From NCBI RefSeq assembly GCF_021608185.1, contig NZ_JAKIHN010000001.1, positions 248,001 through 312,000 of the forward strand: DNA of 64,000 nucleotides. Reading direction: 5' to 3'. Position 1 is the stretch's first letter. Every line of letters starts with the position of its first letter. A model generated the notes under the pieces. That model searched no databases. It was not told the DNA's origin and saw nothing but the letters and a program-made list of their open reading frames with translations. This document shows, piece by piece, positions 1-64,000 of the stretch. This stretch comes from Flavobacterium anseongense (lineage in GTDB: Bacteria; Bacteroidota; Bacteroidia; Flavobacteriales; Flavobacteriaceae). The position numbers were made by a program, and so were the translations under genes.

Positions 1-598
1 TGTGGTAATATAATGCACTGTCCGGTTTATTCCAATCATCATAATTTATTGCAATCGCATTTAAAGCAGTCCAAATACTTTTGTTGCTGGCGTTTTTTCT
101 TTTCAGAGCATTATTGAGTGCTTTTTTTCCGTAGTAAATTCCCTTTTTAAAGCTTTCAAAATCATGATAATTTAATGCCAAATTGGTGTACCAATGACCA
201 ACCCAATTTTCCTTATTTTCTTTTTCGGCCAATTTTAATCCGTTAAGACAATAACTGATTGCTTTTTCGTAACGACCTTCTTTGTTGTAAACTTTGGCAA
301 TATTATTATATACGGTCATCAGTGAATTAAAATCACCCCCATTTTCCAGAAGTTGTATGGCTTTTTCACCATAAACCAACGCGCTGTCGAGTTTGTTAAA
401 ATCGTTACAGCGCGCATTTTTACAGAAATAATATTGGGCTTCATCCGCTTTGGTCTTAATGCTTTTCTTGGCAACTTTGAAGTAGTAATCGGAGGAATCT
501 TTTGATTGATAGGCTTTGATTAATATCTTCTGGATATCTTGAGAAAATCCGTTGGAGAAACAGAATAAAGTGAAGAATAAAATATAATTTTTGGCCAT
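1..598 (-). CDS. Exported TPR-repeat protein, C-terminus outside window
   Basis: The visible 199 residues begin with a signal peptide (hydrophobic core ILFFTLFCF, likely cleavage after NGFSQ near residue 20). From about residue 70 they contain helix-pair repeats with the spacing of tetratricopeptide repeats (VYNNIAKVYNKEGRYEKAISY, residues about 100-120, is the clearest). The gene runs off the left edge, so the C-terminal output domain is unseen. In Flavobacteria such proteins often continue into a membrane segment plus a LuxR-type HTH or a histidine kinase; that is family knowledge and is not shown here. It is the last visible gene of a co-directional series of envelope genes, 47 bases after the small coiled-coil gene. 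The ATG is the first codon of a credible signal peptide, so the start is secure. Confidence 0.8.
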   Translation of the reverse strand, partial: MAKNYILFFTLFCFSNGFSQDIQKILIKAYQSKDSSDYYFKVAKKSIKTKADEAQYYFCKNARCNDFNKLDSALVYGEKAIQLLENGGDFNSLMTVYNNIAKVYNKEGRYEKAISYCLNGLKLAEKENKENWVGHWYTNLALNYHDFESFKKGIYYGKKALNNALKRKNASNKSIWTALNAIAINYDDWNKPDSALYYH

Positions 599-645
599 TT
601 GAAGAAATTATAGGATAAATATATTAAAAATGTTAATTAACACTT

Positions 646-921
646 TCATTTTCCCGGATATAAATCTTCAATCAGACTGAGATTTAGCTCATAAATCTCT
701 TTATTAAGTTTTGAATTGATATCGTTTAATTTTTGTTTCAATTCTGCCGACAATTGCAACTGGCTGTTTTGAAGTTTTTGTTCATCACTTAATTGCACTA
801 TAAAATCTTCCAACACTTTTATTTTGGAGTGGTATTTCAATCGGTCAGCCTGAATCTTATTCAGCAAATAAATAATTATCGCTAAAAACAGAAACGTTAT
901 GAGTATCAAAGTATTTGTCAT
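646..921 (-). CDS. Small membrane-anchored coiled-coil protein
   Basis: A 91-residue protein with one N-terminal membrane segment (LILITFLFLAIIIYLL, about residues 4-19) followed by a charged heptad-rich helix to the C-terminus, likely a coiled coil. I prefer the start at MTNTLIL over an ATG 18 bases upstream, because it leads straight into the membrane helix. No catalytic motif is visible and I do not recognise a family. It sits between a lipoprotein gene and a TPR protein gene on the same strand with short gaps, so it may be co-expressed with them. A structural or partner-scaffold role at the inner membrane is only a guess. Confidence 0.6.
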   Translation of the reverse strand: MTNTLILITFLFLAIIIYLLNKIQADRLKYHSKIKVLEDFIVQLSDEQKLQNSQLQLSAELKQKLNDINSKLNKEIYELNLSLIEDLYPGK

Positions 922-954
922 TGAGGGTAATTCAAACAATTAAATTATTTGTTT

Positions 955-1449
955 TTATTGATGTGTAATAGCGTTAACATTTAAATTCCCATCGGTAATT
1001 GTCTTTGCAACGGTTGAATTATCACCTGTAAAATTAAAGGTGGCAACTATTTTATTGTTGATAGTATCACAAGTAGTAACATTTATAGTTCCGGCTGTAG
1101 AATGATAATAATCACCCGGATAACTCGCTCCGTTATTGGTTATAAAAGTCAACCACGAAGTAGTCATATCAAAAGATTGCTGTGCTGTGAAATTTCCTGT
1201 TTTGGCCGGAAAATGAAATTCTAAAATTTGAGTTGTGCCATCAAACCCATATACGTCGATATATCTTCCGCCTGCTACTACATTGGTATATAATGTTGCT
1301 TCCAAATTTGTTGCGGTTGTAGTGGTTCCGTCAACTTTAAAATTAATTCCGTTTGAACCCGAACTTCCACCACTACTGTCGCTGCTGCAAGAGGTTAAAA
1401 CTGCTGCCAAAGCAACTAATGCAAATCCAAAATTTTTAAGTGTCTTCAT
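955..1449 (-). CDS. Surface-type lipoprotein, unknown function
   Basis: A 164-residue lipoprotein. The first 20 residues form a signal peptide ending in a lipobox (LTSC, Cys21), followed by a Ser/Asp/Gly-rich stretch (SSDSSGGSSGS). Acidic or polar residues straight after the Cys are typical of Bacteroidetes lipoproteins sent to the outer membrane or surface. The remainder is predicted beta-rich; the late segment GTINVTTCD...FNFTGDN...ITDGNLNVN resembles the short beta-sandwich lipoproteins common in Flavobacteriia (DUF6252-like), though I cannot confirm this. The start is the ATG giving the signal peptide; a longer frame 30 bases upstream has no signal logic. An 18-bp perfectly spaced palindrome lies about 57 bases upstream. 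Confidence 0.7.
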   Translation of the reverse strand: MKTLKNFGFALVALAAVLTSCSSDSSGGSSGSNGINFKVDGTTTTATNLEATLYTNVVAGGRYIDVYGFDGTTQILEFHFPAKTGNFTAQQSFDMTTSWLTFITNNGASYPGDYYHSTAGTINVTTCDTINNKIVATFNFTGDNSTVAKTITDGNLNVNAITHQ

Positions 1450-1506
1450 GATTATAAAATTTAAAGTTATATAAGACAAATTTGTACATTATATCACTTT
1501 GAATCA

Positions 1507-1524
1507 ATACGACAACTGCCGTAT
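1507..1524. promoter_or_regulatory. Candidate operator palindrome, copy 1
   Basis: ATACGACAACTGCCGTAT, an imperfect dyad differing at two positions from a second copy near 5331. It lies about 57 bases upstream of the lipoprotein start and just past the stop of the PD40 protein. No regulator has been assigned. Confidence 0.45.
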
Positions 1525-1532
1525 TCTGTAGC

Positions 1533-2957
1533 TTACTGCTTTAATAAACTGCTTTTAGAAATTGGAATTGATTTTAAAACATTGCCTCCATCAGCATAGG
1601 AAATGAAGTATAAAATTTCATTTTTTTCATCATAAAATGGCAAACCTTCAAACTCTACTGTGTTTATTTTACTGCCAAGGTTTATAGGTTCTGACCAGTT
1701 TTTCCATGTCTCATCCAATCGATAAGAAACATATAAGTCAAAATTTCCATAGCCACTAAATCCGTTACTACTGAATAGTAATGTCTTTTGATCAGAAAGC
1801 AATTGTGCCATATCTTCATCGGTAGCTGAATTGATTACCTTACCCATATTTTGCAAAAGACCATAGGTACCGTCTTCTTTTTGCTGTGCAAAATATAAAT
1901 CTTTCCCACCTTGTGTGAAATCCGTTTCTAAACCCATAATAAGGACTTTCCTATCAGCCGTCATTGTAGCGTCTGATGTGTCTTCATAGTTATTATAGGC
2001 AGAGACTTTTACCGGCCCAACCGCTTCATAAGTAGCATTCTTGGTTGAAAAGACTTCATAGCCTGTCTCATTAGATCCATTGGTATACTTGCTCCCTCCT
2101 TTTAAAAGAAAATCAGCACCAACATATTCTATATAATTATATGTAATTCCCGTATTTAAATCGGTTTCTAAGGTCTTATTCCCCCAGCTGCCATCTGTTT
2201 TTTTTGTAAAAGAATAAATCAAATCTCTGTCATCGGCTATTGCTGTGACATACATTTTCTTACCATCTTTAGTTAATGTTGGATTTGTCGGTGTTATCCC
2301 ATCTAAATTGACTATGGTTGACTGACCCAGTTTCTCGAAAGATTCGTTTGTATTTATTTTAGCCTCAAGCGGTGTTTCTGAATCTGAAATTCCAATGGCA
2401 TCAATTTGCTTTTGTCCGGGTAGTAAAGCAAAATTAAATTCTACTCTAACGGCAACAACGCCAGAAACGGCATTTTCAAGGATTGCATTTTCAACTCCCG
2501 GATTCAGAACATCTGGTGCTTCCTGCACTTTTCTTCTCTTTCGTTTGAAATAATAAGCATGATCTGCCGGAATGGTTGCCTTAAAAGTTGGTGTTTTATA
2601 ATCTTTTTTTCGGGACCAAACCGTTTCGTATTTCCCCGAACCGGTATCAACTCCGATTCTTACCACGCAACCTGCATTTAAGTTTTCAAAAACCGCTACT
2701 TGTTTTACCGTTTGAGGTTTTTCAAAGCTTACTTCTACCCACTCATAACCATCGAGTGCTTTCTTTGGTGTCCAGGCATTTGGACTGCTGCCTGCTTGTG
2801 GAAAAGCATCGGGTTTTCCTAATATTCTTTTTATTCCAAATTGTTTTCCACCTAAATCTGAGGAAAATTTTATCAGTTTATTAGCCCATTGCACTTGTTG
2901 CGCATTCACAGAAAAAAGAAAAAAGAAAAAAGAAAAAAGACTAAAAAATGTTTTCAT
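1533..2957 (-). CDS. Exported PD40 beta-propeller protein with N-terminal sugar/ligand-binding-like domain
   Basis: A 474-residue secreted protein. The signal peptide is very Phe-rich and ends at VNAQ (about residue 19). Residues 20-190 look like a discoidin-like beta-sandwich (ALDGYEWVEVSFEKPQTVKQVAVFE). Residues 200-470 contain PD40/TolB-type propeller blades, best seen in GFSGYGNFDLYVSYR ... WSEPINLGSKINT, a pattern shared with the PD40 part of Bacteroidetes OmpA-like proteins. There is no OmpA peptidoglycan-binding domain at the C-terminus. Its signal-peptide codons contain four perfect heptamer repeats. A terminator-like hairpin after the upstream PQQ gene ends only about 14 bases before this start. 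Role: periplasmic or surface binding protein, substrate unknown. Confidence 0.72.
   Translation of the reverse strand: MKTFFSLFSFFFFLFSVNAQQVQWANKLIKFSSDLGGKQFGIKRILGKPDAFPQAGSSPNAWTPKKALDGYEWVEVSFEKPQTVKQVAVFENLNAGCVVRIGVDTGSGKYETVWSRKKDYKTPTFKATIPADHAYYFKRKRRKVQEAPDVLNPGVENAILENAVSGVVAVRVEFNFALLPGQKQIDAIGISDSETPLEAKINTNESFEKLGQSTIVNLDGITPTNPTLTKDGKKMYVTAIADDRDLIYSFTKKTDGSWGNKTLETDLNTGITYNYIEYVGADFLLKGGSKYTNGSNETGYEVFSTKNATYEAVGPVKVSAYNNYEDTSDATMTADRKVLIMGLETDFTQGGKDLYFAQQKEDGTYGLLQNMGKVINSATDEDMAQLLSDQKTLLFSSNGFSGYGNFDLYVSYRLDETWKNWSEPINLGSKINTVEFEGLPFYDEKNEILYFISYADGGNVLKSIPISKSSLLKQ
2911..2939 (-). repeat. Perfect heptamer tandem repeat in signal-peptide codons
   Basis: Four exact copies of GAAAAAA (TTTTTTC on the coding strand) followed by a further G, encoding the Phe-rich core of the PD40 protein signal peptide. 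The unit length is not a multiple of three, so gain or loss of one copy would shift the frame. Confidence 0.9.
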
Positions 2958-2970
2958 AGTGCTACAATTA

Positions 2971-3005
2971 AAAAAGGACTGTAAGTCTCAAGTTACAGCC
3001 CTTTT
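2971..3005 (-). terminator. Intrinsic terminator of the PQQ-propeller gene
   Basis: Stem AAAAGGACTGTAA pairing with TTACAGCCCTTTT (one mismatch) around an 8-base loop, followed on the minus strand by a run of T. It ends about 14 bases before the next start codon. Confidence 0.7.
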
Positions 3006-3020
3006 ATTCAAACTAAAATC

Positions 3021-4859
3021 CTAATTATTTACTTTGATTTTCTCTACTTTTTTGCCTTTAAAAGCGAAGATATATTCCCCATCAGAGGTGATGTCGATTC
3101 CGGCACCATATTTTGGACTACCACCTTTTCCTTTAGACTGAACAGATCCTTTGGTTTCTCCATTTGTCATGTCGATTCCGTAGATAATGTTTTTACTATT
3201 TCTTTGATCTCTCAGGAAATAATTATCGCCGATATGATAGAAATAATCCACTCCTTTTATTTTGTCAGAAGCATAAGCGCGAGTACCATCTTTTTTGTTA
3301 TAAGCAGCCAATCCTTTTTCTGAAAGTACTACAACTCTGTCTCCAAAATCGATAACATCGGTTGCTTTACCAACTTTCGCATCATTGTGTTTTACATCAA
3401 ACAATTGATTCCCCGAAGCAATGTCATAACCATAGAATTCGTCTCCGTCACCAACAAAAACTGTTTTATCATTATCGATAATTAAATCGGTAATTCTTTT
3501 GTCGAATTTTTCAGAACGCCAGGCCGTTGTTCCATTTTTGTCATCTAAAGCTAACACACTATTTTTTTGTGCTTTATAATCCCAATAAATGTAAGGAACC
3601 CATTGTTTCACTGTTCCTCCGCCAAAACCACCTAAAGCCATTCCTGCTGATAATCCGTTTGACGTTTCCTCTAATCTGTATTCCTGAACTTGTACTTTAC
3701 CACCAACCTGAACCATAATTTTATCACCGGTTTTATAGATGTTTGGCATACAAAAAGCACCTGTAATTTTTTCGGAAGCCCAAAGTAGTTTCCCCGAAGC
3801 CAAATCGTGTTTTTCGATATATTTGGTTCGGTCTCTTGTTCCCAACATAACCAAATAAACCGCGTCATCAGTAAATAAAGGATCGGCTAAAGTTCTGTAA
3901 ATTTTTGAACGTCTTCCTCCACTAAACAAACCTCCATTGGCACCGCCCATATCATTTTCATACGTAGCTTCCCAAAGTTTTTGCCCTGTGTTATAGTCGT
4001 ATACATTAATTCCGTCTAAATACATGAATATTTTATCTCCTTTGATCCACAAATCAATGATGGCTCTGCGGGTTACCAGTTCTTTTTCTACTGTTCCTCT
4101 AAACGTGGCATCCCAAAGAACTTCACCATTAGTGGCATTAATTCTAACCAATTGGTTTTTGAATCCTGAGAACAATGCTCCTAAAGCTGTCGGTTTGAAA
4201 TTCACCATAATGATTTCATTTCTCTTAGCATCGTATATATATTTCCCAACGCCACCTTTAAAACGATTGGTTTCCCATATTTTTTCACCTGTATTAGCTT
4301 TTACCAATATCACTGAATTTCTTTGTGAAATTAGAAACGAATCCAACTCATCTATGTATTTCACCGTTTCCAATTCGCCTTCATCTGTTCCTTCTATAGA
4401 TTTGGCTCCACCTTTTGGAATTAAGTCTTGATATAGTTCCGAGTTCCATAATTCCCTTCCAGTAACCAAATCCAAAACAGCCACTCTATCGGTTCCTAAT
4501 TTTCGTGCATCAAAAAGAAATAAGTAACCTCCTTTTTCTTTCCAAATGGTGTATTGGTATTCAGAGTTGTTGGTTTTGTTGGTAGTCAATTTTTTATAAT
4601 CACCACTCCAAATCGTTTTCCCGTTTTCATCCATTACAGTTGCTGAATTGTCATCGGTGCCAATAATATATTGACCATCTCCGTCACACAAAGCCAAACG
4701 TGATGCTTTGTTGTCAAACTCTGATTCCCATACGGTAGCAAAGTTTCCTGATTTTTTTCCGGCTGATTTGCCTTTGCCTAATAGCTTCCCAAACTGGGCA
4801 GTTGCTGGTAATGTGAATGCTAAACTTAGCACTGTCATTACTAAAATACTTTTTTTCAT
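3021..4859 (-). CDS. Exported PQQ-like beta-propeller repeat protein
   Basis: A 612-residue secreted protein with a signal peptide ending LPATAQ (about residue 22) and a Gly/Lys-rich linker. The body is made of repeated WD/PQQ-type blades such as VLDLVTGRELWNSELY, VLVKANTGEKIWETNRF, RINATNGEVLWDATF, VYDYNTGQKLWEATY and ALDDKNGTTAWRSEKF, each carrying the tG..LW signature of PQQ-like repeats. This is the fold of BamB and of quinoprotein dehydrogenases, but no PQQ-binding or metal catalytic residues can be identified, so an enzymatic role is not supported. It follows the TonB-C-like gene by 27 bases and is probably co-transcribed with it. Likely a periplasmic scaffold or sensor. Confidence 0.8.
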   Translation of the reverse strand: MKKSILVMTVLSLAFTLPATAQFGKLLGKGKSAGKKSGNFATVWESEFDNKASRLALCDGDGQYIIGTDDNSATVMDENGKTIWSGDYKKLTTNKTNNSEYQYTIWKEKGGYLFLFDARKLGTDRVAVLDLVTGRELWNSELYQDLIPKGGAKSIEGTDEGELETVKYIDELDSFLISQRNSVILVKANTGEKIWETNRFKGGVGKYIYDAKRNEIIMVNFKPTALGALFSGFKNQLVRINATNGEVLWDATFRGTVEKELVTRRAIIDLWIKGDKIFMYLDGINVYDYNTGQKLWEATYENDMGGANGGLFSGGRRSKIYRTLADPLFTDDAVYLVMLGTRDRTKYIEKHDLASGKLLWASEKITGAFCMPNIYKTGDKIMVQVGGKVQVQEYRLEETSNGLSAGMALGGFGGGTVKQWVPYIYWDYKAQKNSVLALDDKNGTTAWRSEKFDKRITDLIIDNDKTVFVGDGDEFYGYDIASGNQLFDVKHNDAKVGKATDVIDFGDRVVVLSEKGLAAYNKKDGTRAYASDKIKGVDYFYHIGDNYFLRDQRNSKNIIYGIDMTNGETKGSVQSKGKGGSPKYGAGIDITSDGEYIFAFKGKKVEKIKVNN

Positions 4860-4886
4860 TGTTTATTGTTTTTATTGTTAGGGTTG

Positions 4887-5276
4887 TTAAAATGTAGCGG
4901 TATAACGAATCTTATAACGCTGTTGTTTTTGAAGTTTAAATTGAAATTTGTGTTGCAGAATGTAGTCCGACATGAAATTGATAAAATCAATATTCTTAAT
5001 ATCGCTATCTACTTTAAAAAAAGAAGAAACCTTTCCGTTTTGTACCACACCAATGTCAATAACCATAGTTCCTTTTACATCAGCGTATTTTTTGTTTTTT
5101 CTTTTTACAAAATCTGTGGACTGAAATACTTCGTCAATTTCTTTGGTTACCATTGCCGAAACCTCTTCCTCATCTGTTAGCACTGGTCTTGAGTTAAAGA
5201 TGTTGGTTTGAGCAAACGAATTGGTAGTACATAGCATAAAAAATGCGAATACTAAAGTAGTTTTTAAAATTCTCAT
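4887..5276 (-). CDS. Small exported protein with TonB C-terminal-like fold
   Basis: A 129-residue protein with a signal peptide (hydrophobic TTLVFAFFMLCTT, cleavage near SFAQ, residue 22). The second half (GTMVIDIGVVQNGKVSSFFKV ... YILQHKFQFKLQ...YKIRYTATF) has the strand-helix-strand spacing of TonB C-terminal domains, where a V..G.v..f.v turn precedes a helix and a final strand. The usual YP motif is absent, so this is a fold-level guess. A perfect -7 box (TAGGTTTG) lies 25-32 bases before the ATG, and a dyad or terminator hairpin just upstream of that. It is the first gene of a two-gene unit with the PQQ protein. Confidence 0.6.
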   Translation of the reverse strand: MRILKTTLVFAFFMLCTTNSFAQTNIFNSRPVLTDEEEVSAMVTKEIDEVFQSTDFVKRKNKKYADVKGTMVIDIGVVQNGKVSSFFKVDSDIKNIDFINFMSDYILQHKFQFKLQKQQRYKIRYTATF

Positions 5277-5300
5277 GGTTTTAGGTTGTTAATTACATAG

Positions 5301-5308
5301 CAAACCTA
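5301..5308 (-). promoter_or_regulatory. Bacteroidetes-type -7 box
   Basis: TAGGTTTG on the minus strand matches TAnnTTTG exactly, 25 bases before the ATG of the TonB-C-like protein. A TTG lies 28 bases further upstream, a little too far for a normal -33 element. Confidence 0.5.
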
Positions 5309-5327
5309 TGATTAAAACCTAAAGAAG

Positions 5328-5351
5328 AAAATACGACAAATGTCGTATTTT
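5328..5351. promoter_or_regulatory. Dyad that is both a possible terminator and operator copy 2
   Basis: AAAATACGACA and TGTCGTATTTT form an 11-bp perfect inverted repeat with a 2-base centre, directly after the GSCFA stop codon. Its 18-bp core (ATACGACAAATGTCGTAT) matches the palindrome at 1507 in 16 of 18 positions, which argues for a protein-binding site and against a simple terminator. Confidence 0.5.
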
Positions 5352-5352
5352 G

Positions 5353-6303
5353 TTAAAATTGAAAGTGCGGAAATTGCTTTTGAAGCCTGATAATCTTATC
5401 GTTAAGATTCCTTAGGAATTTTTGATGGCTATCAGAATTCGGATTAAAAGGGCGATGTGCTAATGCTTTTTGGATGCTGGAAACTTCTTCCATTGTTGCA
5501 TGGTTTTCTTCAGTAATATAATTTTCAAAAAAGCGAATCCAAATATAATCTATCGCGGTTTGATTTGGATGCAGCATGTCTTCGGCATAAAAACGATAAT
5601 CGCGAAGCTCGTCCATTAGGATTTCATAGGAAGGAAAATAGTTGCACTTCGGCAAGCTCAGTATGACAACATTGTGCAGAGCAGAAATCAAATTTGCTTT
5701 GCTTCTTTGGTTTTCTACAAAACCATCTTTGATGTGTCGAACCGGTGAAACCGTGAATATGAAATTACAATTTGGATTGACTTTACAGATTAAGTCAATG
5801 GTGTTTTGAATAGATGCTTCGATAGTTGTTACCGATAGAATTTCTTTGTCAAATTGACTTTGCGGTACTTTATGACAATTGGCTACAACTTTTTTAGATG
5901 CTTTGTTTCGGTAAACCCAGGATGTTCCGTAGGTAATGATGATATGCGTGGATTGGATTATTAGATTATTAGATTTTTGGATTATTAGATTTAATTTTTC
6001 TAAAAATTCCGCTTTATCCGGATGGCTCAACTCCGAATGTACTTCGAAACAATGCCATAAATCGTTGTGAAAAAAAATATCTTCTTCGGTAAACTTTTGG
6101 TTATTGACAACTCTCGAAATCAGTTTTTCTATAGAAACCGGATTAAAAATTATTCCAAACGGATTTGTTGTGATTTGGAATTTAAAATATTGGAATTTCT
6201 CTCCCATGTTTTCGGCAAAACACGAACCCAATGATACAATTTTAGAATCATAGTTTATCGGATTGTTCGATTTAGCTATTGGTACTTTAGTGGTGAAATC
6301 CAT
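5353..6303 (-). CDS. GSCFA-domain protein
   Basis: A 316-residue cytosolic protein of the GSCFA family, named after the motif visible here at residues 26-30 (VSLGSCFAENM). The family is related to SGNH/GDSL hydrolases; the Ser of GSCFA and the late D.LHPN (EDMLHPN, about residue 240) occupy the places of the catalytic Ser and Asp-His block. A substrate is not known. Two oddities: residues about 211-220 (VVILSLPKC) are encoded by a dispersed repeat also present near 24046, and residues 128-140 (NLIIQKSNNLIIQ) come from an internally repeated ATTAGATT-type stretch. Both look like in-frame insertions into surface loops. Most similar neighbours are unrelated in function. Confidence 0.88.
   Translation of the reverse strand: MDFTTKVPIAKSNNPINYDSKIVSLGSCFAENMGEKFQYFKFQITTNPFGIIFNPVSIEKLISRVVNNQKFTEEDIFFHNDLWHCFEVHSELSHPDKAEFLEKLNLIIQKSNNLIIQSTHIIITYGTSWVYRNKASKKVVANCHKVPQSQFDKEILSVTTIEASIQNTIDLICKVNPNCNFIFTVSPVRHIKDGFVENQRSKANLISALHNVVILSLPKCNYFPSYEILMDELRDYRFYAEDMLHPNQTAIDYIWIRFFENYITEENHATMEEVSSIQKALAHRPFNPNSDSHQKFLRNLNDKIIRLQKQFPHFQF
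5644..5669 (-). repeat. Dispersed CTTCGRCARGCTCAG repeat inside the GSCFA gene
   Basis: This 26-base segment matches 22 of 26 bases of one arm of the intergenic inverted repeat at 24046-24071. It is read in frame as VVILSLPKC in the GSCFA protein. Confidence 0.7.
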
Positions 6304-6396
6304 TCTTCAAAAGTACAAAATGATTTTAAACTCAAAATGGCTATCGAATTATAAAGTAATACAATCCAAACTCAAACATGGTGGCTAATTATTTTC

Positions 6397-6404
6397 TACT
6401 TTTG
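6397..6404 (+). promoter_or_regulatory. -7 box of the ABC exporter gene
   Basis: TACTTTTG matches TAnnTTTG and ends 21 bases before the ATG at 6426. It lies inside the longer possible reading frame that opens at 6378, so it supports the downstream start. Confidence 0.55.
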
Positions 6405-6425
6405 ACATTCATAATTTTACACTTC

Positions 6426-8177
6426 ATGAAATTACTATACAATTATCTCAAAAAACATAAACTGCTCTTATTTTTTGCCTTACTAATGGCAGCCATAAAC
6501 ATTTGCTTTAGCTTATCCGATTCGGTAATTACCGGTAAATTAATGCAGGATTGTGGTGTTGGCATCGCCAAATACAAAGGCAATGAAATTGGTTTTATCA
6601 AAGCGGTTTCATTTTGGCTCGGTTTATCACTTGGCGCAGCGATGATTTCGAGAATTACCAAAAACTTTCAGGATTATTTTACCAATATTGTCATTCAGCG
6701 AACCGGTGCTGAAATGTATACCGACGGAATAAAAAAATCATTGGATTTACCTTATGAAGAATTTGAAGACCAACGCAGCGGTGAGACTTTAAGCAAGTTA
6801 ACCAAAGTGCGTTCCGATTCGGAAAAGCTGATTACGCTTTCCATTTCATTGATATTTCAAACCATAATCGGGTTTATTTTTGTGATTATCTATGTTGGCC
6901 GAATCGATTCCCGAATCTCAATCATCTTCTTAATTACAGCTCCGATTATTGCTTTTGTGAGTTCATACTTGGGTAAAAGAATTAAAATTGTTTCCCGGAA
7001 GATTGTAACACAAACCAATGCATTGGCTGGTTCGACAACCGAAAGTTTGCGTAACATTGAATTAGTAAAAAGTTTGGGACTAACCTATCAGGAGGAAAAG
7101 CGTTTGAACTTAAACACGCTGAAAATCCTGCAATTGGAGTTACAAAAAATTCGTTTTATCAGAAGTTTGAGTTTTATACAAGGAACAACGGTTCATTTTC
7201 TGAGAACTTGTGTGGTTTTTACACTTTATTATTTTCTGTTTGGTGAAAAAATTATTGTTGGTGATTTATTGACTATGGTCTTCTTTACCTTCTTTATTTT
7301 TGGTCCATTACAAGAACTAGGTTCGTTTATTATTGCTTTGAATGAAACCAAAGTTTCTATGGATAATTTCAAGGAATTATTGAATGCCCCAAAAGAGTAT
7401 CGCCCTAAAAATGCCAAACATGTTGGCGATATTCAAGCCTTACATTTCTCCAATGTTAGTTTCAAACACAAAACGGCAAAACATCCCGCTGTGGAAGACA
7501 TTACTTTCGATATCAAGCAAGGTGAAACGGTTGCTTTTGTTGGTCCGTCCGGAGCAGGAAAAACAACTTTGGTAAAACTTTTAGTAGGATTGTATCCGCC
7601 GGCAAAAGGTCACGTGAAATACAACTCGATTGATTCGACTGAAATTGATTTATTGGATTTGCGAAAACAACTCGGATTCGTAACTCAGGACGCACAATTA
7701 TTCTCGGGAACAATCAGGGAAAATTTATTGTTTGTAAAACCATCGGCAACCGATGAAGAATTACTGGAAGTATTACACAAAGCCAGTTGTGACAAATTAT
7801 TAGCGCGTGCCGAAGACGGATTGAATTCAACCATTGGCGAAGGCGGAATCAAAGTTTCCGGTGGTGAAAAGCAACGCTTATCTATTGCCCGTGCCATTTT
7901 GAGAAATCCAAATTTATTGATTTTTGACGAAGCAACTTCGGCTTTAGATTCGATTACCGAAGAAGAAATCAATGCAACTATCAGAAGTATTTCGGATAAA
8001 AACAGAATCACCGTTTTAATCGCTCACCGATTATCGACTGTCATGCATGCTGATAAGATTTTTGTATTGGAACAAGGTCGAATCATCGAGCAAGGGAAAC
8101 ACGAAGCTCTGATAGAAGAAAAAGGATTGTATTATGCGATGTGGCGTCAGCAGATTGGAGAGCGCAAAAAAGAATAA
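6426..8177 (+). CDS. ABC-type exporter, fused membrane and ATPase domains
   Basis: A 583-residue half-transporter of the MsbA/LmrA type. Residues 1-310 carry about six membrane helices (first at LLLFFALLMAAINICFSL). The ATPase domain has Walker A GPSGAGKTT (about 372), Q-loop VTQDAQ, signature VSGGEKQR (about 478), Walker B LLIFDEATSALD (about 497) and the H-loop IAHRLST (about 531), all intact. It would act as a homodimer exporting a lipid or other hydrophobic compound; the substrate cannot be told from sequence. I moved the start 48 bases downstream of the longest frame because a perfect promoter -7 box lies between them. It stands alone, divergent from the GSCFA gene. Confidence 0.9.
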   Translation: MKLLYNYLKKHKLLLFFALLMAAINICFSLSDSVITGKLMQDCGVGIAKYKGNEIGFIKAVSFWLGLSLGAAMISRITKNFQDYFTNIVIQRTGAEMYTDGIKKSLDLPYEEFEDQRSGETLSKLTKVRSDSEKLITLSISLIFQTIIGFIFVIIYVGRIDSRISIIFLITAPIIAFVSSYLGKRIKIVSRKIVTQTNALAGSTTESLRNIELVKSLGLTYQEEKRLNLNTLKILQLELQKIRFIRSLSFIQGTTVHFLRTCVVFTLYYFLFGEKIIVGDLLTMVFFTFFIFGPLQELGSFIIALNETKVSMDNFKELLNAPKEYRPKNAKHVGDIQALHFSNVSFKHKTAKHPAVEDITFDIKQGETVAFVGPSGAGKTTLVKLLVGLYPPAKGHVKYNSIDSTEIDLLDLRKQLGFVTQDAQLFSGTIRENLLFVKPSATDEELLEVLHKASCDKLLARAEDGLNSTIGEGGIKVSGGEKQRLSIARAILRNPNLLIFDEATSALDSITEEEINATIRSISDKNRITVLIAHRLSTVMHADKIFVLEQGRIIEQGKHEALIEEKGLYYAMWRQQIGERKKE

Positions 8178-8319
8178 ATAGCAAAAAGCCCGGCAATACT
8201 GCGAAAATTAAGAAGTTATCCAACTTATTTAAAACAGCTATTTATACAATGGTAAAACCTAAATGTAATTTTAATCTATTTTTAAGTATCTTTTTTATAA
8301 TCATGATATGATTATTAGA

Positions 8320-8327
8320 TATATTTG
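8320..8327 (+). promoter_or_regulatory. -7 box of the small secreted protein gene
   Basis: TATATTTG matches TAnnTTTG, 28 bases before the ATG at 8356. No clear TTG element is seen upstream. Confidence 0.5.
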
Positions 8328-8355
8328 ATTGAACTTTAATTTTAAAAAAACAAAA

Positions 8356-8763
8356 ATGAAACATCTATTAACAACTCTTTTTGCGGTTTTTATCACTTTC
8401 ACAGCCGCAAATGCACAGGAAAGCACAAGTACAAATACACAACAGGAAAAAGTACTTACTAAAGAGGAAAAAGCAGCTCAAAAGGCACAAAAAGAAGCTA
8501 ATCTTCAAGAGACTTTTAAAGCAGCCGGTTTGACAGCTGAGGAACAACAAATGGTAAGAACTTCATTAGAAGCACGGTCTGCTTATAAAAAAGAATTAAA
8601 AGCAGACACTTCGTTAACTGAAGAGGAATTTAATATAAAATATAAAAAATTCACCAGCGAAGAAGACCAAAAATACAAAGCAGCTTGGGGTGAAGAAAAA
8701 TATAAAATTTTTAAAGCTACTCAAAAAGCACAAAAAGAAGCGCAAAAACAAGCTGAAAAATAA
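8356..8763 (+). CDS. Small secreted charged protein, unknown function
   Basis: A 135-residue protein with a signal peptide (LLTTLFAVFITFTAANAQ, cleavage about residue 21) followed by a Lys/Glu/Ala/Gln-rich, almost wholly helical body. The ends of the mature protein are similar (KEEKAAQKAQKEANLQ near the start, ATQKAQKEAQKQAEK at the end), giving a pseudo-symmetric amphipathic helix. No cysteine, metal or catalytic motif is seen. Because the promoter box lies just before it, I take the second ATG of the frame, which begins the signal peptide, as the start. It ends in a strong shared terminator facing alaS. Periplasmic location is inferred. Confidence 0.65.
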   Translation: MKHLLTTLFAVFITFTAANAQESTSTNTQQEKVLTKEEKAAQKAQKEANLQETFKAAGLTAEEQQMVRTSLEARSAYKKELKADTSLTEEEFNIKYKKFTSEEDQKYKAAWGEEKYKIFKATQKAQKEAQKQAEK

Positions 8764-8786
8764 TTCATATTGTTGTTTCTAAATTT

Positions 8787-8827
8787 AAAAACAGGGCATA
8801 ACTTTTATTAAGTTATGCCCTGTTTTT
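8787..8827. terminator. Bidirectional terminator between convergent genes
   Basis: AAAACAGGGCATAACTT pairs with AAGTTATGCCCTGTTTT around a 5-base loop, with A and T runs on both sides, between the small secreted protein and alaS. Confidence 0.9.
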
Positions 8828-8848
8828 TGAATATTATTTTTTGTTTTT

Positions 8849-11485
8849 TTATTTCACAAAATCAACTGCTTTTTCCAACGCTTCTTTAATTCCGGCTACA
8901 TTTTTTCCGCCAGCTGTTGCAAAGAAAGCTTGTCCGCCGCCGCCACCCTGAATGTATTTACCAAGTTCGCGAACTACGGTTCCGGCATTTAGATTTTTAT
9001 CAGCTACTAATTCTTTCGAAATATAGCAGCTTAACATTGGTTTATCGCCTTCGGCTGTAGCCAAAACTAAAAACAAATTGGTTCCTAAAGTTCCCAATTC
9101 ATAAGCCAAATCTTTTGCGCCTTCAGGATTTAAATCGACTTGCGCTGCCAGGAATTTAATTCCGTTGATGTCCTGCAATTGCGAAGCCAATTCTCCTTTT
9201 AAGCCTTTTGCTTTTTCTTTTAAAAGTTGCTCGATTTGTTTCTTTAATTTGGCATTATCATCCTGCAATGAAACAACCGCTTTTAAAGTATCCTGTGGAT
9301 TTTTCAAGGTTTCTTTAATTGCCTCCAAATCGCTTTCCTGCTGCGTAAAATAAGCTTTTACAGCATCACCGGTAATCGCTTCAACACGACGTATTCCGGC
9401 AGCAACCGCACCTTCAGAAAGAATTTTGAAATGCCATATTTCGGCTGTGTTTTTCACATGAATTCCACCGCAAAGTTCACGGCTTTCGCCAAATTCGATC
9501 ATGCGAACCGTATCACCATACTTTTCGCCAAACAACGCCATTGCGCCTTTTGCCATTGCTTCCTGAATTGGAATATTTCTGTATTCCGTCAATTGCAATT
9601 GCTCTTCTATTCTTTGGTTGACAAAATCCTCAACCTTGCGAATTTCTTCATCGGTTACTTTGGCAAAATGCGAAAAGTCAAAACGCAAATGATTTGGATT
9701 TACCAAAGAACCTTTTTGCTCAACGTGTGTTCCTAAAATAGTTCTTAATCCTAAATGCATTAAGTGAGTAGCCGAGTGATTTTTAGAAGTTGCTGTTCTT
9801 AAATCTGTATTGACTTTTGCCACAAAATTTGCTTCAATATTTTCCGGAAGTTGTTTTGCAAAATGCAGAATTAAATTATTTTCTTTCTTCGTATCAATAA
9901 TGTCAATGGTTTCGTTTGCCGAAACTAATGTTCCTTTATCGCCAACCTGCCCACCACCTTCAGGATAAAAAGGTGTATTATCTAAAACTATTTGGTATAA
10001 AACACCATCCTTTTTAGAATCTACTTTTCGGATACGGGTAATCTTTACTTCGTTCTCAGTTTTATCATAACCAACGAATTTTTCGACATTTCCCGGAATT
10101 AAAACTTTCCAATCTTCTGTCGAAACTTCAGAAGCGGCACGCGAACGGTCTTTCTGTGCTTTCATTGAGGCATCAAATTCAGACTCTTTGAAAGACATTC
10201 CTTTTTCCTTTAAAATTAAAGCTGTCAAATCTTTTGGGAAACCAAACGTATCATACAATTCGAATGCTTTTTCTCCGGAAACTTCGTCGCCTTTTGTTTT
10301 GGTAACTACATTATCCAACAACTGTAAACCCTGATCTAAAGTTCTCAAAAACGAAGCTTCTTCTTCACGGATTACATTGGTAACCAATTGTTGCTGCGAT
10401 TTAATTTCTGGGAAAAATTCACCCATTTGGTCTGCCAAAACTTCAACTAACTTATTGATAAAAGGCTCTTTGGTATTCAAAAATGTAAATCCGTAACGAA
10501 TTGCACGACGCAAAATTCGGCGAATTACATAACCTGCTCCAGTGTTTGATGGCAACTGTCCATCAGCGATAGCGAAAGCAACAGCTCGAACGTGATCGAC
10601 AATTACACGAATAGCGATGTTGATTTTATTTTGTTCCTCAGATATATTTTTAACTTCGTTAGAAGTGTATTTAAGACCTGTGATTTGTTCTACTTTTTCA
10701 ATAAGCGGTGTAAACACATCGGTGTCATAATTTGATGTTTTGCCTTGTAGCGCCATACATAAACGCTCGAATCCCATTCCGGTATCGACGTGCTGCGCCG
10801 GTAATTTTTCCAGACTTCCGTCAGCTTTACGGTTGAATTCCATGAATACGTTGTTCCAGATTTCAACTACCTGTGGATGATCATTATTCACTAAACTTTT
10901 ACCGGATACTTTTGCTTTTTCTTCAGCTGAACGAATGTCAACATGAATTTCGGAGCATGGACCACACGGACCTTGATCCCCCATTTCCCAGAAGTTGTCT
11001 TTTTTATTTCCAAGAATGATTCTGTCTTCATCAATTAAGGTTTTCCAGATATCCCAGGCTTCCTGATCGAACGGAACATTTTCTTCCGGGTTTCCTTCAA
11101 AAACGGAAACATATAGATTTTCTTTTGGAATTTTATATACTTCAGTCAATAATTCCCATGCCCAGTTGATGGCTTCTTTTTTGAAATAATCACCAAAAGA
11201 CCAGTTACCAAGCATCTCAAACATGGTGTGATGGTAAGTGTCAAAACCTACATCTTCTAAGTCGTTGTGTTTTCCTGACACACGAAGACATTTTTGCGTA
11301 TCGGCTATTCTCGGGCTTTTTGGGGTTCCGTTGCCTAAGAAAAATTCTTTGAATTGTGCCATTCCCGAGTTGTTGAACATTAGGGTTGGATCATCTTTTA
11401 GAACGATCGGCGCCGAAGGAACGATTAAGTGTCCTTTGGATTCGAAGAATTGTAAAAACTGTTTACGAATGTCTTGTGATTTCAT
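8849..11485 (-). CDS. alaS: Alanyl-tRNA synthetase
   Basis: An 878-residue class II synthetase that charges tRNA-Ala. The N-terminal catalytic core shows motif 1 and 2 sequences ([36 protein letters not shown]). The editing domain has the zinc/catalytic pair SATHLMH (about 575) and CGGIHV (about 680), and the C-Ala domain ends with a Gly-rich [11 protein letters not shown] segment. Length is normal for the family. The start chosen is the ATG of [10 protein letters not shown]; a longer frame adds 16 residues read from an AT-rich self-similar intergenic stretch and is unlikely. It is divergent from the M23 peptidase gene, an order common in Flavobacteriaceae. Confidence 0.97.
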
Positions 11486-11488
11486 TAT

Positions 11489-11518
11489 TGTGTTTATAGT
11501 TTGTAGTTTATAGTTTAT
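11489..11518. repeat. Short self-similar intergenic tract upstream of alaS
   Basis: The words GTTTATAGTTTGTAGTTTATAGTTTAT repeat with small variations (units of about 8 to 9 bases). They lie in the alaS leader and have no coding or obvious structural role. The quoted string is broken here as GTTTATAGTTTG then TAGTTTATAGTTTAT. Confidence 0.5.
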
Positions 11519-11556
11519 TAAAACGATAAACATTAAATTTAAATATAGTTTGTCTT

Positions 11557-11615
11557 TAGCCCCGATTGCAGTGGAAATCCTTTTTTGAAAAAAAAGATTG
11601 CAACGGAAAGCGGGA
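11557..11615 (+). repeat. Constant-arm, variable-hairpin intergenic element, copy 1
   Basis: The left arm TAGCCCCGATTGCAGTGG and right arm GATTGCAACGGAAAGCGGGA flank a short T6/A8 hairpin. Copy 2 at 53574 keeps both arms but carries a different, longer hairpin. The arms contain imperfect direct repeats (GATTGCAGTGGAAATC and GATTGCAACGGAAAGC) and outer CCCCG/CGGG complementarity. It could be a structured RNA such as the Flavo-1 motif or a REP-like repeat. Confidence 0.7.
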
Positions 11616-11707
11616 GGATGGTTGAATCAGATAATAAAAAGTTCCGCTCCTGAAAAGAATCTGAAACAAGTTCAGATTAAAATTTAGGGTTTGACTGAAA
11701 CATTTGT

Positions 11708-11715
11708 TAAATTTG
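11708..11715 (+). promoter_or_regulatory. -7 box upstream of the M23 peptidase gene
   Basis: TAAATTTG matches TAnnTTTG, 54 bases before the ATG. A TTG lies 14 bases upstream, shorter than the usual 17-23. An 8-5-8 dyad (AATCTGAA, TTCAGATT) lies 30 bases further upstream at 11658-11678. Confidence 0.45.
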
Positions 11716-11769
11716 TTCGTATAACCATTGTTTTTAAAAAACTTCCACAAAAATAGTATAAAATAAAAA

Positions 11770-12750
11770 ATGGCGAAGAAAGTAAAGTATTATTTCGATA
11801 CCGAAAGTTTGGCTTACCGCAAAATAAAACCGAAACTGTCTAAAAAGTTAGGATTTATTGGTTTGTTTTTACTTGCTTCCGGTCTTTTTGGTTTTTTATG
11901 TTTTGTGGTGTTATTGAATTCTTCCTATTTAGAGACTCCGAAAGATAGATTGCAGGCACGTGAAATTGAAACGATGAAATTGCGTTATGCCATTTTGAAT
12001 AAAAAAATGGATGAAGTTTCCGATGTTTTGGATGATGTTGCTGATAGGGATAATAATATTTACCGTGCCTATTTTAATACGTCGCCTATTCCGAATGAAC
12101 AGCGAAAAGCCGGTTTTGGTGGTGTTAACCGATACAAAGAATTGGAAGGATTTAACAACTCCGAATTGATTATCAAAACCTCAAAACGTGTTGATGTGAT
12201 TTCGAAGGAATTGGCAATTCAATCCAAATCACTAGATGAAATTTTGAAATTGGCTAAAGAGAAAAACAAATTACTTGCTGCTATTCCGGCAATTCAGCCC
12301 TTGAAAAATGAGCAATTAAAACGCATCGCTTCCGGTTTTGGTTATAGAAGTGATCCTTTTACGAAAGTGAGAAAAATGCACGAAGGGATGGATTTTACGG
12401 CAAGTACCGGAACACCCATTTTTGCTACTGGTGACGGTGTCGTTAAGGCTGCAGACAACTCGAAATCGGGTTATGGTAATCATATTGAAATCAATCATGG
12501 TTTTGGTTATTTGACTTTGTATGGTCATTTAAGCAAATACAAATGTCGCGCCGGACAACGAGTAAAACGTGGCGATATTATAGGTTATGTAGGAAGCACA
12601 GGAAGAAGCGAAGCACCGCATTTGCATTATGAAGTTCATAAAGACGGCAAAGTGGTTAATCCAATAAATTTTTATTACGGAAATATCTCGGCAGCAGAAT
12701 ATACTGCCATTTCAAAATTAGCTAATCAAGAAAATCAATCTCTAGACTAA
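11770..12750 (+). CDS. M23 family metallopeptidase (LytM-type), membrane-anchored
   Basis: A 326-residue peptidoglycan hydrolase. There is a short cytosolic N-terminus, one membrane helix (LGFIGLFLLASGLFGFLCFV, about residues 28-47), a coiled-coil linker (about 60-170), then a complete LytM domain. The domain shows zinc ligands in MHEGMDF (H...D) and HLHYE near the C-terminus and the usual GYGNHIEINHG and GYVGSTGRSEAPHLHY blocks, so it is predicted active. It would cleave peptide cross-links in the periplasm and may work in division or envelope growth. The stop codon overlaps the start of the MerR gene by one base (TAATG), so the two are translationally linked. Confidence 0.92.
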   Translation: MAKKVKYYFDTESLAYRKIKPKLSKKLGFIGLFLLASGLFGFLCFVVLLNSSYLETPKDRLQAREIETMKLRYAILNKKMDEVSDVLDDVADRDNNIYRAYFNTSPIPNEQRKAGFGGVNRYKELEGFNNSELIIKTSKRVDVISKELAIQSKSLDEILKLAKEKNKLLAAIPAIQPLKNEQLKRIASGFGYRSDPFTKVRKMHEGMDFTASTGTPIFATGDGVVKAADNSKSGYGNHIEINHGFGYLTLYGHLSKYKCRAGQRVKRGDIIGYVGSTGRSEAPHLHYEVHKDGKVVNPINFYYGNISAAEYTAISKLANQENQSLD

Positions 12751-13082
12751 TGCATATAGAACTAAATCCAGACAAAAGATATTATAGCATTGGAGAAGTT
12801 TCCAAAGCTTTTAATGTAAACACTTCACTGATTCGTTTTTGGGACAAAGAATTCGACATACTGAAGCCAAAGAAAAATGCAAAAGGCAACCGAATGTTCA
12901 CACCTGAAGACGTGAAGAATTTACAGCTGATTTATCATTTGGTTAAAGAGCGAGGCTTTACGCTTGACGGCGCTAAAACACATTTGAAAGAAGGCCAAAA
13001 GAAAACGCTTGACAAGTATGAAATCATCAGCAAACTCGAAACGGTGAAAGCACAATTAGTAAATATTAAAAATCAATTATAA
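12750..13082 (+). CDS. MerR-family transcriptional regulator
   Basis: A 110-residue protein with a full MerR winged helix at the N-terminus (YYSIGEVSKAFNVNTSLIRFWDKEFDILKPKKNAKGNRMFTPEDV split over residues 10-55) and a short helical C-terminal dimerisation tail. There is no cysteine-rich metal site or ligand domain, so the signal is unknown. It is the second gene of a unit with the M23 peptidase. In Flavobacteria the same pair is found beside alaS, which suggests a cell-wall related target, but that is inference. Confidence 0.88.
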   Translation: MHIELNPDKRYYSIGEVSKAFNVNTSLIRFWDKEFDILKPKKNAKGNRMFTPEDVKNLQLIYHLVKERGFTLDGAKTHLKEGQKKTLDKYEIISKLETVKAQLVNIKNQL

Positions 13083-13125
13083 AAGCTTTAAGCAATAGGC
13101 TTTAGGCAATAAGCAACAAAAACAA
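13083..13125. repeat. Short self-similar intergenic tract
   Basis: Between the MerR and LemA genes, words such as CTTTAAGCAATAGG and CTTTAGGCAATAAGC repeat imperfectly. No promoter is evident in it. Confidence 0.4.
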
Positions 13126-13158
13126 TTATAAATAAATTAAACCTTAAATTAAATAAAC

Positions 13159-13752
13159 ATGAACTTTAGAAAATTTTTACCTTGGATTATCGCAATTGTT
13201 GTAATATTTGGAATATACAGCTATGTGAAAGGAATTAATAACACAGCCGTAACTTTGGGACAAACCGTAGAGCAATCTTGGGGTGATGTTCAAACCTCTT
13301 ATCAAAGAAGAAATGATTTGATTGGCAACTTAGTTAATACGGTAAAAGGATATGCAGAACACGAAAAAACTACATTAACTGCGGTTATTGAAGCGCGTGC
13401 TAAAGCAACTGCTGTAACCGTAGACCCAACCAATATTACACCTGAACAATTGGCTGCGTTTAATTCGGCTCAATCCGGGGTTTCTTCTTCTTTATCAAGA
13501 TTATTGGTAAGTGTTGAGCAATATCCAAACCTGAAAGCCGATGCCAGCTTTTTGAAATTGCAAGACGAATTAGCAAGTACAGAAAATCAAATTTTAACAG
13601 CCAGAACTCGTTTTAACGAAGCAGTTAAACCATACAATACTCATATCAAAACGTTCCCAAATTCTTTATTTGCGGGAATGTTTGGCTTCAAAGAAAAAGC
13701 TTATTTCCAATCGGTTGCCGGTGCTGAAAAACCTGTTGAAGTAAAATTCTAA
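13159..13752 (+). CDS. LemA family protein
   Basis: A 197-residue protein of the LemA family: a single N-terminal membrane helix (FLPWIIAIVVIFGIYSYV) with a short cytosolic tail and a long helical periplasmic or extracytoplasmic domain. Family blocks are visible (VEQSWGDVQTSYQRRNDLI; LVNTVKGYAEHE; LSRLLVSVEQYPNLKA; ARTRFNEAVKPYN), and the length is normal. Its molecular role is not established. It heads a three-gene set with two TPM-domain proteins, a pairing conserved in many Bacteroidetes and thought to act in envelope quality control. Confidence 0.93.
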   Translation: MNFRKFLPWIIAIVVIFGIYSYVKGINNTAVTLGQTVEQSWGDVQTSYQRRNDLIGNLVNTVKGYAEHEKTTLTAVIEARAKATAVTVDPTNITPEQLAAFNSAQSGVSSSLSRLLVSVEQYPNLKADASFLKLQDELASTENQILTARTRFNEAVKPYNTHIKTFPNSLFAGMFGFKEKAYFQSVAGAEKPVEVKF

Positions 13753-13761
13753 TTTAGCGCA

Positions 13762-14202
13762 ATGTCTAAAGTAGAAGATTTTTTAACGAAAGCCGAAGAA
13801 CAGGAAATTGTTGAAGCTATTGGCAAAGCCGAAAAAAATACTTCCGGAGAAATCAGGGTGCACATAGAAAAAGAAACTTCCATAGCTGCTATCGACAGGG
13901 CTATGGAAGTATTCCGTACTCTTAACATGGAAAATACCCAGGAACGTAATGGGGTTATAATCTATGTGGCTGTAAAAAGTAAACAATTTGCCATTTATGG
14001 CGATAAGGGAATTAACGAAAAAGTAGCAGCCGATTTTTGGAATTGCACCAAAGACGCTATGCAAAATCATTTCAAAAACGGAAATTTTAAGCAAGGTCTA
14101 ATCGATGGCATACTGAATGCCGGAGAGCAGCTTAAGAAACATTTTCCTTATGCAGATGGTGATACCGATGAATTGTCAAACGAAATATCTATAGGAGAAT
14201 GA
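13762..14202 (+). CDS. TPM-domain protein (soluble)
   Basis: A 146-residue protein consisting of one TPM domain (TLP18.3/Psb32/MOLO-1). Family features are the EIRVHIEKE strand, RNGVIIYVAVKSKQFAIYGDKGI and the terminal helical region. It lacks a signal peptide and membrane helix, unlike the following TPM gene. It starts 10 bases after lemA and its last four bases overlap the next gene (ATGA), indicating coupled translation. TPM proteins in plants take part in photosystem repair and bacterial ones are often paired with LemA; the biochemical activity here is unknown. Confidence 0.88.
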   Translation: MSKVEDFLTKAEEQEIVEAIGKAEKNTSGEIRVHIEKETSIAAIDRAMEVFRTLNMENTQERNGVIIYVAVKSKQFAIYGDKGINEKVAADFWNCTKDAMQNHFKNGNFKQGLIDGILNAGEQLKKHFPYADGDTDELSNEISIGE

Positions 14203-14996
14203 TACAGTACAAAAAGAATATCTCGATTTTCCTAAAACTGTTCGTTTGTTTTTTGGTTACTCAAGTCAGTTTTGCACAATACATTATTCCCGAAAAACCT
14301 TCTTTGCAGACTTCAGTTTATGATTATGCGAATGTACTTAGTGCTTCCGAAAAAACACAGTTAGAAGAAAAACTGATTCGGTATTCCGACTCGACTACTA
14401 CCCAAATTGTTGTCATTACCATTGAAAGTTTAAAAGGAGAAGACATTGGAATACTTACCCCAAAATGGGGACACACCTGGGGAATTGGCGGAACCGAAAA
14501 AAACGACAACGGTGTTATTATACTTTTGGCGAAAGCCGAGAGAAAAATATGGATTTCGGCTGGTTACGGTTTGGAAGATAGGTTAACTGCCGGAATTGGT
14601 GGAGAAATAACCCGAAACATTATTATTCCAGAGTTCAAAGCCGGTAGTTATTACAATGGTTTAGACAAAGGAACAGATGCTCTTATTGATGTTTTTAAAG
14701 GCAAATACAAAGGCGAAAGAAAACAATCTAAAAAAGGAGATAGCTTTCCAATTCTTCCTATTATCATCATTATTATTGTCATTATAATCATTATTGCTAA
14801 GAATAAAAATAATGGTGGCAACTCCGGTGGACGTGGTGGCGGAATGGATTTAGCTGATATCATCCTATTGAGCAGCCTCGGAAGAAGCAGTGGCGGTGGT
14901 TTCGGTGGATTTGGTGGCAGTTCCGGCGGTGGCGGATTTGGTGGTGGTTTTGGCGGAGGAGGATTTTCCGGTGGAGGTTCCGGTGGAAGCTGGTAA
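14199..14996 (+). CDS. Exported TPM-domain protein with Gly-rich tail
   Basis: A 265-residue protein with a signal peptide (IFLKLFVCFLVTQVSFAQ, cleavage near residue 26), a TPM domain (about 40-170; VYDYANVLSASEKTQLEEKL; TQIVVITIESL; DNGVIILLAKAERKIWISAGYGLE), a basic linker, an isoleucine-rich membrane helix (about 186-203) and a low-complexity Gly/Ser/Phe tail ending GGSW. This layout is standard for YgcG-like TPM proteins. The Gly-rich tail causes a long Pro-rich antisense reading frame, which is not a gene. It ends the LemA-TPM-TPM operon before a strong hairpin. Confidence 0.9.
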   Translation: MIQYKKNISIFLKLFVCFLVTQVSFAQYIIPEKPSLQTSVYDYANVLSASEKTQLEEKLIRYSDSTTTQIVVITIESLKGEDIGILTPKWGHTWGIGGTEKNDNGVIILLAKAERKIWISAGYGLEDRLTAGIGGEITRNIIIPEFKAGSYYNGLDKGTDALIDVFKGKYKGERKQSKKGDSFPILPIIIIIIVIIIIIAKNKNNGGNSGGRGGGMDLADIILLSSLGRSSGGGFGGFGGSSGGGGFGGGFGGGGFSGGGSGGSW

Positions 14997-15001
14997 TAAA
15001 A

Positions 15002-15031
15002 AAAGATAGATTGTGCACACAATCTATCTTT
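15002..15031. terminator. Bidirectional terminator (TPM / leuB)
   Basis: AAAGATAGATTGTG and CACAATCTATCTTT form a 14-bp perfect stem with a 2-base centre between convergent genes. Confidence 0.9.
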
Positions 15032-15054
15032 AAAATTAACCAACTCAACTTACT

Positions 15055-16173
15055 TTAAATAATTATCGATTTCCCAATTCGGATATTTTCATAATTAACA
15101 TAATTGCTATCATCCGTATTAAGGATATAATTTGCTATAACAGTTCCCACATAGTCAGTTCCGAAGTTTCTTATCGAATTCAAATCGGGTGTAACTATGT
15201 TGTTTTCTAACGACTGTTCTACTGCTTTATGTATGGCTTGTGCTTCTTCTTTTAATCCGAAATGTTCTAATAACATGGCGGAACATAAAATAGCAGCAAT
15301 AGGATTGGCAATGTTTTTCCCTTTTGCTTGAGGATAAGAACCGTGAATTGGTTCGAATAATGCATTCTGATTTCCAACTGATGCCGAAGCTAACAATCCT
15401 ATTGAACCACCAATTACGCTGCCTTCATCTGAAATAATATCTCCAAACATATTTTCAGTAAGTATCACATCAAACTGTCTTGGGTTAAGAATCATTTGCA
15501 TCGCAGCATTATCAACATAAAGAAAATCCAGCGTAACATCAGGATATTCTTTGGCCAATTGAGTAACAACTCTTCTCCACAATCTTGAGGTTTCTAAAAC
15601 ATTTGCTTTATCAACCAGTGTAACTTTTTTATTTCTGGTTTGTGCAGCTTTGAATGCCAAATGAGCAATGCGCTCAATTTCAAATTGCGAATACTCACAT
15701 AAATCAGAAGCTGTCGTACCATCATCACTTAACTTCTTTTCGCCAAAATAAATTCCGCCAGTAAGTTCTCTGTAAATAACCATATTTGTTCCTTCTATAA
15801 TTGAAGTTTTCAAAGGTGATTTTTCTACCAGTGAATCAAAAGCTTTGATTGGTCTTATGTTGGCAAACAAACCCAATTCTTTTCTCAATTTTAACAATCC
15901 TTGTTCCGGACGTACTTTTGCATCTGGATTATTATCGTATTTTGGATCACCAATAGCACCAAAAAGCACGGCATCCGATTTTTTACAAAGTTCTAATGTA
16001 GCATCTGGTAAAGGATTATTAGTTTTATCGATAGCAATCGCACCAACTAAAGCTTCCTCAAATTCAAAAGTATGGTGATACACTTCTGCCACAACTTTTA
16101 AAACTGCCACGGCCTGCTTGGTCACTTCCGGTCCTATTCCATCTCCTGATAAAACGGCTATTTTCAATTTCAT
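15055..16173 (-). CDS. leuB: 3-isopropylmalate dehydrogenase
   Basis: A 372-residue NAD-dependent oxidative decarboxylase of leucine synthesis, converting 3-isopropylmalate to 2-oxoisocaproate. Visible signatures are LSGDGIGPEVTKQAV at the N-terminus, the substrate loop with RPEQGLLKLRKELGLFANIRP (about 92-112), and the metal/NAD motif NMFGDIISDEGSVIGGSIG (about 245-263) followed by LFEPIHGSYPQAKGKNIANP. Length and motifs are complete. It is the last gene of the operon, 10 bases after leuD. Confidence 0.97.
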   Translation of the reverse strand: MKLKIAVLSGDGIGPEVTKQAVAVLKVVAEVYHHTFEFEEALVGAIAIDKTNNPLPDATLELCKKSDAVLFGAIGDPKYDNNPDAKVRPEQGLLKLRKELGLFANIRPIKAFDSLVEKSPLKTSIIEGTNMVIYRELTGGIYFGEKKLSDDGTTASDLCEYSQFEIERIAHLAFKAAQTRNKKVTLVDKANVLETSRLWRRVVTQLAKEYPDVTLDFLYVDNAAMQMILNPRQFDVILTENMFGDIISDEGSVIGGSIGLLASASVGNQNALFEPIHGSYPQAKGKNIANPIAAILCSAMLLEHFGLKEEAQAIHKAVEQSLENNIVTPDLNSIRNFGTDYVGTVIANYILNTDDSNYVNYENIRIGKSIII

Positions 16174-16183
16174 AATTTCTGGA

Positions 16184-16789
16184 TTATATAGTAGTTATTA
16201 TTTGTAAACTGGTTTTTTCAAATGCTTCAATGATGTCTTTATTATTCACTAAAAAATCAATATCATCATAGCCATTAATCATGCAGATTTTTTTATACGA
16301 ATCAATTTCAAAATACTCTGTGTAATTAGTATCTTCAATTGAAATGGTTTGATTTTCTAAATCGATAATCAAATTTGTCTTTGGTTCAGCTTGTATTTTA
16401 TTTAAAATAACGGCCAAAAATTCTGGCGAAACAACTATTGGCAATAATCCGTTATTGAGTGCATTTCCTTTAAAAATATCAGCGAAATAACTGGAGACAA
16501 CTACTTTAAATCCATAATCGGTTAAAGCCCATGCCGCATGTTCGCGACTACTTCCGCAGCCAAAATTATCACCGGCAACCAAAATACTTCCTGCATAAGT
16601 AGCATCATTCAATGCAAAAGTTGGAATCGGTTGGTCCTTCTCATCAAACCGCCAATCTTTAAACAAATGATTTCCAAACCCAATTTTATCGGTAACTTTT
16701 AAAAATCGTGCCGGTATAATTTGATCGGTGTCAATATTTTCAATTGGCAATGGAACAGCAGTTGATTTTAATTGTATAAACTTTTCCAT
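16184..16789 (-). CDS. leuD: 3-isopropylmalate dehydratase small subunit
   Basis: A 201-residue small subunit of isopropylmalate isomerase, which pairs with LeuC. Family motifs are [19 protein letters not shown] at residues 13-31 and [17 protein letters not shown] at about 93-109, the latter carrying the conserved SSREH substrate contacts. The gene starts one base after the leuC stop, so translation is probably coupled. Confidence 0.97.
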
Positions 16790-16790
16790 A

Positions 16791-18176
16791 TTAATTTAAT
16801 TGTTGTGAAATATCAATAATTTTTCCTTCGATTGCTGTTGCTGCAGCTACTAACGGACTTGCTAAAAGTGTTCTTGCTCCTTGCCCTTGTCTTCCTTCAA
16901 AATTTCTATTGGATGTCGAAACACAATATTCTCCGGCCGGAACTTTATCATCATTCATAGCCAAACATGCTGAACAGCCAGGCTGACGAATCTCAAAACC
17001 CGCTGCTTCAAAAACCGCAGTTAAGCCTTCATCCTGAATTTGTTTTGCCACTTGCTGTGAACCCGGAACTATTAATGCTGTAACGTTTGCCGCTTTTTGT
17101 TTTCCTTTTATATATTGGGCAACGACTCTAAAATCCTCGATTCTGGAATTGGTACAGCTTCCTATAAAAACATAATTTATGGGTTTGTTGATTAAACTTT
17201 CTCCTTTTTTAAAGCCCATATAGTCTAATGATTTATCAAAAGAGGCATCTTCTACAACCGGAATGTTATCGGTAATTTTAATTCCCATTCCCGGATTTGT
17301 ACCATACGTAATCATTGGGGCAATGTCTGCTGCATCAAAATGATATTCTTTATCAAAAACTGCATCTTCATCAGATGGCAATGTCTTCCAATATTCTATT
17401 TTTTGAAGCAGTTCCTCTCCAACCGGAGCAAATTTTCTTCCTTTGATGTAGTCAAAAGTGATTTCATCGGGCGCAATCATTCCGCCTCTTGCTCCCATTT
17501 CGATACTCATATTGCAAACTGTCATTCGGCCTTCCATACTCATTTCGCGAAAAACATTTCCGGCATACTCACAAAAATAGCCTGTTCCCGAATTCGTTCC
17601 GATTTTAGAAATAATATACAAAATCACATCTTTCGGCGATACATTTTTGGCTAATTTTCCATTCACGTTAACGCGCAGACTTTTAGGTTTATTGAGTAAC
17701 AAACACTGACTTGCAAAAACCTGAGCTACCTGACTCGTTCCTATTCCAAAAGCAATACTTCCAAAAGCACCGTGAGTTGACGTGTGGCTATCTCCACAAA
17801 CCAAGGTCATTCCGGGTTGCGTAATTCCGAGTTCAGGCGCAATAACATGAACAATTCCTTGATATTGGTGACCTAAACCGTATAATGTAATTCCGTTTTT
17901 AGCACAATTTTTAGTAAGCATTTCGACTTGATTTCTGGCCAAATCATCTACAATTGGCAGATGCTGATTTTTTGTTGCCACATTATGATCGGCTGTCGCC
18001 ACAATTTGTTTTGGGCGAAATACAGGAATCGAACGCTCCTCTAATTCGGCGAAAGCCTGTGGACTTGTTACTTCGTGAATTAAATGCTGATCTATATATA
18101 ATACTTGCGGACCATTAGGGACTTCGAGTACCACATGACTATCCCAAACTTTATCAAATAATGTTTTCTTTTTCAT
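16791..18176 (-). CDS. leuC: 3-isopropylmalate dehydratase large subunit
   Basis: A 461-residue aconitase-family protein that holds the 4Fe-4S cluster of isopropylmalate isomerase. The cluster cysteines are visible in [13 protein letters not shown] (about 340) and [10 protein letters not shown] (about 400-409). Other signatures are [22 protein letters not shown] (about 130-150) and the C-terminal [11 protein letters not shown]. It lies between leuA and leuD with gaps of one or two bases. Confidence 0.97.
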
Positions 18177-18178
18177 GA

Positions 18179-19345
18179 TTATACTAAAATACCAATGTTA
18201 CTGTTTTGAATAATTTGATGCACATCGTCATCTATGACTTCTTTTTTTCTATCGGCTACTTTTACAAATTCGAGATAGACAACGTCTAATTGAAGTTTGG
18301 TAAGTTCATAACCGATTTTTTTGGCACGATAAGCCAATGCAGCCCGACCACTACGCGCCGTAAGTATAATTGAAGAATCGTTTACACCAACATCTTTTGG
18401 GTCGATTATTTCATAAGTCGATTTATTTTTAATCATTCCGTCTTGGTGAATTCCGGAGCTATGAGAAAAAGCATTTGAACCTACTATGGCTTTGTTTGGT
18501 TGGACTAGCATTCCCATATGATCGGAAACCATTTGGCTTGTGCTATACAATAATTTAGAATTGATGTTCGTATCTAAACCCAAACGAGGATGCTGTCTTA
18601 AAATCATGACAACCTCCTCGAGTGATGTGTTTCCGGCTCTTTCGCCTATTCCGTTGATGGTACATTCTATTTGTCGCGCACCATTTATGACTCCTGCAAT
18701 TGAATTGGCTGTAGCCAAACCTAAATCATTATGACAATGACAGGAAAGAATTGCCTTTTCAATTCCAATGACGTTTTCTTTAAGATACTTTATTTTTGCT
18801 CCATATTCATCCGGAAGACAATATCCTGTTGTGTCAGGGATATTTAACACTGTTGCTCCGGCTTTAATGGCTTCGCTACATACTTTAGCTAAAAAAACAT
18901 TATCGGTTCTTCCGGCATCTTCTGCATAAAACTCGACATCATCAACAAATGATTTTGCATAGTAAACTGCTTCAGCTGCACGGTTAATTATTTCGTCCTG
19001 CGACGCATTAAATTTATACTTGATATGCGTTTCGGAAGTCCCAATTCCAGTATGAATTCTAGGTTTCTTGGCATGTTGAATGGCTCGTGCTGCAGCATCA
19101 ATGTCTTCTTTCACGGCACGTGTTAAAGCACAAACTGTAGCATTTTTTACTGCTTTTGAAATAGCTTCAACCGAATTAAAATCGCCCGGACTTGAAATAG
19201 GAAAACCAGCTTCAATAACATCAACACCTAATTCATCTAAACGCTGAGCAATTATTAACTTCTGCTCTGTATTTAATTTGCAGCCCGGCACTTGTTCTCC
19301 GTCGCGCAATGTGGTGTCAAATATTTGAACTTTTTGATTTTCCAT
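18179..19345 (-). CDS. leuA: 2-isopropylmalate synthase
   Basis: A 388-residue enzyme condensing acetyl-CoA with 2-oxoisovalerate, the first step of leucine synthesis. The catalytic barrel has [16 protein letters not shown] (residues 6-21), the metal-binding [15 protein letters not shown] (about 200-214) and [13 protein letters not shown]. It is shorter than the 510-550 residues of enzymes with a full C-terminal leucine-binding regulatory domain, so leucine feedback may be weak or absent; this short form is common in Bacteroidetes. I use the ATG of MENQKVQIF; an in-frame ATG 51 bases upstream adds an unlikely AT-rich extension. First gene of the leu operon. Confidence 0.95.
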
Positions 19346-19497
19346 ATTAATAATTAAACTTAAATTAGTTTCTTTATACGAATATATATTTTGCATTACT
19401 AAAATAAAATCTAATTTTTGAATACATTACAGTATTAAACAAAATAATTTAGGATTTAAAATTTTGATTTACAGCATATTACAATCTAATTTTTACG

Positions 19498-21042
19498 ATG
19501 GCAAACCCAACAAAAGATAATTTATTTGTACTTATTTCATCGCTTTCTAAATCAGAAAAGCGACAATTTAAATTGTATGTCAATCGATTAGGAGATAATG
19601 AAGACGCTAAATTTTTGCAGCTTTTTAACTTGTTAGATAAAATGAAAAGTTATGATGAAGATGAAATTCTAAAGAGTAAAATCGTAACCAAACAACAGCT
19701 TTCTAATTTAAAAGCTCATTTATACAAACAAATTCTAATTAGTTTGCGGATGAATCCTATTAATCAAAATATTAGGATTCAGATTCGGGAGCAATTGGAT
19801 TTTGCCACTATTTTATATCAAAAGGGCTTATACAAACAAAGTTTAAAAATTCTGGATAAAGCCAAAGGAATTGCCCTTGAACACGACGAAAAAAATATTG
19901 CATTTGAAATAGTTGAGTTAGAAAAAATAATCGAATCCCAATATATTACCCGAAGCATTGCCTCTCGCGCTGACGAACTTACCATTGAAGCAATGGAATT
20001 GAGCAGACATAATGTAATTGCCAGCAAACTTTCTAATTTATCATTGCAGCTATATAGTATTATGCTCAAAAGTGGTTATGCTAAAAGTGATGCTGAGATG
20101 CAGGAAATCAAGACCTATTTTAACAATAAAATGCCCAAATATCAATATGAAAAATTGGGATTCAGAGAAAAATTATGGTTGTATAAAGCGCATCTCTGGC
20201 ATAGTTTTTTAATTCAGGATTTCCTTTCCTGTTATAAATATTCGAGTAAATGGGTGGCGCTTTTTGATAAAAATCCACAAATGATTTCTTTAAATCCGGT
20301 TTGGTATATTAAGGGAAACAGCTATCTATTGGAATGCTTGTATTTAATAAAACACAAATCCTATATGAAAGAAGTTTTAGAGCGGTTGAAACAAACTATC
20401 GCTTTAGATTCTTTTCCAAAAAATGATAATTTAAGTTCATTATATTTTCTTTGCTATTATAACAGCATGTTCAATTTGCATTTCTTAGAAGGAGATTTTG
20501 AAGGCGGTTTATATTTGGTTGATGAAGTTATAAAAAACATCAAGAAAAACGAAGACCGTGTTGACGAACATCATATTATGGTTTTTTATTATAAAATAGC
20601 CTGTCTTTATTTTGGTACGGGCAACAATAAAAAATGCATCGAATATTTGAATAAAATTATCGAAAACAAAAACCTAACAATGCGAGAGGATTTGCTCTGT
20701 TTCGCAAGAGTTCTTAGCCTCATTGCTCACTTTGAAGCCGGAATGGATTATCGCCTCGAAGCGCAATTAAAAAACACCTATGACTTTCTAATCAAAATGA
20801 ATGAACTTCATGAGGTGGAACGGGAAATGATTAAATTTTTGAAAAATTTAGAAACTATTTACCCAAATCAGCTCAAAGCAGAATTCATAAAATTGCATGA
20901 AAGATTGCTAGTTTATGAAAATCATCCTTATGAAAAAAGAGCGTTTTTATATCTGGATCTAATTTCTTGGCTGGAAAGTAAAATTCAGAATAAACCGGTA
21001 GCACTAATAATTCAGGAAAAAGCTAAGAATCTGATTCGATAA
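19498..21042 (+). CDS. Unknown helical-repeat (TPR-like) cytosolic protein
   Basis: A 514-residue protein with no signal peptide or membrane helix. It starts with a conserved-looking block (FVLISSLSKSEKRQFKLYVNRLG, residues 10-31 in parts) and continues as a chain of amphipathic helices with TPR-like spacing (for example LYQKGLYKQSLKILDKAKGIA at about 105-124 and KIACLYFGTGNNKKCIEYLNKII at about 370-390). No enzyme motif is present. Similar proteins are widespread in Flavobacteriaceae without assigned function. It is divergent from leuA, separated by 152 AT-rich bases with no clear promoter box, and ends at a terminator. Confidence 0.8.
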   Translation: MANPTKDNLFVLISSLSKSEKRQFKLYVNRLGDNEDAKFLQLFNLLDKMKSYDEDEILKSKIVTKQQLSNLKAHLYKQILISLRMNPINQNIRIQIREQLDFATILYQKGLYKQSLKILDKAKGIALEHDEKNIAFEIVELEKIIESQYITRSIASRADELTIEAMELSRHNVIASKLSNLSLQLYSIMLKSGYAKSDAEMQEIKTYFNNKMPKYQYEKLGFREKLWLYKAHLWHSFLIQDFLSCYKYSSKWVALFDKNPQMISLNPVWYIKGNSYLLECLYLIKHKSYMKEVLERLKQTIALDSFPKNDNLSSLYFLCYYNSMFNLHFLEGDFEGGLYLVDEVIKNIKKNEDRVDEHHIMVFYYKIACLYFGTGNNKKCIEYLNKIIENKNLTMREDLLCFARVLSLIAHFEAGMDYRLEAQLKNTYDFLIKMNELHEVEREMIKFLKNLETIYPNQLKAEFIKLHERLLVYENHPYEKRAFLYLDLISWLESKIQNKPVALIIQEKAKNLIR

Positions 21043-21059
21043 AAACTACAAAAGCATAT

Positions 21060-21094
21060 AAAAAAACCTCTTTCAAATGAACGAGGTTTTTTTT
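21060..21094. terminator. Bidirectional terminator
   Basis: AAAAACCTC(TTT) and (AA)CGAGGTTTTT pair, giving a short GC-containing stem with flanking A/T runs between convergent genes. Confidence 0.8.
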
Positions 21095-23874
21095 TACCAA
21101 TTGAATCTTCCGCTTGATTTCTTTTCTTTTCCGGCAAATTTTTCAATCTTATAGGTCAAAGAAAACATAACATAACGTTTTAAAACTATATTCTCTTCAT
21201 CTCTAATGGTTGTTGGAGTAATTGTTCTTGTAGCATTCTGATTTTGATTCAGCAAATCATATACCTTGACTTTGGCGGTAAATTTTTTGTTATAAAAACT
21301 ATACGCCAAACTCGTATTCCACAGATAGAAATCTTTCTTGAAACCATCAGCGATGTTTGAATTGTATGTATATCCAAAGTCATTCCCGAATATCCAGTTC
21401 TTTGGCCAGTAATTAGTAACCTGCATATTAAATTTATGCACAAAACTTGAAGCCGAAGACACTATATAATTCGAATATTTGGTATCATTAACCGTATATC
21501 TATATGACGGATTTATAGAAAATAATTCTCCATAATCGTAGGTGAAATTTACTCTTGGTGTGATGTCAAAAACTTTCGCTTCATACAATTCACCATTAGT
21601 AAATCCTTTTATTAAATCGTAACCTGCATTGAATCCAAAACCAAATTTAAAGCTGTGCGCTTCTTTTTTGATTGTTTTACTCCAATGAAAACCAAACCAG
21701 CTTTCGTAAGTTCCATTAATATTTTCGTAGGTAGTAGTTCTTTTTCTGTTGTCATCAAAAACTGTAGAAGACACCACTTGGTTATCATAAATGCTTCCGC
21801 CTGCATAAATACTGTAACCCGATTTGGTAGCATAGTCATAATCCCTGAAACTAAAATACATCTGATGGTATTTATTGGGATCGAGATTTGGATTTCCGAT
21901 AAAAGTATTCAATGGATTGGCTAAATTTTCTACCGGAAGAATCTGGCTGGCCTGTGGAAAATAGGACTCGTAATTGTAGTTAACCCAGATGGCTTTCGAC
22001 TTCGTAAAATTATAACCACCGTACAGATTCGCAGAGGGTAAAATATATTGCTTATTCAAATCGACAACATTTCCAAGATACAATGAATGGTTATCAAACT
22101 TGGTAATGGCCTGACCTAAATTCACATACAATCGGTAGTTCTTTTTCTCAATAGAAAATCCGGCTGTTGGTGTAATCGTATTTCGGGTTGAAGTCAGATG
22201 ATTGGTCAGGACCTCATTCTCGATGGTATAGCTTCCTGAACCCGAATCAAAATCGAAAGCTTTTCGGTCTTCTGCAACTCTTTCGTTTTCAATTGTTGCA
22301 GCAATATTGATGGCTATAGAATCTCCAACAGGTTCCGTATACTGAAACTCAGTAGTATATTTATCCGTCACGTTTTGCGTGTTCTTAATCTGATTCCGAA
22401 TATCATCCGGATTACTACCTTGATAAAAAATAGTACTCGAATTCGTCAGGTTTTTGATTTCTGTTTTGGTATTTTCATTTTCAAAAGCAGCACTGATATT
22501 CCTTCTTTTTCTTTTAAACGCTTTATTGAAATCAATCCTGTTATTGAAACTCTGCCTGTCATTTTCATTGGTTACAAATGAAGAACTTTCGTTTAGCAGT
22601 TGGTTCGACTCATCAATTGATTCTTCAAAAGAATTGGTTACTGACTGACTGTTTGATTTGGCAAACTTTGGAACAATTACAAACGAAGCCGTGGAATCGA
22701 TTTTATATTCCAGTTCCATATTCATATTATGACTGTACTTATCTTCCTTTGAATCCGATACGGAGTTGGTGGTAAAATTCCCATCAGGCAGAAAATTGAT
22801 CTGATTGGTTTTATTCTTATTATTGGTATCAGCACTTGCAAAAAAGTAACTGGCTGAGTTATTGAAGTCTTTAAAAAGCTCATCAGAATAATTTATTCCT
22901 AAAAGATTGGAATGTGTGATGCCTCTATTGCCTCCAAAACGCATTCCGTTTAATCCAAAAGAACCATCAGAACTGGTGTAAAAAGAATTATTCCTGGTTC
23001 CGCTCATATTGTCATAAATCTCATCCATTGAAAAGCCCGTTGCATTAATATTATTTGACGAAGCTAAAACACTGATTTTTCTTTTATCTTTAAAATAATT
23101 GACGAGTGCACTGCTTTCGTAACGTTTATCGGTTCCGCCTCCTGCCATGAATTTACCGAAAAAACCTTTGTTCTTATCCTCGTCAATCGTCAGATTAATG
23201 CTGGCATTGTTAGAACTTGCTGCTTGACCTGTGATTTCTTCTTTTTTGGTTTTGGTATCCGTAACCTGCACTTTATTAATAATATCCGAAGGCAGATTTT
23301 GCAACGCTATCTTTCCGTCTTTGTCAAAAAATGGTTTGCCGTTCACTAAAATCTGGTTGACTTCTTTTCCGTTGACGGTAATTTTTCCTTCAGCATCAAT
23401 TTCGACGCCGGGCAATTGTTTTAGCAAGGTTTCGACATTCGCATCAGGGCGCAGTTTGAATGAAGAAGCATTAAATTCTAAAGTATCTTTCTTAATCCTT
23501 ATTGGCGGAGTTTCATTTTTGATAACGACTTCATCCAACTGATTGGCAGATTCTTTTATTTCAATAGTGCCAAAATCTTTATCTTCAGAAACGGATTCCA
23601 ATCGGATTTTAGTTTCGCGATAACTGATATAAGAAACTTTCAGAACTATAGGCTGCGTAATTTTTTTAATCTTAAAATCGAAATTTCCGAGTTTGTTGGT
23701 AATGGTGTAATCTACAACGGCTGAATCTTTGACAGAAGATAGATAAACGGTAGCAGATTCTATAGGTAATTTTGTAGTTTCATCGATTACTTTTCCTTTT
23801 AAGGAAATTGTTTTTTGGGCGAAGGTAAATGTGCTTATCAGAAGAAAGCAAATTAGAGTGAGAGATTTGGGCAT
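21094..23874 (-). CDS. Outer membrane beta-barrel receptor with carboxypeptidase-regulatory-like domain
   Basis: A 926-residue TonB-dependent-receptor-like protein. Order: signal peptide (LTLICFLLISTFTFAQ), a CarboxypepD_reg/CNA-B-like beta domain (about 22-105; ISLKGKVIDETTKLPIESATVYL), a plug-like region (about 125-215; DANVETLLKQLPGVEIDAEGKITVNGKEV), and a long barrel ending in an aromatic residue (RFNW). This is the OMP_b-brl-type architecture of Bacteroidetes. No SusD partner lies beside it, so it is not a typical polysaccharide locus; the substrate is unknown. Its leader contains an inverted repeat (AAATTAGC ... GCTAATTT) ending at the start codon. Confidence 0.88.
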   Translation of the reverse strand: MPKSLTLICFLLISTFTFAQKTISLKGKVIDETTKLPIESATVYLSSVKDSAVVDYTITNKLGNFDFKIKKITQPIVLKVSYISYRETKIRLESVSEDKDFGTIEIKESANQLDEVVIKNETPPIRIKKDTLEFNASSFKLRPDANVETLLKQLPGVEIDAEGKITVNGKEVNQILVNGKPFFDKDGKIALQNLPSDIINKVQVTDTKTKKEEITGQAASSNNASINLTIDEDKNKGFFGKFMAGGGTDKRYESSALVNYFKDKRKISVLASSNNINATGFSMDEIYDNMSGTRNNSFYTSSDGSFGLNGMRFGGNRGITHSNLLGINYSDELFKDFNNSASYFFASADTNNKNKTNQINFLPDGNFTTNSVSDSKEDKYSHNMNMELEYKIDSTASFVIVPKFAKSNSQSVTNSFEESIDESNQLLNESSSFVTNENDRQSFNNRIDFNKAFKRKRRNISAAFENENTKTEIKNLTNSSTIFYQGSNPDDIRNQIKNTQNVTDKYTTEFQYTEPVGDSIAINIAATIENERVAEDRKAFDFDSGSGSYTIENEVLTNHLTSTRNTITPTAGFSIEKKNYRLYVNLGQAITKFDNHSLYLGNVVDLNKQYILPSANLYGGYNFTKSKAIWVNYNYESYFPQASQILPVENLANPLNTFIGNPNLDPNKYHQMYFSFRDYDYATKSGYSIYAGGSIYDNQVVSSTVFDDNRKRTTTYENINGTYESWFGFHWSKTIKKEAHSFKFGFGFNAGYDLIKGFTNGELYEAKVFDITPRVNFTYDYGELFSINPSYRYTVNDTKYSNYIVSSASSFVHKFNMQVTNYWPKNWIFGNDFGYTYNSNIADGFKKDFYLWNTSLAYSFYNKKFTAKVKVYDLLNQNQNATRTITPTTIRDEENIVLKRYVMFSLTYKIEKFAGKEKKSSGRFNW

Positions 23875-24102
23875 AAAAAAATTAGCAGTTAGTATTAAAT
23901 TGTAATAAAACGGCTAATTTCTTATTTTATTGTTTAGCGTTAAAAATTCTTACGAAACTTTAACATTTAATTATTTTCTCTGATAAAGATATCAATCAAA
24001 ACCAAGATGTCAGTCTGATCTTATCGAAGACCCTATTATAAAGAGGCACTTCGACAGGCTCAGTGTAACAATGCATTTCTAATTGGCAATATAATCTAAA
24101 TT
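23875..24102. other. Intergenic region with decayed palindromic repeat
   Basis: The 228 bases between the receptor and der hold no open gene. The notable content is the inverted repeat described separately at 24008-24071; the rest is AT-rich without recognised signals. Confidence 0.6.
24008..24071. repeat. Dispersed palindromic repeat (imperfect inverted repeat)
   Basis: The left arm (24008-24032, containing TCTTATCGAAG) and right arm (24046-24071, containing CTTCGACAGGCTCAG) are inverse complements at about 17 of 25 positions around a 13-base AT-rich loop. The right arm matches the copy inside the GSCFA gene. The type CTTCGACARGCTCAGTGTGACA is known to recur in Flavobacteriia genomes. Confidence 0.65.
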
Positions 24103-25413
24103 TTATTTCTCTCTGATGTAAATATCAATCGGAACACCTGAGAAATCCCAGTTTTCACGGATTTTATTTTCTAAGAAACGCTTGTACGCTTCCTGAACAT
24201 ATTGAGGCAAATTCGCAAAAAATACGAATTGTGGTGTTGGTGTTGGCAACTGCATGCAATATTTAATTTTTACATATTTTCCTTTCACCGCTGGTGGTGG
24301 ATAAGCTTCAATTAGTTTCAACATATAATCGTTGAATTTTGAAGTCTGAATACGCTGTTTCCTGTTTTCAAAAACTTGAACTGTCGTTTCCAATGCTTTT
24401 AACAAACGTTGTTTTGTCAATGCCGATACAAACAAAATAGGCACATCGGTAAATGGTTTTAGTTCTTCCTTGATTTTGTTTTCGTAATCACGAGTTGACA
24501 TGGTGTCTTTTTCGACCAAATCCCATTTGTTTACTAAAATCACAACCCCTTTTCTGTTTTTCTCAGCTAGCCAAAAAATACTCTGATCCTGACCTTCGAA
24601 ACCACGGGTTGCATCAATCAATAAAACACAAACATCCGAATGTTCAATCGCACGAACCGAACGCATTACCGAATAAAATTCTAAATCTTCTTTTACTTTA
24701 GCTTTTCTTCGAATTCCGGCTGTATCAACCAAGTTAAATTCAAATCCGAAACGATTGTATTTGGTATCAATTGCATCACGGGTTGTTCCGGCAATATCAG
24801 TAACTACAAATCTATCTTCTCCAATTAACGCATTGATGAAAGACGACTTTCCGGCATTTGGTCTTCCAACTACACAAAATCTTGGTAAGGCCGCTTCTTC
24901 TTCAGTTACTTCTGGTAATTCCGGTAACACTTTTACTAATTCATCTAAAAGTTCTCCTGTTCCGCTTCCGCTGATGCTGGCAATGGTAAAATATTCACCT
25001 AAACCTAAATTGTAGAATTCAACTGCGTCTTTTTCACGCATCGCATTATCAACTTTATTGACTGCTAACAATATGGGTTTGGTAACTTTTCTAAGTAATT
25101 TGGCTACCTCTGCATCCATAGGTGTAATGCCTTCTTCTACATCAACCACAAAAATAATCGCATCTGCTTCATCTATAGCCAACTCAACCTGACGACGAAT
25201 TTCTCCTTCAAAAATATCGTCTGAACCCTTGATATAACCACCCGTGTCAATTACAGAAAACTCTTTTCCATTCCATTCACTTTTTCCATAATTTCTGTCA
25301 CGGGTAACACCACTAACCGAGTCAACTATAGCTTCTCTTCTTTTGATTAAACGATTAAAAAAAGTCGATTTCCCTACGTTTGGTCTTCCAACTATGGCTA
25401 CAATATTGTTCAT
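24103..25413 (-). CDS. der: Ribosome biogenesis GTPase Der (EngA)
   Basis: A 436-residue GTPase with two tandem G domains and a KH-like C-terminus, needed for 50S subunit assembly. G1 motifs GRPNVGKST (residues 8-16) and GRPNAGKSS (about 181-189), G3 DTGG and DTAG, G4 NKVD and NKWD are all present. The C-terminal KH-like domain contains [21 protein letters not shown]. Length is standard. It stands alone between the palindromic repeat and the divergent Lrp gene. Confidence 0.97.
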
Positions 25414-25454
25414 GCGTATTTTTAATTTTTTGCAAAGGTAGTTTAATTAAGTTG

Positions 25455-25495
25455 AAAGTCAAGGGATAAGTGAAAAGGGATAAGTCATTAAAAAA
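25455..25495. repeat. Short self-similar intergenic tract upstream of der
   Basis: GGGATAAG occurs twice (AAGGGATAAGTG, AAAGGGATAAGTC) with similar flanks. The same word occurs in the terminator after era near 34233. Confidence 0.4.
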
Positions 25496-25549
25496 GTAAA
25501 ATTAAACTACAAGTATACTTCCACTTTATTTTCTATAGGTTCCAAAATA

Positions 25550-25581
25550 TTGTTATATCAATCAATTTAAGTTTATATTTG
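25550..25581 (+). promoter_or_regulatory. Promoter of the Lrp-family regulator
   Basis: TTG (25550-25552), 21-base spacer, TATATTTG (25574-25581): full agreement with the Bacteroidetes consensus. The ATG follows 17 bases after the -7 box. Confidence 0.75.
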
Positions 25582-25598
25582 TTGTACAATACTAGCAC

Positions 25599-26072
25599 AT
25601 GAAACACCAATTAGACGCTAAAGACCTGGCCATATTAGAAATACTGCAACAGGATTCGACTATTTCGGTAAAAGAAATTGGAGAACGCGTTGGGCTTTCG
25701 TTTACGCCGACCTATGAAAGAATCAAAAATCTTGAGAAAGACAATGTGATACTGAAATATGTAGCCTTGGTGGATCGCTTTAAAATTGGGATGCAAATCG
25801 TCGTGTATTGTAATATCACGCTCAAAGAGCAATCCAAACAGGCATTGAGTGATTTCGAAAAAACCATTATTGCTATTCCTCAAGTGCAGGAAGTAATTAG
25901 TCTTTCGGGAAACTACGATTATATGCTTAAGATTATAGCCGAAGACATAACCTCTTACAATTCTTTTGTGGTTGATGTGATTTCGAATATTCCAAATATC
26001 GGCCAATACCACAGTAGCATTGTGTTAAATGAAGCCAAAAAAGAAACGGCTTACACTTTCCCGATTAAATAA
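25599..26072 (+). CDS. Lrp/AsnC-family transcriptional regulator
   Basis: A 157-residue regulator. The N-terminal winged helix is LDAKDLAILEILQQDSTISVKEIGERVGLSFTPTYERIKNLEKDNVI (residues 5-51 in parts) and the C-terminal part is a RAM ligand/oligomerisation domain (about 65-145; GNYDYMLKII). It would bind DNA as a dimer or higher oligomer and respond to an amino acid. Its 3' end overlaps the end of argH by 8 bases on the opposite strand. That position makes the arginine operon a natural candidate target, but no operator is shown. Confidence 0.93.
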   Translation: MKHQLDAKDLAILEILQQDSTISVKEIGERVGLSFTPTYERIKNLEKDNVILKYVALVDRFKIGMQIVVYCNITLKEQSKQALSDFEKTIIAIPQVQEVISLSGNYDYMLKIIAEDITSYNSFVVDVISNIPNIGQYHSSIVLNEAKKETAYTFPIK

Positions 26073-27375
26073 ACTGATCTTTAATTTCGTTAAAAGCAGC
26101 TGTTATCTGTTCGTTACCTAAATTGCCAATACTTCCAATATGATTGTGTTGTAAGTTGTAATTAGGCTCAAAAGAATCACTTTCAATAGCTAATCCGATA
26201 TTTTTATAGGCTTCTCTAAACGGAATACCATCCAACACTTGTTGGTTTACATTTTCTACACTAAACATATAATCGTATTTCGAATCTTTGACAATATTGG
26301 TTTTGACTTCAATATGCTGCAACATAAAGTCGAACATGGTCAAACAATCCTTCAACGACTGAATTGCAGGAAACAAACCTTCTTTAGTCAGTTGAAAATC
26401 TCTGTGGTAACCTGAAGGCAAATTATTAGTCAGCAACGTCAGTTCATTTGGTAACGCCTGAATTCTGTTGGTTCGTGCTCTGATGATTTCAAAAACATCC
26501 GGATTCTTTTTGTGTGGCATAATACTGCTGCCTGTTGTCAATGCATTAGGAAAAGCAATAAAACCAAAATTCTGATTGAGATACAAACACATATCATAAG
26601 CGAATTTGCTCAAAGTAGCTGCAATTCCAGACATTGCCATAGCCAGGACTTTCTCTGATTTACCTCGCGTCATTTGGGCGTAAACAGAATTGACATTTAA
26701 TGTTTTAAAACCTAACAAATCAGCTGTCAACTTTCTGTTTAAAGGAAACGAACTGCCATAACCTGCACCTGAACCTAACGGAGATTTATTGGTCACATTG
26801 TGAGCCGCCAATAATAGTTCCAAATCATCCACCAAACTTTCGGCATAAGCACCAAACCAAAGTCCAAATGACGACGGCATCGCAACTTGTAAATGTGTAT
26901 ACCCCGGAAGTAATGCGTTTTTGTGTTTATTACTTAATTGAATTAAGGTATTGAATAAAACTTCTGTCTGAACAACAATTTCTTTTATTTCCGACTTCAA
27001 ATACAATTTCAAATCGGTCAACACCTGATCATTTCTCGAACGACCGCTGTGGATTTTCTTTCCGGTCTCGCCTATTCTTTGAATTAATAAATGCTCTACT
27101 TGAGAGTGAATATCTTCAATGCCTTCTTCAATGCTAAAATTTCCTTGAGCGATTTCGGCTAAAATATTTTTGAGTTCGATTTCTAAAACATTCCATTCAT
27201 CCGAAGTTAACAAACCTATAGAATGCAACATTTCGCAATGCGCTAGTGAACCCAACACATCAAATTTCGCCAAAACATAATCAAAGGCGATATCATTTCC
27301 TACGGTAAACTTCTCGACTATTCCCGAATGTTCTTCGTTGTTGCTGGCTGTTTTCTGCCATATTTTGGTTGCCAT
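26065..27375 (-). CDS. argH: Argininosuccinate lyase
   Basis: A 436-residue member of the fumarase/aspartase superfamily that splits argininosuccinate into arginine and fumarate, the last step of the pathway. The family signature GSSIMPHKKNPDVFE (about 282-296) carries the catalytic Ser, and other blocks are SGRSRNDQVLTDLKLYL and LPGYTHLQVAMPSSFG. It is slightly shorter than the 455-465 residues of Proteobacterial enzymes, as usual for Bacteroidetes. Last gene of the operon, 2 bases after argE. Confidence 0.96.
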   Translation of the reverse strand: MATKIWQKTASNNEEHSGIVEKFTVGNDIAFDYVLAKFDVLGSLAHCEMLHSIGLLTSDEWNVLEIELKNILAEIAQGNFSIEEGIEDIHSQVEHLLIQRIGETGKKIHSGRSRNDQVLTDLKLYLKSEIKEIVVQTEVLFNTLIQLSNKHKNALLPGYTHLQVAMPSSFGLWFGAYAESLVDDLELLLAAHNVTNKSPLGSGAGYGSSFPLNRKLTADLLGFKTLNVNSVYAQMTRGKSEKVLAMAMSGIAATLSKFAYDMCLYLNQNFGFIAFPNALTTGSSIMPHKKNPDVFEIIRARTNRIQALPNELTLLTNNLPSGYHRDFQLTKEGLFPAIQSLKDCLTMFDFMLQHIEVKTNIVKDSKYDYMFSVENVNQQVLDGIPFREAYKNIGLAIESDSFEPNYNLQHNHIGSIGNLGNEQITAAFNEIKDQFI

Positions 27376-27377
27376 AA

Positions 27378-28460
27378 CTATAGAATTTGCGTTAAAACAT
27401 TTTTATAAATCTCAATCGCTTCTTTGATTTCGTCCACATAAATAAATTCATCACTGCTGTGAGAACGAGTCGATAAACCCGGACCCATTTTGAGCGACGG
27501 GCAAGGAATTACCGCTTGATCGGAAGACGTTGGCGAACCGTAATAAGTTCTACCCAATTGCAATCCGGCTTGCACAAATGGATGCGTTAACGGTATCGAA
27601 GACGAATTCAATCGTAGCGAACGTGCTGTTACTTCACTTTGCACATTCTCTTTGATTATAGTAAAAACTTCTGTGTTGGTATATTGCTCTGTCGTTCGCA
27701 CATCAACAGTAAACTGACAGCAATCTGGAACGACATTATGTTGTGATCCGCTATTGATAATGGTTACAGTCATTTTGATTTCGCCCAACAAATCGGATAC
27801 TTTTTCGAACTTGTAATTGTTAAACCAATTGATATCTTGTATCGCATTTAAAATCGCATTGTCAGGATTTGGATGTGCGGCGTGTGACGATGTTCCTTTG
27901 GCTACACAATCTAAAACTAACAATCCTTTTTCGGCTATGGCCAAATTCATTTCCGTTGGTTCACCTACGATAGCAAAATCAATAGTTCCCAATTCATTGT
28001 AAATCGATTCAACACCATCGACACCTGAAATTTCTTCTTCGGCTGTGGCGGCTAGAACAATATTATATTTCAAATTAGGCTTATCCCAAAAATGCAAAAA
28101 AGTCGCTATCAAACTCACCAAAGCGCCACCGGCATCATTACTTCCTAAACCATACAATTTACCGTCTTTTTCAATTGGCTCAAATGGATTCAACGTATAA
28201 CCTGCATTCGGTTTCACAGTATCGTGATGTGAATTGAGTAATATTGTTGGCTTTGTTTCATCATAAAACTGATTAAAAGCCCAAACATTATTCATCGCTC
28301 TGTGCGTTGGCACTCCAAAATCTTCCAAAAACTGTTGAATACAATCGGCGGTTTTGTCTTCGGCTTTGCTGAACGAAGGAATCGCAATCAGTTCTTTTAA
28401 AAGTGTGAAAGCCGATTGAAATAAATCAGTTGTAGTGTTATTGAATAGTTGTTCCTTCAT
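27378..28460 (-). CDS. argE: M20 deacylase, N-acetyl- or N-succinyl-citrulline/ornithine hydrolase
   Basis: A 360-residue M20 zinc peptidase-family amidohydrolase. Metal ligands and catalytic residues are visible in LLNSHHDTVKP (H...D), GLGSNDAGGALVSL, ATAEEEISG (EE) and VGEPTEMNLAIAEKG. In this operon it would remove the N-acyl group late in the pathway, after the carbamoyltransferase. Given the Val at the specificity position of that enzyme, the physiological substrate is likely N-succinyl-citrulline; this is inference. It overlaps the end of argB by 23 bases. Confidence 0.9.
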   Translation of the reverse strand: MKEQLFNNTTTDLFQSAFTLLKELIAIPSFSKAEDKTADCIQQFLEDFGVPTHRAMNNVWAFNQFYDETKPTILLNSHHDTVKPNAGYTLNPFEPIEKDGKLYGLGSNDAGGALVSLIATFLHFWDKPNLKYNIVLAATAEEEISGVDGVESIYNELGTIDFAIVGEPTEMNLAIAEKGLLVLDCVAKGTSSHAAHPNPDNAILNAIQDINWFNNYKFEKVSDLLGEIKMTVTIINSGSQHNVVPDCCQFTVDVRTTEQYTNTEVFTIIKENVQSEVTARSLRLNSSSIPLTHPFVQAGLQLGRTYYGSPTSSDQAVIPCPSLKMGPGLSTRSHSSDEFIYVDEIKEAIEIYKNVLTQIL

Positions 28461-29229
28461 GGGTTTTGTTGTTGATAAATCCTGTTATATTTTTGGCATT
28501 GATGATGCCTATTTTGCCAACTTTCTGATGCAATGCCTGAAAACAATTCTCCAATTTGGGCAACATGCCTTTGCTGATAATGCCTGCAGCTTTTAAAGTC
28601 TGAAACTTATTCCAATCCAACAATGGAATTACCGAATTATCGTCTTCGGGATGATACAAGACACCGTTCTTTTCAAAACAATAAATCAGCTGAGTGTCAA
28701 AAATTCCGGACAAACTCACAGCTATCGCATTAGCAATCGAATCGGCATTAGTATTTAATAATTGCCCGTTGCCATCATGGGTAATCGCACTAATCACCGG
28801 AGTAATTCCGAGATGGAGTAATTGTTTCAGAAAAACAACATTCACATCCTCAGCATTTACATCGCCTACGAATCCAAAGTCAATGGGCTCAGGATTTCGT
28901 TTAGTTGCCTGAATCAAATTGGCATCCGCACCCGATAATCCGATGCTGTTTCGTTTGTGCTTTTGTAATAAAGCCACAATGTTTTTATTGATATAACCGG
29001 CATAAACCATAGTTGCAATTTTTAAGGTTTGTTCATTGGTTACTCTTCTGCCATCAATCATTTCCTGCGGAATATTTAAATCGGTCGCCAAATCGGTTGC
29101 CAATTTACCTCCGCCGTGAATTAAAATAAATGGTTTATTAAGCGTGGCCAAAGCATAGACAAACTCCTTTAATTGCAGTTCGTCATCTATGATGTTTCCA
29201 CCAATCTTAATGATGTTAAGCTTTTCCAT
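28438..29229 (-). CDS. argB: Acetylglutamate kinase (possibly acting on N-succinylglutamate)
   Basis: A 263-residue amino-acid kinase. The ATP and substrate sites are seen in IKIGGNIIDD (residues 7-16), LIHGGGKLATDLA (about 37-49), GRRVTNEQTLKIATMV and the late SKGMLPKLENC. It phosphorylates the side-chain carboxylate of N-acylglutamate. Overlaps argF' by 14 bases and argE by 23 bases, so translation is tightly coupled. The acyl group cannot be read from this sequence; the neighbouring carbamoyltransferase points to succinyl. Confidence 0.93.
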   Translation of the reverse strand: MEKLNIIKIGGNIIDDELQLKEFVYALATLNKPFILIHGGGKLATDLATDLNIPQEMIDGRRVTNEQTLKIATMVYAGYINKNIVALLQKHKRNSIGLSGADANLIQATKRNPEPIDFGFVGDVNAEDVNVVFLKQLLHLGITPVISAITHDGNGQLLNTNADSIANAIAVSLSGIFDTQLIYCFEKNGVLYHPEDDNSVIPLLDWNKFQTLKAAGIISKGMLPKLENCFQALHQKVGKIGIINAKNITGFINNKTHEGTTIQ

Positions 29230-30175
29230 TTCCTTTTACAATTTTTTCCAAAATAACTTGCGCCGCAAATGTTCTGTTGTTGGCTTGCTCGTAGATTAAG
29301 GAGTTCTCACTGTCTAAAACTTCATCGCTTACTTCCACATTTCTTCTTACCGGAAGACAATGCATGATTTTCGCGTTATTGGTTACTTTTAATTTTTCAT
29401 TGGTCAGTAACCAATCTTCATTCACAGGTACTACTTGTCCGTAATCTTCAAAAGAAGACCAATTTTTTATATACACAAAATCGGCGTCCTGCAAAGCCTT
29501 TTGTTGGTTATGCTCGATGGTTGCTTTTTGGGTAAATTGGATGTCCAATTCATAGCCTTTCGGATGCGTAATAACAAATTCAAAATCCGTTTTGTTTATC
29601 CATTGCGCAAAAGAATTCCCCACAGCTTGTGGAATAGACTTGATATGCGGCGCCCAAGTGAGGACAACTTTTGGTTTTTTATTATTAGGTAAATGCTCGG
29701 CTATCGTAATACAATCGGCCAAACTCTGCAACGGATGCAAAGTCGCCGATTCTAAAGAAATCACCGGAACGGTTGCGTATTTTTCAAATAAAGAAAATAC
29801 TTTTTCGGAAGTATCTTCAGCTTTGTTTGTCAAACCTGCGAAACATCTCAACCCTATGATATCACAATACTGACTCAATACATTCGCGGCATCTTTGATA
29901 TGCTCGACTGTAGAACCATTCATGATGGCGCCATCTTCAAATTCCCAGGTCCATGCTTCCTGACCAGCATTTAAAACTATCGTGTTTAAACCTAAATTCT
30001 GTGCAGCTTTTTGAGTGCTCAATCTGGTTCTCAAACTTGAGTTTAGAAACACCAAACCAAGCGTTTTACCTTTGCCTAAATCGCTATTCAGTAATGGAGA
30101 TTTCTTAATCGAAATGGCTTCATTGACCAAAGCGTCTATATCGGTAACATCATCGGCGGAGAAAAATCTTTTCAT
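29216..30175 (-). CDS. argF': N-acylornithine carbamoyltransferase, probable N-succinyl type (SOTCase)
   Basis: A 319-residue carbamoyltransferase that matches the Bacteroides fragilis SOTCase and Xanthomonas AOTCase branch more than ordinary OTCases. It has the loop NSSLRTRLST (residues 45-54; ordinary OTCases have STRTR), the Trp-rich block GQEAWTWEFEDG, and HCLPVRRNVEVSD. At the position that sets acyl preference (Glu92 in acetyl enzymes, Pro90 in succinyl enzymes, from memory of published structures) this protein has Val90 in GSTVEHIK. Replacement of that Glu by small or Val residues favours succinylornithine, so the succinyl type is more likely. Four-base overlap with argD. Confidence 0.9.
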   Translation of the reverse strand: MKRFFSADDVTDIDALVNEAISIKKSPLLNSDLGKGKTLGLVFLNSSLRTRLSTQKAAQNLGLNTIVLNAGQEAWTWEFEDGAIMNGSTVEHIKDAANVLSQYCDIIGLRCFAGLTNKAEDTSEKVFSLFEKYATVPVISLESATLHPLQSLADCITIAEHLPNNKKPKVVLTWAPHIKSIPQAVGNSFAQWINKTDFEFVITHPKGYELDIQFTQKATIEHNQQKALQDADFVYIKNWSSFEDYGQVVPVNEDWLLTNEKLKVTNNAKIMHCLPVRRNVEVSDEVLDSENSLIYEQANNRTFAAQVILEKIVKGNGKA

Positions 30176-31317
30176 ATCGTTACTAATTTAGTCTGTGAAA
30201 TGGTTTTGAAGGCCTTAACAAACAAATCCAATTCGGCTTTGGTAATATTTAAAGCCGGAAGAATTCGCAACGTATTTGGACAAGATGCATTTCCGGTTAG
30301 GATTTTAAAATCAGTCAGCAGTTGGTTTCTGAATGGTGCGCAAGACGTTTTTAATTCGATGCCAAACATTAATCCTTGGTATCTGATTTCAGCGATACTT
30401 TCATCGTCTTTTAATTGTTCGAATAGATAATTACCGGCTTCAATCGCATTTTGCATTAATTTTTCCGATTCAATGACTTCCAAAACTGCTTTTGATGCAG
30501 CGCAAGCCAAATAATTTCCGCCAAAAGTCGTTCCGAGCAAACCGTGTTTGGCCTTAATCTCAGGTGAAATCAATACGCCGCCAACCGGAAATCCATTACC
30601 CATGCCTTTAGCAACCGTGATAATATCAGCTTTGACTTTGGCATGTTGGTGTGCAAAAAACTTGCCCGTTCTTCCGTAACCTGATTGGATTTCATCGCAA
30701 ATAAAAACAGCCCCATTTTCGTCACATAGGCTTCTAATTTTTTGTAAAAAAGAAGCTTCCGGAATCTGAACACCGCCAACACCCTGAATACCTTCGATAA
30801 TTACAGAGGAAATTTCATTGTTAACAAAAGCTTCCTCCAATAGTGTTGTGTTGTTGAAAGGCACAAAAATAAAATTGTCGGTTTCATTGACCGGCGCGAT
30901 GATACTTTTGTTGTCGGTTGCTGCTACTGCAGCGGCAGTTCGTCCATGAAAAGCTTTGGTGAAGCAGATGTTCTTTTTTCTTCCGGTATGGAATGAGGCT
31001 AGTTTTATTGCATTTTCGTTGGCTTCGGCTCCCGAATTACACATAAAAAAATTATAATTGTTGTAACCGCTGATTTTCCCTAATAATTCGGCTACTTCTT
31101 CCTGAATTGGAATTTTAACCGAATTGGAATAAAAGCCAATATTTTGCAATTGTTGGGTCACTTTCTCCACATAAATAGGATGGCTGTGGCCAATAGAAAT
31201 TACGGCATGACCACCGTATAAATCCAGGTATTTTTCGTTTTTGTCGGTCCAAACGTAACTGCCTTCCGCTTTCACGAAGTTCAGATCGAATAATGGATAT
31301 ACATCAAATAATTTCAT
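30172..31317 (-). CDS. argD: Acetylornithine/succinylornithine aminotransferase
   Basis: A 381-residue class III PLP aminotransferase. The PLP site shows FICDEIQSGYGRTGKFFAHQ and the Schiff-base lysine in ITVAKGMGNGFPVGGVL (Lys about 236). GSGAEANENAIKLA-type phosphate binding is seen as CNSGAEANENAIKLA. It converts N-acylglutamate semialdehyde to N-acylornithine with glutamate as donor. The ATG overlaps nothing upstream; it is 10 bases after argC and overlaps argF' by 4 bases. Confidence 0.95.
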   Translation of the reverse strand: MKLFDVYPLFDLNFVKAEGSYVWTDKNEKYLDLYGGHAVISIGHSHPIYVEKVTQQLQNIGFYSNSVKIPIQEEVAELLGKISGYNNYNFFMCNSGAEANENAIKLASFHTGRKKNICFTKAFHGRTAAAVAATDNKSIIAPVNETDNFIFVPFNNTTLLEEAFVNNEISSVIIEGIQGVGGVQIPEASFLQKIRSLCDENGAVFICDEIQSGYGRTGKFFAHQHAKVKADIITVAKGMGNGFPVGGVLISPEIKAKHGLLGTTFGGNYLACAASKAVLEVIESEKLMQNAIEAGNYLFEQLKDDESIAEIRYQGLMFGIELKTSCAPFRNQLLTDFKILTGNASCPNTLRILPALNITKAELDLFVKAFKTISQTKLVTI

Positions 31318-31327
31318 CGTCTTTCTT

Positions 31328-32302
31328 TTAAAATGCTGAAGCTTTTAGTTTTAGTCCAAGCGTTGGCTCAAAGCCCAACATCAAATTCATGTTCTGCACC
31401 GCCTGACCGGAAGCGCCTTTTATCAAATTGTCAATCACCGAATGGATGACGATATGATCGCCTTCTTTTTCCAGGTGTAACAGACATTTGTTTGTATTCA
31501 CCACTTGTTTCAAATCGATTGTATCTTTCGAAACGAATACAAAGGAATTGCCGCTGTAAAAATCTTCGTAAAGCGCTGTTAAAGCTGCCAAATCCAAAGT
31601 AGTTTGCAAAGTGGAACTCGTGAAAATTCCACGTGTAAAATCGCCACGCCAAGGCACAAATTCTAAATTGACTTTATGGTTGGTGTATTTTTCTAACGTA
31701 TTACAAATTTCTGCCACATGCTGATGTGTCAAGGTTTTGTATGCTGAAATGTTATTCGCTCTCCATGTAAAATGCGTAGTTGACTGCAACGATTGTCCGG
31801 CACCTGTGGAACCTGTGATTCCTGTGGTGTAGACCGTTTGCAATAATTTGGCTTTCGCCAAAGGCAACAATGCCAATTGAATTGCTGTAGCAAAACACCC
31901 AGGATTGGCTATGTAATTGGCTGATTTTATGGCTTCTGAATTCACTTCGGGCAAACCATAAACAAATTCTCCTTTGCTAAAATCGCCTTCCAATCTGAAA
32001 TCATTACCCAAATCGATGATTTTCACCTTGTCATTAATCGAATGACTTTCAATCCAGGTTTTGCTTTTCTTATGTGGCAAGCACAAAAACAAAACGTCAA
32101 TATTATTCGAATATTCATTGGTGAAAATCAAATCGGTTTCACCAAACAAATCCGTATGTACGCTCGAAACCGCATTGCCTGCCTGACTTCTGCTTAGGGC
32201 AAAAGCAATTTCTGCTTTTGGATGGTTTAACAGCAATCGGATAAGTTCACCACCGGTATAACCTGCAGCTCCAACGATTCCGATTTTTATTTTGATTTCC
32301 AT
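31328..32302 (-). CDS. argC: N-acetyl-gamma-glutamyl-phosphate reductase
   Basis: A 324-residue NADPH-dependent reductase. The Rossmann start is GIVGAAGYTGGELIRLLLNHP (residues 8-27 in parts) and the active-site Cys is in NPGCFATAIQLALLPL (about 133-148). It reduces N-acylglutamyl phosphate to the semialdehyde. It lies 2 bases after argG. Length and motifs are normal. Confidence 0.96.
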   Translation of the reverse strand: MEIKIKIGIVGAAGYTGGELIRLLLNHPKAEIAFALSRSQAGNAVSSVHTDLFGETDLIFTNEYSNNIDVLFLCLPHKKSKTWIESHSINDKVKIIDLGNDFRLEGDFSKGEFVYGLPEVNSEAIKSANYIANPGCFATAIQLALLPLAKAKLLQTVYTTGITGSTGAGQSLQSTTHFTWRANNISAYKTLTHQHVAEICNTLEKYTNHKVNLEFVPWRGDFTRGIFTSSTLQTTLDLAALTALYEDFYSGNSFVFVSKDTIDLKQVVNTNKCLLHLEKEGDHIVIHSVIDNLIKGASGQAVQNMNLMLGFEPTLGLKLKASAF

Positions 32303-32304
32303 GA

Positions 32305-33504
32305 TTATAATTTATTGGGATTGACTTGGTTGTAAATCGCCAAGGAATTGCTAATGATTTTAGAATATCCTTTTACATCTTCACCAGACCACGCTAAATT
32401 CATTTCACCATAGCTGCCGAATTTAGATGCCATCAAATCATTACTAGATTCGATACCGTTAAGCACAAATCTGTATGGCAAAAGCGTTACGGTTACCTTT
32501 CCATTAACTGTGCTTTGAGTGTTAGCAAAGAAAGTTTCAATATCACGCATCACAGGATCTAAAAACAAGCCTTCATGTAACCAGGTTCCATACCAATCGG
32601 CCAACTGACTTTTTAGGTTTAATTGGAATTTGGACAGCGTATGTTTCTCCAACAAATGATGCGCTTTCAAAATAATTAAAGCCGAAGCCGCTTCGAAACC
32701 AACTCTGCCTTTAATCCCGACAATCGTATCGCCAACGTGAATATCTCTACCAATCGCAAATGGTGCTGCCAATTGTTCTAAATATAAAATCGCTTCACTT
32801 GGATGCGAAAAATTTGTATTGTCTACGGCTACTAATTCGCCTTGTTTGAATTTTAACGTTATTTCAGTTTTATCGGCTTCTGTCTTTTCTAATTGCGATG
32901 GATAAGAAGTCTCTGGCAAGGAAAGATTAGAGGTCAAGGTTTCTTTTCCACCAACTGATGTCCCCCAAAGTCCTTTATTTATCGAATATAAGGCTTTGTC
33001 GAAGTTCATTTCGACATTCTTTGCTTTTAGGAAGTCAATTTCGGCTTCTCTTGACAATCTCAAATCTCTGATTGGTGTGATAATTTCGATATTCGGACAC
33101 ATTACTGAAAAAATCACATCAAAACGCACTTGGTCATTTCCGGCTCCAGTACTTCCGTGCGCAATCGCATCAGCATCTATATTTTTGGCATAAGCCGCAA
33201 TAGATTTGGCCTGAATTGTTCTTTCGGCACTAACCGATAACGGATACGTATTGTTTTTTAAAACATTGCCGTAAATCAAATACTTGACACAAGTATCATA
33301 ATAGGTTTGCACCGCATCGACACAAGTATAGGAATGAATACCTAATTCATAAGCGCGTTTCTCGATAGCACGGATATCCTCAACAGAAAAACCACCCGTA
33401 TTGACCGTTACAGCATGGACTTCATATCCTTTTTCTTTTGACAGATACACCGCGCAAAAAGAAGTATCTAAACCTCCGCTAAATGCTAAAACTACTTTTT
33501 TCAT
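32305..33504 (-). CDS. argG: Argininosuccinate synthase
   Basis: A 399-residue ATP-dependent ligase joining citrulline and aspartate. The ATP pyrophosphatase loop is VVLAFSGGLDTSF (residues 3-15), followed by GSTGAGNDQVRFD. I place the start at MKKVVLAF; an ATG three codons upstream (MNPMKK) is equally possible. Either start lies within the 3' end of the GNAT gene, so the two reading frames overlap by about 26 bases. Confidence 0.95.
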   Translation of the reverse strand: MKKVVLAFSGGLDTSFCAVYLSKEKGYEVHAVTVNTGGFSVEDIRAIEKRAYELGIHSYTCVDAVQTYYDTCVKYLIYGNVLKNNTYPLSVSAERTIQAKSIAAYAKNIDADAIAHGSTGAGNDQVRFDVIFSVMCPNIEIITPIRDLRLSREAEIDFLKAKNVEMNFDKALYSINKGLWGTSVGGKETLTSNLSLPETSYPSQLEKTEADKTEITLKFKQGELVAVDNTNFSHPSEAILYLEQLAAPFAIGRDIHVGDTIVGIKGRVGFEAASALIILKAHHLLEKHTLSKFQLNLKSQLADWYGTWLHEGLFLDPVMRDIETFFANTQSTVNGKVTVTLLPYRFVLNGIESSNDLMASKFGSYGEMNLAWSGEDVKGYSKIISNSLAIYNQVNPNKL

Positions 33505-34057
33505 TGGATTCATTTTGTTTTATATTTTCATTCTGATTGAATAACATGGCAGTACACAAACAGTTTTTCTTGTCTTTCGCCATTAATATTTCATAGTTGA
33601 CACAACTTTTGCAACCGTTCCAGAAGTTCTCGTCTTGGGTCAATTCGGAATACGTTACCGGTTCGTAACCCAATTCACTATTGATTTTCATCACGGCCAA
33701 ACCAGTTGTCAATCCAAATATTTTAGCATTCGGATATTTTTCTCTGGACAAGTTGAATATGGCTTGCTTTATTTTTCGGGCCAATCCCAATTTTCGGTAT
33801 TGTGGCGCTACGATTAAGCCGGAATTGGCGACAAACTTTTCATGGCTCCAGGTTTCAATATAACAAAAGCCTGCCCATTCGTTGCTATCCGTTAAGGCAA
33901 TTATTGCATTACCGTCTACAATCTTCTGACTCAAATAAGCAGCCGAACGCTTGGCAATTCCGGTGCCGCGTATTTGAGCCGAATGTTCCATTTCGTTAAT
34001 TATGGCTTCACAAAAAATTAAATGCTGTGCGTTGCTCTGCACAATAGTAATAGTCAT
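33479..34057 (-). CDS. GNAT acyltransferase heading the arginine operon (candidate N-acylglutamate synthase)
   Basis: A 192-residue protein with a GNAT fold: the acyl-CoA loop is visible in VAPQYRKLGLARKIKQAIF (about 89-107) and strand beta-4 in GLIV. After the GNAT domain comes a cysteine-rich tail (GCKSCVNYEIL and KNCLCTAML, about 145-170), which is not part of ordinary ArgA or ArgJ and may bind metal. The operon has no other gene for the first acylation step, so this is the best candidate for making N-acetyl- or N-succinylglutamate. A TTG-N19-TAAATTTG promoter ends 18 bases before this ATG and excludes the ATG 21 bases upstream. Confidence 0.8.
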   Translation of the reverse strand: MTITIVQSNAQHLIFCEAIINEMEHSAQIRGTGIAKRSAAYLSQKIVDGNAIIALTDSNEWAGFCYIETWSHEKFVANSGLIVAPQYRKLGLARKIKQAIFNLSREKYPNAKIFGLTTGLAVMKINSELGYEPVTYSELTQDENFWNGCKSCVNYEILMAKDKKNCLCTAMLFNQNENIKQNESNEKSSFSI

Positions 34058-34075
34058 TTGCTTTCGAATTTTTGA

Positions 34076-34105
34076 CAAATTTAAATTTTATTTCTTATAA
34101 AACAA
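34076..34105 (-). promoter_or_regulatory. Promoter of the arginine operon
   Basis: On the minus strand TTG (34105-34103), 19-base spacer, TAAATTTG (34083-34076): a full consensus match. The first gene starts 18 bases after the -7 box. No ARG-box-like palindrome is evident around it. Confidence 0.8.
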
Positions 34106-34197
34106 CATAAAAAAGATATTTTATCCTTTTAATAATATTTTATAGGATTTAAAATCTTATTTAAACAAGTTGCCGAAATGAATGGTAAGAAGGAAAT

Positions 34198-34225
34198 GGG
34201 AAGAGGGAAGAGGGAAGAGGGAAAA
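34198..34225. repeat. Intergenic heptamer tandem repeat
   Basis: Three exact GGGAAGA units followed by GGGAAAA, between the arg promoter and the era terminator. No coding role. Confidence 0.85.
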
Positions 34226-34228
34226 TAG

Positions 34229-34269
34229 AAAAGGGATAAAACATAATTTACTTATGCCTTATCCCTTTT
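34229..34269 (-). terminator. Terminator of era
   Basis: AAAAGGGATAA and TTATCCCTTTT form an 11-bp perfect stem; the loop contains a smaller inner pair ATAA/TTAT. Confidence 0.75.
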
Positions 34270-34288
34270 CCCTTTCTTGTCTTGTTCT

Positions 34289-35173
34289 CTATTTCTGATT
34301 ATAGCCAAATCGACGCAACTGAAACGCATTGCTTCTCCAGTCTTTATTGACTTTGACATATAATTCGATGTGGATTTGTTTTCCGAAGAACTTCTCTAAG
34401 TCTGCTCTTGCTTGCATTCCAACATTTTTTAAAGCAGCACCTTTGTGTCCAATTATGATTCCTTTTTGAGTATCACGTTCGACCATGATTACGGAACGGA
34501 TGCGGATGATTTTTTCATCTTCCAGAAATTCTTCTGTTTCGATTTCGACTGCGTATGGAATTTCTTTATCGTAGTTTAAAAGTATTTTTTCGCGAATGGT
34601 TTCGTTTACAAAGAAACGTTCGGGTTTATCGGTCAAAGCATCTTTTGGATAATAAGCTGGCGATGCCGGAAGTAATTCTAAAATACGGGCAAAGACTTCT
34701 TTTACATTAAAATTCTCCAAAGCTGATATTGGGAAAATTTCTGCGTTTGGAACTTTGTCCTTCCACAAAGCAATTTGCTCTTCTAATTGTTCCTGGTTGG
34801 ATTTGTCAATTTTGTTTAAAAGCAGCAAAACCGGAATCTTAGCGTGAATTATTTTATTGAAAAAGTCTTCATCTTTTAATTCTTTTTCGCCAATTTCCAC
34901 CATATAAATCAATACATCGGCATCTTCGAAAGCGGATTTTACAAAATCCATCATCGATTTCTGCATCTCATAAGCCGGTTTGATGATTCCCGGTGTGTCT
35001 GATAGAACGACTTGAAAGTCTTCTCCATTTACAATTCCGAGTATTCTGTGACGTGTTGTTTGGGCTTTAGAGGTAATGATAGACAAGCGTTCCCCAACGA
35101 AGGCATTCATTAAGGTTGATTTTCCAACGTTTGGGTTTCCAATTATGTTTACGAAGCCTGCTTTGTGTTCCAT
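34289..35173 (-). CDS. era: GTPase Era
   Basis: A 294-residue GTPase for 30S maturation and 16S rRNA 3'-end binding. The G domain has GNPNVGKSTLMNAF (residues 12-25), DTPG (about 58-61) and NKID (about 120-123). The KH domain carries GIIIGHKGAALKNVGMQAR. Its start codon lies only 14 bases after a hairpin that looks like the terminator of the upstream tRNA gene, so expression by read-through or from a hidden promoter must be assumed. Confidence 0.97.
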   Translation of the reverse strand: MEHKAGFVNIIGNPNVGKSTLMNAFVGERLSIITSKAQTTRHRILGIVNGEDFQVVLSDTPGIIKPAYEMQKSMMDFVKSAFEDADVLIYMVEIGEKELKDEDFFNKIIHAKIPVLLLLNKIDKSNQEQLEEQIALWKDKVPNAEIFPISALENFNVKEVFARILELLPASPAYYPKDALTDKPERFFVNETIREKILLNYDKEIPYAVEIETEEFLEDEKIIRIRSVIMVERDTQKGIIIGHKGAALKNVGMQARADLEKFFGKQIHIELYVKVNKDWRSNAFQLRRFGYNQK

Positions 35174-35186
35174 TTAATGAGAATAA

Positions 35187-35221
35187 AAAAACCGAAAACT
35201 CAATTAGTGTTTTCGGTTTTT
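35187..35221 (-). terminator. Hairpin after tRNA-fMet, inside the era leader
   Basis: AAAAACCGAAAAC and GTTTTCGGTTTTT pair over 13 bp with a 9-base loop, followed by a T run on the minus strand. This is terminator-like and sits 14 bases before the era ATG. Confidence 0.75.
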
Positions 35222-35232
35222 AGTTTACTTAG

Positions 35233-35305
35233 TAGCGGGAACAGGACTCGAACCTGTGACCTTCGGGTTATGAGCCCGACGAGCTGCCTACTGCTCTATC
35301 CCGCG
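35233..35305 (-). tRNA. Initiator tRNA-fMet (CAT)
   Basis: Read on the minus strand the gene begins CGCGGGAT and ends TCCCGCT plus discriminator A. The anticodon loop is CTCATAA within a stem of three G-C pairs (GGG/CCC), and the first base C1 cannot pair with the opposite T72. Both are hallmarks of the initiator tRNA. The T-arm GGTTCGAGTCC is intact. CCA is not encoded (the 3' end continues CTAAG). Confidence 0.95.
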
Positions 35306-35410
35306 CTGTTTCGAGTGCAAATATACAACGAAAATTGACACACACAAGATATTTAAAGTAAAAAATAATATAATTTTGAAATGAGAGCTTATATATCTAA
35401 AGTAAAGAAC

Positions 35411-35418
35411 TACTTTTG
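35411..35418 (+). promoter_or_regulatory. -7 box of the J-KTSC gene
   Basis: TACTTTTG matches TAnnTTTG, 41 bases before the ATG. A TTG exists 32 bases upstream, too distant for a standard -33 element. Confidence 0.5.
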
Positions 35419-35459
35419 CACGAAATTTAAAAAGCCCTAATCGGTTATATTCCAGCAAA

Positions 35460-35912
35460 ATGAATACAAAAAAAATTATTGAATACAGAGCGTTACTTGG
35501 CGTAACCAAAACAGCTACTTTGAAAGAGTTGAAAACCATTTACAGAAACTGTATGAAGGATAGCCATCCGGATACAATTCAGGATGAAACCGAACGTTTG
35601 GCAGCAGAAGAGAAAAGTACAGAGATTATTGCGGCTTATCATTTTTTAGTAAGCATTGCGCCGGAAACTTTGGAAAAAGACAAAGCAGAATATACAAGAA
35701 TCACATCAACTGTAAACCTTGCTGATTTTTATTATGAGAAAGGCGTACTCTATGTTACCTTTTTAGATGGAAGTTCGTTCGAGTATTTTGGTGTTTTAAG
35801 ACCAATGTATATCAAGATGGTGAATGCGGAATCTCCGAGTCGTTTTGCCAGAAGGCATATTTATAACGACTATATTTACAGAAGCGCTTCAAAAATGGTG
35901 GCAGCTGAATAA
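35460..35912 (+). CDS. J-domain-like plus KTSC-domain protein
   Basis: A 150-residue cytosolic protein. Residues 8-60 look like a J domain: ALLGVTKTATLKELKTIYRN followed by the HPD tripeptide at 36-38 (KDSHPDT) and a helix ending AAYHFLV. Residues 80-145 match the KTSC domain (FYYEKGVLYVTFLDGSSFEYFGV ... YIKMVNAESPSRFARRHIYNDYIYR). KTSC domains are found at the C-terminus of some lysyl-tRNA synthetases and as small stand-alone proteins, possibly RNA-binding. The fusion could bring Hsp70 to an RNA or ribosome-related target, which is inference. Confidence 0.75.
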   Translation: MNTKKIIEYRALLGVTKTATLKELKTIYRNCMKDSHPDTIQDETERLAAEEKSTEIIAAYHFLVSIAPETLEKDKAEYTRITSTVNLADFYYEKGVLYVTFLDGSSFEYFGVLRPMYIKMVNAESPSRFARRHIYNDYIYRSASKMVAAE

Positions 35913-35960
35913 AAGTTTATAAAGTTTATGAGGTTTATGAGGTTTATTAAGTTTATAAAA
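35913..35960. repeat. Degenerate intergenic tandem repeat
   Basis: Four imperfect units of about 10 bases (AAGTTTATA, AAGTTTATGA, GGTTTATGA, GGTTTATTA, AAGTTTATA) after the J-KTSC stop codon. Confidence 0.6.
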
Positions 35961-35961
35961 T

Positions 35962-35993
35962 AAAAAAAGTCTTGATTTCTCAAGACTTTTTTT
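35962..35993. terminator. Bidirectional terminator
   Basis: AAAAAAAGTCTTGA and TCAAGACTTTTTTT form a 14-bp perfect stem with loop TTTC between convergent genes. Confidence 0.92.
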
Positions 35994-36032
35994 ACTTATT
36001 TACCTAACAAAATTTATAAAAAACAAGAGTTA

Positions 36033-36887
36033 TTATTCATCATTAGCAACTGCTGAGTTTTTATCGATACTCACTTTTAGCGTCGTAGCAACACCTTGCT
36101 CATTTACCATTGTCATATTTAAGGTATCCAGTTTAGCAAGGTTTCTGGAAACCAATCCATTGAACATATTATAAGAAATATTCATTTCTTTTAAGTTTCC
36201 TAATTTCTCTAAATCAAAAGGAACCTGACCATCCATTTTATTTTCAAATAAACTTAGCGTTTCCAATGAAGTTAGACTTGAAACTTCTTTTTCTAATTTA
36301 CCTGTAAGTTTATTACTGTTTAACAATAAAACTTTTAACGATTTTAATTGATAATAAGAAGCCGGAATTTGACCTTCAATTTCGTTGTTGAATAAAGAAA
36401 GTGTTTCCAAATTTGTTAAATTTCCAACAGCTACAGGCAATTGACCTGTTAGTCTGTTCATGTGCATTTCAATTGATTTTAATTGAGTAGCACTTCCTAA
36501 AGCTTCCGGTAAAGCTCCTGACACCTGATTGAATGCAATATTCAGTTTGGTAAGGTTTTTTAAATTCCCAATAGAGGCAGGCAATACACCTGTAATATTG
36601 TTTCTGAAAAGATTCAAAACTTGCAGTGATGTTAAATCGCCTATTTCATTTGGAAGTTCTCCGTTAAGGTTATTATTAACCAATTTAATTGCGACAACTT
36701 TATCATTTTGGATTTCTACACCATACCAGGTTGATACTGGTGATTTTAAATCCCATTTGTTAATCCATTGTGATCCTTTGGTTGCCTTGTTTAGTTTAAT
36801 TAAAGCATTTTTTTCGGTTGACGATATCTCTGCAAAAACTGATGCAGAAACAAAAAGTAACGCGACATAGGTAAAAATAGTTTTCAT
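36033..36887 (-). CDS. Secreted leucine-rich-repeat protein, plant-type repeats
   Basis: A 284-residue exported protein. The signal peptide ends near VFAE (residue 20). An LRRNT-like cap (ALIKLNKATKGSQWINKWDL ... WYGVEI) is followed by about eight repeats of 23-24 residues of the form LxxLxxLxLxxNxxxGxLPxxIGNLT (for example NLFRNNITGVLPASIGNLKN and SLFNNEIEGQIPASYYQLKS). This G-x-(I/L)-P consensus is the plant-specific LRR class, also found in Flavobacteria. There is no type IX C-terminal sorting domain. It probably binds protein at the cell surface or periplasm. Confidence 0.85.
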   Translation of the reverse strand: MKTIFTYVALLFVSASVFAEISSTEKNALIKLNKATKGSQWINKWDLKSPVSTWYGVEIQNDKVVAIKLVNNNLNGELPNEIGDLTSLQVLNLFRNNITGVLPASIGNLKNLTKLNIAFNQVSGALPEALGSATQLKSIEMHMNRLTGQLPVAVGNLTNLETLSLFNNEIEGQIPASYYQLKSLKVLLLNSNKLTGKLEKEVSSLTSLETLSLFENKMDGQVPFDLEKLGNLKEMNISYNMFNGLVSRNLAKLDTLNMTMVNEQGVATTLKVSIDKNSAVANDE

Positions 36888-37068
36888 AACGTTTTATGAT
36901 TTGAGGTTAAGACGAGGTAAAATTATAAGCATTATCGTTTAAAAACAAATAAAATCGACGAAATGCATTTATAACTTAATTTTTTATTAACTTATCTTAC
37001 AAAATCAAATAAAATTCCTATTAAAATTGAATACTTTGCCAAAAAAAATGGATTTAAGAAATATTTTT

Positions 37069-37076
37069 TACATTTG
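37069..37076 (+). promoter_or_regulatory. -7 box of the DUF1761-type gene
   Basis: TACATTTG matches TAnnTTTG, 27 bases before the ATG. Confidence 0.5.
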
Positions 37077-37103
37077 ATACACTAACCAATTAAACTTAAA
37101 ATT

Positions 37104-37586
37104 ATGAACATCAATTTTCTAGCATTATTACTTGCTGCTTTGTCAACACTGGTTGTTGGATTTATTTGGTATAATCCAAAAGTATTTGGAAACGTTTGGA
37201 TGAAAGAAGCCGGATTATCTGAAGAAGACATGAAAGGCGCCAATATGGTTAAAATATTTGGCTTGTCGATTGTCTATGCTTTTCTGATTTCTTTTATTTT
37301 ACAAATGTTAACGATTCATCAGTTTGGTGCCATGGGAATGATTGGAGGTGATCCTACCATTGCAAAACCATCTTATACTGCTTTTATGGCCGACTACGGA
37401 ACAGCATTCAGAACGTTCAAACATGGTGCGTTACATGGTTTTATGACAGCACTTTTTTTGGTTTTCCCATTAATTGGAACCGGAGCTTTGTATGAAAGAA
37501 GAAGTTTCAAATATGTAATGGTAACCAGTGGATTTTGGGCGGTTTGTTTCACGATTATGGGTGGAATAATCTGTATGATGCAGTAA
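37104..37586 (+). CDS. DUF1761-type integral membrane protein
   Basis: A 160-residue protein with four predicted membrane helices (FLALLLAALSTLVVGFIWY; IFGLSIVYAFLISFILQM; GFMTALFLVFPLIGTGALY; YVMVTSGFWAVCFTIMGGII). The first helix ends in W-Y-N-P (residues 22-25), followed by VFGNVWMKEAGLSEEDM, a pattern I associate with the DUF1761 family. Function is unknown. It is a single gene with its own promoter and terminator. Confidence 0.75.
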   Translation: MNINFLALLLAALSTLVVGFIWYNPKVFGNVWMKEAGLSEEDMKGANMVKIFGLSIVYAFLISFILQMLTIHQFGAMGMIGGDPTIAKPSYTAFMADYGTAFRTFKHGALHGFMTALFLVFPLIGTGALYERRSFKYVMVTSGFWAVCFTIMGGIICMMQ

Positions 37587-37606
37587 TTTAACATTCATTT
37601 ATAACT

Positions 37607-37639
37607 AAATCGCTCTACATTTGTAGGGCGATTTTTTTT
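37607..37639 (+). terminator. Terminator of the DUF1761-type gene
   Basis: AAATCGCTCTACA and TGTAGGGCGATTT form a 13-bp stem with one T-G pair and a T run. A perfect TACATTTG promoter box (37616-37623) overlaps the loop. Confidence 0.8.
37616..37623 (+). promoter_or_regulatory. -7 box overlapping the preceding terminator
   Basis: TACATTTG matches TAnnTTTG and lies 22 bases before the TTG start of the acetyltransferase-like gene. No TTG element is found upstream, so this is weaker evidence. Confidence 0.4.
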
Positions 37640-37645
37640 AGCTTT

Positions 37646-38797
37646 TTGGAAACAACTACCTATAAAATATATTCTTCTATTTCACAACTTCCTGATTCCT
37701 GGGATCAAGTTGCGTTTGACAATGCTTTTTTGCAAACGCCTTATCTGAAAGTTTTAGAAGAATCGGCGCCAACCAATATGCAGTGTTTCTATATTGGTAT
37801 TTTCAAAGAATCGGAACTTATTGGAGTAGCATTAGCACAATACCTTAATTTGAATAAATTAGAATCTTTTGGTGAAAGAGATAAATGTTTTAAAACTTAT
37901 GCCCGAAATTTTGTTTTTAAAAACTTTGCTTCGCATGCTTTGTTTCTAGGTAACAATATGATAACCGGACAAAACGGCTATGTTTTCAATAAAAAAATTG
38001 ATTTAAAAACGGTAGCCGAAATATTAAATGAATGTGCCAAAGAAATTAAGTGCTACTTCAAAAAGCAACATATAAAAATTCACATTGTTTCCTTTAAGGA
38101 CTTTTATCAGAATTGTGCTGTTGAACTTAAGAAATCCTCATTTTCTAAAATGTATGAGTTCAACACACAACCCAATATGATTTTTGAATTGGATAAAAGT
38201 TGGAAAACAAATGACGATTATGTCGCGGCTTTTTCTAAAAAATACCGTGACCAATACAAACGCGCTCACAAAAAAATTGAAGGAATCACAACGCGGGAAT
38301 TATCATTGGAAGAAATCCTGTATAATGAAGAACGTATTTACGAATTGTATCATCACGTTGCCCGAAACGCGCCTTTCAACACTTTCTTTTTAGCCAAAAA
38401 TCATTTCTCATCTTTTAAAAAACAATGTGGTAATAGATTTATTCTCGTTGGGTATTTTTTAAATAATGAGTTAGTTGGTTTCCATACATTGTTGCTCAAC
38501 GGAACTACGTTAGAAACATATTTCTTAGGTTATGATGAGCAAATTCAAAAAGAAAAAATGCTTTATTTGAATATGTTGTACAACATGACAAAATATGGTA
38601 TTGAGAATCAATTCAAAGAAATAATCTTTGGAAGAACTGCGCTGGAAATCAAAAGTTCTATTGGCGCTCAACCGGTTCTAATGTCCGGTTTTATTTATCA
38701 TAGCAATAAATTGATTGACAAGTATTTTGATAAGATATTCCCAAAATTAGAACCAACATTAGTTTGGCAGCAACGACATCCTTTTAAAAACTCCTAA
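37646..38797 (+). CDS. FemAB/BioF2-like GNAT acyltransferase, TTG start
   Basis: A 383-residue protein with two tandem GNAT-like halves, as in the FemAB and BioF2-like families. The second half shows LDKSWKTNDDYVAAFSKKYRDQYKRAHKK (about 180-208 in parts), the typical substrate-side helix, and GYFLNNELVGFHTLLLNGTTLETYFLGYD. Such proteins transfer an acyl or aminoacyl group; the substrate here is unknown. No ATG exists in frame before about residue 46, while a TTG gives a sensible N-terminus (ETTTYKIYSSISQLPDSWDQ), so the gene probably starts with TTG. Confidence 0.78.
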   Translation: METTTYKIYSSISQLPDSWDQVAFDNAFLQTPYLKVLEESAPTNMQCFYIGIFKESELIGVALAQYLNLNKLESFGERDKCFKTYARNFVFKNFASHALFLGNNMITGQNGYVFNKKIDLKTVAEILNECAKEIKCYFKKQHIKIHIVSFKDFYQNCAVELKKSSFSKMYEFNTQPNMIFELDKSWKTNDDYVAAFSKKYRDQYKRAHKKIEGITTRELSLEEILYNEERIYELYHHVARNAPFNTFFLAKNHFSSFKKQCGNRFILVGYFLNNELVGFHTLLLNGTTLETYFLGYDEQIQKEKMLYLNMLYNMTKYGIENQFKEIIFGRTALEIKSSIGAQPVLMSGFIYHSNKLIDKYFDKIFPKLEPTLVWQQRHPFKNS

Positions 38798-38826
38798 ACT
38801 TTCCTATCTTTAAGCAAATTTGATGT

Positions 38827-40029
38827 ATGCTTTTTCAGTTTGGTTTTTATAGTTCGCTCCTACTAATTACCTTTTCACAAGGTATCATTTATAGTATTTT
38901 GCTTTTGTTAAAAGCTATTCGGACTGAAACAAATTCAAATTATTGGTTGAGCTTTTTCATTTTTTTATGTAGTTTATTTGTCGCACCATGGATGTTAGGT
39001 TTTGCAGGTTGGTATGACAATCAGCCTTATCGGGATTTCTTATTCTACACACCATTTCAACATTTGTTTTTTATTGGTCCGGTAATTTACTTCTATACGC
39101 AAAGTCTGCTGAATCCTTCTTTTCGTTTGACCAAGAGAAATTTTCTTCATCTGATTCCCGGCATTTTATACTTACTGTATGCAGTATTTATGTGGGTTTA
39201 TGACAAGTATATTTTTCAGGATTATTATTTCTACAAAGATGGAATCGATAAAGATTTTGATACTTGGTATCACAATATAGGTTTGATTTCGATGACTATT
39301 TACTTTGTTGCTTCCATCCGTTATTACAATTTGTATCGCAAATTGATGTTTCAAGTAGTAAGTTATGCCGACAGTGTTTTATTCAAATGGATTAAAACAT
39401 ATCTATATAGTTTTTTAGTAATGCTGTCGCTAACTATTTTGTTCGATATTGCCAGTGTCTTTTTCCCGGAATTGAATTCCTATAAAGGCAGCTGGTGGTT
39501 TTTCCTGTTCTTTTCTATTATCATGTATTATATAGCAATTACCGGTTATGCTAATCCTATTATAACCAAAATTCCATTTGAAGTTTCAATGTTTGACAAG
39601 AAACCTGTTTTGCTTTTATCGGATACATTTAATTCCGAAGCCGCTGTTATTGATATTGAACACGAAGTTTTTGAAGCGGAAAACTCTGCCGAAATAGAAA
39701 GCTGGAAAGCTAAAATTGAAAGCTTAATCAAATCGCAAGCACTTTATCAAAATCAGGAATTGACCTTAACCGATATTGCCAAGAAATTAGACACCAATGC
39801 GGCAGTAATTTCTAAAGCAATCAATCAGGGTTTTCAGATGAACTTCAACGACTTCATAAACAACTACCGAATTGAAGCCGTAAAAACCAGCTTCGAAAAA
39901 GGTGAACATAAAAAATCAACCCTACTCGGAATAGCTTTTGATTGCGGTTTTAACTCCAAAGCTACTTTCAACAGAGCTTTCAAAAAAAACACAGGCCTTT
40001 CTCCAAAAGAGTTTATTGAAAAGCTCTAA
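38827..40029 (+). CDS. Membrane-anchored AraC-family regulator
   Basis: A 400-residue protein with about seven N-terminal membrane helices (residues 5-240) and a C-terminal cytosolic AraC DNA-binding domain (about 295-400). The latter has two HTH motifs: LTLTDIAKKLDTNAAVISKAIN and LLGIAFDCGFNSKATFNRAFKKNTGLSPKEF. This layout is typical of Bacteroidetes sensor-regulators where the membrane part senses a ligand directly. Neighbours downstream (lipoprotein, DoxX) start within 120 and 30 bases and are on the same strand, so they may be its targets. Confidence 0.9.
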   Translation: MLFQFGFYSSLLLITFSQGIIYSILLLLKAIRTETNSNYWLSFFIFLCSLFVAPWMLGFAGWYDNQPYRDFLFYTPFQHLFFIGPVIYFYTQSLLNPSFRLTKRNFLHLIPGILYLLYAVFMWVYDKYIFQDYYFYKDGIDKDFDTWYHNIGLISMTIYFVASIRYYNLYRKLMFQVVSYADSVLFKWIKTYLYSFLVMLSLTILFDIASVFFPELNSYKGSWWFFLFFSIIMYYIAITGYANPIITKIPFEVSMFDKKPVLLLSDTFNSEAAVIDIEHEVFEAENSAEIESWKAKIESLIKSQALYQNQELTLTDIAKKLDTNAAVISKAINQGFQMNFNDFINNYRIEAVKTSFEKGEHKKSTLLGIAFDCGFNSKATFNRAFKKNTGLSPKEFIEKL

Positions 40030-40148
40030 TTACTTTATTCGCAATACTTCCCGAATAGTTATTACTTAGTCTCAAATCATAATTTGAAGCGATTGACTTT
40101 GTTTTATAGTGCAATTTTGCCTCAGTAATAATCACTAAAACTTCAATT

Positions 40149-40496
40149 ATGAAAAAATGCATTTTAACTGTAGCACTAACTTTTTTATTCTTTTCCTGTG
40201 GAAGCCTGACATCAAACACAACGATTAAACCCAATGACAGTTTTATATTAGGCAAAAATGATCATGGAACTTTCAAAGTAAAATTAAAAAACGTTTCTAA
40301 AAACAATATCGAAATCCATCATGAACCAAATAATGGTGGTCGTCATTCATTTCAACAAGTAAAACCAAACGAATTGGTTACAGTGAAAATTGATAAGAAT
40401 ACGGCCTTAGTTTTCGCCAATCAATCAAAAGACACAGCTTCTGTTGATTTAAAAGTTACTGGCGATATCGGATTATCTATGGGTTACAAAAACTAA
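40149..40496 (+). CDS. Small lipoprotein, unknown function
   Basis: A 115-residue lipoprotein with signal peptide MKKCILTVALTFLFFSCGS; the lipobox Cys is at residue 17. The mature part is beta-rich (NDHGTFKVKLKNVSKNNIEIHH; ALVFANQSKDTASVDLKVTGD), consistent with a small beta-sandwich. It contains no catalytic motif. It is flanked by an AraC regulator and a DoxX gene on the same strand. Confidence 0.7.
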   Translation: MKKCILTVALTFLFFSCGSLTSNTTIKPNDSFILGKNDHGTFKVKLKNVSKNNIEIHHEPNNGGRHSFQQVKPNELVTVKIDKNTALVFANQSKDTASVDLKVTGDIGLSMGYKN

Positions 40497-40525
40497 TTCT
40501 ATTTCGACAACTAAGATAAACATTC

Positions 40526-41014
40526 ATGAAAATTTTAAAACAAATTACAAAACCGATTTTATTACCACATTGTTCACAAGATTTGCTGCTGGCCATTCCA
40601 AGAATTGTTTGCGGCTTTCTTTTAACTTACAGTTTTGGCGCTGCTAAATTTGGCTTGCCTTGGTCGCCCGCGGATAATAACTTAGGCTTCTTCGAAGTGG
40701 CCTTTTGGTTTCCAAATGATGTAGCCGCTTATGTTGGTATATTTGCCATTGCCCCAGCGTTCTTTGCCTGGATGGGTGCATTTAGCGAAGCCGTTGGTGG
40801 TATCTTTTTACTGCTAGGCTTTCAAACCCGAATCGCTTCCTTCTTAATAATGAGTACGATGTTAGTTGCTATTTTTATGCAACAAATCAATAACGGCATG
40901 TGGAATTGCCTTCCGGCTATGGGATTTTTATGGGTTGGAGTATTCTATATGATTCTTGGTTCCGGAAGATTTGGCATTGATTATTTAGTAACCCGTGAAA
41001 GAATTTCACTATGA
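40526..41014 (+). CDS. DoxX family membrane protein
   Basis: A 162-residue integral membrane protein of the DoxX family, with four predicted helices. Family blocks are AIPRIVCGFLLTYSFGAAKFGLP near residue 25-47 and FSEAVGGIFLLLGFQTRIASF (about 88-108). The general role of the family is uncertain; some members act in redox or thiol metabolism. The stop codon overlaps the start of the next gene (ATGA), so they are translationally coupled. Confidence 0.88.
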   Translation: MKILKQITKPILLPHCSQDLLLAIPRIVCGFLLTYSFGAAKFGLPWSPADNNLGFFEVAFWFPNDVAAYVGIFAIAPAFFAWMGAFSEAVGGIFLLLGFQTRIASFLIMSTMLVAIFMQQINNGMWNCLPAMGFLWVGVFYMILGSGRFGIDYLVTRERISL

Positions 41015-41366
41015 AAACTATTATAAAAACAACCATGCTTCTTATTCTCATGACTGGTTGTGTTCAGAAATCATACAAACGATTGGTTGTAGTTACTCTG
41101 GATGTTTCAAAAGTCAAGGATGTGCAATCGGTTGGTATTCGCGGTGAAGGAAAACCATTAAGTTGGGAAAGCGATTATCCTATGCAGGAAGTGGTAAAAG
41201 ACAGTTTGTATAAAGCTATAATAACCATAAACACAGGTTATCTTTTGCTGAAGGAAAATGTACCGTAAACGGAGATTTTGAGTTAAAAGACAAACCCAAC
41301 AGACGCATCTATTTTGATGTTAAAAAAGATACCACTTATGTCAATTTGGTTTTTGACAAAGAATAA
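41011..41366 (+). pseudogene. Frameshifted lipoprotein gene downstream of DoxX
   Basis: An intact start gives a lipoprotein (MLLILMTGCVQK, lipobox Cys about residue 17) with a beta-rich body (LVVVTLDVSKVKDVQSVGIRGEGKPLSW). After NTGY at residue 76 the frame runs into LLLKENVP and stops at 41268. One base over, the next frame continues SFAEGKCTVNGDFELKDKPNRR ... YVNLVFDKE to a stop at 41366 directly before a terminator. The two parts fit end to end, and a single missing base around 41239-41241 restores an open frame of 118 residues. It could be a true mutation, a sequencing error or programmed frameshifting. Confidence 0.8.
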
Positions 41367-41396
41367 AAAAAGAGTTCCTAATAGGAACTCTTTTTT
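41365..41396. terminator. Bidirectional terminator
   Basis: AAAAAAGAGTTCCT and AGGAACTCTTTTTT form a 14-bp stem with loop AAT, between the frameshifted gene and the ABC-F gene. Confidence 0.92.
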
Positions 41397-41397
41397 G

Positions 41398-43308
41398 TTA
41401 TAAAGAATCAATCTCGCCCTGTACAACTTCCCATTCTTCGAGCAGTTTATCCAGCTCTTGTTTTTTCTTATTGTATGCCATAAAGAAATTAGCATCTTCA
41501 ACATGCTTGTTATAGTTTGAAGCTAAGGCTTTGTCATCTGCCTGAATGTCTTTTTCTAATTGCTGAATTTGACTTTCTACTTTACTCAAACGGTTTTGCA
41601 GTGATTTACTTTTCTTTTGATCTTCATAAGAAACATTTTTGTTTTCCTTATTTGAATTCGAAGTAACGACTACATCTTTCTTTTCTATTTCACGCATGCT
41701 TTGTGCGTTACGCTGTTCTAAGAAAAAGTTGATGTCGCCTAGATATTCTTTTATTTTTTGGTCTTTAAATTCGTAAACAATATTCGACATTCCTTGTAGA
41801 AAATCTCTGTCGTGCGAAACTAACAATAAAGTGCCTTCGTATTTTTTTAATGCGGCTTTCAATACATTTTTAGATTTGATGTCCAAGTGATTCGTTGGTT
41901 CATCCATTACCAAAACATTGATTGGCTGCAGCAACAATTTGCACAATGCCAAACGATTTCTTTCTCCACCGGAAAGTACTTTTACTTTTTTCTCCACATC
42001 ATCACCACGAAACAAAAAAGAACCAAGCATATCTCTAACTTTAGAACGATTGGTATCGGTAGCTGCATTAATCATGGTTTCTAATAACGTAATTTCGCCA
42101 TCTAAATATTCGGCCTGATTTTGGGCAAAATAACCCAACTGCACATTGTGTCCCAGTTTTATCGAACCCTGATATTTAAATTCGTTAACGATGGCTTTCA
42201 TAAAAGTTGATTTTCCCTGACCATTCTGACCTACGAAAGCAATTTTAGAACCGCGTTCAACCAAAAGCGAAATATCTTTTAAAATCGTTTTATCTCCGTA
42301 AGCTTTAGTTACATGTTCTGCCTCAATCACAACTCTTCCCGGAGTTTGGGAAACCGGAAATGAAATATTCATTACCGAGTTATCATCTTCGTCCACTTCG
42401 ATGCGTTCTACTTTATCCAGCTTTTTGATAAGCGATTGCGCCATCGATGCTTTTGATGCTTTCGCTCTGAACTTTTCGATTAACTTCTCTGTTTCTTCAA
42501 TTTTCTTGGCTTGATTTTTTTTTGTAGCCAATTGCTTTTCGCGAATTTCTTCACGCAAAACTAAGTATTGTGAATAGGGTTTGTTGTAGTCGTAGGCTTT
42601 GCCTAATGAGATTTCAATCGTACGATTCGTTACATTATCCAAAAACATTTTATCGTGCGAAACAATTACCACTACGCCTGGAAAGTTTCTCAGAAATCCT
42701 TCCAGCCAAATGATACTCTCGATATCCAAGTGATTCGTTGGCTCATCAAGCAATAGAATATCATTCGATTGCAGTAATAATTTGGCCAACTCTATTCGCA
42801 TTCTCCAACCACCGGAAAAAGTATCGGTTTGGTTGTTAAAATCTTCTCTTTTGAAACCTAATCCCAATAATATTTTTTCGGTATCCCCAACATAATTATA
42901 GCCGCCCAGTAATTCAAAACGATGTGTATAATCGGATAAATCTTCTATAATCTGACTATATGCTTCGCTTTCATAATCGGTTCTTGAGACCAATTGATTG
43001 TTGATGTTTTCTAACTTTTTTTCGACAGCTTTTATCTCTGTGAAAGCTTCATAAGCTTCTTCAAGTACAGTTCTTCCATGTTCAAAATCGATGTCCTGAC
43101 GAAGAAAGCCCATTTTAATTTCCTTTTCGGTTGCAATCTGACCTGAATCGGGTTTGAAATCGCCTGCAAGAATTTTTAACATCGTCGATTTTCCGGCGCC
43201 GTTTTTCCCAACAAGTCCTACTCTGTCGCCTGAGCCTAATCGAAAAGTTACCTCTTCAAAAAGATAGGTACCACCAAAAGAAACAGATAAGTTATGGATA
43301 TTTAACAT
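41398..43308 (-). CDS. ABC-F family ATPase (Uup/EttA-type translation factor)
   Basis: A 636-residue soluble protein with two ABC ATPase domains and no membrane helices. Walker A motifs are GKNGAGKSTMLK (about 36-47) and GQNGQGKSTFMK (about 363-374). The signature motifs are TFSGGWRMR and LSGGERNR, and the Walker B motifs are LLLDEPTNHLD and LVMDEPTNHLD. The inter-domain linker is charged and helical as in the P-site tRNA interaction motif of ABC-F proteins, and the C-terminal 80 residues form a coiled coil like Uup. It likely acts on stalled ribosomes. Confidence 0.93.
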   Translation of the reverse strand: MLNIHNLSVSFGGTYLFEEVTFRLGSGDRVGLVGKNGAGKSTMLKILAGDFKPDSGQIATEKEIKMGFLRQDIDFEHGRTVLEEAYEAFTEIKAVEKKLENINNQLVSRTDYESEAYSQIIEDLSDYTHRFELLGGYNYVGDTEKILLGLGFKREDFNNQTDTFSGGWRMRIELAKLLLQSNDILLLDEPTNHLDIESIIWLEGFLRNFPGVVVIVSHDKMFLDNVTNRTIEISLGKAYDYNKPYSQYLVLREEIREKQLATKKNQAKKIEETEKLIEKFRAKASKASMAQSLIKKLDKVERIEVDEDDNSVMNISFPVSQTPGRVVIEAEHVTKAYGDKTILKDISLLVERGSKIAFVGQNGQGKSTFMKAIVNEFKYQGSIKLGHNVQLGYFAQNQAEYLDGEITLLETMINAATDTNRSKVRDMLGSFLFRGDDVEKKVKVLSGGERNRLALCKLLLQPINVLVMDEPTNHLDIKSKNVLKAALKKYEGTLLLVSHDRDFLQGMSNIVYEFKDQKIKEYLGDINFFLEQRNAQSMREIEKKDVVVTSNSNKENKNVSYEDQKKSKSLQNRLSKVESQIQQLEKDIQADDKALASNYNKHVEDANFFMAYNKKKQELDKLLEEWEVVQGEIDSL

Positions 43309-43352
43309 AGAGAAAAAGAATAGTATATTAGTATTAAAACCTGCTTTCGGTT

Positions 43353-43360
43353 TACCTTTG
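43353..43360 (+). promoter_or_regulatory. -7 box of the DUF983 gene
   Basis: TACCTTTG matches TAnnTTTG. It ends 10 bases before a first ATG and 37 bases before the ATG chosen, supporting the later start. Confidence 0.5.
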
Positions 43361-43397
43361 CAGAACCGAAATGGAAATAAAATTAAAATTTTTGCAA

Positions 43398-43781
43398 ATG
43401 TTAAAAAAAGGATCCAAACTAAATAGTATTTTAACAGGAACTTGTCCTAGATGCCAAGAAGAAAGTATGTATGTTGATAAAAATCCATACAACTTACCAA
43501 AGATTTTTGAAATGCACGAGAATTGTAGCCACTGTGGTTTACATTATCAAATAGAGCCTTCCTTTTTTTATGGGGCGATGTATGTAAATTATGGACTGAC
43601 TGTTATGGTTGGAGTCGCGGCATTTATCATTTCAAAAGTCCTTTTGGGATTAGCATTAACTCCATCATTTATCAGCATTATTTTAACACTGATTGTTTTA
43701 ATGCCGATTAACTCAAGATTAGCCCGGAATATTTATATCAATATGTTTGTGAGTTTTGACAAAGATGCTGTTAAGAAATAG
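43398..43781 (+). CDS. DUF983 membrane protein with zinc-ribbon
   Basis: A 127-residue protein. The N-terminal part has two CxxC pairs (TGTCPRCQ, residues 14-20, and NCSHCG, about 41-46) typical of a zinc ribbon, and two membrane helices follow (GLTVMVGVAAFIISKVLLG and SIILTLIVLMPINSRLA). This is the DUF983 family, whose function is unknown. I start at MLKKGSKLN because the promoter -7 box leaves too little leader for the ATG nine codons upstream. Its last 11 bases overlap the end of the convergent oxidoreductase gene. Confidence 0.82.
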   Translation: MLKKGSKLNSILTGTCPRCQEESMYVDKNPYNLPKIFEMHENCSHCGLHYQIEPSFFYGAMYVNYGLTVMVGVAAFIISKVLLGLALTPSFISIILTLIVLMPINSRLARNIYINMFVSFDKDAVKK

Positions 43782-44814
43782 CATATCTTTTTATATCGAT
43801 TGTCTTATCTAATGGTTTTCCGTTTTCGATAAAGTCGTATAAATCTAAAGCCAATGTTGGTGCCAGCATTACACCTCGGGTTCCCAGGCCATTTAAAATA
43901 TGAAGGTTTGCGTATTTTGGGTGCGTACCAAGTAATGGTTTTCTGTCCTTTACTGTTGGTCTTACGCCTGCAAAATGCTCTACAATTTCAAAATCACAGT
44001 TTAGAATCTCATTTATTCTATCTATCAGTTCTTGTCTGCCTTCTTCAGTAGGCGAGTTTGTTTTATCTTCCCAATTATAGGTTGCGCCAACCTTGAACAG
44101 ATTATTACCTAATGGCAAAATAAAAACATTTGTATTTATAATTACATCCAAGTCTAAATCGGCAGCTCTGATGATAAATAATTCTCCTTTAGTTCCGTCA
44201 AGCGGTAAATAATTAAAAAAAGGGTTTGAATGCATTCCAAATCCTTCAGCGAAGACAATGCATTTGGTTTTTATGCTTTTATATTCAATAGAATCGTCAA
44301 ACGTTTTGATTTCTGTATAATCAAAAGTTTCAGAAATCAATAAATCCAAACTCCTCAGATAGGCGTGATAATTAGTAAGCAACGCAATTGTATCAACATA
44401 ACCCGTTTGCAGGACTTCTCCGTATCCAAATGGAGCATCAATACCTACATATTTTTTGTGAACTATAGCTGTTGAAAGAAATGGTGCTAAATTAGGTTTA
44501 TCTGAGGCTGCAAACCAATTGTTTTGTTCTTCTACCGAAAAGAACTTTCTGTAAATTGGAATTTTAAAATCAAATTGAACCTTGAACTTTTCTTCTATCG
44601 TTCGATAAAATTCTGATGCTATTTCAAGTTGGGCATTTGCATTCCATACCTGGCTAAATCTTTTTAAAATAACCGGATTGTACAATCCACCAGCGATGCT
44701 GCTTGAATTTTGTGATTTATTATCAAAGACTATAAATGATTTATTATGCTGCAAAAGGGTTTCTGCAAAAGCGATGCCTGCCAATCCTGAGCCAACAATA
44801 ATGTAATCTTTCAT
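43771..44814 (-). CDS. FAD-dependent oxidoreductase (DadA/glycine oxidase-like)
   Basis: A 347-residue flavoprotein of the D-amino-acid dehydrogenase superfamily. The dinucleotide motif is IIVGSGLAGIAFAETLL (residues 4-20), followed by VFDN at the end of the second strand. The C-terminal FAD contacts are FAGVRPTVKDRKPLLGTHP and LHILNGLGTRGVMLAPTLA. The substrate domain is intact. Substrate preference cannot be deduced; glycine oxidase- or TrmC C-terminal-like activity is possible. Confidence 0.85.
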   Translation of the reverse strand: MKDYIIVGSGLAGIAFAETLLQHNKSFIVFDNKSQNSSSIAGGLYNPVILKRFSQVWNANAQLEIASEFYRTIEEKFKVQFDFKIPIYRKFFSVEEQNNWFAASDKPNLAPFLSTAIVHKKYVGIDAPFGYGEVLQTGYVDTIALLTNYHAYLRSLDLLISETFDYTEIKTFDDSIEYKSIKTKCIVFAEGFGMHSNPFFNYLPLDGTKGELFIIRAADLDLDVIINTNVFILPLGNNLFKVGATYNWEDKTNSPTEEGRQELIDRINEILNCDFEIVEHFAGVRPTVKDRKPLLGTHPKYANLHILNGLGTRGVMLAPTLALDLYDFIENGKPLDKTIDIKRYAIS

Positions 44815-44830
44815 CCTGTTTATACCTAAA

Positions 44831-44861
44831 AAAAACTCTCACCATAAAGATGAGAGTTTTA
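44831..44861 (-). terminator. Terminator of the gldKLMN operon
   Basis: AAAAACTCTCA and TGAGAGTTTT(A) form a 10-11-bp stem with a 9-base loop after gldN. Confidence 0.82.
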
Positions 44862-44882
44862 TATTTTATTATGAAATATTTC

Positions 44883-45797
44883 TTAGTAATTCCACATGTC
44901 AGATTCGAAACTACGAATCTTTTCTTTTACTCTTTCAGATTCCAAAAGCTGTGCCTGTGAATTGTCCTTCATGTATTGCTGAATTTCTCTATCACCATAA
45001 ACATTTTCTTCTTTGTAAATCTCGCCGTTAAATCTTCGGGAGTTTAACAAATGGTCAAACGTGATTGGCATTGCAGAATTCTTATCATTAAAGGCCTTCG
45101 ACTCATGCAGTATATCTCTTACTGTAGGGAAGTAAACCCAGAACAAATCAATTACATCGGCTTTTTCATTCCCGGCATCTCTTGCTTCAGGAGTAACCGG
45201 ACACAAAGCTAACAATCTGTATTTCAACTCACCTTGACGTTTGTCAAAATACCAATAACCTTTGATTTTGTAGCCTGAAATATAACTGGCGTCCAATTCT
45301 TTTTTATTGATATACTGTGGGTCTAAAACTTTAGCTCCACTTTTATAATCATCATAGTAGTTATTTATTTCATCTTTCCCCATATCGGTAGTATCGATAT
45401 AAGTAAATGAAGATTCCATATCCTTAAACGTTTTCTTAATATTGAAATAATCATCAGTATATACTTCTGTTATTTTACCACTCTTGATGTTTTTTACAAG
45501 TACATCGAAGAGTGATCTTCTTTCTTTACCAACGAAAGCCGTATCGATAGGATAATACAAAGGAAAATTAATTCTCTCATCAACGTCAATAAACTCCCAA
45601 ATGGTTTTACCCATTAAGACATCCCTGTCATGAACATAACCATAAGGTAATGGTTTGTCGTTGTCAGAAATTAACTGTGCAGGTGTTTTCTTTCCAATCT
45701 CATCTGGAGTTTTAGAATTCAACAAGTTTGCCTGAGCATAAGTTGAAGCACTCATTGCTACTGCAAAAATTACTGATAAAAGATTTTTAATTTTCAT
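44883..45797 (-). CDS. gldN: Gliding motility / type IX secretion protein GldN
   Basis: A 304-residue secreted protein with signal peptide ending STYAQ (residue 21). The body matches the GldN/PorN family in length, in its position after gldM and in blocks such as VLMGKTIWEFIDVDERINFPLYYP and LLALCPVTPEARDAG. GldN forms a periplasmic ring with the lipoprotein GldK at the outer membrane and is required for type IX secretion. It follows gldM by 47 bases. Confidence 0.93.
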   Translation of the reverse strand: MKIKNLLSVIFAVAMSASTYAQANLLNSKTPDEIGKKTPAQLISDNDKPLPYGYVHDRDVLMGKTIWEFIDVDERINFPLYYPIDTAFVGKERRSLFDVLVKNIKSGKITEVYTDDYFNIKKTFKDMESSFTYIDTTDMGKDEINNYYDDYKSGAKVLDPQYINKKELDASYISGYKIKGYWYFDKRQGELKYRLLALCPVTPEARDAGNEKADVIDLFWVYFPTVRDILHESKAFNDKNSAMPITFDHLLNSRRFNGEIYKEENVYGDREIQQYMKDNSQAQLLESERVKEKIRSFESDMWNY

Positions 45798-45844
45798 AAT
45801 TTATAATATAAGTTATTTAAGTAGGTTTCTCTCAACTTAAATTA

Positions 45845-47395
45845 TTATTGTATTTCGTAAATAACCGGTGCAGCATCTTTAGGGATAATTCCTGAAGCTC
45901 CAACAATTTTTGTTTTAATATCAAAAATAGATATTTGGTCACCTTTTGATGCTCTTGCTAAAGCCGCTTTACATTTTCCATCAACTTTACTACCGTTAAC
46001 AATAACAGCTGCTTGTCCAGGAACTTTGAAACTAAAACGAGTTACTTCATATTTTAAATCATAAACGAAGTCTTGAAGCTCAGCAGTAATATTTGAAACC
46101 TCTAAACGAGATTTAGCTCCTTTTTGAACTCCTGTAACTCCACCAATTGCACCAGCCGGAGCAGGGATGTTTTTGATTCTAAATACTTTCTTATCTGATA
46201 CTTTAGATTTGTCCGGTAATTCACCAGTTACACTAACGGTAACTTCAGTTCCACTTCCAGGGCTAAGATTATATTGTCCAGGCTTAGCACCTTTTGTCAT
46301 ACCAGGAGCAGAAGCAGAAACTTTATTATCAGTAATACCGGCAAATGAAATAGTCATTGGGTTTGGTAAACCTCTGTACACTACGTTCATTTTATCAGCA
46401 GATATATTTGCTGAATTAGGTTTAGGTACTACTACATAGTTTCCTTTGATTGGTAAGCTTACAACTTTTCCTCCTTCGTCGAAGTTGAAAGAACCGGTAA
46501 TTTCATGTTCTCCAACTGCACCAGCACCAAAAGAGAAGTCTGCCTGACCCGCTTTAGCAGGAACACTGACTCCGTTTACGATAACTGATTTTGCAACCAA
46601 GTTCGGGTCAAATTTACCTAAGATAATTTTACCTTTTACGGCTTCTCCCTGAAAGAAAGCTGTTTTTTCAGGAACAACAATTGGTTGGTACGCTGTTAAT
46701 GAAGCAGCTGCCACAAGGTCTGATTGGAACATACCTGCAATAATATCGCTTTCAGTAGTTTTAATGTCAGCCTGTAATTGAGATAATTTTGTAATCGTTG
46801 CGATAAGTGGGAATCCTTTGAAGTTATAATCTAACCAATTCAAAGTAGCTCCAGCACTTTTAGATTTTACTGGTTCAGCAGCAAATCTTTTTTGGATTTT
46901 TTTCAATTCCGGCTCAGATATTGAGCTTCCTCCGATTTGTTTAACTTTCTCAACAAAATTCTTCATTCTATCAAGGAACTCTTGACCTGATTTTGACGGT
47001 TTATCACCTTCAAACCATTTCTCGTCAACTTTGTCTCCTTTATCCATAGCTTCGAAAGGTAAGTTCCCGTCTTCGTTTCTTGGATATTCTTTTGTAAACT
47101 CAGTTTTAATATCCTCTATATACGTGCTATATTCTTTACAAAGTGCTCTTATTTTTTCTACCTTTTCCTTTTTAGCACCAAATTGTAACGGCTGATCTTG
47201 AGCTTTTTGAGCTAACTGTTGGAATGATGAATCATTTCTAACATCAGCAATACCATTTGACTCAATAATTTTATTATTCAAGATTCCAAAAGCCGATAGT
47301 ACTTCTTTGGACATATTTAATGCTAACATTGCGATGAAAACCAGATACATCAGGTTAATCATCTTCTGTCTAGGGGTTAATTTTCCTCCTGCCAT
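45845..47395 (-). CDS. gldM: Type IX secretion motor protein GldM
   Basis: A 516-residue protein with a short cytosolic start and one membrane helix (MINLMYLVFIAMLALNMS, about residues 11-28), followed by a large periplasmic region of helical and beta domains that forms the motor shaft. The N-terminal block KLTPRQKMINLMYLVFIAMLALN is highly conserved in GldM/PorM. It works with GldL in the inner membrane to convert proton motive force into rotation for gliding and secretion. Confidence 0.95.
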   Translation of the reverse strand: MAGGKLTPRQKMINLMYLVFIAMLALNMSKEVLSAFGILNNKIIESNGIADVRNDSSFQQLAQKAQDQPLQFGAKKEKVEKIRALCKEYSTYIEDIKTEFTKEYPRNEDGNLPFEAMDKGDKVDEKWFEGDKPSKSGQEFLDRMKNFVEKVKQIGGSSISEPELKKIQKRFAAEPVKSKSAGATLNWLDYNFKGFPLIATITKLSQLQADIKTTESDIIAGMFQSDLVAAASLTAYQPIVVPEKTAFFQGEAVKGKIILGKFDPNLVAKSVIVNGVSVPAKAGQADFSFGAGAVGEHEITGSFNFDEGGKVVSLPIKGNYVVVPKPNSANISADKMNVVYRGLPNPMTISFAGITDNKVSASAPGMTKGAKPGQYNLSPGSGTEVTVSVTGELPDKSKVSDKKVFRIKNIPAPAGAIGGVTGVQKGAKSRLEVSNITAELQDFVYDLKYEVTRFSFKVPGQAAVIVNGSKVDGKCKAALARASKGDQISIFDIKTKIVGASGIIPKDAAPVIYEIQ

Positions 47396-47451
47396 TTTTT
47401 CTAATTAGTTTAAATTATTATTTTGTTTAAAATATATAGTTAAAAAACTAA

Positions 47452-48084
47452 TTATCCTTTGTTACTCATTGCAGAAAGCATTCCTCCATATACATTATTC
47501 AATGTAGAAAGATTTGAAGTAAGGCTTTGCATTTGATCTTTTAATTTTAAGTTGTTTTCAGCAACCTCATCGTTAATTTTTGCGTTTCTTTCGGCGCTTT
47601 GTAATTGAACTTGGTATAAACCATTCAAAGTTTCTAATTGAGAAGCTGCTTTAGTCATTTCTTCTGCATATTTTTTTGTTGATGCAACAGAATCGACTGT
47701 AGGAGAAATTGCTTTTGCTGCACCTTCGAAGTTTCTGATGCTAGCTCCTAAACTTTCCATTAATTGTCCATCAATTTTAGCTTCTTTCAACATATTGTCT
47801 AATTTTTGAGACAATAAACCTTGTGCTTCTTTTGGATCTTCTTTTTTACCTTTTTCTTTTGCTTCACCACCGGCTAATTCTGGATAAACTAATGACCAGT
47901 CTAATTCTTTATCTACTGGATCGAAAGCTGACAGACCAAAAATCAATGCCTCAGTTCCTAATCCTACGATAAGCATCAAACTTGCGCCTGGCCAGTGCAT
48001 CAATTTAAATAATGCTCCAATAATTACAACTGCAGCTCCCATCCCGTACGCGAAATTCATTGCTTTTTTGCTTAAAAATGCCAT
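47452..48084 (-). CDS. gldL: Type IX secretion motor protein GldL
   Basis: A 210-residue protein with two membrane helices (about 11-27 and 34-52) and a cytosolic coiled-coil tail. The first helix block MNFAYGMGAAVVIIGALFK and the acidic residue in the second helix (GLGTEALIFGL, Glu45) match the GldL/PorL family; the equivalent Glu49 in F. johnsoniae is essential for motor function. A Lys (27) ends the first helix. It lies between gldK and gldM as in all gliding loci. Confidence 0.95.
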   Translation of the reverse strand: MAFLSKKAMNFAYGMGAAVVIIGALFKLMHWPGASLMLIVGLGTEALIFGLSAFDPVDKELDWSLVYPELAGGEAKEKGKKEDPKEAQGLLSQKLDNMLKEAKIDGQLMESLGASIRNFEGAAKAISPTVDSVASTKKYAEEMTKAASQLETLNGLYQVQLQSAERNAKINDEVAENNLKLKDQMQSLTSNLSTLNNVYGGMLSAMSNKG

Positions 48085-48138
48085 AATAATAAAATTTTAG
48101 TTAGTTAGTTTTTAATTTATATTTAAGTTAGTTTGAAA

Positions 48139-49551
48139 TTACTTTTTAGGTGCAGCATTCTTGGTAACCTGAGTTCCCATATAATCCTGAACTGTACGGA
48201 AACCAATGTAGCTTCTGGCTGAATCTGCATATTCAAAATCTCTGGTTCCTACTTGCAGGAAGTAAGCAACGTCTTTCCATGAACCACCACGAACGGCTTT
48301 TCTCATGTTCTTCAAATCTGAAACGTTTGGATTTATTGAAGACACATATTCGTAAGCTGCAGCATCGTATGATGAATCTGTCCATTCAGCCACATTTCCT
48401 GACATATTGTACAAATTATATCCATTTGGCTCATATGATTTTGCTTCTACAGTATATAAAGCCTGATCAGCAGCATAATCCCCTCTATTAGGTTTGAAAT
48501 TAGCTAAGAAACAACCTCTGTCATTTTTAGCATAAGGTCCTCCCCATGGGAAAGTAGCTGATTCTAAACCACCTCTAGCAGCGTACTCCCATTCTGATTC
48601 TATTGGAAGACGGAAGGAATTTATTAAATCTTGTTTTTTCTTTTTTGATTTGATGTACGAATTTTTGTTTAAAGTTCTCCATGCACAAAATGCTTTTGCT
48701 TGTTTCCAGCTAACACCAACTACAGGATATTCGCCATACGCTTGATGCCAAAAATAATCATTGTGCATAGGCTCATTGTAGGAATAAGCAAAATCTTTTA
48801 TCCAAACTGTAGTGTCAGGATAAACAAGTTGCTGTTCAGTTCTGATAAAATCACTTCTCTTGCCTTTTTTAGCTTTTGCAGCTGCTTGGATATCCATCCA
48901 TGAGTATCTGAATTTTAATTTACGAACATCGATTGTTCTTAAACCATTAAAAGATTCTGCCATTGGCAAATACATAGTATCCATAACTTCTGTGTAATAT
49001 TCGTCTGGATATTTTTTTGTGTCTTTTATAAGCTTGATTTTTTTATTTAATCTTCTTCCTGCATAAGGATCATCATCAGTTCCTACACTATAATAATTCT
49101 CATACATATATTTATCATAAGGAGTCATTTTAGCGGGATCAGTATCATTAAAAGCAAAATCACCAATGCTTCCGCCTTTACCGCCGCCTCCTTTACCACC
49201 TTTACCGGTAGAAGTTTGTCCAACTTCATCAGCAAGAATAGCTAAACGCACTCTTATCGTAGAATCTTTTACCCATTCTACAAACTGACGGTATTCACTA
49301 TTTGTGATTTCGGTTTCATCCATATAGAATGATCTAACGGTAACCGTTTTAGTAGGTGAATCTTGTACATTAGCTAGGTCATCATCAGATTTTCCCATAA
49401 TGTATGATCCACCAGGGATTAAAGTCATTCCAAATGGTTTTTCGGGATGCCATTTCTTTCCTTTAACTCCTACCAATTCACCTTTATCACTTGATCCACC
49501 ACAACTGGTTAATAAAGCTAAAAATGACGCAAATGTTATGAACTTCTTCAT
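48139..49551 (-). CDS. gldK: Type IX secretion lipoprotein GldK
   Basis: A 470-residue lipoprotein (lipobox LLTSCGG, Cys17) of the sulfatase-modifying-factor (FGE) fold, homologous to GldK/PorK. Blocks are MTLIPGGSYIMGKSDDDL, FYMDETEITNSEYRQFVEW, PVVGVSWKQAKAFCAWR, LPIESEWEYAARGG and YNMSGNVAEWTDS, and the C-terminus ends AVRGGSW...YIGFR. A Gly/Lys-rich insert (about 115-128) is unusual but occurs in relatives. With GldN it builds the outer membrane-associated ring of the type IX system. First gene of the gldKLMN operon. Confidence 0.95.
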   Translation of the reverse strand: MKKFITFASFLALLTSCGGSSDKGELVGVKGKKWHPEKPFGMTLIPGGSYIMGKSDDDLANVQDSPTKTVTVRSFYMDETEITNSEYRQFVEWVKDSTIRVRLAILADEVGQTSTGKGGKGGGGKGGSIGDFAFNDTDPAKMTPYDKYMYENYYSVGTDDDPYAGRRLNKKIKLIKDTKKYPDEYYTEVMDTMYLPMAESFNGLRTIDVRKLKFRYSWMDIQAAAKAKKGKRSDFIRTEQQLVYPDTTVWIKDFAYSYNEPMHNDYFWHQAYGEYPVVGVSWKQAKAFCAWRTLNKNSYIKSKKKKQDLINSFRLPIESEWEYAARGGLESATFPWGGPYAKNDRGCFLANFKPNRGDYAADQALYTVEAKSYEPNGYNLYNMSGNVAEWTDSSYDAAAYEYVSSINPNVSDLKNMRKAVRGGSWKDVAYFLQVGTRDFEYADSARSYIGFRTVQDYMGTQVTKNAAPKK

Positions 49552-49790
49552 ATGTATATATTGGGGTTATTTTGAATATTATTTTAAGGGCGTAAACCTA
49601 TTTATTATTTTTCAAAAAAGCAATTAATTAATATTAAATTTCTTCAGACAATTTTCCACAATAACAATTCACATTCCAAAAATAGAATTAATCTTGTAAT
49701 AAAAAAAATGTTTTATCGATAAAACGCATTTTTTATCGATAAAATGCTGTTTTTTCTAATTTTTGTAATCTTATTTTTATTTTTTTGTTG
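49552..49790. other. Intergenic region upstream of gldK
   Basis: The 239 bases between the arginase-fold gene and gldK contain two perfect TTTTATCGATAAAA palindromes and are otherwise AT-rich. No perfect TAnnTTTG box is seen for gldK; the nearest is TAGGTTTA about 50 bases before the start. Confidence 0.6.
49711..49744. promoter_or_regulatory. Paired perfect palindromes TTTTATCGATAAAA
   Basis: Two identical 14-bp palindromes at 49711-49724 and 49731-49744, centre to centre 20 bp. They lie about 160-190 bases upstream of gldK and 47 bases after the stop of the arginase-fold gene. On the minus strand the second hairpin is followed by eight T, so a tandem terminator is an alternative. Confidence 0.6.
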
Positions 49791-50945
49791 TTATAATGAA
49801 TTCTTTCGCTGTGCTTTCCACCACCTTTCAGGTATTTCATTGTTACAAGCTGCTAAATATTCGTCATGCGAACAAGATAATAACGTGTTTTTTTTAAGTT
49901 TATTGTGTTGTCCTGCAAAAAAATTAATTTCTATCCACCATCTCCCTGTTTTATTGCTCTTATAGAACACTAATTCTTCGTTTTCTAATGGCACAATATA
50001 CTTTAAATAATTTTCTTTTGTCCCAAATGGGTATTCATTTGAACGGTAATTAACCCCTTCTATAAAATACCATAGTATCTGCGCAATTAGTACTGAACCT
50101 TCTTTTTTATTATTATAATTAAAAATTCCTAAAGAACTTACTTTATCACTGATTCCAGCATATCTTGACAGACTACAAATTTCTTTTCCATCAAATCCAT
50201 TTGGAACAAAAGTAGCAAAATTTCCTGAATATGAAGACTTTACAGCATTTAAATCTATACTAACAATATCCGCATCGCGTAATGTTGGCTCTGACAATTC
50301 AATATTATTTGAAATTTCACCTAATCTGTATGCATCAAAAAATAATTTTTCAATCAAATCAATCTCTTCCTGCGAATTATAATAAGTTTGATATCCTATA
50401 TTGGAATAATTAAAAAGGTTGTTAGGCTCATCCAAAATTATTTTAGACAAATAAGAGTTGGCTGTTATTCCATCTTCCTGTTTGCCAAAATCAAACCTAC
50501 TGTCTATTGAAACCAAATTGACCATCTGTTCCTGCTTATCATATGCTCTGTATAACGGATAAGTCAAATCCTGCGAACCGCCAATAACAATTGGAATAAT
50601 TCCTTTTCGAATTAATTTAGCGGCTACTTTTTGTAAAGCAAAAAAAGTATCTTCTAAAGAATTCCCGGGAATTATATCTCCCAAATCAGCTATTGAGCTT
50701 TGCCAGTTTCCCGGAAACAAACCATATAATTCTCTTCGGACAGCATCTAGATTTACTTCGTCATCTACGAAATTAATAGCGCCACGGTTTTCTAAAACAC
50801 CTATGATGGCAATTTTTATTTTGTCGATATCCGGAAAGTCTTTATCTGTATGAAATGCAACTTTACTTCCCAAATGTTGTGATGACAATCCGTTTATGAA
50901 TTGAATAATTTCGTTATCAACAGGTGACAGAAAATCAAATTCCAT
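49791..50945 (-). CDS. Arginase-fold (formimidoylglutamase-like) protein with degraded metal sites
   Basis: A 384-residue protein of the ureohydrolase fold. The three metal-binding blocks are recognisable but altered: GGSHD is IGGSQDLTYP (122-126, His replaced by Gln), DAHxDxR is VSIDSRFDFG (146-154), and SxDxDxxDP is VSIDLNAVKS (about 230-239). A dinuclear Mn site is therefore unlikely, so arginase or formimidoylglutamase activity is doubtful. Such genes sit between topA and gldK in Flavobacterium, and a structural or regulatory role is possible. It follows topA by 3 bases. Confidence 0.78.
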   Translation of the reverse strand: MEFDFLSPVDNEIIQFINGLSSQHLGSKVAFHTDKDFPDIDKIKIAIIGVLENRGAINFVDDEVNLDAVRRELYGLFPGNWQSSIADLGDIIPGNSLEDTFFALQKVAAKLIRKGIIPIVIGGSQDLTYPLYRAYDKQEQMVNLVSIDSRFDFGKQEDGITANSYLSKIILDEPNNLFNYSNIGYQTYYNSQEEIDLIEKLFFDAYRLGEISNNIELSEPTLRDADIVSIDLNAVKSSYSGNFATFVPNGFDGKEICSLSRYAGISDKVSSLGIFNYNNKKEGSVLIAQILWYFIEGVNYRSNEYPFGTKENYLKYIVPLENEELVFYKSNKTGRWWIEINFFAGQHNKLKKNTLLSCSHDEYLAACNNEIPERWWKAQRKNSL

Positions 50946-50948
50946 AGT

Positions 50949-53450
50949 TTATTTCTTTTTAGCAGGTGCTTTTTTGGTTGCAGTTTTCTTTGCTGCAGGT
51001 TTTTTTGCAGGCGTTTTTTTCTCAATTAACTCTTTAACTTGTTCCAAAGTTAATTTCGATGCATCAACATCTTTATTTAATTCAATCTTGATTTTGCCTT
51101 TGATGATTACTGATTTTCCCCATCGTGCTTTTTCAACCAGAATTCCTTCTTCTTTCCAATTGTGAATTACCTTATCAATATTCTTTTGCAATTTCTCTTC
51201 AATAAGTTCTGCAATATCAGCTTGCGACAAATTATCGAAATTGTATTTTTTACTTACATTGATAAAAATTCCGTTCCATTTCAAAAATGGACCAAAACGA
51301 CCAACACCTTTTTGAACCGGCTCATTCTTATAAGTTGCAATTGGTGCATCAGCCTGAGCTTTCTCATTTATCAACTCTTGCGCTCTATCCATAGTTACAT
51401 CTAACGGATCTTCGCCTTTTGGCAACGAAATAAATTGTTTTCCGAAACGAACATAAGGTCCAAAACGACCATTGCTTACTTCAACTTCTTCTCCTTTATA
51501 TATACCTAAGCTTTTTGGCAACAAAAATAAATTCAATGCTTCTTCTAAAGTGATGCTGCTAATATTTTGTTCCTGACGCAGACTTGCGAATTGTTTTTCT
51601 TCATCGTCAGCCTCACCAATTTGGGCAACCGGTCCAAACTTACCTAAACGAACCAAAACTTGTTTGCCTGTTTTTGGATCTTTACCTAATATCCTTTCGC
51701 CGCTTTCGCGTTCTGCATTTTCTCCTACTTCAAGCACATTTGGATGAAACTTATCATAGAAATCCTGCATCATTTTTGCCCAATCAATATTTCCTTCTGC
51801 TATTTCGTCAAAATCCTGCTCTACTTTAGCCGTAAAATTATAATCTAATATCGCTGCAAAATTCTTTACCAAAAAGTCATTCACAATCGTCCCGATATCT
51901 GTCGGAACTAACTTCCCTTTATCAGAACCTGTGTTTTCCTTTAAAATCTTTTCTTCAACCTTATTCGCCTGAAGTGTAAGCTGTGTATATTTTCTTTCTA
52001 CGCCTTCTAAGTTTCCTTTTTCAACATACGTTCTGGCAATGATAGTAGAAATGGTTGGTGCATAAGTCGATGGACGGCCAATTCCCAATTCTTCTAATTT
52101 CTTTACCAATGATGCTTCCGTGTATCTGGAAGCTGGTCTTGTATATCTTTCTGTTGCGGTTATATTGTTGTTTAGTAGCTTCTCATTTACTTTCAATGCC
52201 GGTAACATTCCTTCTTGTTCTTCATCGTCGTCGTCATTGCCTTCAAGGTAAACTTTTAAGAAACCTTCAAATTTGATTACTTCTCCCGATGCCTGAAAAA
52301 CTTCTGAATGATTATTGGCTTCAATCTTTACATTGGTTCTTTCAAGTTCGGCATCACTCATTTGTGACGCTAAAGTTCTTTTCCAAATCAAATCGTATAA
52401 ACGTGCTTGGTCTCTTTCAATATTCACAGAACTGCGTGACATATCTGTTGGGCGGATTGCTTCGTGTGCTTCTTGTGCACCTTTGCTTTTGGTGCTGAAG
52501 GTTCTTGGCTTTGAAAACTGTTTTCCGTATGATTTAGTAATTTCAGCTGCAGCCGCAGCCATCGCTTCTTGTGACAAGTTCACACTATCCGTTCTCATGT
52601 AGGTAATCAATCCCGCTTCGTATAAACGTTGCGCGATTTGCATGGTGATTCCAACCGGTAAATACAATTTACGTGCGGCTTCCTGTTGCAAGGTTGACGT
52701 TGTAAACGGCGCAGCCGGGGATTTCTTTGTTGGTTTGGTTTCTAAATCGGCTACCTTATATATAGAACCTATATTTTTATTTAAAAAATCCTCTGCTTCT
52801 TTTTTAGTAGCAAAGTTTTTTGGCAATTTGGCCTTCACTACTTTTCCGGCTTCATTAGTAAATTCTGCAGTTACTGAATAAGAAGCTACAGGTTTGAATT
52901 CTTGTATTTCTCTTTCTCTTTCAACAATCAAACGCACAGAAACTGATTGCACTCTACCTGCTGATAATCCACCTTTTACTTTTTTCCATAGTACCGGAGA
53001 AAGTTCATAACCAACTAATCGATCTAAAACTCTACGTGCCTGTTGGGCATTCACTAAATTATAATCAATTTCTCGTGGATTATCTATAGCTTTTAAAATG
53101 GCATTTTTGGTAATTTCGTGAAAAACAATTCTTTTGGTTTTGGCTTTGTCTAATTTTAATTCTTCTGCTAAGTGCCAGGAAATAGCTTCTCCTTCGCGGT
53201 CTTCATCGGAAGCTAACCAAACCATATCGGCGCTTTTGGCTAAACCTTTTAGTTTTGTGACCAAAGCTTTTTTATCAGATGAGACTTCGTATTTTGGCTT
53301 GAAACCATTGGCAACATCAACCCCAATTTCTTTAGAAGGCAAGTCGGCAATGTGTCCGTAGCTTGACTCTACTTGGAAATCACTTCCCAGAAATTTTTCG
53401 ATTGTCTTGGCTTTTGCCGGTGACTCAACTATAACTAAATTCTTTGCCAT
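50949..53450 (-). CDS. topA: DNA topoisomerase I
   Basis: An 833-residue type IA topoisomerase. It has the TOPRIM domain (LVIVESPAKAKTIEKFLG at residues 4-21; SDEDREGEAISWHLAEEL), the active-site tyrosine in ITYMRTDSVNLS (about 292) and several C-terminal repeats (GRFGPYVRFGKQFISLPKGEDP; VGRFGPFLKWNGIFI). The last 25 residues are a Lys/Ala-rich basic tail (PAKKPAAKKTATKKAPAKKK), which may bind DNA. A TACTTTTG box lies 20 bases before the ATG. First gene of a unit with the arginase-fold gene. Confidence 0.97.
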   Translation of the reverse strand: MAKNLVIVESPAKAKTIEKFLGSDFQVESSYGHIADLPSKEIGVDVANGFKPKYEVSSDKKALVTKLKGLAKSADMVWLASDEDREGEAISWHLAEELKLDKAKTKRIVFHEITKNAILKAIDNPREIDYNLVNAQQARRVLDRLVGYELSPVLWKKVKGGLSAGRVQSVSVRLIVEREREIQEFKPVASYSVTAEFTNEAGKVVKAKLPKNFATKKEAEDFLNKNIGSIYKVADLETKPTKKSPAAPFTTSTLQQEAARKLYLPVGITMQIAQRLYEAGLITYMRTDSVNLSQEAMAAAAAEITKSYGKQFSKPRTFSTKSKGAQEAHEAIRPTDMSRSSVNIERDQARLYDLIWKRTLASQMSDAELERTNVKIEANNHSEVFQASGEVIKFEGFLKVYLEGNDDDDEEQEGMLPALKVNEKLLNNNITATERYTRPASRYTEASLVKKLEELGIGRPSTYAPTISTIIARTYVEKGNLEGVERKYTQLTLQANKVEEKILKENTGSDKGKLVPTDIGTIVNDFLVKNFAAILDYNFTAKVEQDFDEIAEGNIDWAKMMQDFYDKFHPNVLEVGENAERESGERILGKDPKTGKQVLVRLGKFGPVAQIGEADDEEKQFASLRQEQNISSITLEEALNLFLLPKSLGIYKGEEVEVSNGRFGPYVRFGKQFISLPKGEDPLDVTMDRAQELINEKAQADAPIATYKNEPVQKGVGRFGPFLKWNGIFINVSKKYNFDNLSQADIAELIEEKLQKNIDKVIHNWKEEGILVEKARWGKSVIIKGKIKIELNKDVDASKLTLEQVKELIEKKTPAKKPAAKKTATKKAPAKKK

Positions 53451-53470
53451 AATCCGATTGTTTGTGTCGG

Positions 53471-53478
53471 CAAAAGTA
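53471..53478 (-). promoter_or_regulatory. -7 box of topA
   Basis: TACTTTTG on the minus strand matches TAnnTTTG, 20 bases before the topA ATG. No TTG element is seen at normal distance. Confidence 0.5.
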
Positions 53479-53573
53479 AACGTTTTTTTTAAAAAACCGT
53501 TTTATTGCTATTTTTTAACGACGACTGACGCCTTTTAACAAATTATACCTAAGGCAAAAGACGCCAACCAGCT

Positions 53574-53649
53574 AGCCCCGATTGTAGTGAAAATCAACTT
53601 TGGCAAAGTTTAAAACTTTGCCAAAGTTATTGTAACGGAAAGCGGGAAC
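53574..53649 (+). repeat. Constant-arm, variable-hairpin intergenic element, copy 2
   Basis: The same arms as copy 1 (TAGCCCCGATTGTAGTG and ATTGTAACGGAAAGCGGGA) flank a different hairpin, a near-perfect 16-bp stem of AACTTTGGCAAAGTTT with its complement. Same orientation relative to the plus-strand gene as copy 1, and also in a divergent intergenic region. Confidence 0.75.
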
Positions 53650-53710
53650 AAGGACTCGAAGAGTGCTCAAACCTTTCGCTCTAAAACTTTTGTTAAACCA
53701 AACTGCCATC

Positions 53711-53742
53711 TTGTCATATTTTGTAATTTAGTATTATCTTTG
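53711..53742 (+). promoter_or_regulatory. Promoter of miaB
   Basis: TTG (53711-53713), 21-base spacer, TATCTTTG (53735-53742): full consensus match. The ATG lies 45 bases after the -7 box, so the leader contains the dyad at 53765. Confidence 0.75.
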
Positions 53743-53764
53743 CTGTCGCGACAGTGATTTTAAG

Positions 53765-53785
53765 ATACTGAAATAAATTCAGCAT
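53765..53785 (+). promoter_or_regulatory. Pre-ATG dyad, miaB copy
   Basis: ATACTGAA, 5-base loop ATAAA, TTCAGCAT, then AA and ATG. Seven of eight stem positions pair. The same architecture precedes the sigma-54 activator and the HMA gene. Confidence 0.6.
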
Positions 53786-53787
53786 AA

Positions 53788-55242
53788 ATGGAAAAAGAAA
53801 TTGACGAAACACAGCAAGGAACCAGCCTTGTTTTGGAACAAAAAAAAGAAAATACCAAAAAACTATTTATAGAAAGCTATGGCTGTGCGATGAATTTTTC
53901 GGACAGTGAAGTCGTGGCTTCCATATTGACTAACGAAGGTTATAATACTACTACTATATTAGAAGAAGCCGACTTGGTTTTGGTAAACACCTGTTCTATT
54001 CGTGATAAAGCGGAACAAACCGTCAGAAAGCGTTTGGAGAAATACAATGCAGTAAAACGCGAAGTAAATCCGGGAATGAAAGTTGGTGTTTTGGGTTGCA
54101 TGGCCGAACGCTTGAAAGAGAAATTCCTTGTCGAAGAAAAAATCGTCGATATGGTTGTTGGTCCTGATGCTTATAAGGATTTGCCCAATTTATTAAAAGA
54201 AGTCGAAGACGGCAGAGATGCTATTAACGTAATTTTATCTAAAGAAGAAACCTATGGTGATATTTCGCCTGTCCGTTTGATGAGCAATGGTGTGACAGCG
54301 CTTGTTTCTATCACTCGTGGCTGTGATAATATGTGTACATTTTGTGTAGTGCCATTCACTCGCGGACGCGAACGTAGTCGAGAACCACAAAGTATCCTAG
54401 CTGAAATCAAAAATTTATGGAGCAATGGATATAAAGAAGTAACACTTCTTGGTCAAAATGTAGACAGTTATCTTTGGTATGGCGGCGGTTTGAAAAAAGA
54501 TTTTGATAAAGCTACCGAAATGCAAAAAGCCACAGCGGTTGGTTTTGATCAATTGTTAGAAATGGTTGCAGTGCAATTTCCGAAGATGAGAATTCGTTTT
54601 TCGACATCCAATCCGCAAGACATGCACGAAGAAGTGTTGCATGTGATTGCCAAATATCCAAACGTTTGCAAGCATATTCATTTGCCGGTTCAAAGCGGAA
54701 GCGACAGGATTCTTAAGGAAATGAATCGTTTGCACACAAGAGCAGAATATCTACAATTGATTGACAAAATTCATCAAATAATACCTGATGTTAGCGTTAC
54801 ACAGGATATGATTGCCGGTTTTCCAACGGAGACAGAAGCCGATCATCAGGACACATTAAGTTTAATGGAAGCTGTAAAATATGGTTTTGGATATATGTAT
54901 TCATATTCTGAAAGACCCGGAACATTAGCCGGAAGAAAAATGGATGATGATGTCTTAGAAGAAACTAAATTGCGCAGACTTCAGGAAATTGTGGACTTAC
55001 AAAGAACTCACAGTGGCATCAGAACTAAAGAATTTGTTGGTAAAACCGTAGAAGTTTTAGTAGAAAAAGTTTCTAAAAAATCAGATAAAGATTTATCAGG
55101 AAGAAATTCACAGAGTTTTATGGTTGTTTTTCCAAGAGAAAATTATAAAATCGGTGATTTCGTAAATGTAAAAGTCACCAATTGTACCAGCGGAACCTTG
55201 ATTGGTCAAGCGATTGGCTATAGTGAAATGCAAATTAATTAA
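53788..55242 (+). CDS. miaB: tRNA-2-methylthio-N6-dimethylallyladenosine synthase MiaB
   Basis: A 484-residue radical-SAM methylthiotransferase that modifies A37 of tRNAs reading UNN codons. The UPF0004 N-domain has the first cluster cysteines (YGCAMNFSD, Cys33; NTCSIRDKAEQ; LGCMAERLK), the radical-SAM site is ITRGCDNMCTFCVVPFTRGRERSR (about 175-198 in parts) and a TRAM domain closes the protein (EVLVEKVSKKSD ... GDFVNVKVTNCTSGTLIG). All cysteines are present, so it should be active. First gene of a conserved chain running to groEL. Confidence 0.96.
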   Translation: MEKEIDETQQGTSLVLEQKKENTKKLFIESYGCAMNFSDSEVVASILTNEGYNTTTILEEADLVLVNTCSIRDKAEQTVRKRLEKYNAVKREVNPGMKVGVLGCMAERLKEKFLVEEKIVDMVVGPDAYKDLPNLLKEVEDGRDAINVILSKEETYGDISPVRLMSNGVTALVSITRGCDNMCTFCVVPFTRGRERSREPQSILAEIKNLWSNGYKEVTLLGQNVDSYLWYGGGLKKDFDKATEMQKATAVGFDQLLEMVAVQFPKMRIRFSTSNPQDMHEEVLHVIAKYPNVCKHIHLPVQSGSDRILKEMNRLHTRAEYLQLIDKIHQIIPDVSVTQDMIAGFPTETEADHQDTLSLMEAVKYGFGYMYSYSERPGTLAGRKMDDDVLEETKLRRLQEIVDLQRTHSGIRTKEFVGKTVEVLVEKVSKKSDKDLSGRNSQSFMVVFPRENYKIGDFVNVKVTNCTSGTLIGQAIGYSEMQIN

Positions 55243-55245
55243 AAA

Positions 55246-55267
55246 ATACTGAAAATAAATTCAGCAT
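55246..55267 (+). promoter_or_regulatory. Pre-ATG dyad, sigma-54 activator copy
   Basis: ATACTGAA, 6-base loop, TTCAGCAT, then AAA and ATG. Nearly identical to the element before miaB with one extra base in the loop and one before the ATG. Confidence 0.6.
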
Positions 55268-55270
55268 AAA

Positions 55271-56533
55271 ATGGAAACTGTTCAAAGTATAAAACAACGA
55301 TTTGAGATTATTGGGAATGATCCAAAACTCAATCGCGCAATAGAAAAAGCGATTCAAGTTGCTCCAACTGATATTTCGGTATTGGTTGTGGGTGAAAGTG
55401 GTGTTGGTAAAGAAAGTATTCCCAGAATTATTCATTCGCTTTCGCACAGAAAACACGGAAAATATATAGCCGTAAACTGCGGTGCCATTCCCGAAGGAAC
55501 TATTGACAGCGAACTTTTCGGTCATGAAAAAGGTTCTTTTACCGGTGCAAATACAGAGCGTCAAGGTTATTTTGAAGTAGCTGACGGCGGAACAATTTTT
55601 CTGGATGAAGTGGGCGAATTACCATTAGCAACCCAAGTACGTTTATTACGTGTTTTAGAAAATGGCGAGTTCATGAAAGTCGGTTCATCACACGTACAAA
55701 AGACCAATGTTCGTATCGTTGCGGCTACCAATGTAAATTTATTCGATGCCATCGAAAAAGGAAAATTCCGTGAAGATTTGTATTATCGTTTGAGCACGGT
55801 TGATATTCCTTTGCCACCATTGCGTGACCGAAAAGAAGACATTCATTTATTGTTTAGAAAATTTGCTTCGGATTTTGCACATAAATACAAAATGCCTCCC
55901 GTTAAATTGAGTGATGAAGCCATTCAGTTTTTGCAAAAATACCGTTGGAGCGGAAACATCCGTCAGCTTAGAAATTTTGCCGAACAGCTTTCGGTTTTAG
56001 AAACGAATCGCGATATTTCATTGGCAACAATCCAATCTTATTTACCTGTTGAAGGTAGCACTTTGCCTTCGGTTATTGGCGGAAAAAAATCGGAAAATGA
56101 TTTTTCTACCGAAAGAGATATTTTGTACAAAGTTCTTTTTGATATGAAAAGTGATCTGCATGATCTAAAAAAACTAACTTTAGAATTGATGCAAAACGGA
56201 AGTTCGAAAGTGCAGGAAATGAACAAGAATTTGATTCAGAAAGTTTTTGGCTCGAAAGAAGAAGCTATTTCTAACTTTGCTGATGAACCAAGACTGAATA
56301 CCATTTCTTCTCAAAACGAAACAGAGCAAGAAGAATTTGACGATGACGATGATACTAATTATCTGGTAGCAGAAACCATTGATGAGGAAGAAGTATTGAA
56401 ATTAGAACAAAAAGAAATCGAACTCATCAAGAAGTCTTTAGAACGTCACAGAGGCAAAAGAAAAGCCGCTGCTGATGAGTTGGGAATCTCAGAAAGAACA
56501 CTTTATCGAAAAATTAAGCAGTATGACCTATAA
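55271..56533 (+). CDS. Sigma-54-interacting AAA+ transcriptional activator, no receiver domain
   Basis: A 420-residue bacterial enhancer-binding protein. The AAA+ domain (about 12-240) has Walker A GESGVGKE (41-48), the sigma-54 contact loop GSFTGA (88-93, a common variant of GAFTGA), Walker B GTIFLDEVGEL and an arginine-finger region. A Fis-type HTH closes the protein (RHRGKRKAAADELGISERTLYRKIKQYDL, about 392-420). There is no N-terminal receiver or GAF domain, so control must come from another protein or from expression. A long acidic linker (EQEEFDDDDD) separates the domains. A sigma-54-like site lies upstream of groES in the same cluster. Confidence 0.94.
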   Translation: METVQSIKQRFEIIGNDPKLNRAIEKAIQVAPTDISVLVVGESGVGKESIPRIIHSLSHRKHGKYIAVNCGAIPEGTIDSELFGHEKGSFTGANTERQGYFEVADGGTIFLDEVGELPLATQVRLLRVLENGEFMKVGSSHVQKTNVRIVAATNVNLFDAIEKGKFREDLYYRLSTVDIPLPPLRDRKEDIHLLFRKFASDFAHKYKMPPVKLSDEAIQFLQKYRWSGNIRQLRNFAEQLSVLETNRDISLATIQSYLPVEGSTLPSVIGGKKSENDFSTERDILYKVLFDMKSDLHDLKKLTLELMQNGSSKVQEMNKNLIQKVFGSKEEAISNFADEPRLNTISSQNETEQEEFDDDDDTNYLVAETIDEEEVLKLEQKEIELIKKSLERHRGKRKAAADELGISERTLYRKIKQYDL

Positions 56534-56584
56534 TTTTTTTATTTCATAAATAAGTCTTTACGTTTACAGTAACCAAATTATATT

Positions 56585-57409
56585 ATGATGAAAAAAATAC
56601 TCTTCTTTTTTATAACAGCTATTGCATTAACCTCATGCAGCAGCGAGAGTGATACCGTTGTTCCTCCTACTACATTACAAAAAGTTGTTTTTTATTCCAA
56701 CACTCCAAACGAAAGACAATGGAATATCAGCGATGATTTATTGAGAAACATTACTCTTGCCGACGGAACTGTTGTTGAAGAGTTTATCTACGATAGTCAT
56801 AACAGATTGGTAAGCGATATAAAATATACGGGGGGATTAGTTTCTGAAACAACTACGATTACTTATAATGCTGACAATACTATTCAAAGTATCAATGGAT
56901 TACCATATGCATACAATTCCTCCACAAGAACTTACACCTATTCTTATGGTTCCAGTTTTACAATTAGCTGTCAGGTAAATTCAGATTTTTTGGTTGAAAA
57001 TTTCGTGCGAACAGGAACTGATGCCGGAGAATATCACATGGCTTATTCCAGTGGCGATATGACTTCATTTGAAAAAATAAACAGCGGTTCAACCGAAATC
57101 ATTAAAAATTTCCATTTTGATGGATTGTATGGTGCTAATCCTCTTTACAATGCTGTTTTAGCTGTAGCAAGAGTAAAATCATTGACCGATCCAAATTTCT
57201 TTATTGATGGTGTAGCTTCGACAAGTATAGCCGGTGGTTATGACAGAGGTGCATCTGACAACCATTATTATAGTTATGGTTACTCTTCTTCTACAAGTAA
57301 TAATCCAACTCATAACGATAAAGATTTCTCAATTGGCATTGAAGTTTTAGACAATAGTATGAATACTGTTGGTGTCTACTCTTTTGCAGATTACATCTAC
57401 CAATTTTAA
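56585..57409 (+). CDS. Lipoprotein, RHS-like repeat character, unknown function
   Basis: A 274-residue lipoprotein (MMKKILFFFITAIALTSCSSESD, lipobox Cys18 by this start; an ATG one codon later is equally good). The middle has RHS/YD-like strands (VVEEFIYDSHNRLVSDIKYTGGLVSETTTITYNADNTIQSINGLPY), where Y-D-x-x-x-R-L and Y-N-x-D-N are typical. No enzymatic motif is visible. It interrupts an otherwise conserved gene order between the sigma-54 activator and lptE, so it may be a lineage-specific insertion. Confidence 0.72.
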   Translation: MMKKILFFFITAIALTSCSSESDTVVPPTTLQKVVFYSNTPNERQWNISDDLLRNITLADGTVVEEFIYDSHNRLVSDIKYTGGLVSETTTITYNADNTIQSINGLPYAYNSSTRTYTYSYGSSFTISCQVNSDFLVENFVRTGTDAGEYHMAYSSGDMTSFEKINSGSTEIIKNFHFDGLYGANPLYNAVLAVARVKSLTDPNFFIDGVASTSIAGGYDRGASDNHYYSYGYSSSTSNNPTHNDKDFSIGIEVLDNSMNTVGVYSFADYIYQF

Positions 57410-57461
57410 CCCTTCCATAATTCAAAATAAAGAATTACTTTAGCGGTCTTTAATTGTTACC

Positions 57462-57965
57462 ATGAAGTTTTTCAGATTACTTTCCTTTTTAATTCTTGCC
57501 ATCAGCATTAACAGCTGTTCGGTATATAACTTTACTGGTGCTAAGCCAATAGATGCTAAGTCATTTCAGGTGAACTTTTTTCAGAATAATGCCGACCTAA
57601 TTGAGCCCGGAATTGAACGAAGATTTACTATCAGACTTCAGGAAATTATTCAGAATCAAACCAACCTGGATTTGACCAATTCCAATGGTGATTTGCTTTA
57701 TGAAGGCGAAATTGTTGAATATAGAATAACCCCAATGCAAGCCACTGCTTCTCAAACTGCCGCTCAAAGTAGATTGACCATTTCGGTGAATGTTCGTTTT
57801 AGCAATAAAAATAAAGAAGCCGATAATTTTGAAAGACGTTTTTCTTTTTACAGAGATTATGAAGGAAGCTCTCTTCCAACAGGCTCGGTATTAAACGACT
57901 ATATCGATGAAATTTTTGAGCGTATAACGCAAGATGTTTTTAACGAATCACTAGCAAAGTGGTAA
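57462..57965 (+). CDS. lptE: LptE-like LPS assembly lipoprotein
   Basis: A 167-residue lipoprotein with lipobox INSCSVYNF (Cys19). The sequence KSFQVNFFQNNADLIEPGIERRFTIRLQEII matches the LptE family of Bacteroidetes, in which LptE supports LptD in placing lipopolysaccharide in the outer membrane. The later block DLLYEGEIVEYRITPMQATASQTAAQSRLTISVNVRF is typical. Its position before secG and groES is conserved in Flavobacteriaceae, which supports the call. Confidence 0.85.
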   Translation: MKFFRLLSFLILAISINSCSVYNFTGAKPIDAKSFQVNFFQNNADLIEPGIERRFTIRLQEIIQNQTNLDLTNSNGDLLYEGEIVEYRITPMQATASQTAAQSRLTISVNVRFSNKNKEADNFERRFSFYRDYEGSSLPTGSVLNDYIDEIFERITQDVFNESLAKW

Positions 57966-57966
57966 G

Positions 57967-58782
57967 ATGAACTTAACCGATTACACATATTTACTAAACA
58001 AACCCGACGCCATCAATGATAGGTATGCCGAAACATTGGACAATGTTTTGACTGCATTTCCCTATTTTCAAAGTGCGCGTGTGTTGAAGTTGAAACATTT
58101 GTATAATCAGGATAGTTTTAATTATAATTATGCATTGAAAGTTTCTGCTGCTTATACTACAGACAGAAGTATTTTATTTGACTTTATCACTTCCGATTCT
58201 TTTGTTTCGGTTCAAAAAGGCTTGTATGAAAAGAAACTCGAAGAGTTAATGAACATGAGCGTCATAGGAAGTGAACACATTATTGTCGAAGCCAACCAGC
58301 CTGTTGTTGATGCCTTAGAACAATCTATTTTGACTTCTATCAAAGAAGCTTCAACCACAGAAGAACAAAAAGCAGAAGAAAAATTGGAAATCGGAAAACC
58401 ATTGGAGTTTTCTAAAAACGAGAAGCATTCTTTTCAGGAATGGCTGCAATTGTCTCGATTAAAACCAATCATTAGAGAAGAAAGCAAGCCTTCAATTGAT
58501 GATGATAAAAAGAAAAAATTGGATTTAATCGATAAGTTTATAGAAAACAATCCAAAGATAACTCCAATTGCAAAAGACGCTACAGTTCCGGTGATAGAAG
58601 TCATTTCAGAGGACACTTCTTTCCTGATGACAGAGACTTTAGCCCGAGTATATTTAGAACAAAAAAAATATTCAAAAGCAATTCAAGCCTATGAAATATT
58701 AATTTTGAAATATCCGGAAAAAAGTAGTTTCTTTGCAAACCGAATTTCGGATATTAAAATTTTACAACAAAATAATAATTAA
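57967..58782 (+). CDS. Tetratricopeptide-like hypothetical protein
   Basis: A 271-residue cytosolic protein without signal peptide. The start is LTDYTYLLNKPDAINDRYAETLDNVLTAFPYFQSARVL, and the C-terminal region has one clear TPR unit (TETLARVYLEQKKYSKAIQAYEILILKYPEKSSFFA, about 220-255 in parts). The middle is charged and probably disordered. It starts one base after the lptE stop, indicating coupling. Its function is unknown; the conserved position between lptE and secG suggests an envelope or secretion link. Confidence 0.8.
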   Translation: MNLTDYTYLLNKPDAINDRYAETLDNVLTAFPYFQSARVLKLKHLYNQDSFNYNYALKVSAAYTTDRSILFDFITSDSFVSVQKGLYEKKLEELMNMSVIGSEHIIVEANQPVVDALEQSILTSIKEASTTEEQKAEEKLEIGKPLEFSKNEKHSFQEWLQLSRLKPIIREESKPSIDDDKKKKLDLIDKFIENNPKITPIAKDATVPVIEVISEDTSFLMTETLARVYLEQKKYSKAIQAYEILILKYPEKSSFFANRISDIKILQQNNN

Positions 58783-58785
58783 GTA

Positions 58786-59118
58786 ATGAGCACATTTTCA
58801 ATCTTTTTAGTATTAATAACAATAGTTTGTTTTTTATTAATCATAGTAGTTATGGTACAAAACCCTAAAGGTGGCGGTTTATCATCTTCATTAGGTGGTT
58901 CAACTCAAATAGGTGGCGTTCAAAAAACAACTGACTTTTTAGATAAAAGTACTTGGACATTAGCCACTATATTAATCGTTTTGATTTTATTATCAAGCTT
59001 AAGTTTCACCGGAAGCACCAGTGATGCTAACTCAAAAATCATTGATGAGACAGAAGCGGCAGTGCCAAAAACGGTAACTCCGGCTCCTGCTAAACCAGCT
59101 GAGACTCCAAAAAAATAA
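58786..59118 (+). CDS. secG: Preprotein translocase subunit SecG
   Basis: A 110-residue protein with two membrane helices (FLVLITIVCFLLIIVVMVQ and LATILIVLILLSSLSF) and the family loop MVQNPKGGGLSSSLGGSTQIGGVQKTTDFLDKSTW between them. The C-terminal 30 residues are Pro/Ala/Lys-rich (KTVTPAPAKPAETPKK), common in Bacteroidetes SecG. It forms the SecYEG channel with SecY and SecE. Three bases after the preceding gene and followed by a terminator. Confidence 0.95.
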   Translation: MSTFSIFLVLITIVCFLLIIVVMVQNPKGGGLSSSLGGSTQIGGVQKTTDFLDKSTWTLATILIVLILLSSLSFTGSTSDANSKIIDETEAAVPKTVTPAPAKPAETPKK

Positions 59119-59137
59119 TTTGTATACAAAAAATATA

Positions 59138-59168
59138 ATGCCAGCACTGACATGCTGGCATTTTTTTT
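59138..59168 (+). terminator. Terminator after secG
   Basis: AATGCCAGCA and TGCTGGCATT form a 10-bp perfect stem with a 6-base loop and a run of eight T. It separates the miaB-secG unit from groESL. Confidence 0.93.
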
Positions 59169-59183
59169 AGGAACAATATCGCT

Positions 59184-59198
59184 TGGCACAATTTCTGA
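59184..59198 (+). promoter_or_regulatory. Sigma-54-like -24/-12 site upstream of groES
   Basis: TGGCAC, 5 bases, CTGA: the GG of the -24 element and the G of the -12 element have the exact sigma-54 spacing, but the final C of TTGC is A here. It lies 42 bases before the groES ATG, directly after the secG terminator. No TAnnTTTG box is found in this region. Confidence 0.45.
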
Positions 59199-59239
59199 CT
59201 AGCAAAAACCAACTTTAAAATAACATAAATTCATAAATT

Positions 59240-59515
59240 ATGGCATTAAATATTAAACCTCTTTCGGATAGAGTTATCATTGAACCTGCTGCTGCAGAAA
59301 CGCAAACAGCATCTGGGATTATTATTCCGGATACGGCTAAAGAAAAACCACAAAAAGGAACTGTTGTAGCTGTTGGAAACGGTAAAAAAGACGAACCATT
59401 AACAGTTAAAGTTGGCGATGTTGTTCTGTATGGAAAATACGCCGGAACGGATTTAAAGTTCAATGGAAAAGATTACCTAATCATGCGTGAAGATGATATT
59501 CTTGCAATTATCTAA
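59240..59515 (+). CDS. groES: Co-chaperonin GroES
   Basis: A 91-residue chaperonin-10. The start [36 protein letters not shown] includes the mobile loop (about 15-33) that contacts GroEL, and the rest has [30 protein letters not shown] and the end [13 protein letters not shown]. It caps GroEL during protein folding. 51 bases separate it from groEL, with which it is co-transcribed. Confidence 0.97.
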
Positions 59516-59551
59516 CTAGATTAAGATTTGAGAATTAAGTAGTAAGACTAA

Positions 59552-61198
<1,647 letters not shown>

Positions 61199-61241
61199 TT
61201 TGAAGTACGAGTTACGAAGTAAAAAGTACAAAGTATATATT
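61199..61241. repeat. Short self-similar intergenic tract after groEL
   Basis: Words GAAGTACGAG, TTACGAAGT, AAAAAGTACAAAGTA repeat with small changes ahead of the terminator. No coding role. Confidence 0.4.
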
Positions 61242-61273
61242 AAAAACGCCTCAATTTCTTGAGGCGTTTTTTT
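61242..61273. terminator. Terminator of groESL
   Basis: AAAAACGCCTCAA and TTGAGGCGTTTTT form a 13-bp stem with loop TTTC and a T run. It overlaps the end of the DedA gene on the other strand. Confidence 0.93.
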
Positions 61274-61955
61274 ATTCTTCTTGTTTTGGTGTTTTCTTTA
61301 TCATCTTTATGAAAACCGGAAAAGTAGAAACTAATATTATTCCGATGACAATTTTCTCAATGTGATGTTTTAAATCGATATCAAATTTCTCTAAAAACAT
61401 TCCGTATAAATAATGCCCGGAAAAAATTAAAATAAATGACCAAAGGAATGAGCTTACGATGTTGTAAAACATAAACTTCTTTTTATCCATAGTCACTATT
61501 CCGGCAACTATAGGTGCAAATGTTCTGACTATTGGTAAAAAACGCGCGAAGATTATCGCTTTTCCACCATATCTTTCAAAGAAATCCTTTGACTGAATCA
61601 GGTATTTTTTCTTAAACCAAAAGCTATCTTCTTTTTTATATAAATAATATCCACTTCTTTCCCCAAACCAATATCCCATCATATTTCCTAAGATTCCCGC
61701 AACAGCAACTAATATTGACAACAGTGTCACATTAGCAATATCTGTTGGAATGACAGCAAAATTCTCAATTAAATCCCGACTGTATATTCCCGCTAAAAAA
61801 AGTAAGCTGTCACCAGGCAAAAAGAAACCGGCAAACAAACCTGTTTCGGCAAAAACAATAAACAACACAATCCACAAACCAACTTTTACACCACCAATAG
61901 ACATGGTTATGTAAAATTCGGGATTTAGTAATTGCATCCAGTCAAAATCACTCAT
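61272..61955 (-). CDS. DedA family membrane protein
   Basis: A 227-residue polytopic inner membrane protein of the DedA/SNARE-associated family. The re-entrant helix signature G-x-F-x-P-G-D-S is visible in FFLPGDSLLFLAGIYSR (about 46-62), and the later motif ARFLPIVRTFAPIVAGIVTMDKKKF carries the conserved R...R(T)F.P..AG block. Such proteins move phosphatidylethanolamine or undecaprenyl phosphate across the membrane. No neighbouring gene suggests which. Confidence 0.92.
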   Translation of the reverse strand: MSDFDWMQLLNPEFYITMSIGGVKVGLWIVLFIVFAETGLFAGFFLPGDSLLFLAGIYSRDLIENFAVIPTDIANVTLLSILVAVAGILGNMMGYWFGERSGYYLYKKEDSFWFKKKYLIQSKDFFERYGGKAIIFARFLPIVRTFAPIVAGIVTMDKKKFMFYNIVSSFLWSFILIFSGHYLYGMFLEKFDIDLKHHIEKIVIGIILVSTFPVFIKMIKKTPKQEE

Positions 61956-62038
61956 AGAGTATAAATTTAAGTATATAAAATCGAGCGTGAAAATACTCCT
62001 TTTTTTTGGGATATCAGTACGTTTTCACAAATCAATAA

Positions 62039-62761
62039 CTAATGTTTTTCCAAATCTAAATTTTGCAACAACGATACCGAAACAACATGATTCATAGCAT
62101 TATTACCAGAATTGGATGTAACAAACTGATTCATATAACCCAATTCCAATCGGATATTATTGTTGTAATTCAGCCCAAGTCCAATTAAAAATCTATTTTG
62201 ATCGATAACTTTCGAATTGATTTTATTATCGCCCAAATTCAGAAAAATTTCATCCTGAACAACAGCGTAAATTTCTTCATTACCGGATTTCAGATTTGTG
62301 ATGTGGAATAAATTTCTGTTCAAATAACGAAATCTGTTCTGATAATTTGTGGTATTACCTTCAATTGCCAATTGCTCAACCCATCGTTGTTCTAATCGAA
62401 ATCGGTGAATGATAGTGTTCGCATTCTCGTTCCACTTTGTATTATGTTGGTATTGTTCCCAAAACCTGTTTTCTCTGAAAAATTCATTTAACGAAGCACT
62501 ATAAGTATTGACCAAAGCGTAGCCACCACTAATATTTTTAGATTTTGACAAATAATAAATCCCACCAACTCTAAATAAATTTTGAAGATTTTGTTCCAGT
62601 TGATTGTCAAGTCTGAATTGCGCTTCAATATGATAACCCCATTTTTCAGAAACCTTATATTGCCCGGTGTAAGCAAACCAAACTCTTTGATCCTCTATTG
62701 TTTTTTGAGAAAAACAATTGCTGTAAATCAGCAATAACAAAACGATTCCTATCTTTTTCAA
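62039..62761 (-). CDS. DUF2490-type outer membrane protein
   Basis: A 240-residue secreted protein with signal peptide MKKIGIVLLLLIYSNCFSQ. The start KTIEDQRVWFAYTGQYKVSEKWGYHIEAQFR and the regular alternation of aromatic strands point to a small beta-barrel of the DUF2490 family, with RFRLEQRWVEQ and NRFRYLNRN as characteristic blocks. Function is unknown. It is 61 bases downstream of the HMA gene, separated by a terminator-like hairpin, so it may be independently expressed. Confidence 0.8.
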   Translation of the reverse strand: MKKIGIVLLLLIYSNCFSQKTIEDQRVWFAYTGQYKVSEKWGYHIEAQFRLDNQLEQNLQNLFRVGGIYYLSKSKNISGGYALVNTYSASLNEFFRENRFWEQYQHNTKWNENANTIIHRFRLEQRWVEQLAIEGNTTNYQNRFRYLNRNLFHITNLKSGNEEIYAVVQDEIFLNLGDNKINSKVIDQNRFLIGLGLNYNNNIRLELGYMNQFVTSNSGNNAMNHVVSVSLLQNLDLEKH

Positions 62762-62788
62762 TTTTTTTTTCGGTAAAAATAAGCATAA

Positions 62789-62818
62789 AAAAACTCCTTA
62801 AAAAATTAAGGAGTTTTT
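62789..62818. terminator. Terminator after the HMA gene
   Basis: AAAAACTCCTTAA and TTAAGGAGTTTTT form a 13-bp stem with a 4-base loop. Confidence 0.88.
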
Positions 62819-62822
62819 AAAA

Positions 62823-63164
62823 TTACTTTCTTTCGTATTTACAACAGCTATGAAGATTTTCATAAACCTCATCTGTTGCTTTAACTTCTTCAGTATCATG
62901 ACCAACTTTCGCAACTGCCTTTTTTACATCAAGTAATGAACATTTTTCTTCATTTATGATTACATGCAGCATATGGTCATCAATATTCCAATCGGCACTT
63001 TTCACTCCTGCAACAGAAAATGCTGCTTTCTGAATTCGTTTTTTACATTGTTCACAATTGCCATTTACTTCAAACTCATATTTGGCATTTTTGTTCTTTT
63101 TGTCTTGTGCTTGTGTTGAAAGTGCTACAAACAGTAACATCATTCCTAAAACTATATTTTTCAT
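62823..63164 (-). CDS. Secreted heavy-metal-associated (HMA) domain protein
   Basis: A 113-residue exported protein. The signal peptide ends at STQAQ (residue 19). The HMA/MerP-like domain has the metal motif GNCEQCKKRIQ (C-x-x-C, Cys37 and Cys40 by my count) followed by AAFSVAGVKSADWNIDDHMLHVIINEEKCSLLDVKKAVAKVGHDTE. A C-terminal tail (NLHSCCKYERK) adds a second Cys pair. It would bind copper or a related ion in the periplasm. It lies 40 bases after the TonB-dependent receptor gene, and an 8-5-8 dyad ends two bases before its ATG. Confidence 0.88.
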   Translation of the reverse strand: MKNIVLGMMLLFVALSTQAQDKKNKNAKYEFEVNGNCEQCKKRIQKAAFSVAGVKSADWNIDDHMLHVIINEEKCSLLDVKKAVAKVGHDTEEVKATDEVYENLHSCCKYERK

Positions 63165-63166
63165 TT

Positions 63167-63201
63167 ATGTTGAATTTAGTTCAACATCTTTCGATGCTGA
63201 A
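63167..63201 (-). promoter_or_regulatory. Pre-ATG dyad and third half-site at the HMA gene
   Basis: On the plus strand: ATGTTGAA, 5 bases, TTCAACAT, 6 bases, ATGCTGAA. The first two arms form a perfect 8-bp inverted repeat ending two bases before the HMA ATG; the third arm repeats the same half-site. The first pair is the same architecture as the elements before miaB and the sigma-54 activator. Confidence 0.6.
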
Positions 63202-63203
63202 AG

Positions 63204-64000
63204 TTATTTAATTTTAAATCGCAATCCTGCGTAATACATCTGACCAAAAATCGGCGCATATACAATTGAAGTGTCAAAATTTGGACCAAACGGATTATCA
63301 CTTCCTAAAATGGCTTTGTCTTGTTTGTAATTTCCAATGTTTTCTCCGCCAATATATATTTCAAAGGTACTCGAAAAAGTTCGGGTAATTTGTGCATTCA
63401 TTACTGCAAATGAAGGTGAAAATTCAGGCAACCTGTCTTGCTCCGGATTGCTTGCGGTATATGGTAGTTGCTGCTTTCCTAACCAATTTGTAGTAAAATC
63501 AAATTTCCATTGTTGCCCTTTGTCTTTGATATGAGTTTCATATTCCAAATTCACAAAGAAACGATGCTTCGCCTGTAATGGTCTTTGATAACTTCCTGAA
63601 AGATAATCGGTCGAAATGTCATAAAATTTATAAGCCGTTCTCAAATTCAAATGCTTGATAATTTCCAAATTGAAATCAAGCTGCAAACTATTAGCATATG
63701 ACTTTCCTTTTAGGTTATAAAACAAAACCTGCTGTGGTGAATTCATCACATCAACCACTGCTTGATTTTGAAAATCGGTTCTGTAGAAATCAACAGTTGT
63801 ATCGGCATTCATTCCAAACAATTTGAAATTTTGAGTAAAACTAAGGCCGTAATTCCATGCAATTTCCGGATCCAAACCATACACTTTCCCATTTGTGTCC
63901 AAAACGGAAAACGTTCTTGAGCTGGCAAATAGGTTTTGGTTTTCAGCAAAAATGTTAGCCGCACGCTTTCCTCTTCCGGCTGAAAATCGCAACACCGATT
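63204..64000 (-). CDS. TonB-dependent outer membrane receptor, C-terminal part
   Basis: About 265 C-terminal residues of a larger barrel; the start is beyond the right edge. The sequence has alternating polar/aromatic strands (DVMNSPQQVLFYNLKGKSYANSLQLDFN; HRFFVNLEYETHIKDKGQQWKFDFTTNWLGKQQLPYT; TRTFSSTFEIYIGGENI) and ends with a typical outer membrane final strand (FGQMYYAGLRFKIK). The final block G-x-N-I-x-N-Y is common to TonB-dependent receptors. The neighbouring HMA protein suggests a metal or metallophore as substrate, which is inference. Confidence 0.85.
   Translation of the reverse strand, partial: SVLRFSAGRGKRAANIFAENQNLFASSRTFSVLDTNGKVYGLDPEIAWNYGLSFTQNFKLFGMNADTTVDFYRTDFQNQAVVDVMNSPQQVLFYNLKGKSYANSLQLDFNLEIIKHLNLRTAYKFYDISTDYLSGSYQRPLQAKHRFFVNLEYETHIKDKGQQWKFDFTTNWLGKQQLPYTASNPEQDRLPEFSPSFAVMNAQITRTFSSTFEIYIGGENIGNYKQDKAILGSDNPFGPNFDTSIVYAPIFGQMYYAGLRFKIK

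Follow-up and report, generated by a model that had tools for sequence, protein, structure and literature searches.

The window, as we call the whole stretch of 64,000 nucleotides of the Flavobacterium anseongense genome that was analysed, carries on its minus strand a type I topoisomerase gene, an arginase-family gene and then gldK, gldL, gldM and gldN, an operon for gliding and type IX secretion (T9SS). The name gldK is one we assume from gene position, the Pfam match there being FGE-sulfatase. Between the stop of the arginase-family gene and the ATG of gldK (49551, minus strand) lie two identical perfect 14-bp palindromes, TTTTATCGATAAAA, 20 bp apart from start to start. The first-pass annotation had described these two dyads (49711-49724 and 49731-49744), their position ahead of the gliding/T9SS operon and a run of eight T on the minus strand (49708-49701, following the gldK-proximal copy with CA between), and all of this holds. 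The features of the region, with half-sites, T tract and distal promoter box assigned by their sequence, are:

49791..50945, minus strand: arginase-family gene (Pfam Arginase), upstream, its stop 46 bp from the distal palindrome
49735..49747, minus strand: distal half-site GCATTTTATCGAT, direct repeat 1, oriented to gldK, the unit kept in relatives
49731..49744, no strand: second palindrome, sharing bases with the distal half-site
49715..49727, minus strand: proximal half-site GCGTTTTATCGAT, direct repeat 2, at 20 bp from its distal counterpart
49711..49724, no strand: first palindrome, sharing bases with the proximal half-site
49701..49708, minus strand: T8 tract between half-site and promoter box
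49677..49684, minus strand: −7 box TATTTTTG of the distal promoter (TAnnTTTG type)
49593..49623, minus strand: proximal promoter-like element TTG-N20-TAGGTTTA, close to gldK (compared by eye)
48139..49551, minus strand: gldK, first gene of the gldKLMN T9SS/gliding operon (Pfam FGE-sulfatase)
47452..48084, minus strand: gldL (Pfam GldL_N)
45845..47395, minus strand: gldM (Pfam GldM domains)
44883..45797, minus strand: gldN (Pfam GldN)

Eight places in the window match the palindrome with at most two mismatches, against a mean of 2.25 in shuffled sequence, and none of 100 shuffles reached eight. The whole genome holds three exact copies and none of the pattern read backwards; the third copy, in our reading, lies within a coding frame.

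The conserved unit is an asymmetric direct repeat

We collected the region upstream of gldK from 118 of the 121 genomes of the genus (G034 has no full gldK, and G063 and G109 were left out; region L009 spans 74 nt only). A gldK site was called where at least six of the eight letters of the unit TTTATCGA were present with a TAnnTTTG box some 30 nt away. By this rule 50 of 117 genomes carry a site, a lower figure, as at least two further regions (L015, L022) carry units by eye without a TAnnTTTG box, and nearly half of the 50 form one close clade. The proximal copy stands exactly 30 nt from the box in 46 of the 50, and the sequence between unit and box varies among groups of relatives. The other 67 genomes have no site by the rule, and 52 of these carry the LytTR gene described below. 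In two draft genomes (L019, L026) the part of gldK that was matched is listed as containing one in-frame stop.

At least five of the eight letters are present in 56 regions, and 48 of these have a second copy upstream, 20 bp (16 regions) or 21 bp (32 regions) away, compared with 15 to 28 of 56 for control windows of equal size at offsets of 30 to 96 bp. The conserved unit, G(C/T)nTTTTATCGAT, is asymmetric, directly repeated at 20 or 21 bp and oriented to gldK. In 32 of the 56 rows, picked for diversity, a G stands at position −9 from the CG in 28 distal and 21 proximal sites, and the mirror position +10 is T in 16 distal and 28 proximal ones; both copies retain this G, the T-rich positions and the CG, while the mirror half is not retained. 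Because the G at −9 is kept and its mirror at +10 is not, what the two copies repeat, in direct orientation, is an asymmetric unit, and the perfect dyads of the window are, as judged from these alignments, one version of it. The earlier idea of a regulator-binding element in two copies about two helical turns apart thus survives, whereas the dyad as recognition unit does not, and the conservation upstream of gldK that had been proposed as a check is found for the direct repeat, in the 50 genomes above, and not for the palindrome.

This asymmetry bears on the binder favoured by the first-pass annotation, a dimeric regulator of another family, of the helix-turn-helix (HTH) type, on each palindrome. 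Both window copies are perfect dyads and several relatives have a near-perfect proximal dyad, as that proposal would have it. However, the conserved unit is not symmetric, and L018 (TTTTATCGATGATT) and other targets in the F. anseongense genome lose the dyad and keep the left half, the G at or near −9 and the 20/21-bp period. We consider an HTH dimer very unlikely. As a candidate palindromic HTH operator the element was rejected, its conservation being asymmetric, with G at −9 and no conserved C at +10 in either copy. Tandem LytTR monomers fit better than dimers on palindromes because the copies are direct asymmetric repeats.

The two copies pair no better than shuffled columns

A second proposal is that the two copies form an intrinsic terminator of the arginase-family gene, pairing with each other in the transcript as one 14-bp hairpin with the loop AAUGCG, followed by CA and U8. 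The minus-strand RNA has a fold of −14.4 kcal/mol (z = −4.67) with the T8 tract directly after hairpin and CA, although any pair of identical palindromes would give such a fold. Across 17 aligned sites (11 from gldK, 6 others) the true register pairs in 67.2% of cells, against 28.6 to 46.2% when slid by one to three columns, an outcome that is inevitable for two self-complementary copies; shuffles pair in 65.7%, with 91 of 500 as high. The corresponding count for the covariation score is 57 of 500 shuffles, and individual pairs fail in as many as 12 of the 17 rows. Four relatives (L010, L018, L020, L023) retain element and promoter and have no T tract, and the element recurs in divergent intergenic regions, ahead of promoter boxes and unrelated genes, away from gene ends.

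The stem holds two G-C pairs only; the first-pass annotation had remarked that they are few. The palindromes did not appear in our terminator scan, which demands three G-C pairs and could not have listed this stem. Compared with an intrinsic terminator in the usual sense, a G-C-rich hairpin with a U run and conserved pairing, the element has no covariation beyond shuffles and was rejected as one. The tandem terminators offered earlier as an alternative thus find no support, and we regard a terminator as extremely doubtful.

The repeat recurs ahead of genes for exported proteins

A pattern search of the F. anseongense genome gave 21 matches, both strands counted, versus 6 for the reversed pattern. 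We built a sequence-only model, R1, from 17 sites of 20-bp spacing (11 from gldK and six others from the F. anseongense genome), a first alignment having mixed 20- and 21-bp rows; R1 is biased to the 20-bp spacing. At E ≤ 0.01 it returned 150 matches, 15 in F. anseongense and 135 in 14 relatives, of which at most 14 were training rows and at least two places were counted on both strands. The reversed-sequence control model R2 returned one match in the same 15 genomes.

In F. anseongense, 12 of the 15 sites stand ahead of gldK or a gene for an exported protein, one of the twelve oriented away; the test for export is crude and weak, since 23 of 52 window ORFs pass it as well. It was applied to 12 loci of this genome, of which 10 passed; gldK passes, and one giant protein was judged by eye. 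Another site lies between rpsF and a LytTR response-regulator gene, and another ahead of a protein without an export signal. Types A, B and C of the T9SS sorting domain are each represented by one target, all three over the curated cut-off, in a genome with 91 type A matches (89 over the cut-off) and 21 of type B (20 over).

The window itself holds a second operator copy, absent from the first-pass annotation, which precedes the gene of an exported leucine-rich-repeat (LRR) protein:

36932..36969, minus strand: second operator copy (GCATTTCGTCGAT / GTTTTTAAACGAT), from model R1 (E = 2.7e-6) and the letters themselves
36036..36887, minus strand: exported leucine-rich-repeat protein, predicted regulon member

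Sites upstream of similar LRR proteins occur also in G013, G119 and G120. Other recurring targets are a choice-of-anchor L type B cargo gene that diverges from what we take to be argS, a CAP-domain lipoprotein, and a giant exported protein whose gene diverges from that of a histidine phosphatase that we assume to be SixA-like. In G119 and G120 we followed 18 of the 22 matches, excluding gldK and LytTR sites, and 17 had a same-direction ORF within 420 nt. Nine of these ORFs were searched against NCBIfam: four exceeded a T9SS cut-off, one (type C) fell below it, and one is a PAS histidine kinase. In G120 the gene of a PAS-domain histidine kinase (L428:7330-8847, minus strand) lies 82 nt downstream of an operator copy, and in L286 a protein with a similar start adjoins a site. 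A kinase of this kind, preceded by an operator copy, could act as the system's sensor.

Scanning public genomes for the exact pattern gave at least 118 stretches, with 80 loci among the matches listed, so that the following are shares of that list and not frequencies. By record title, 47 of the 80 listed loci are Flavobacteriia (44 of them intergenic by an ORF rule), 10 are other or unplaced Bacteroidetes (8 intergenic) and 23 are others (16 intergenic). Six of the 12 coding loci listed (L259, L264, L298, L307, L311, L317) share a single coding context and are, in our reading, chance matches. Two listed loci lie ahead of gldK (L257, L263), and several flank the SixA-like phosphatase gene. The operator stands beside this phosphatase gene across the family (L255, L267, L271, L282, L283, L314, L329, L330, and L185 in F. 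anseongense), with a large exported protein on the opposite side in several cases.

Promoter boxes are phased with the repeat

At the locus itself, the CG of the proximal half-site begins 34 nt from the −7 box, which is the distance most often seen among relatives. We examined this geometry in 139 loci, 87 from R1 and 52 intergenic Bacteroidetes loci among the listed pattern matches, of which 118 were non-redundant. Most of the 118 sites have no TAnnTTTG box within 47 nt; 33 such boxes lie 3–47 nt downstream of the proximal CG, against 0 to 4 in eight shifted windows of equal size. Distances from CG to box are 7, 11–13 (8 boxes), 15, 21–24 (10), 31–32 (3), 34 (9) and 35, clustering at 12–13, 21–24 and 34 nt, a period of 10.5–11 or about one helical turn. 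None of 20,000 uniform draws was as phased, and the same is true with the 34s removed; an earlier, hand-picked set (13 of 15 F. anseongense sites and 34 of 57 Bacteroidetes loci before deduplication) had the same phasing. A protein contacting RNA polymerase from one face of the DNA would give such a pattern.

Relatives that lack the element (e.g. L024, L028, L030-L033) have a proximal promoter resembling TTG-N20-TAGGTTTA in common, by eye, with those that carry it. As this element is present whether or not the operator is, gldK may be served by two promoters.

A LytTR regulator beside rpsF is the candidate binder

The regulator gene next to one of the F. anseongense sites is:

L177:2414-3106: LytTR response regulator (Response_reg and LytTR domains, called on a longer frame from 2351), beside and divergent from rpsF

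Among named NCBIfam models the protein matches BtsR best, with a score under the cut-off of that model, and its best structure matches cover the receiver domain; ComE (4cbv), which we take to be a LytTR protein, matches weakly. We scored the rpsF-LytTR intergenic region for the repeat in the 30 genomes whose LytTR protein is most similar. In 24 of them, F. anseongense included, the region outscores its own shuffles, although three of these (L213, L215, L219) have by eye a single or displaced repeat; six genomes have no repeat there. The F. anseongense intergenic region (L177:2280-2354, minus strand) holds by eye three repeats oriented to rpsF, the gene of ribosomal protein S6, and the rpsF promoter may be under shared control by the operator. 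An operator copy beside the regulator's own gene suggests autoregulation.

The genomes searched with R1, 69 of the 121, were a non-random selection by LytTR and gldK-site state. At least one site was found in 44 of 51 examined genomes with an ortholog of the LytTR gene versus none of 15 without (Fisher p = 6e-10, uncorrected for kinship); the remaining seven of the 51 have no site at E ≤ 0.01. Three incomplete drafts, G037, G069 and G003 (89, 76 and 89% complete), have 7, 5 and 2 sites, retain the gldK site and yielded no LytTR ortholog; counted as ortholog-less, they make the split 44 of 51 versus 3 of 18. We read these cases as assembly incompleteness, though they count against the association. 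On a quick tree of the arginase protein, ten of the 15 ortholog-less genomes fall in one clade and the other five in about four places, and a test of LytTR presence against the gldK site with independent pairs, of which there were only five, gave no association.

These data also weigh on the possibility that the tandem activator operator is as described and is bound by another LytTR paralog or another regulator. F. anseongense has five LytTR genes, four besides the rpsF-linked one, the three drafts have sites with the rpsF-linked gene undetected, and the G120 site ahead of the PAS histidine kinase means that other signalling genes may be in the regulon. Against this, the repeat adjoins the rpsF-linked gene in the 24 of 30 genomes by the shuffle test, and sites are absent from all 15 ortholog-less genomes, eight of which carry more distant LytTR-type matches (E ≤ 1e-30). 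We consider a different regulator unlikely.

Proposed mechanism

Our preferred reading, which we hold to be likely, is a LytTR-type operator occupied by tandem monomers, most likely of the rpsF-linked LytTR protein, that activates gldKLMN and genes for exported proteins including T9SS cargo. Its anatomy makes the element a well-supported candidate operator of a LytTR-type activator and the rpsF-linked protein is its likely binder, while binding, activation rather than repression, phosphorylation and a signal are what we infer. The two asymmetric half-sites G(C/T)nTTTTATCGAT, 20 bp apart on one DNA face, would bind two LytTR monomers in tandem. Positioned just upstream of the −33/−7 region of the TAnnTTTG promoter, the regulator would activate gldKLMN, and from operators at distances phased by about one helical turn it would activate genes for T9SS cargo and other exported proteins. 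The repeats are probably the landing site of a protein that switches on both the surface-protein export machine and exported proteins.

A broader proposal, which we would put at even chances, is that one LytTR regulator across much of the Flavobacteriaceae is a master activator coordinating the T9SS motor operon and exported cargo through a single phased operator of direct repeats, with a YpdB-like half-site and a PAS kinase as hinted sensor. A LytTR site is a known kind of site; the regulon is new as far as literature searches show. Among the papers that those searches listed there was no earlier description of operator or regulon, and a search for the unit's own letters gave no flavobacterial paper by title. 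With a precise operator, a candidate regulator and a recurring target list, the joint control of T9SS machine and cargo genes becomes directly testable in a tractable laboratory gliding strain.

Comparison with known systems

Promoters of the ECF type carry AAC and CGT boxes, and the gldK region carries boxes of the TAnnTTTG type. In flavobacteria the joint switching of T9SS machine and cargo is poorly known, the published routes that our searches turned up being PorX/SigP in P. gingivalis and ECF-like promoters in F. psychrophilum. In P. gingivalis, PorX/PorY and SigP provide dedicated control of T9SS genes (PMC4800418, PMC8050853); control there runs through PorX and an ECF sigma factor, whereas here direct repeats stand at a TAnnTTTG promoter. 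Within Flavobacterium, F. psychrophilum offers a different route to T9SS genes, through SM6 (sigma-ECF-like) promoters at gldN and porU whose −10 region has a CGT box (PMC9723704); the terms 'gldK' and 'direct repeat' are absent from the main text of that study. Because its T9SS core genes are described as highly expressed in all samples (PMC9723704), there may be room for weak regulation only.

LytTR sites are described as two repeats, direct or inverted, of 9–11 nt with 11–13 nt between and no common consensus (PMC4847170). The core TTTATCGAT recurs in the window with 11 nt between, and the period is 20 or 21 in 48 of 56 relatives. LytTR sites lie just upstream of the −35/−33 region; here the −7 box is 30 nt away in 46 of 50 genomes and 33 phased boxes occur at the 118 sites. 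Autoregulated LytTR systems have a site at their own gene, as does the L177 regulator, the repeat there outscoring shuffles in 24 of 30 genomes. The S. mutans systems HdrRM and BrsRM autoregulate through direct repeats just upstream of −35 (PMC6193735), and resemble the present case in these repeats, in the 11–13 bp between them, in their place upstream of −35 and in autoregulation. They differ in pairing a LytTR regulator with a membrane inhibitor, whereas here a receiver-domain regulator is divergent from rpsF.

In letters the closest site is that of YpdB, a LytTR regulator of E. coli whose monomers reportedly bind direct repeats of GGCATTTCAT (PMC4847170). As at the YpdB operator of yhjX, asymmetric direct repeats stand about two turns apart upstream of a promoter, and the unit here, tGCATTT(T/C)ATCGAT, is near YpdB's, the common part being (t)GCATTT(T/C)AT; a protein with receiver and LytTR domains is a further shared feature. 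Unlike YpdB's, it runs on into CGAT and has many predicted targets, versus the one reported for YpdB, in a different phylum and with a TAnnTTTG promoter type. As LytTR sites lack a common consensus (PMC4847170), the likeness in letters may be chance; if it is not, the flavobacterial unit would enlarge the small set of known LytTR codes.
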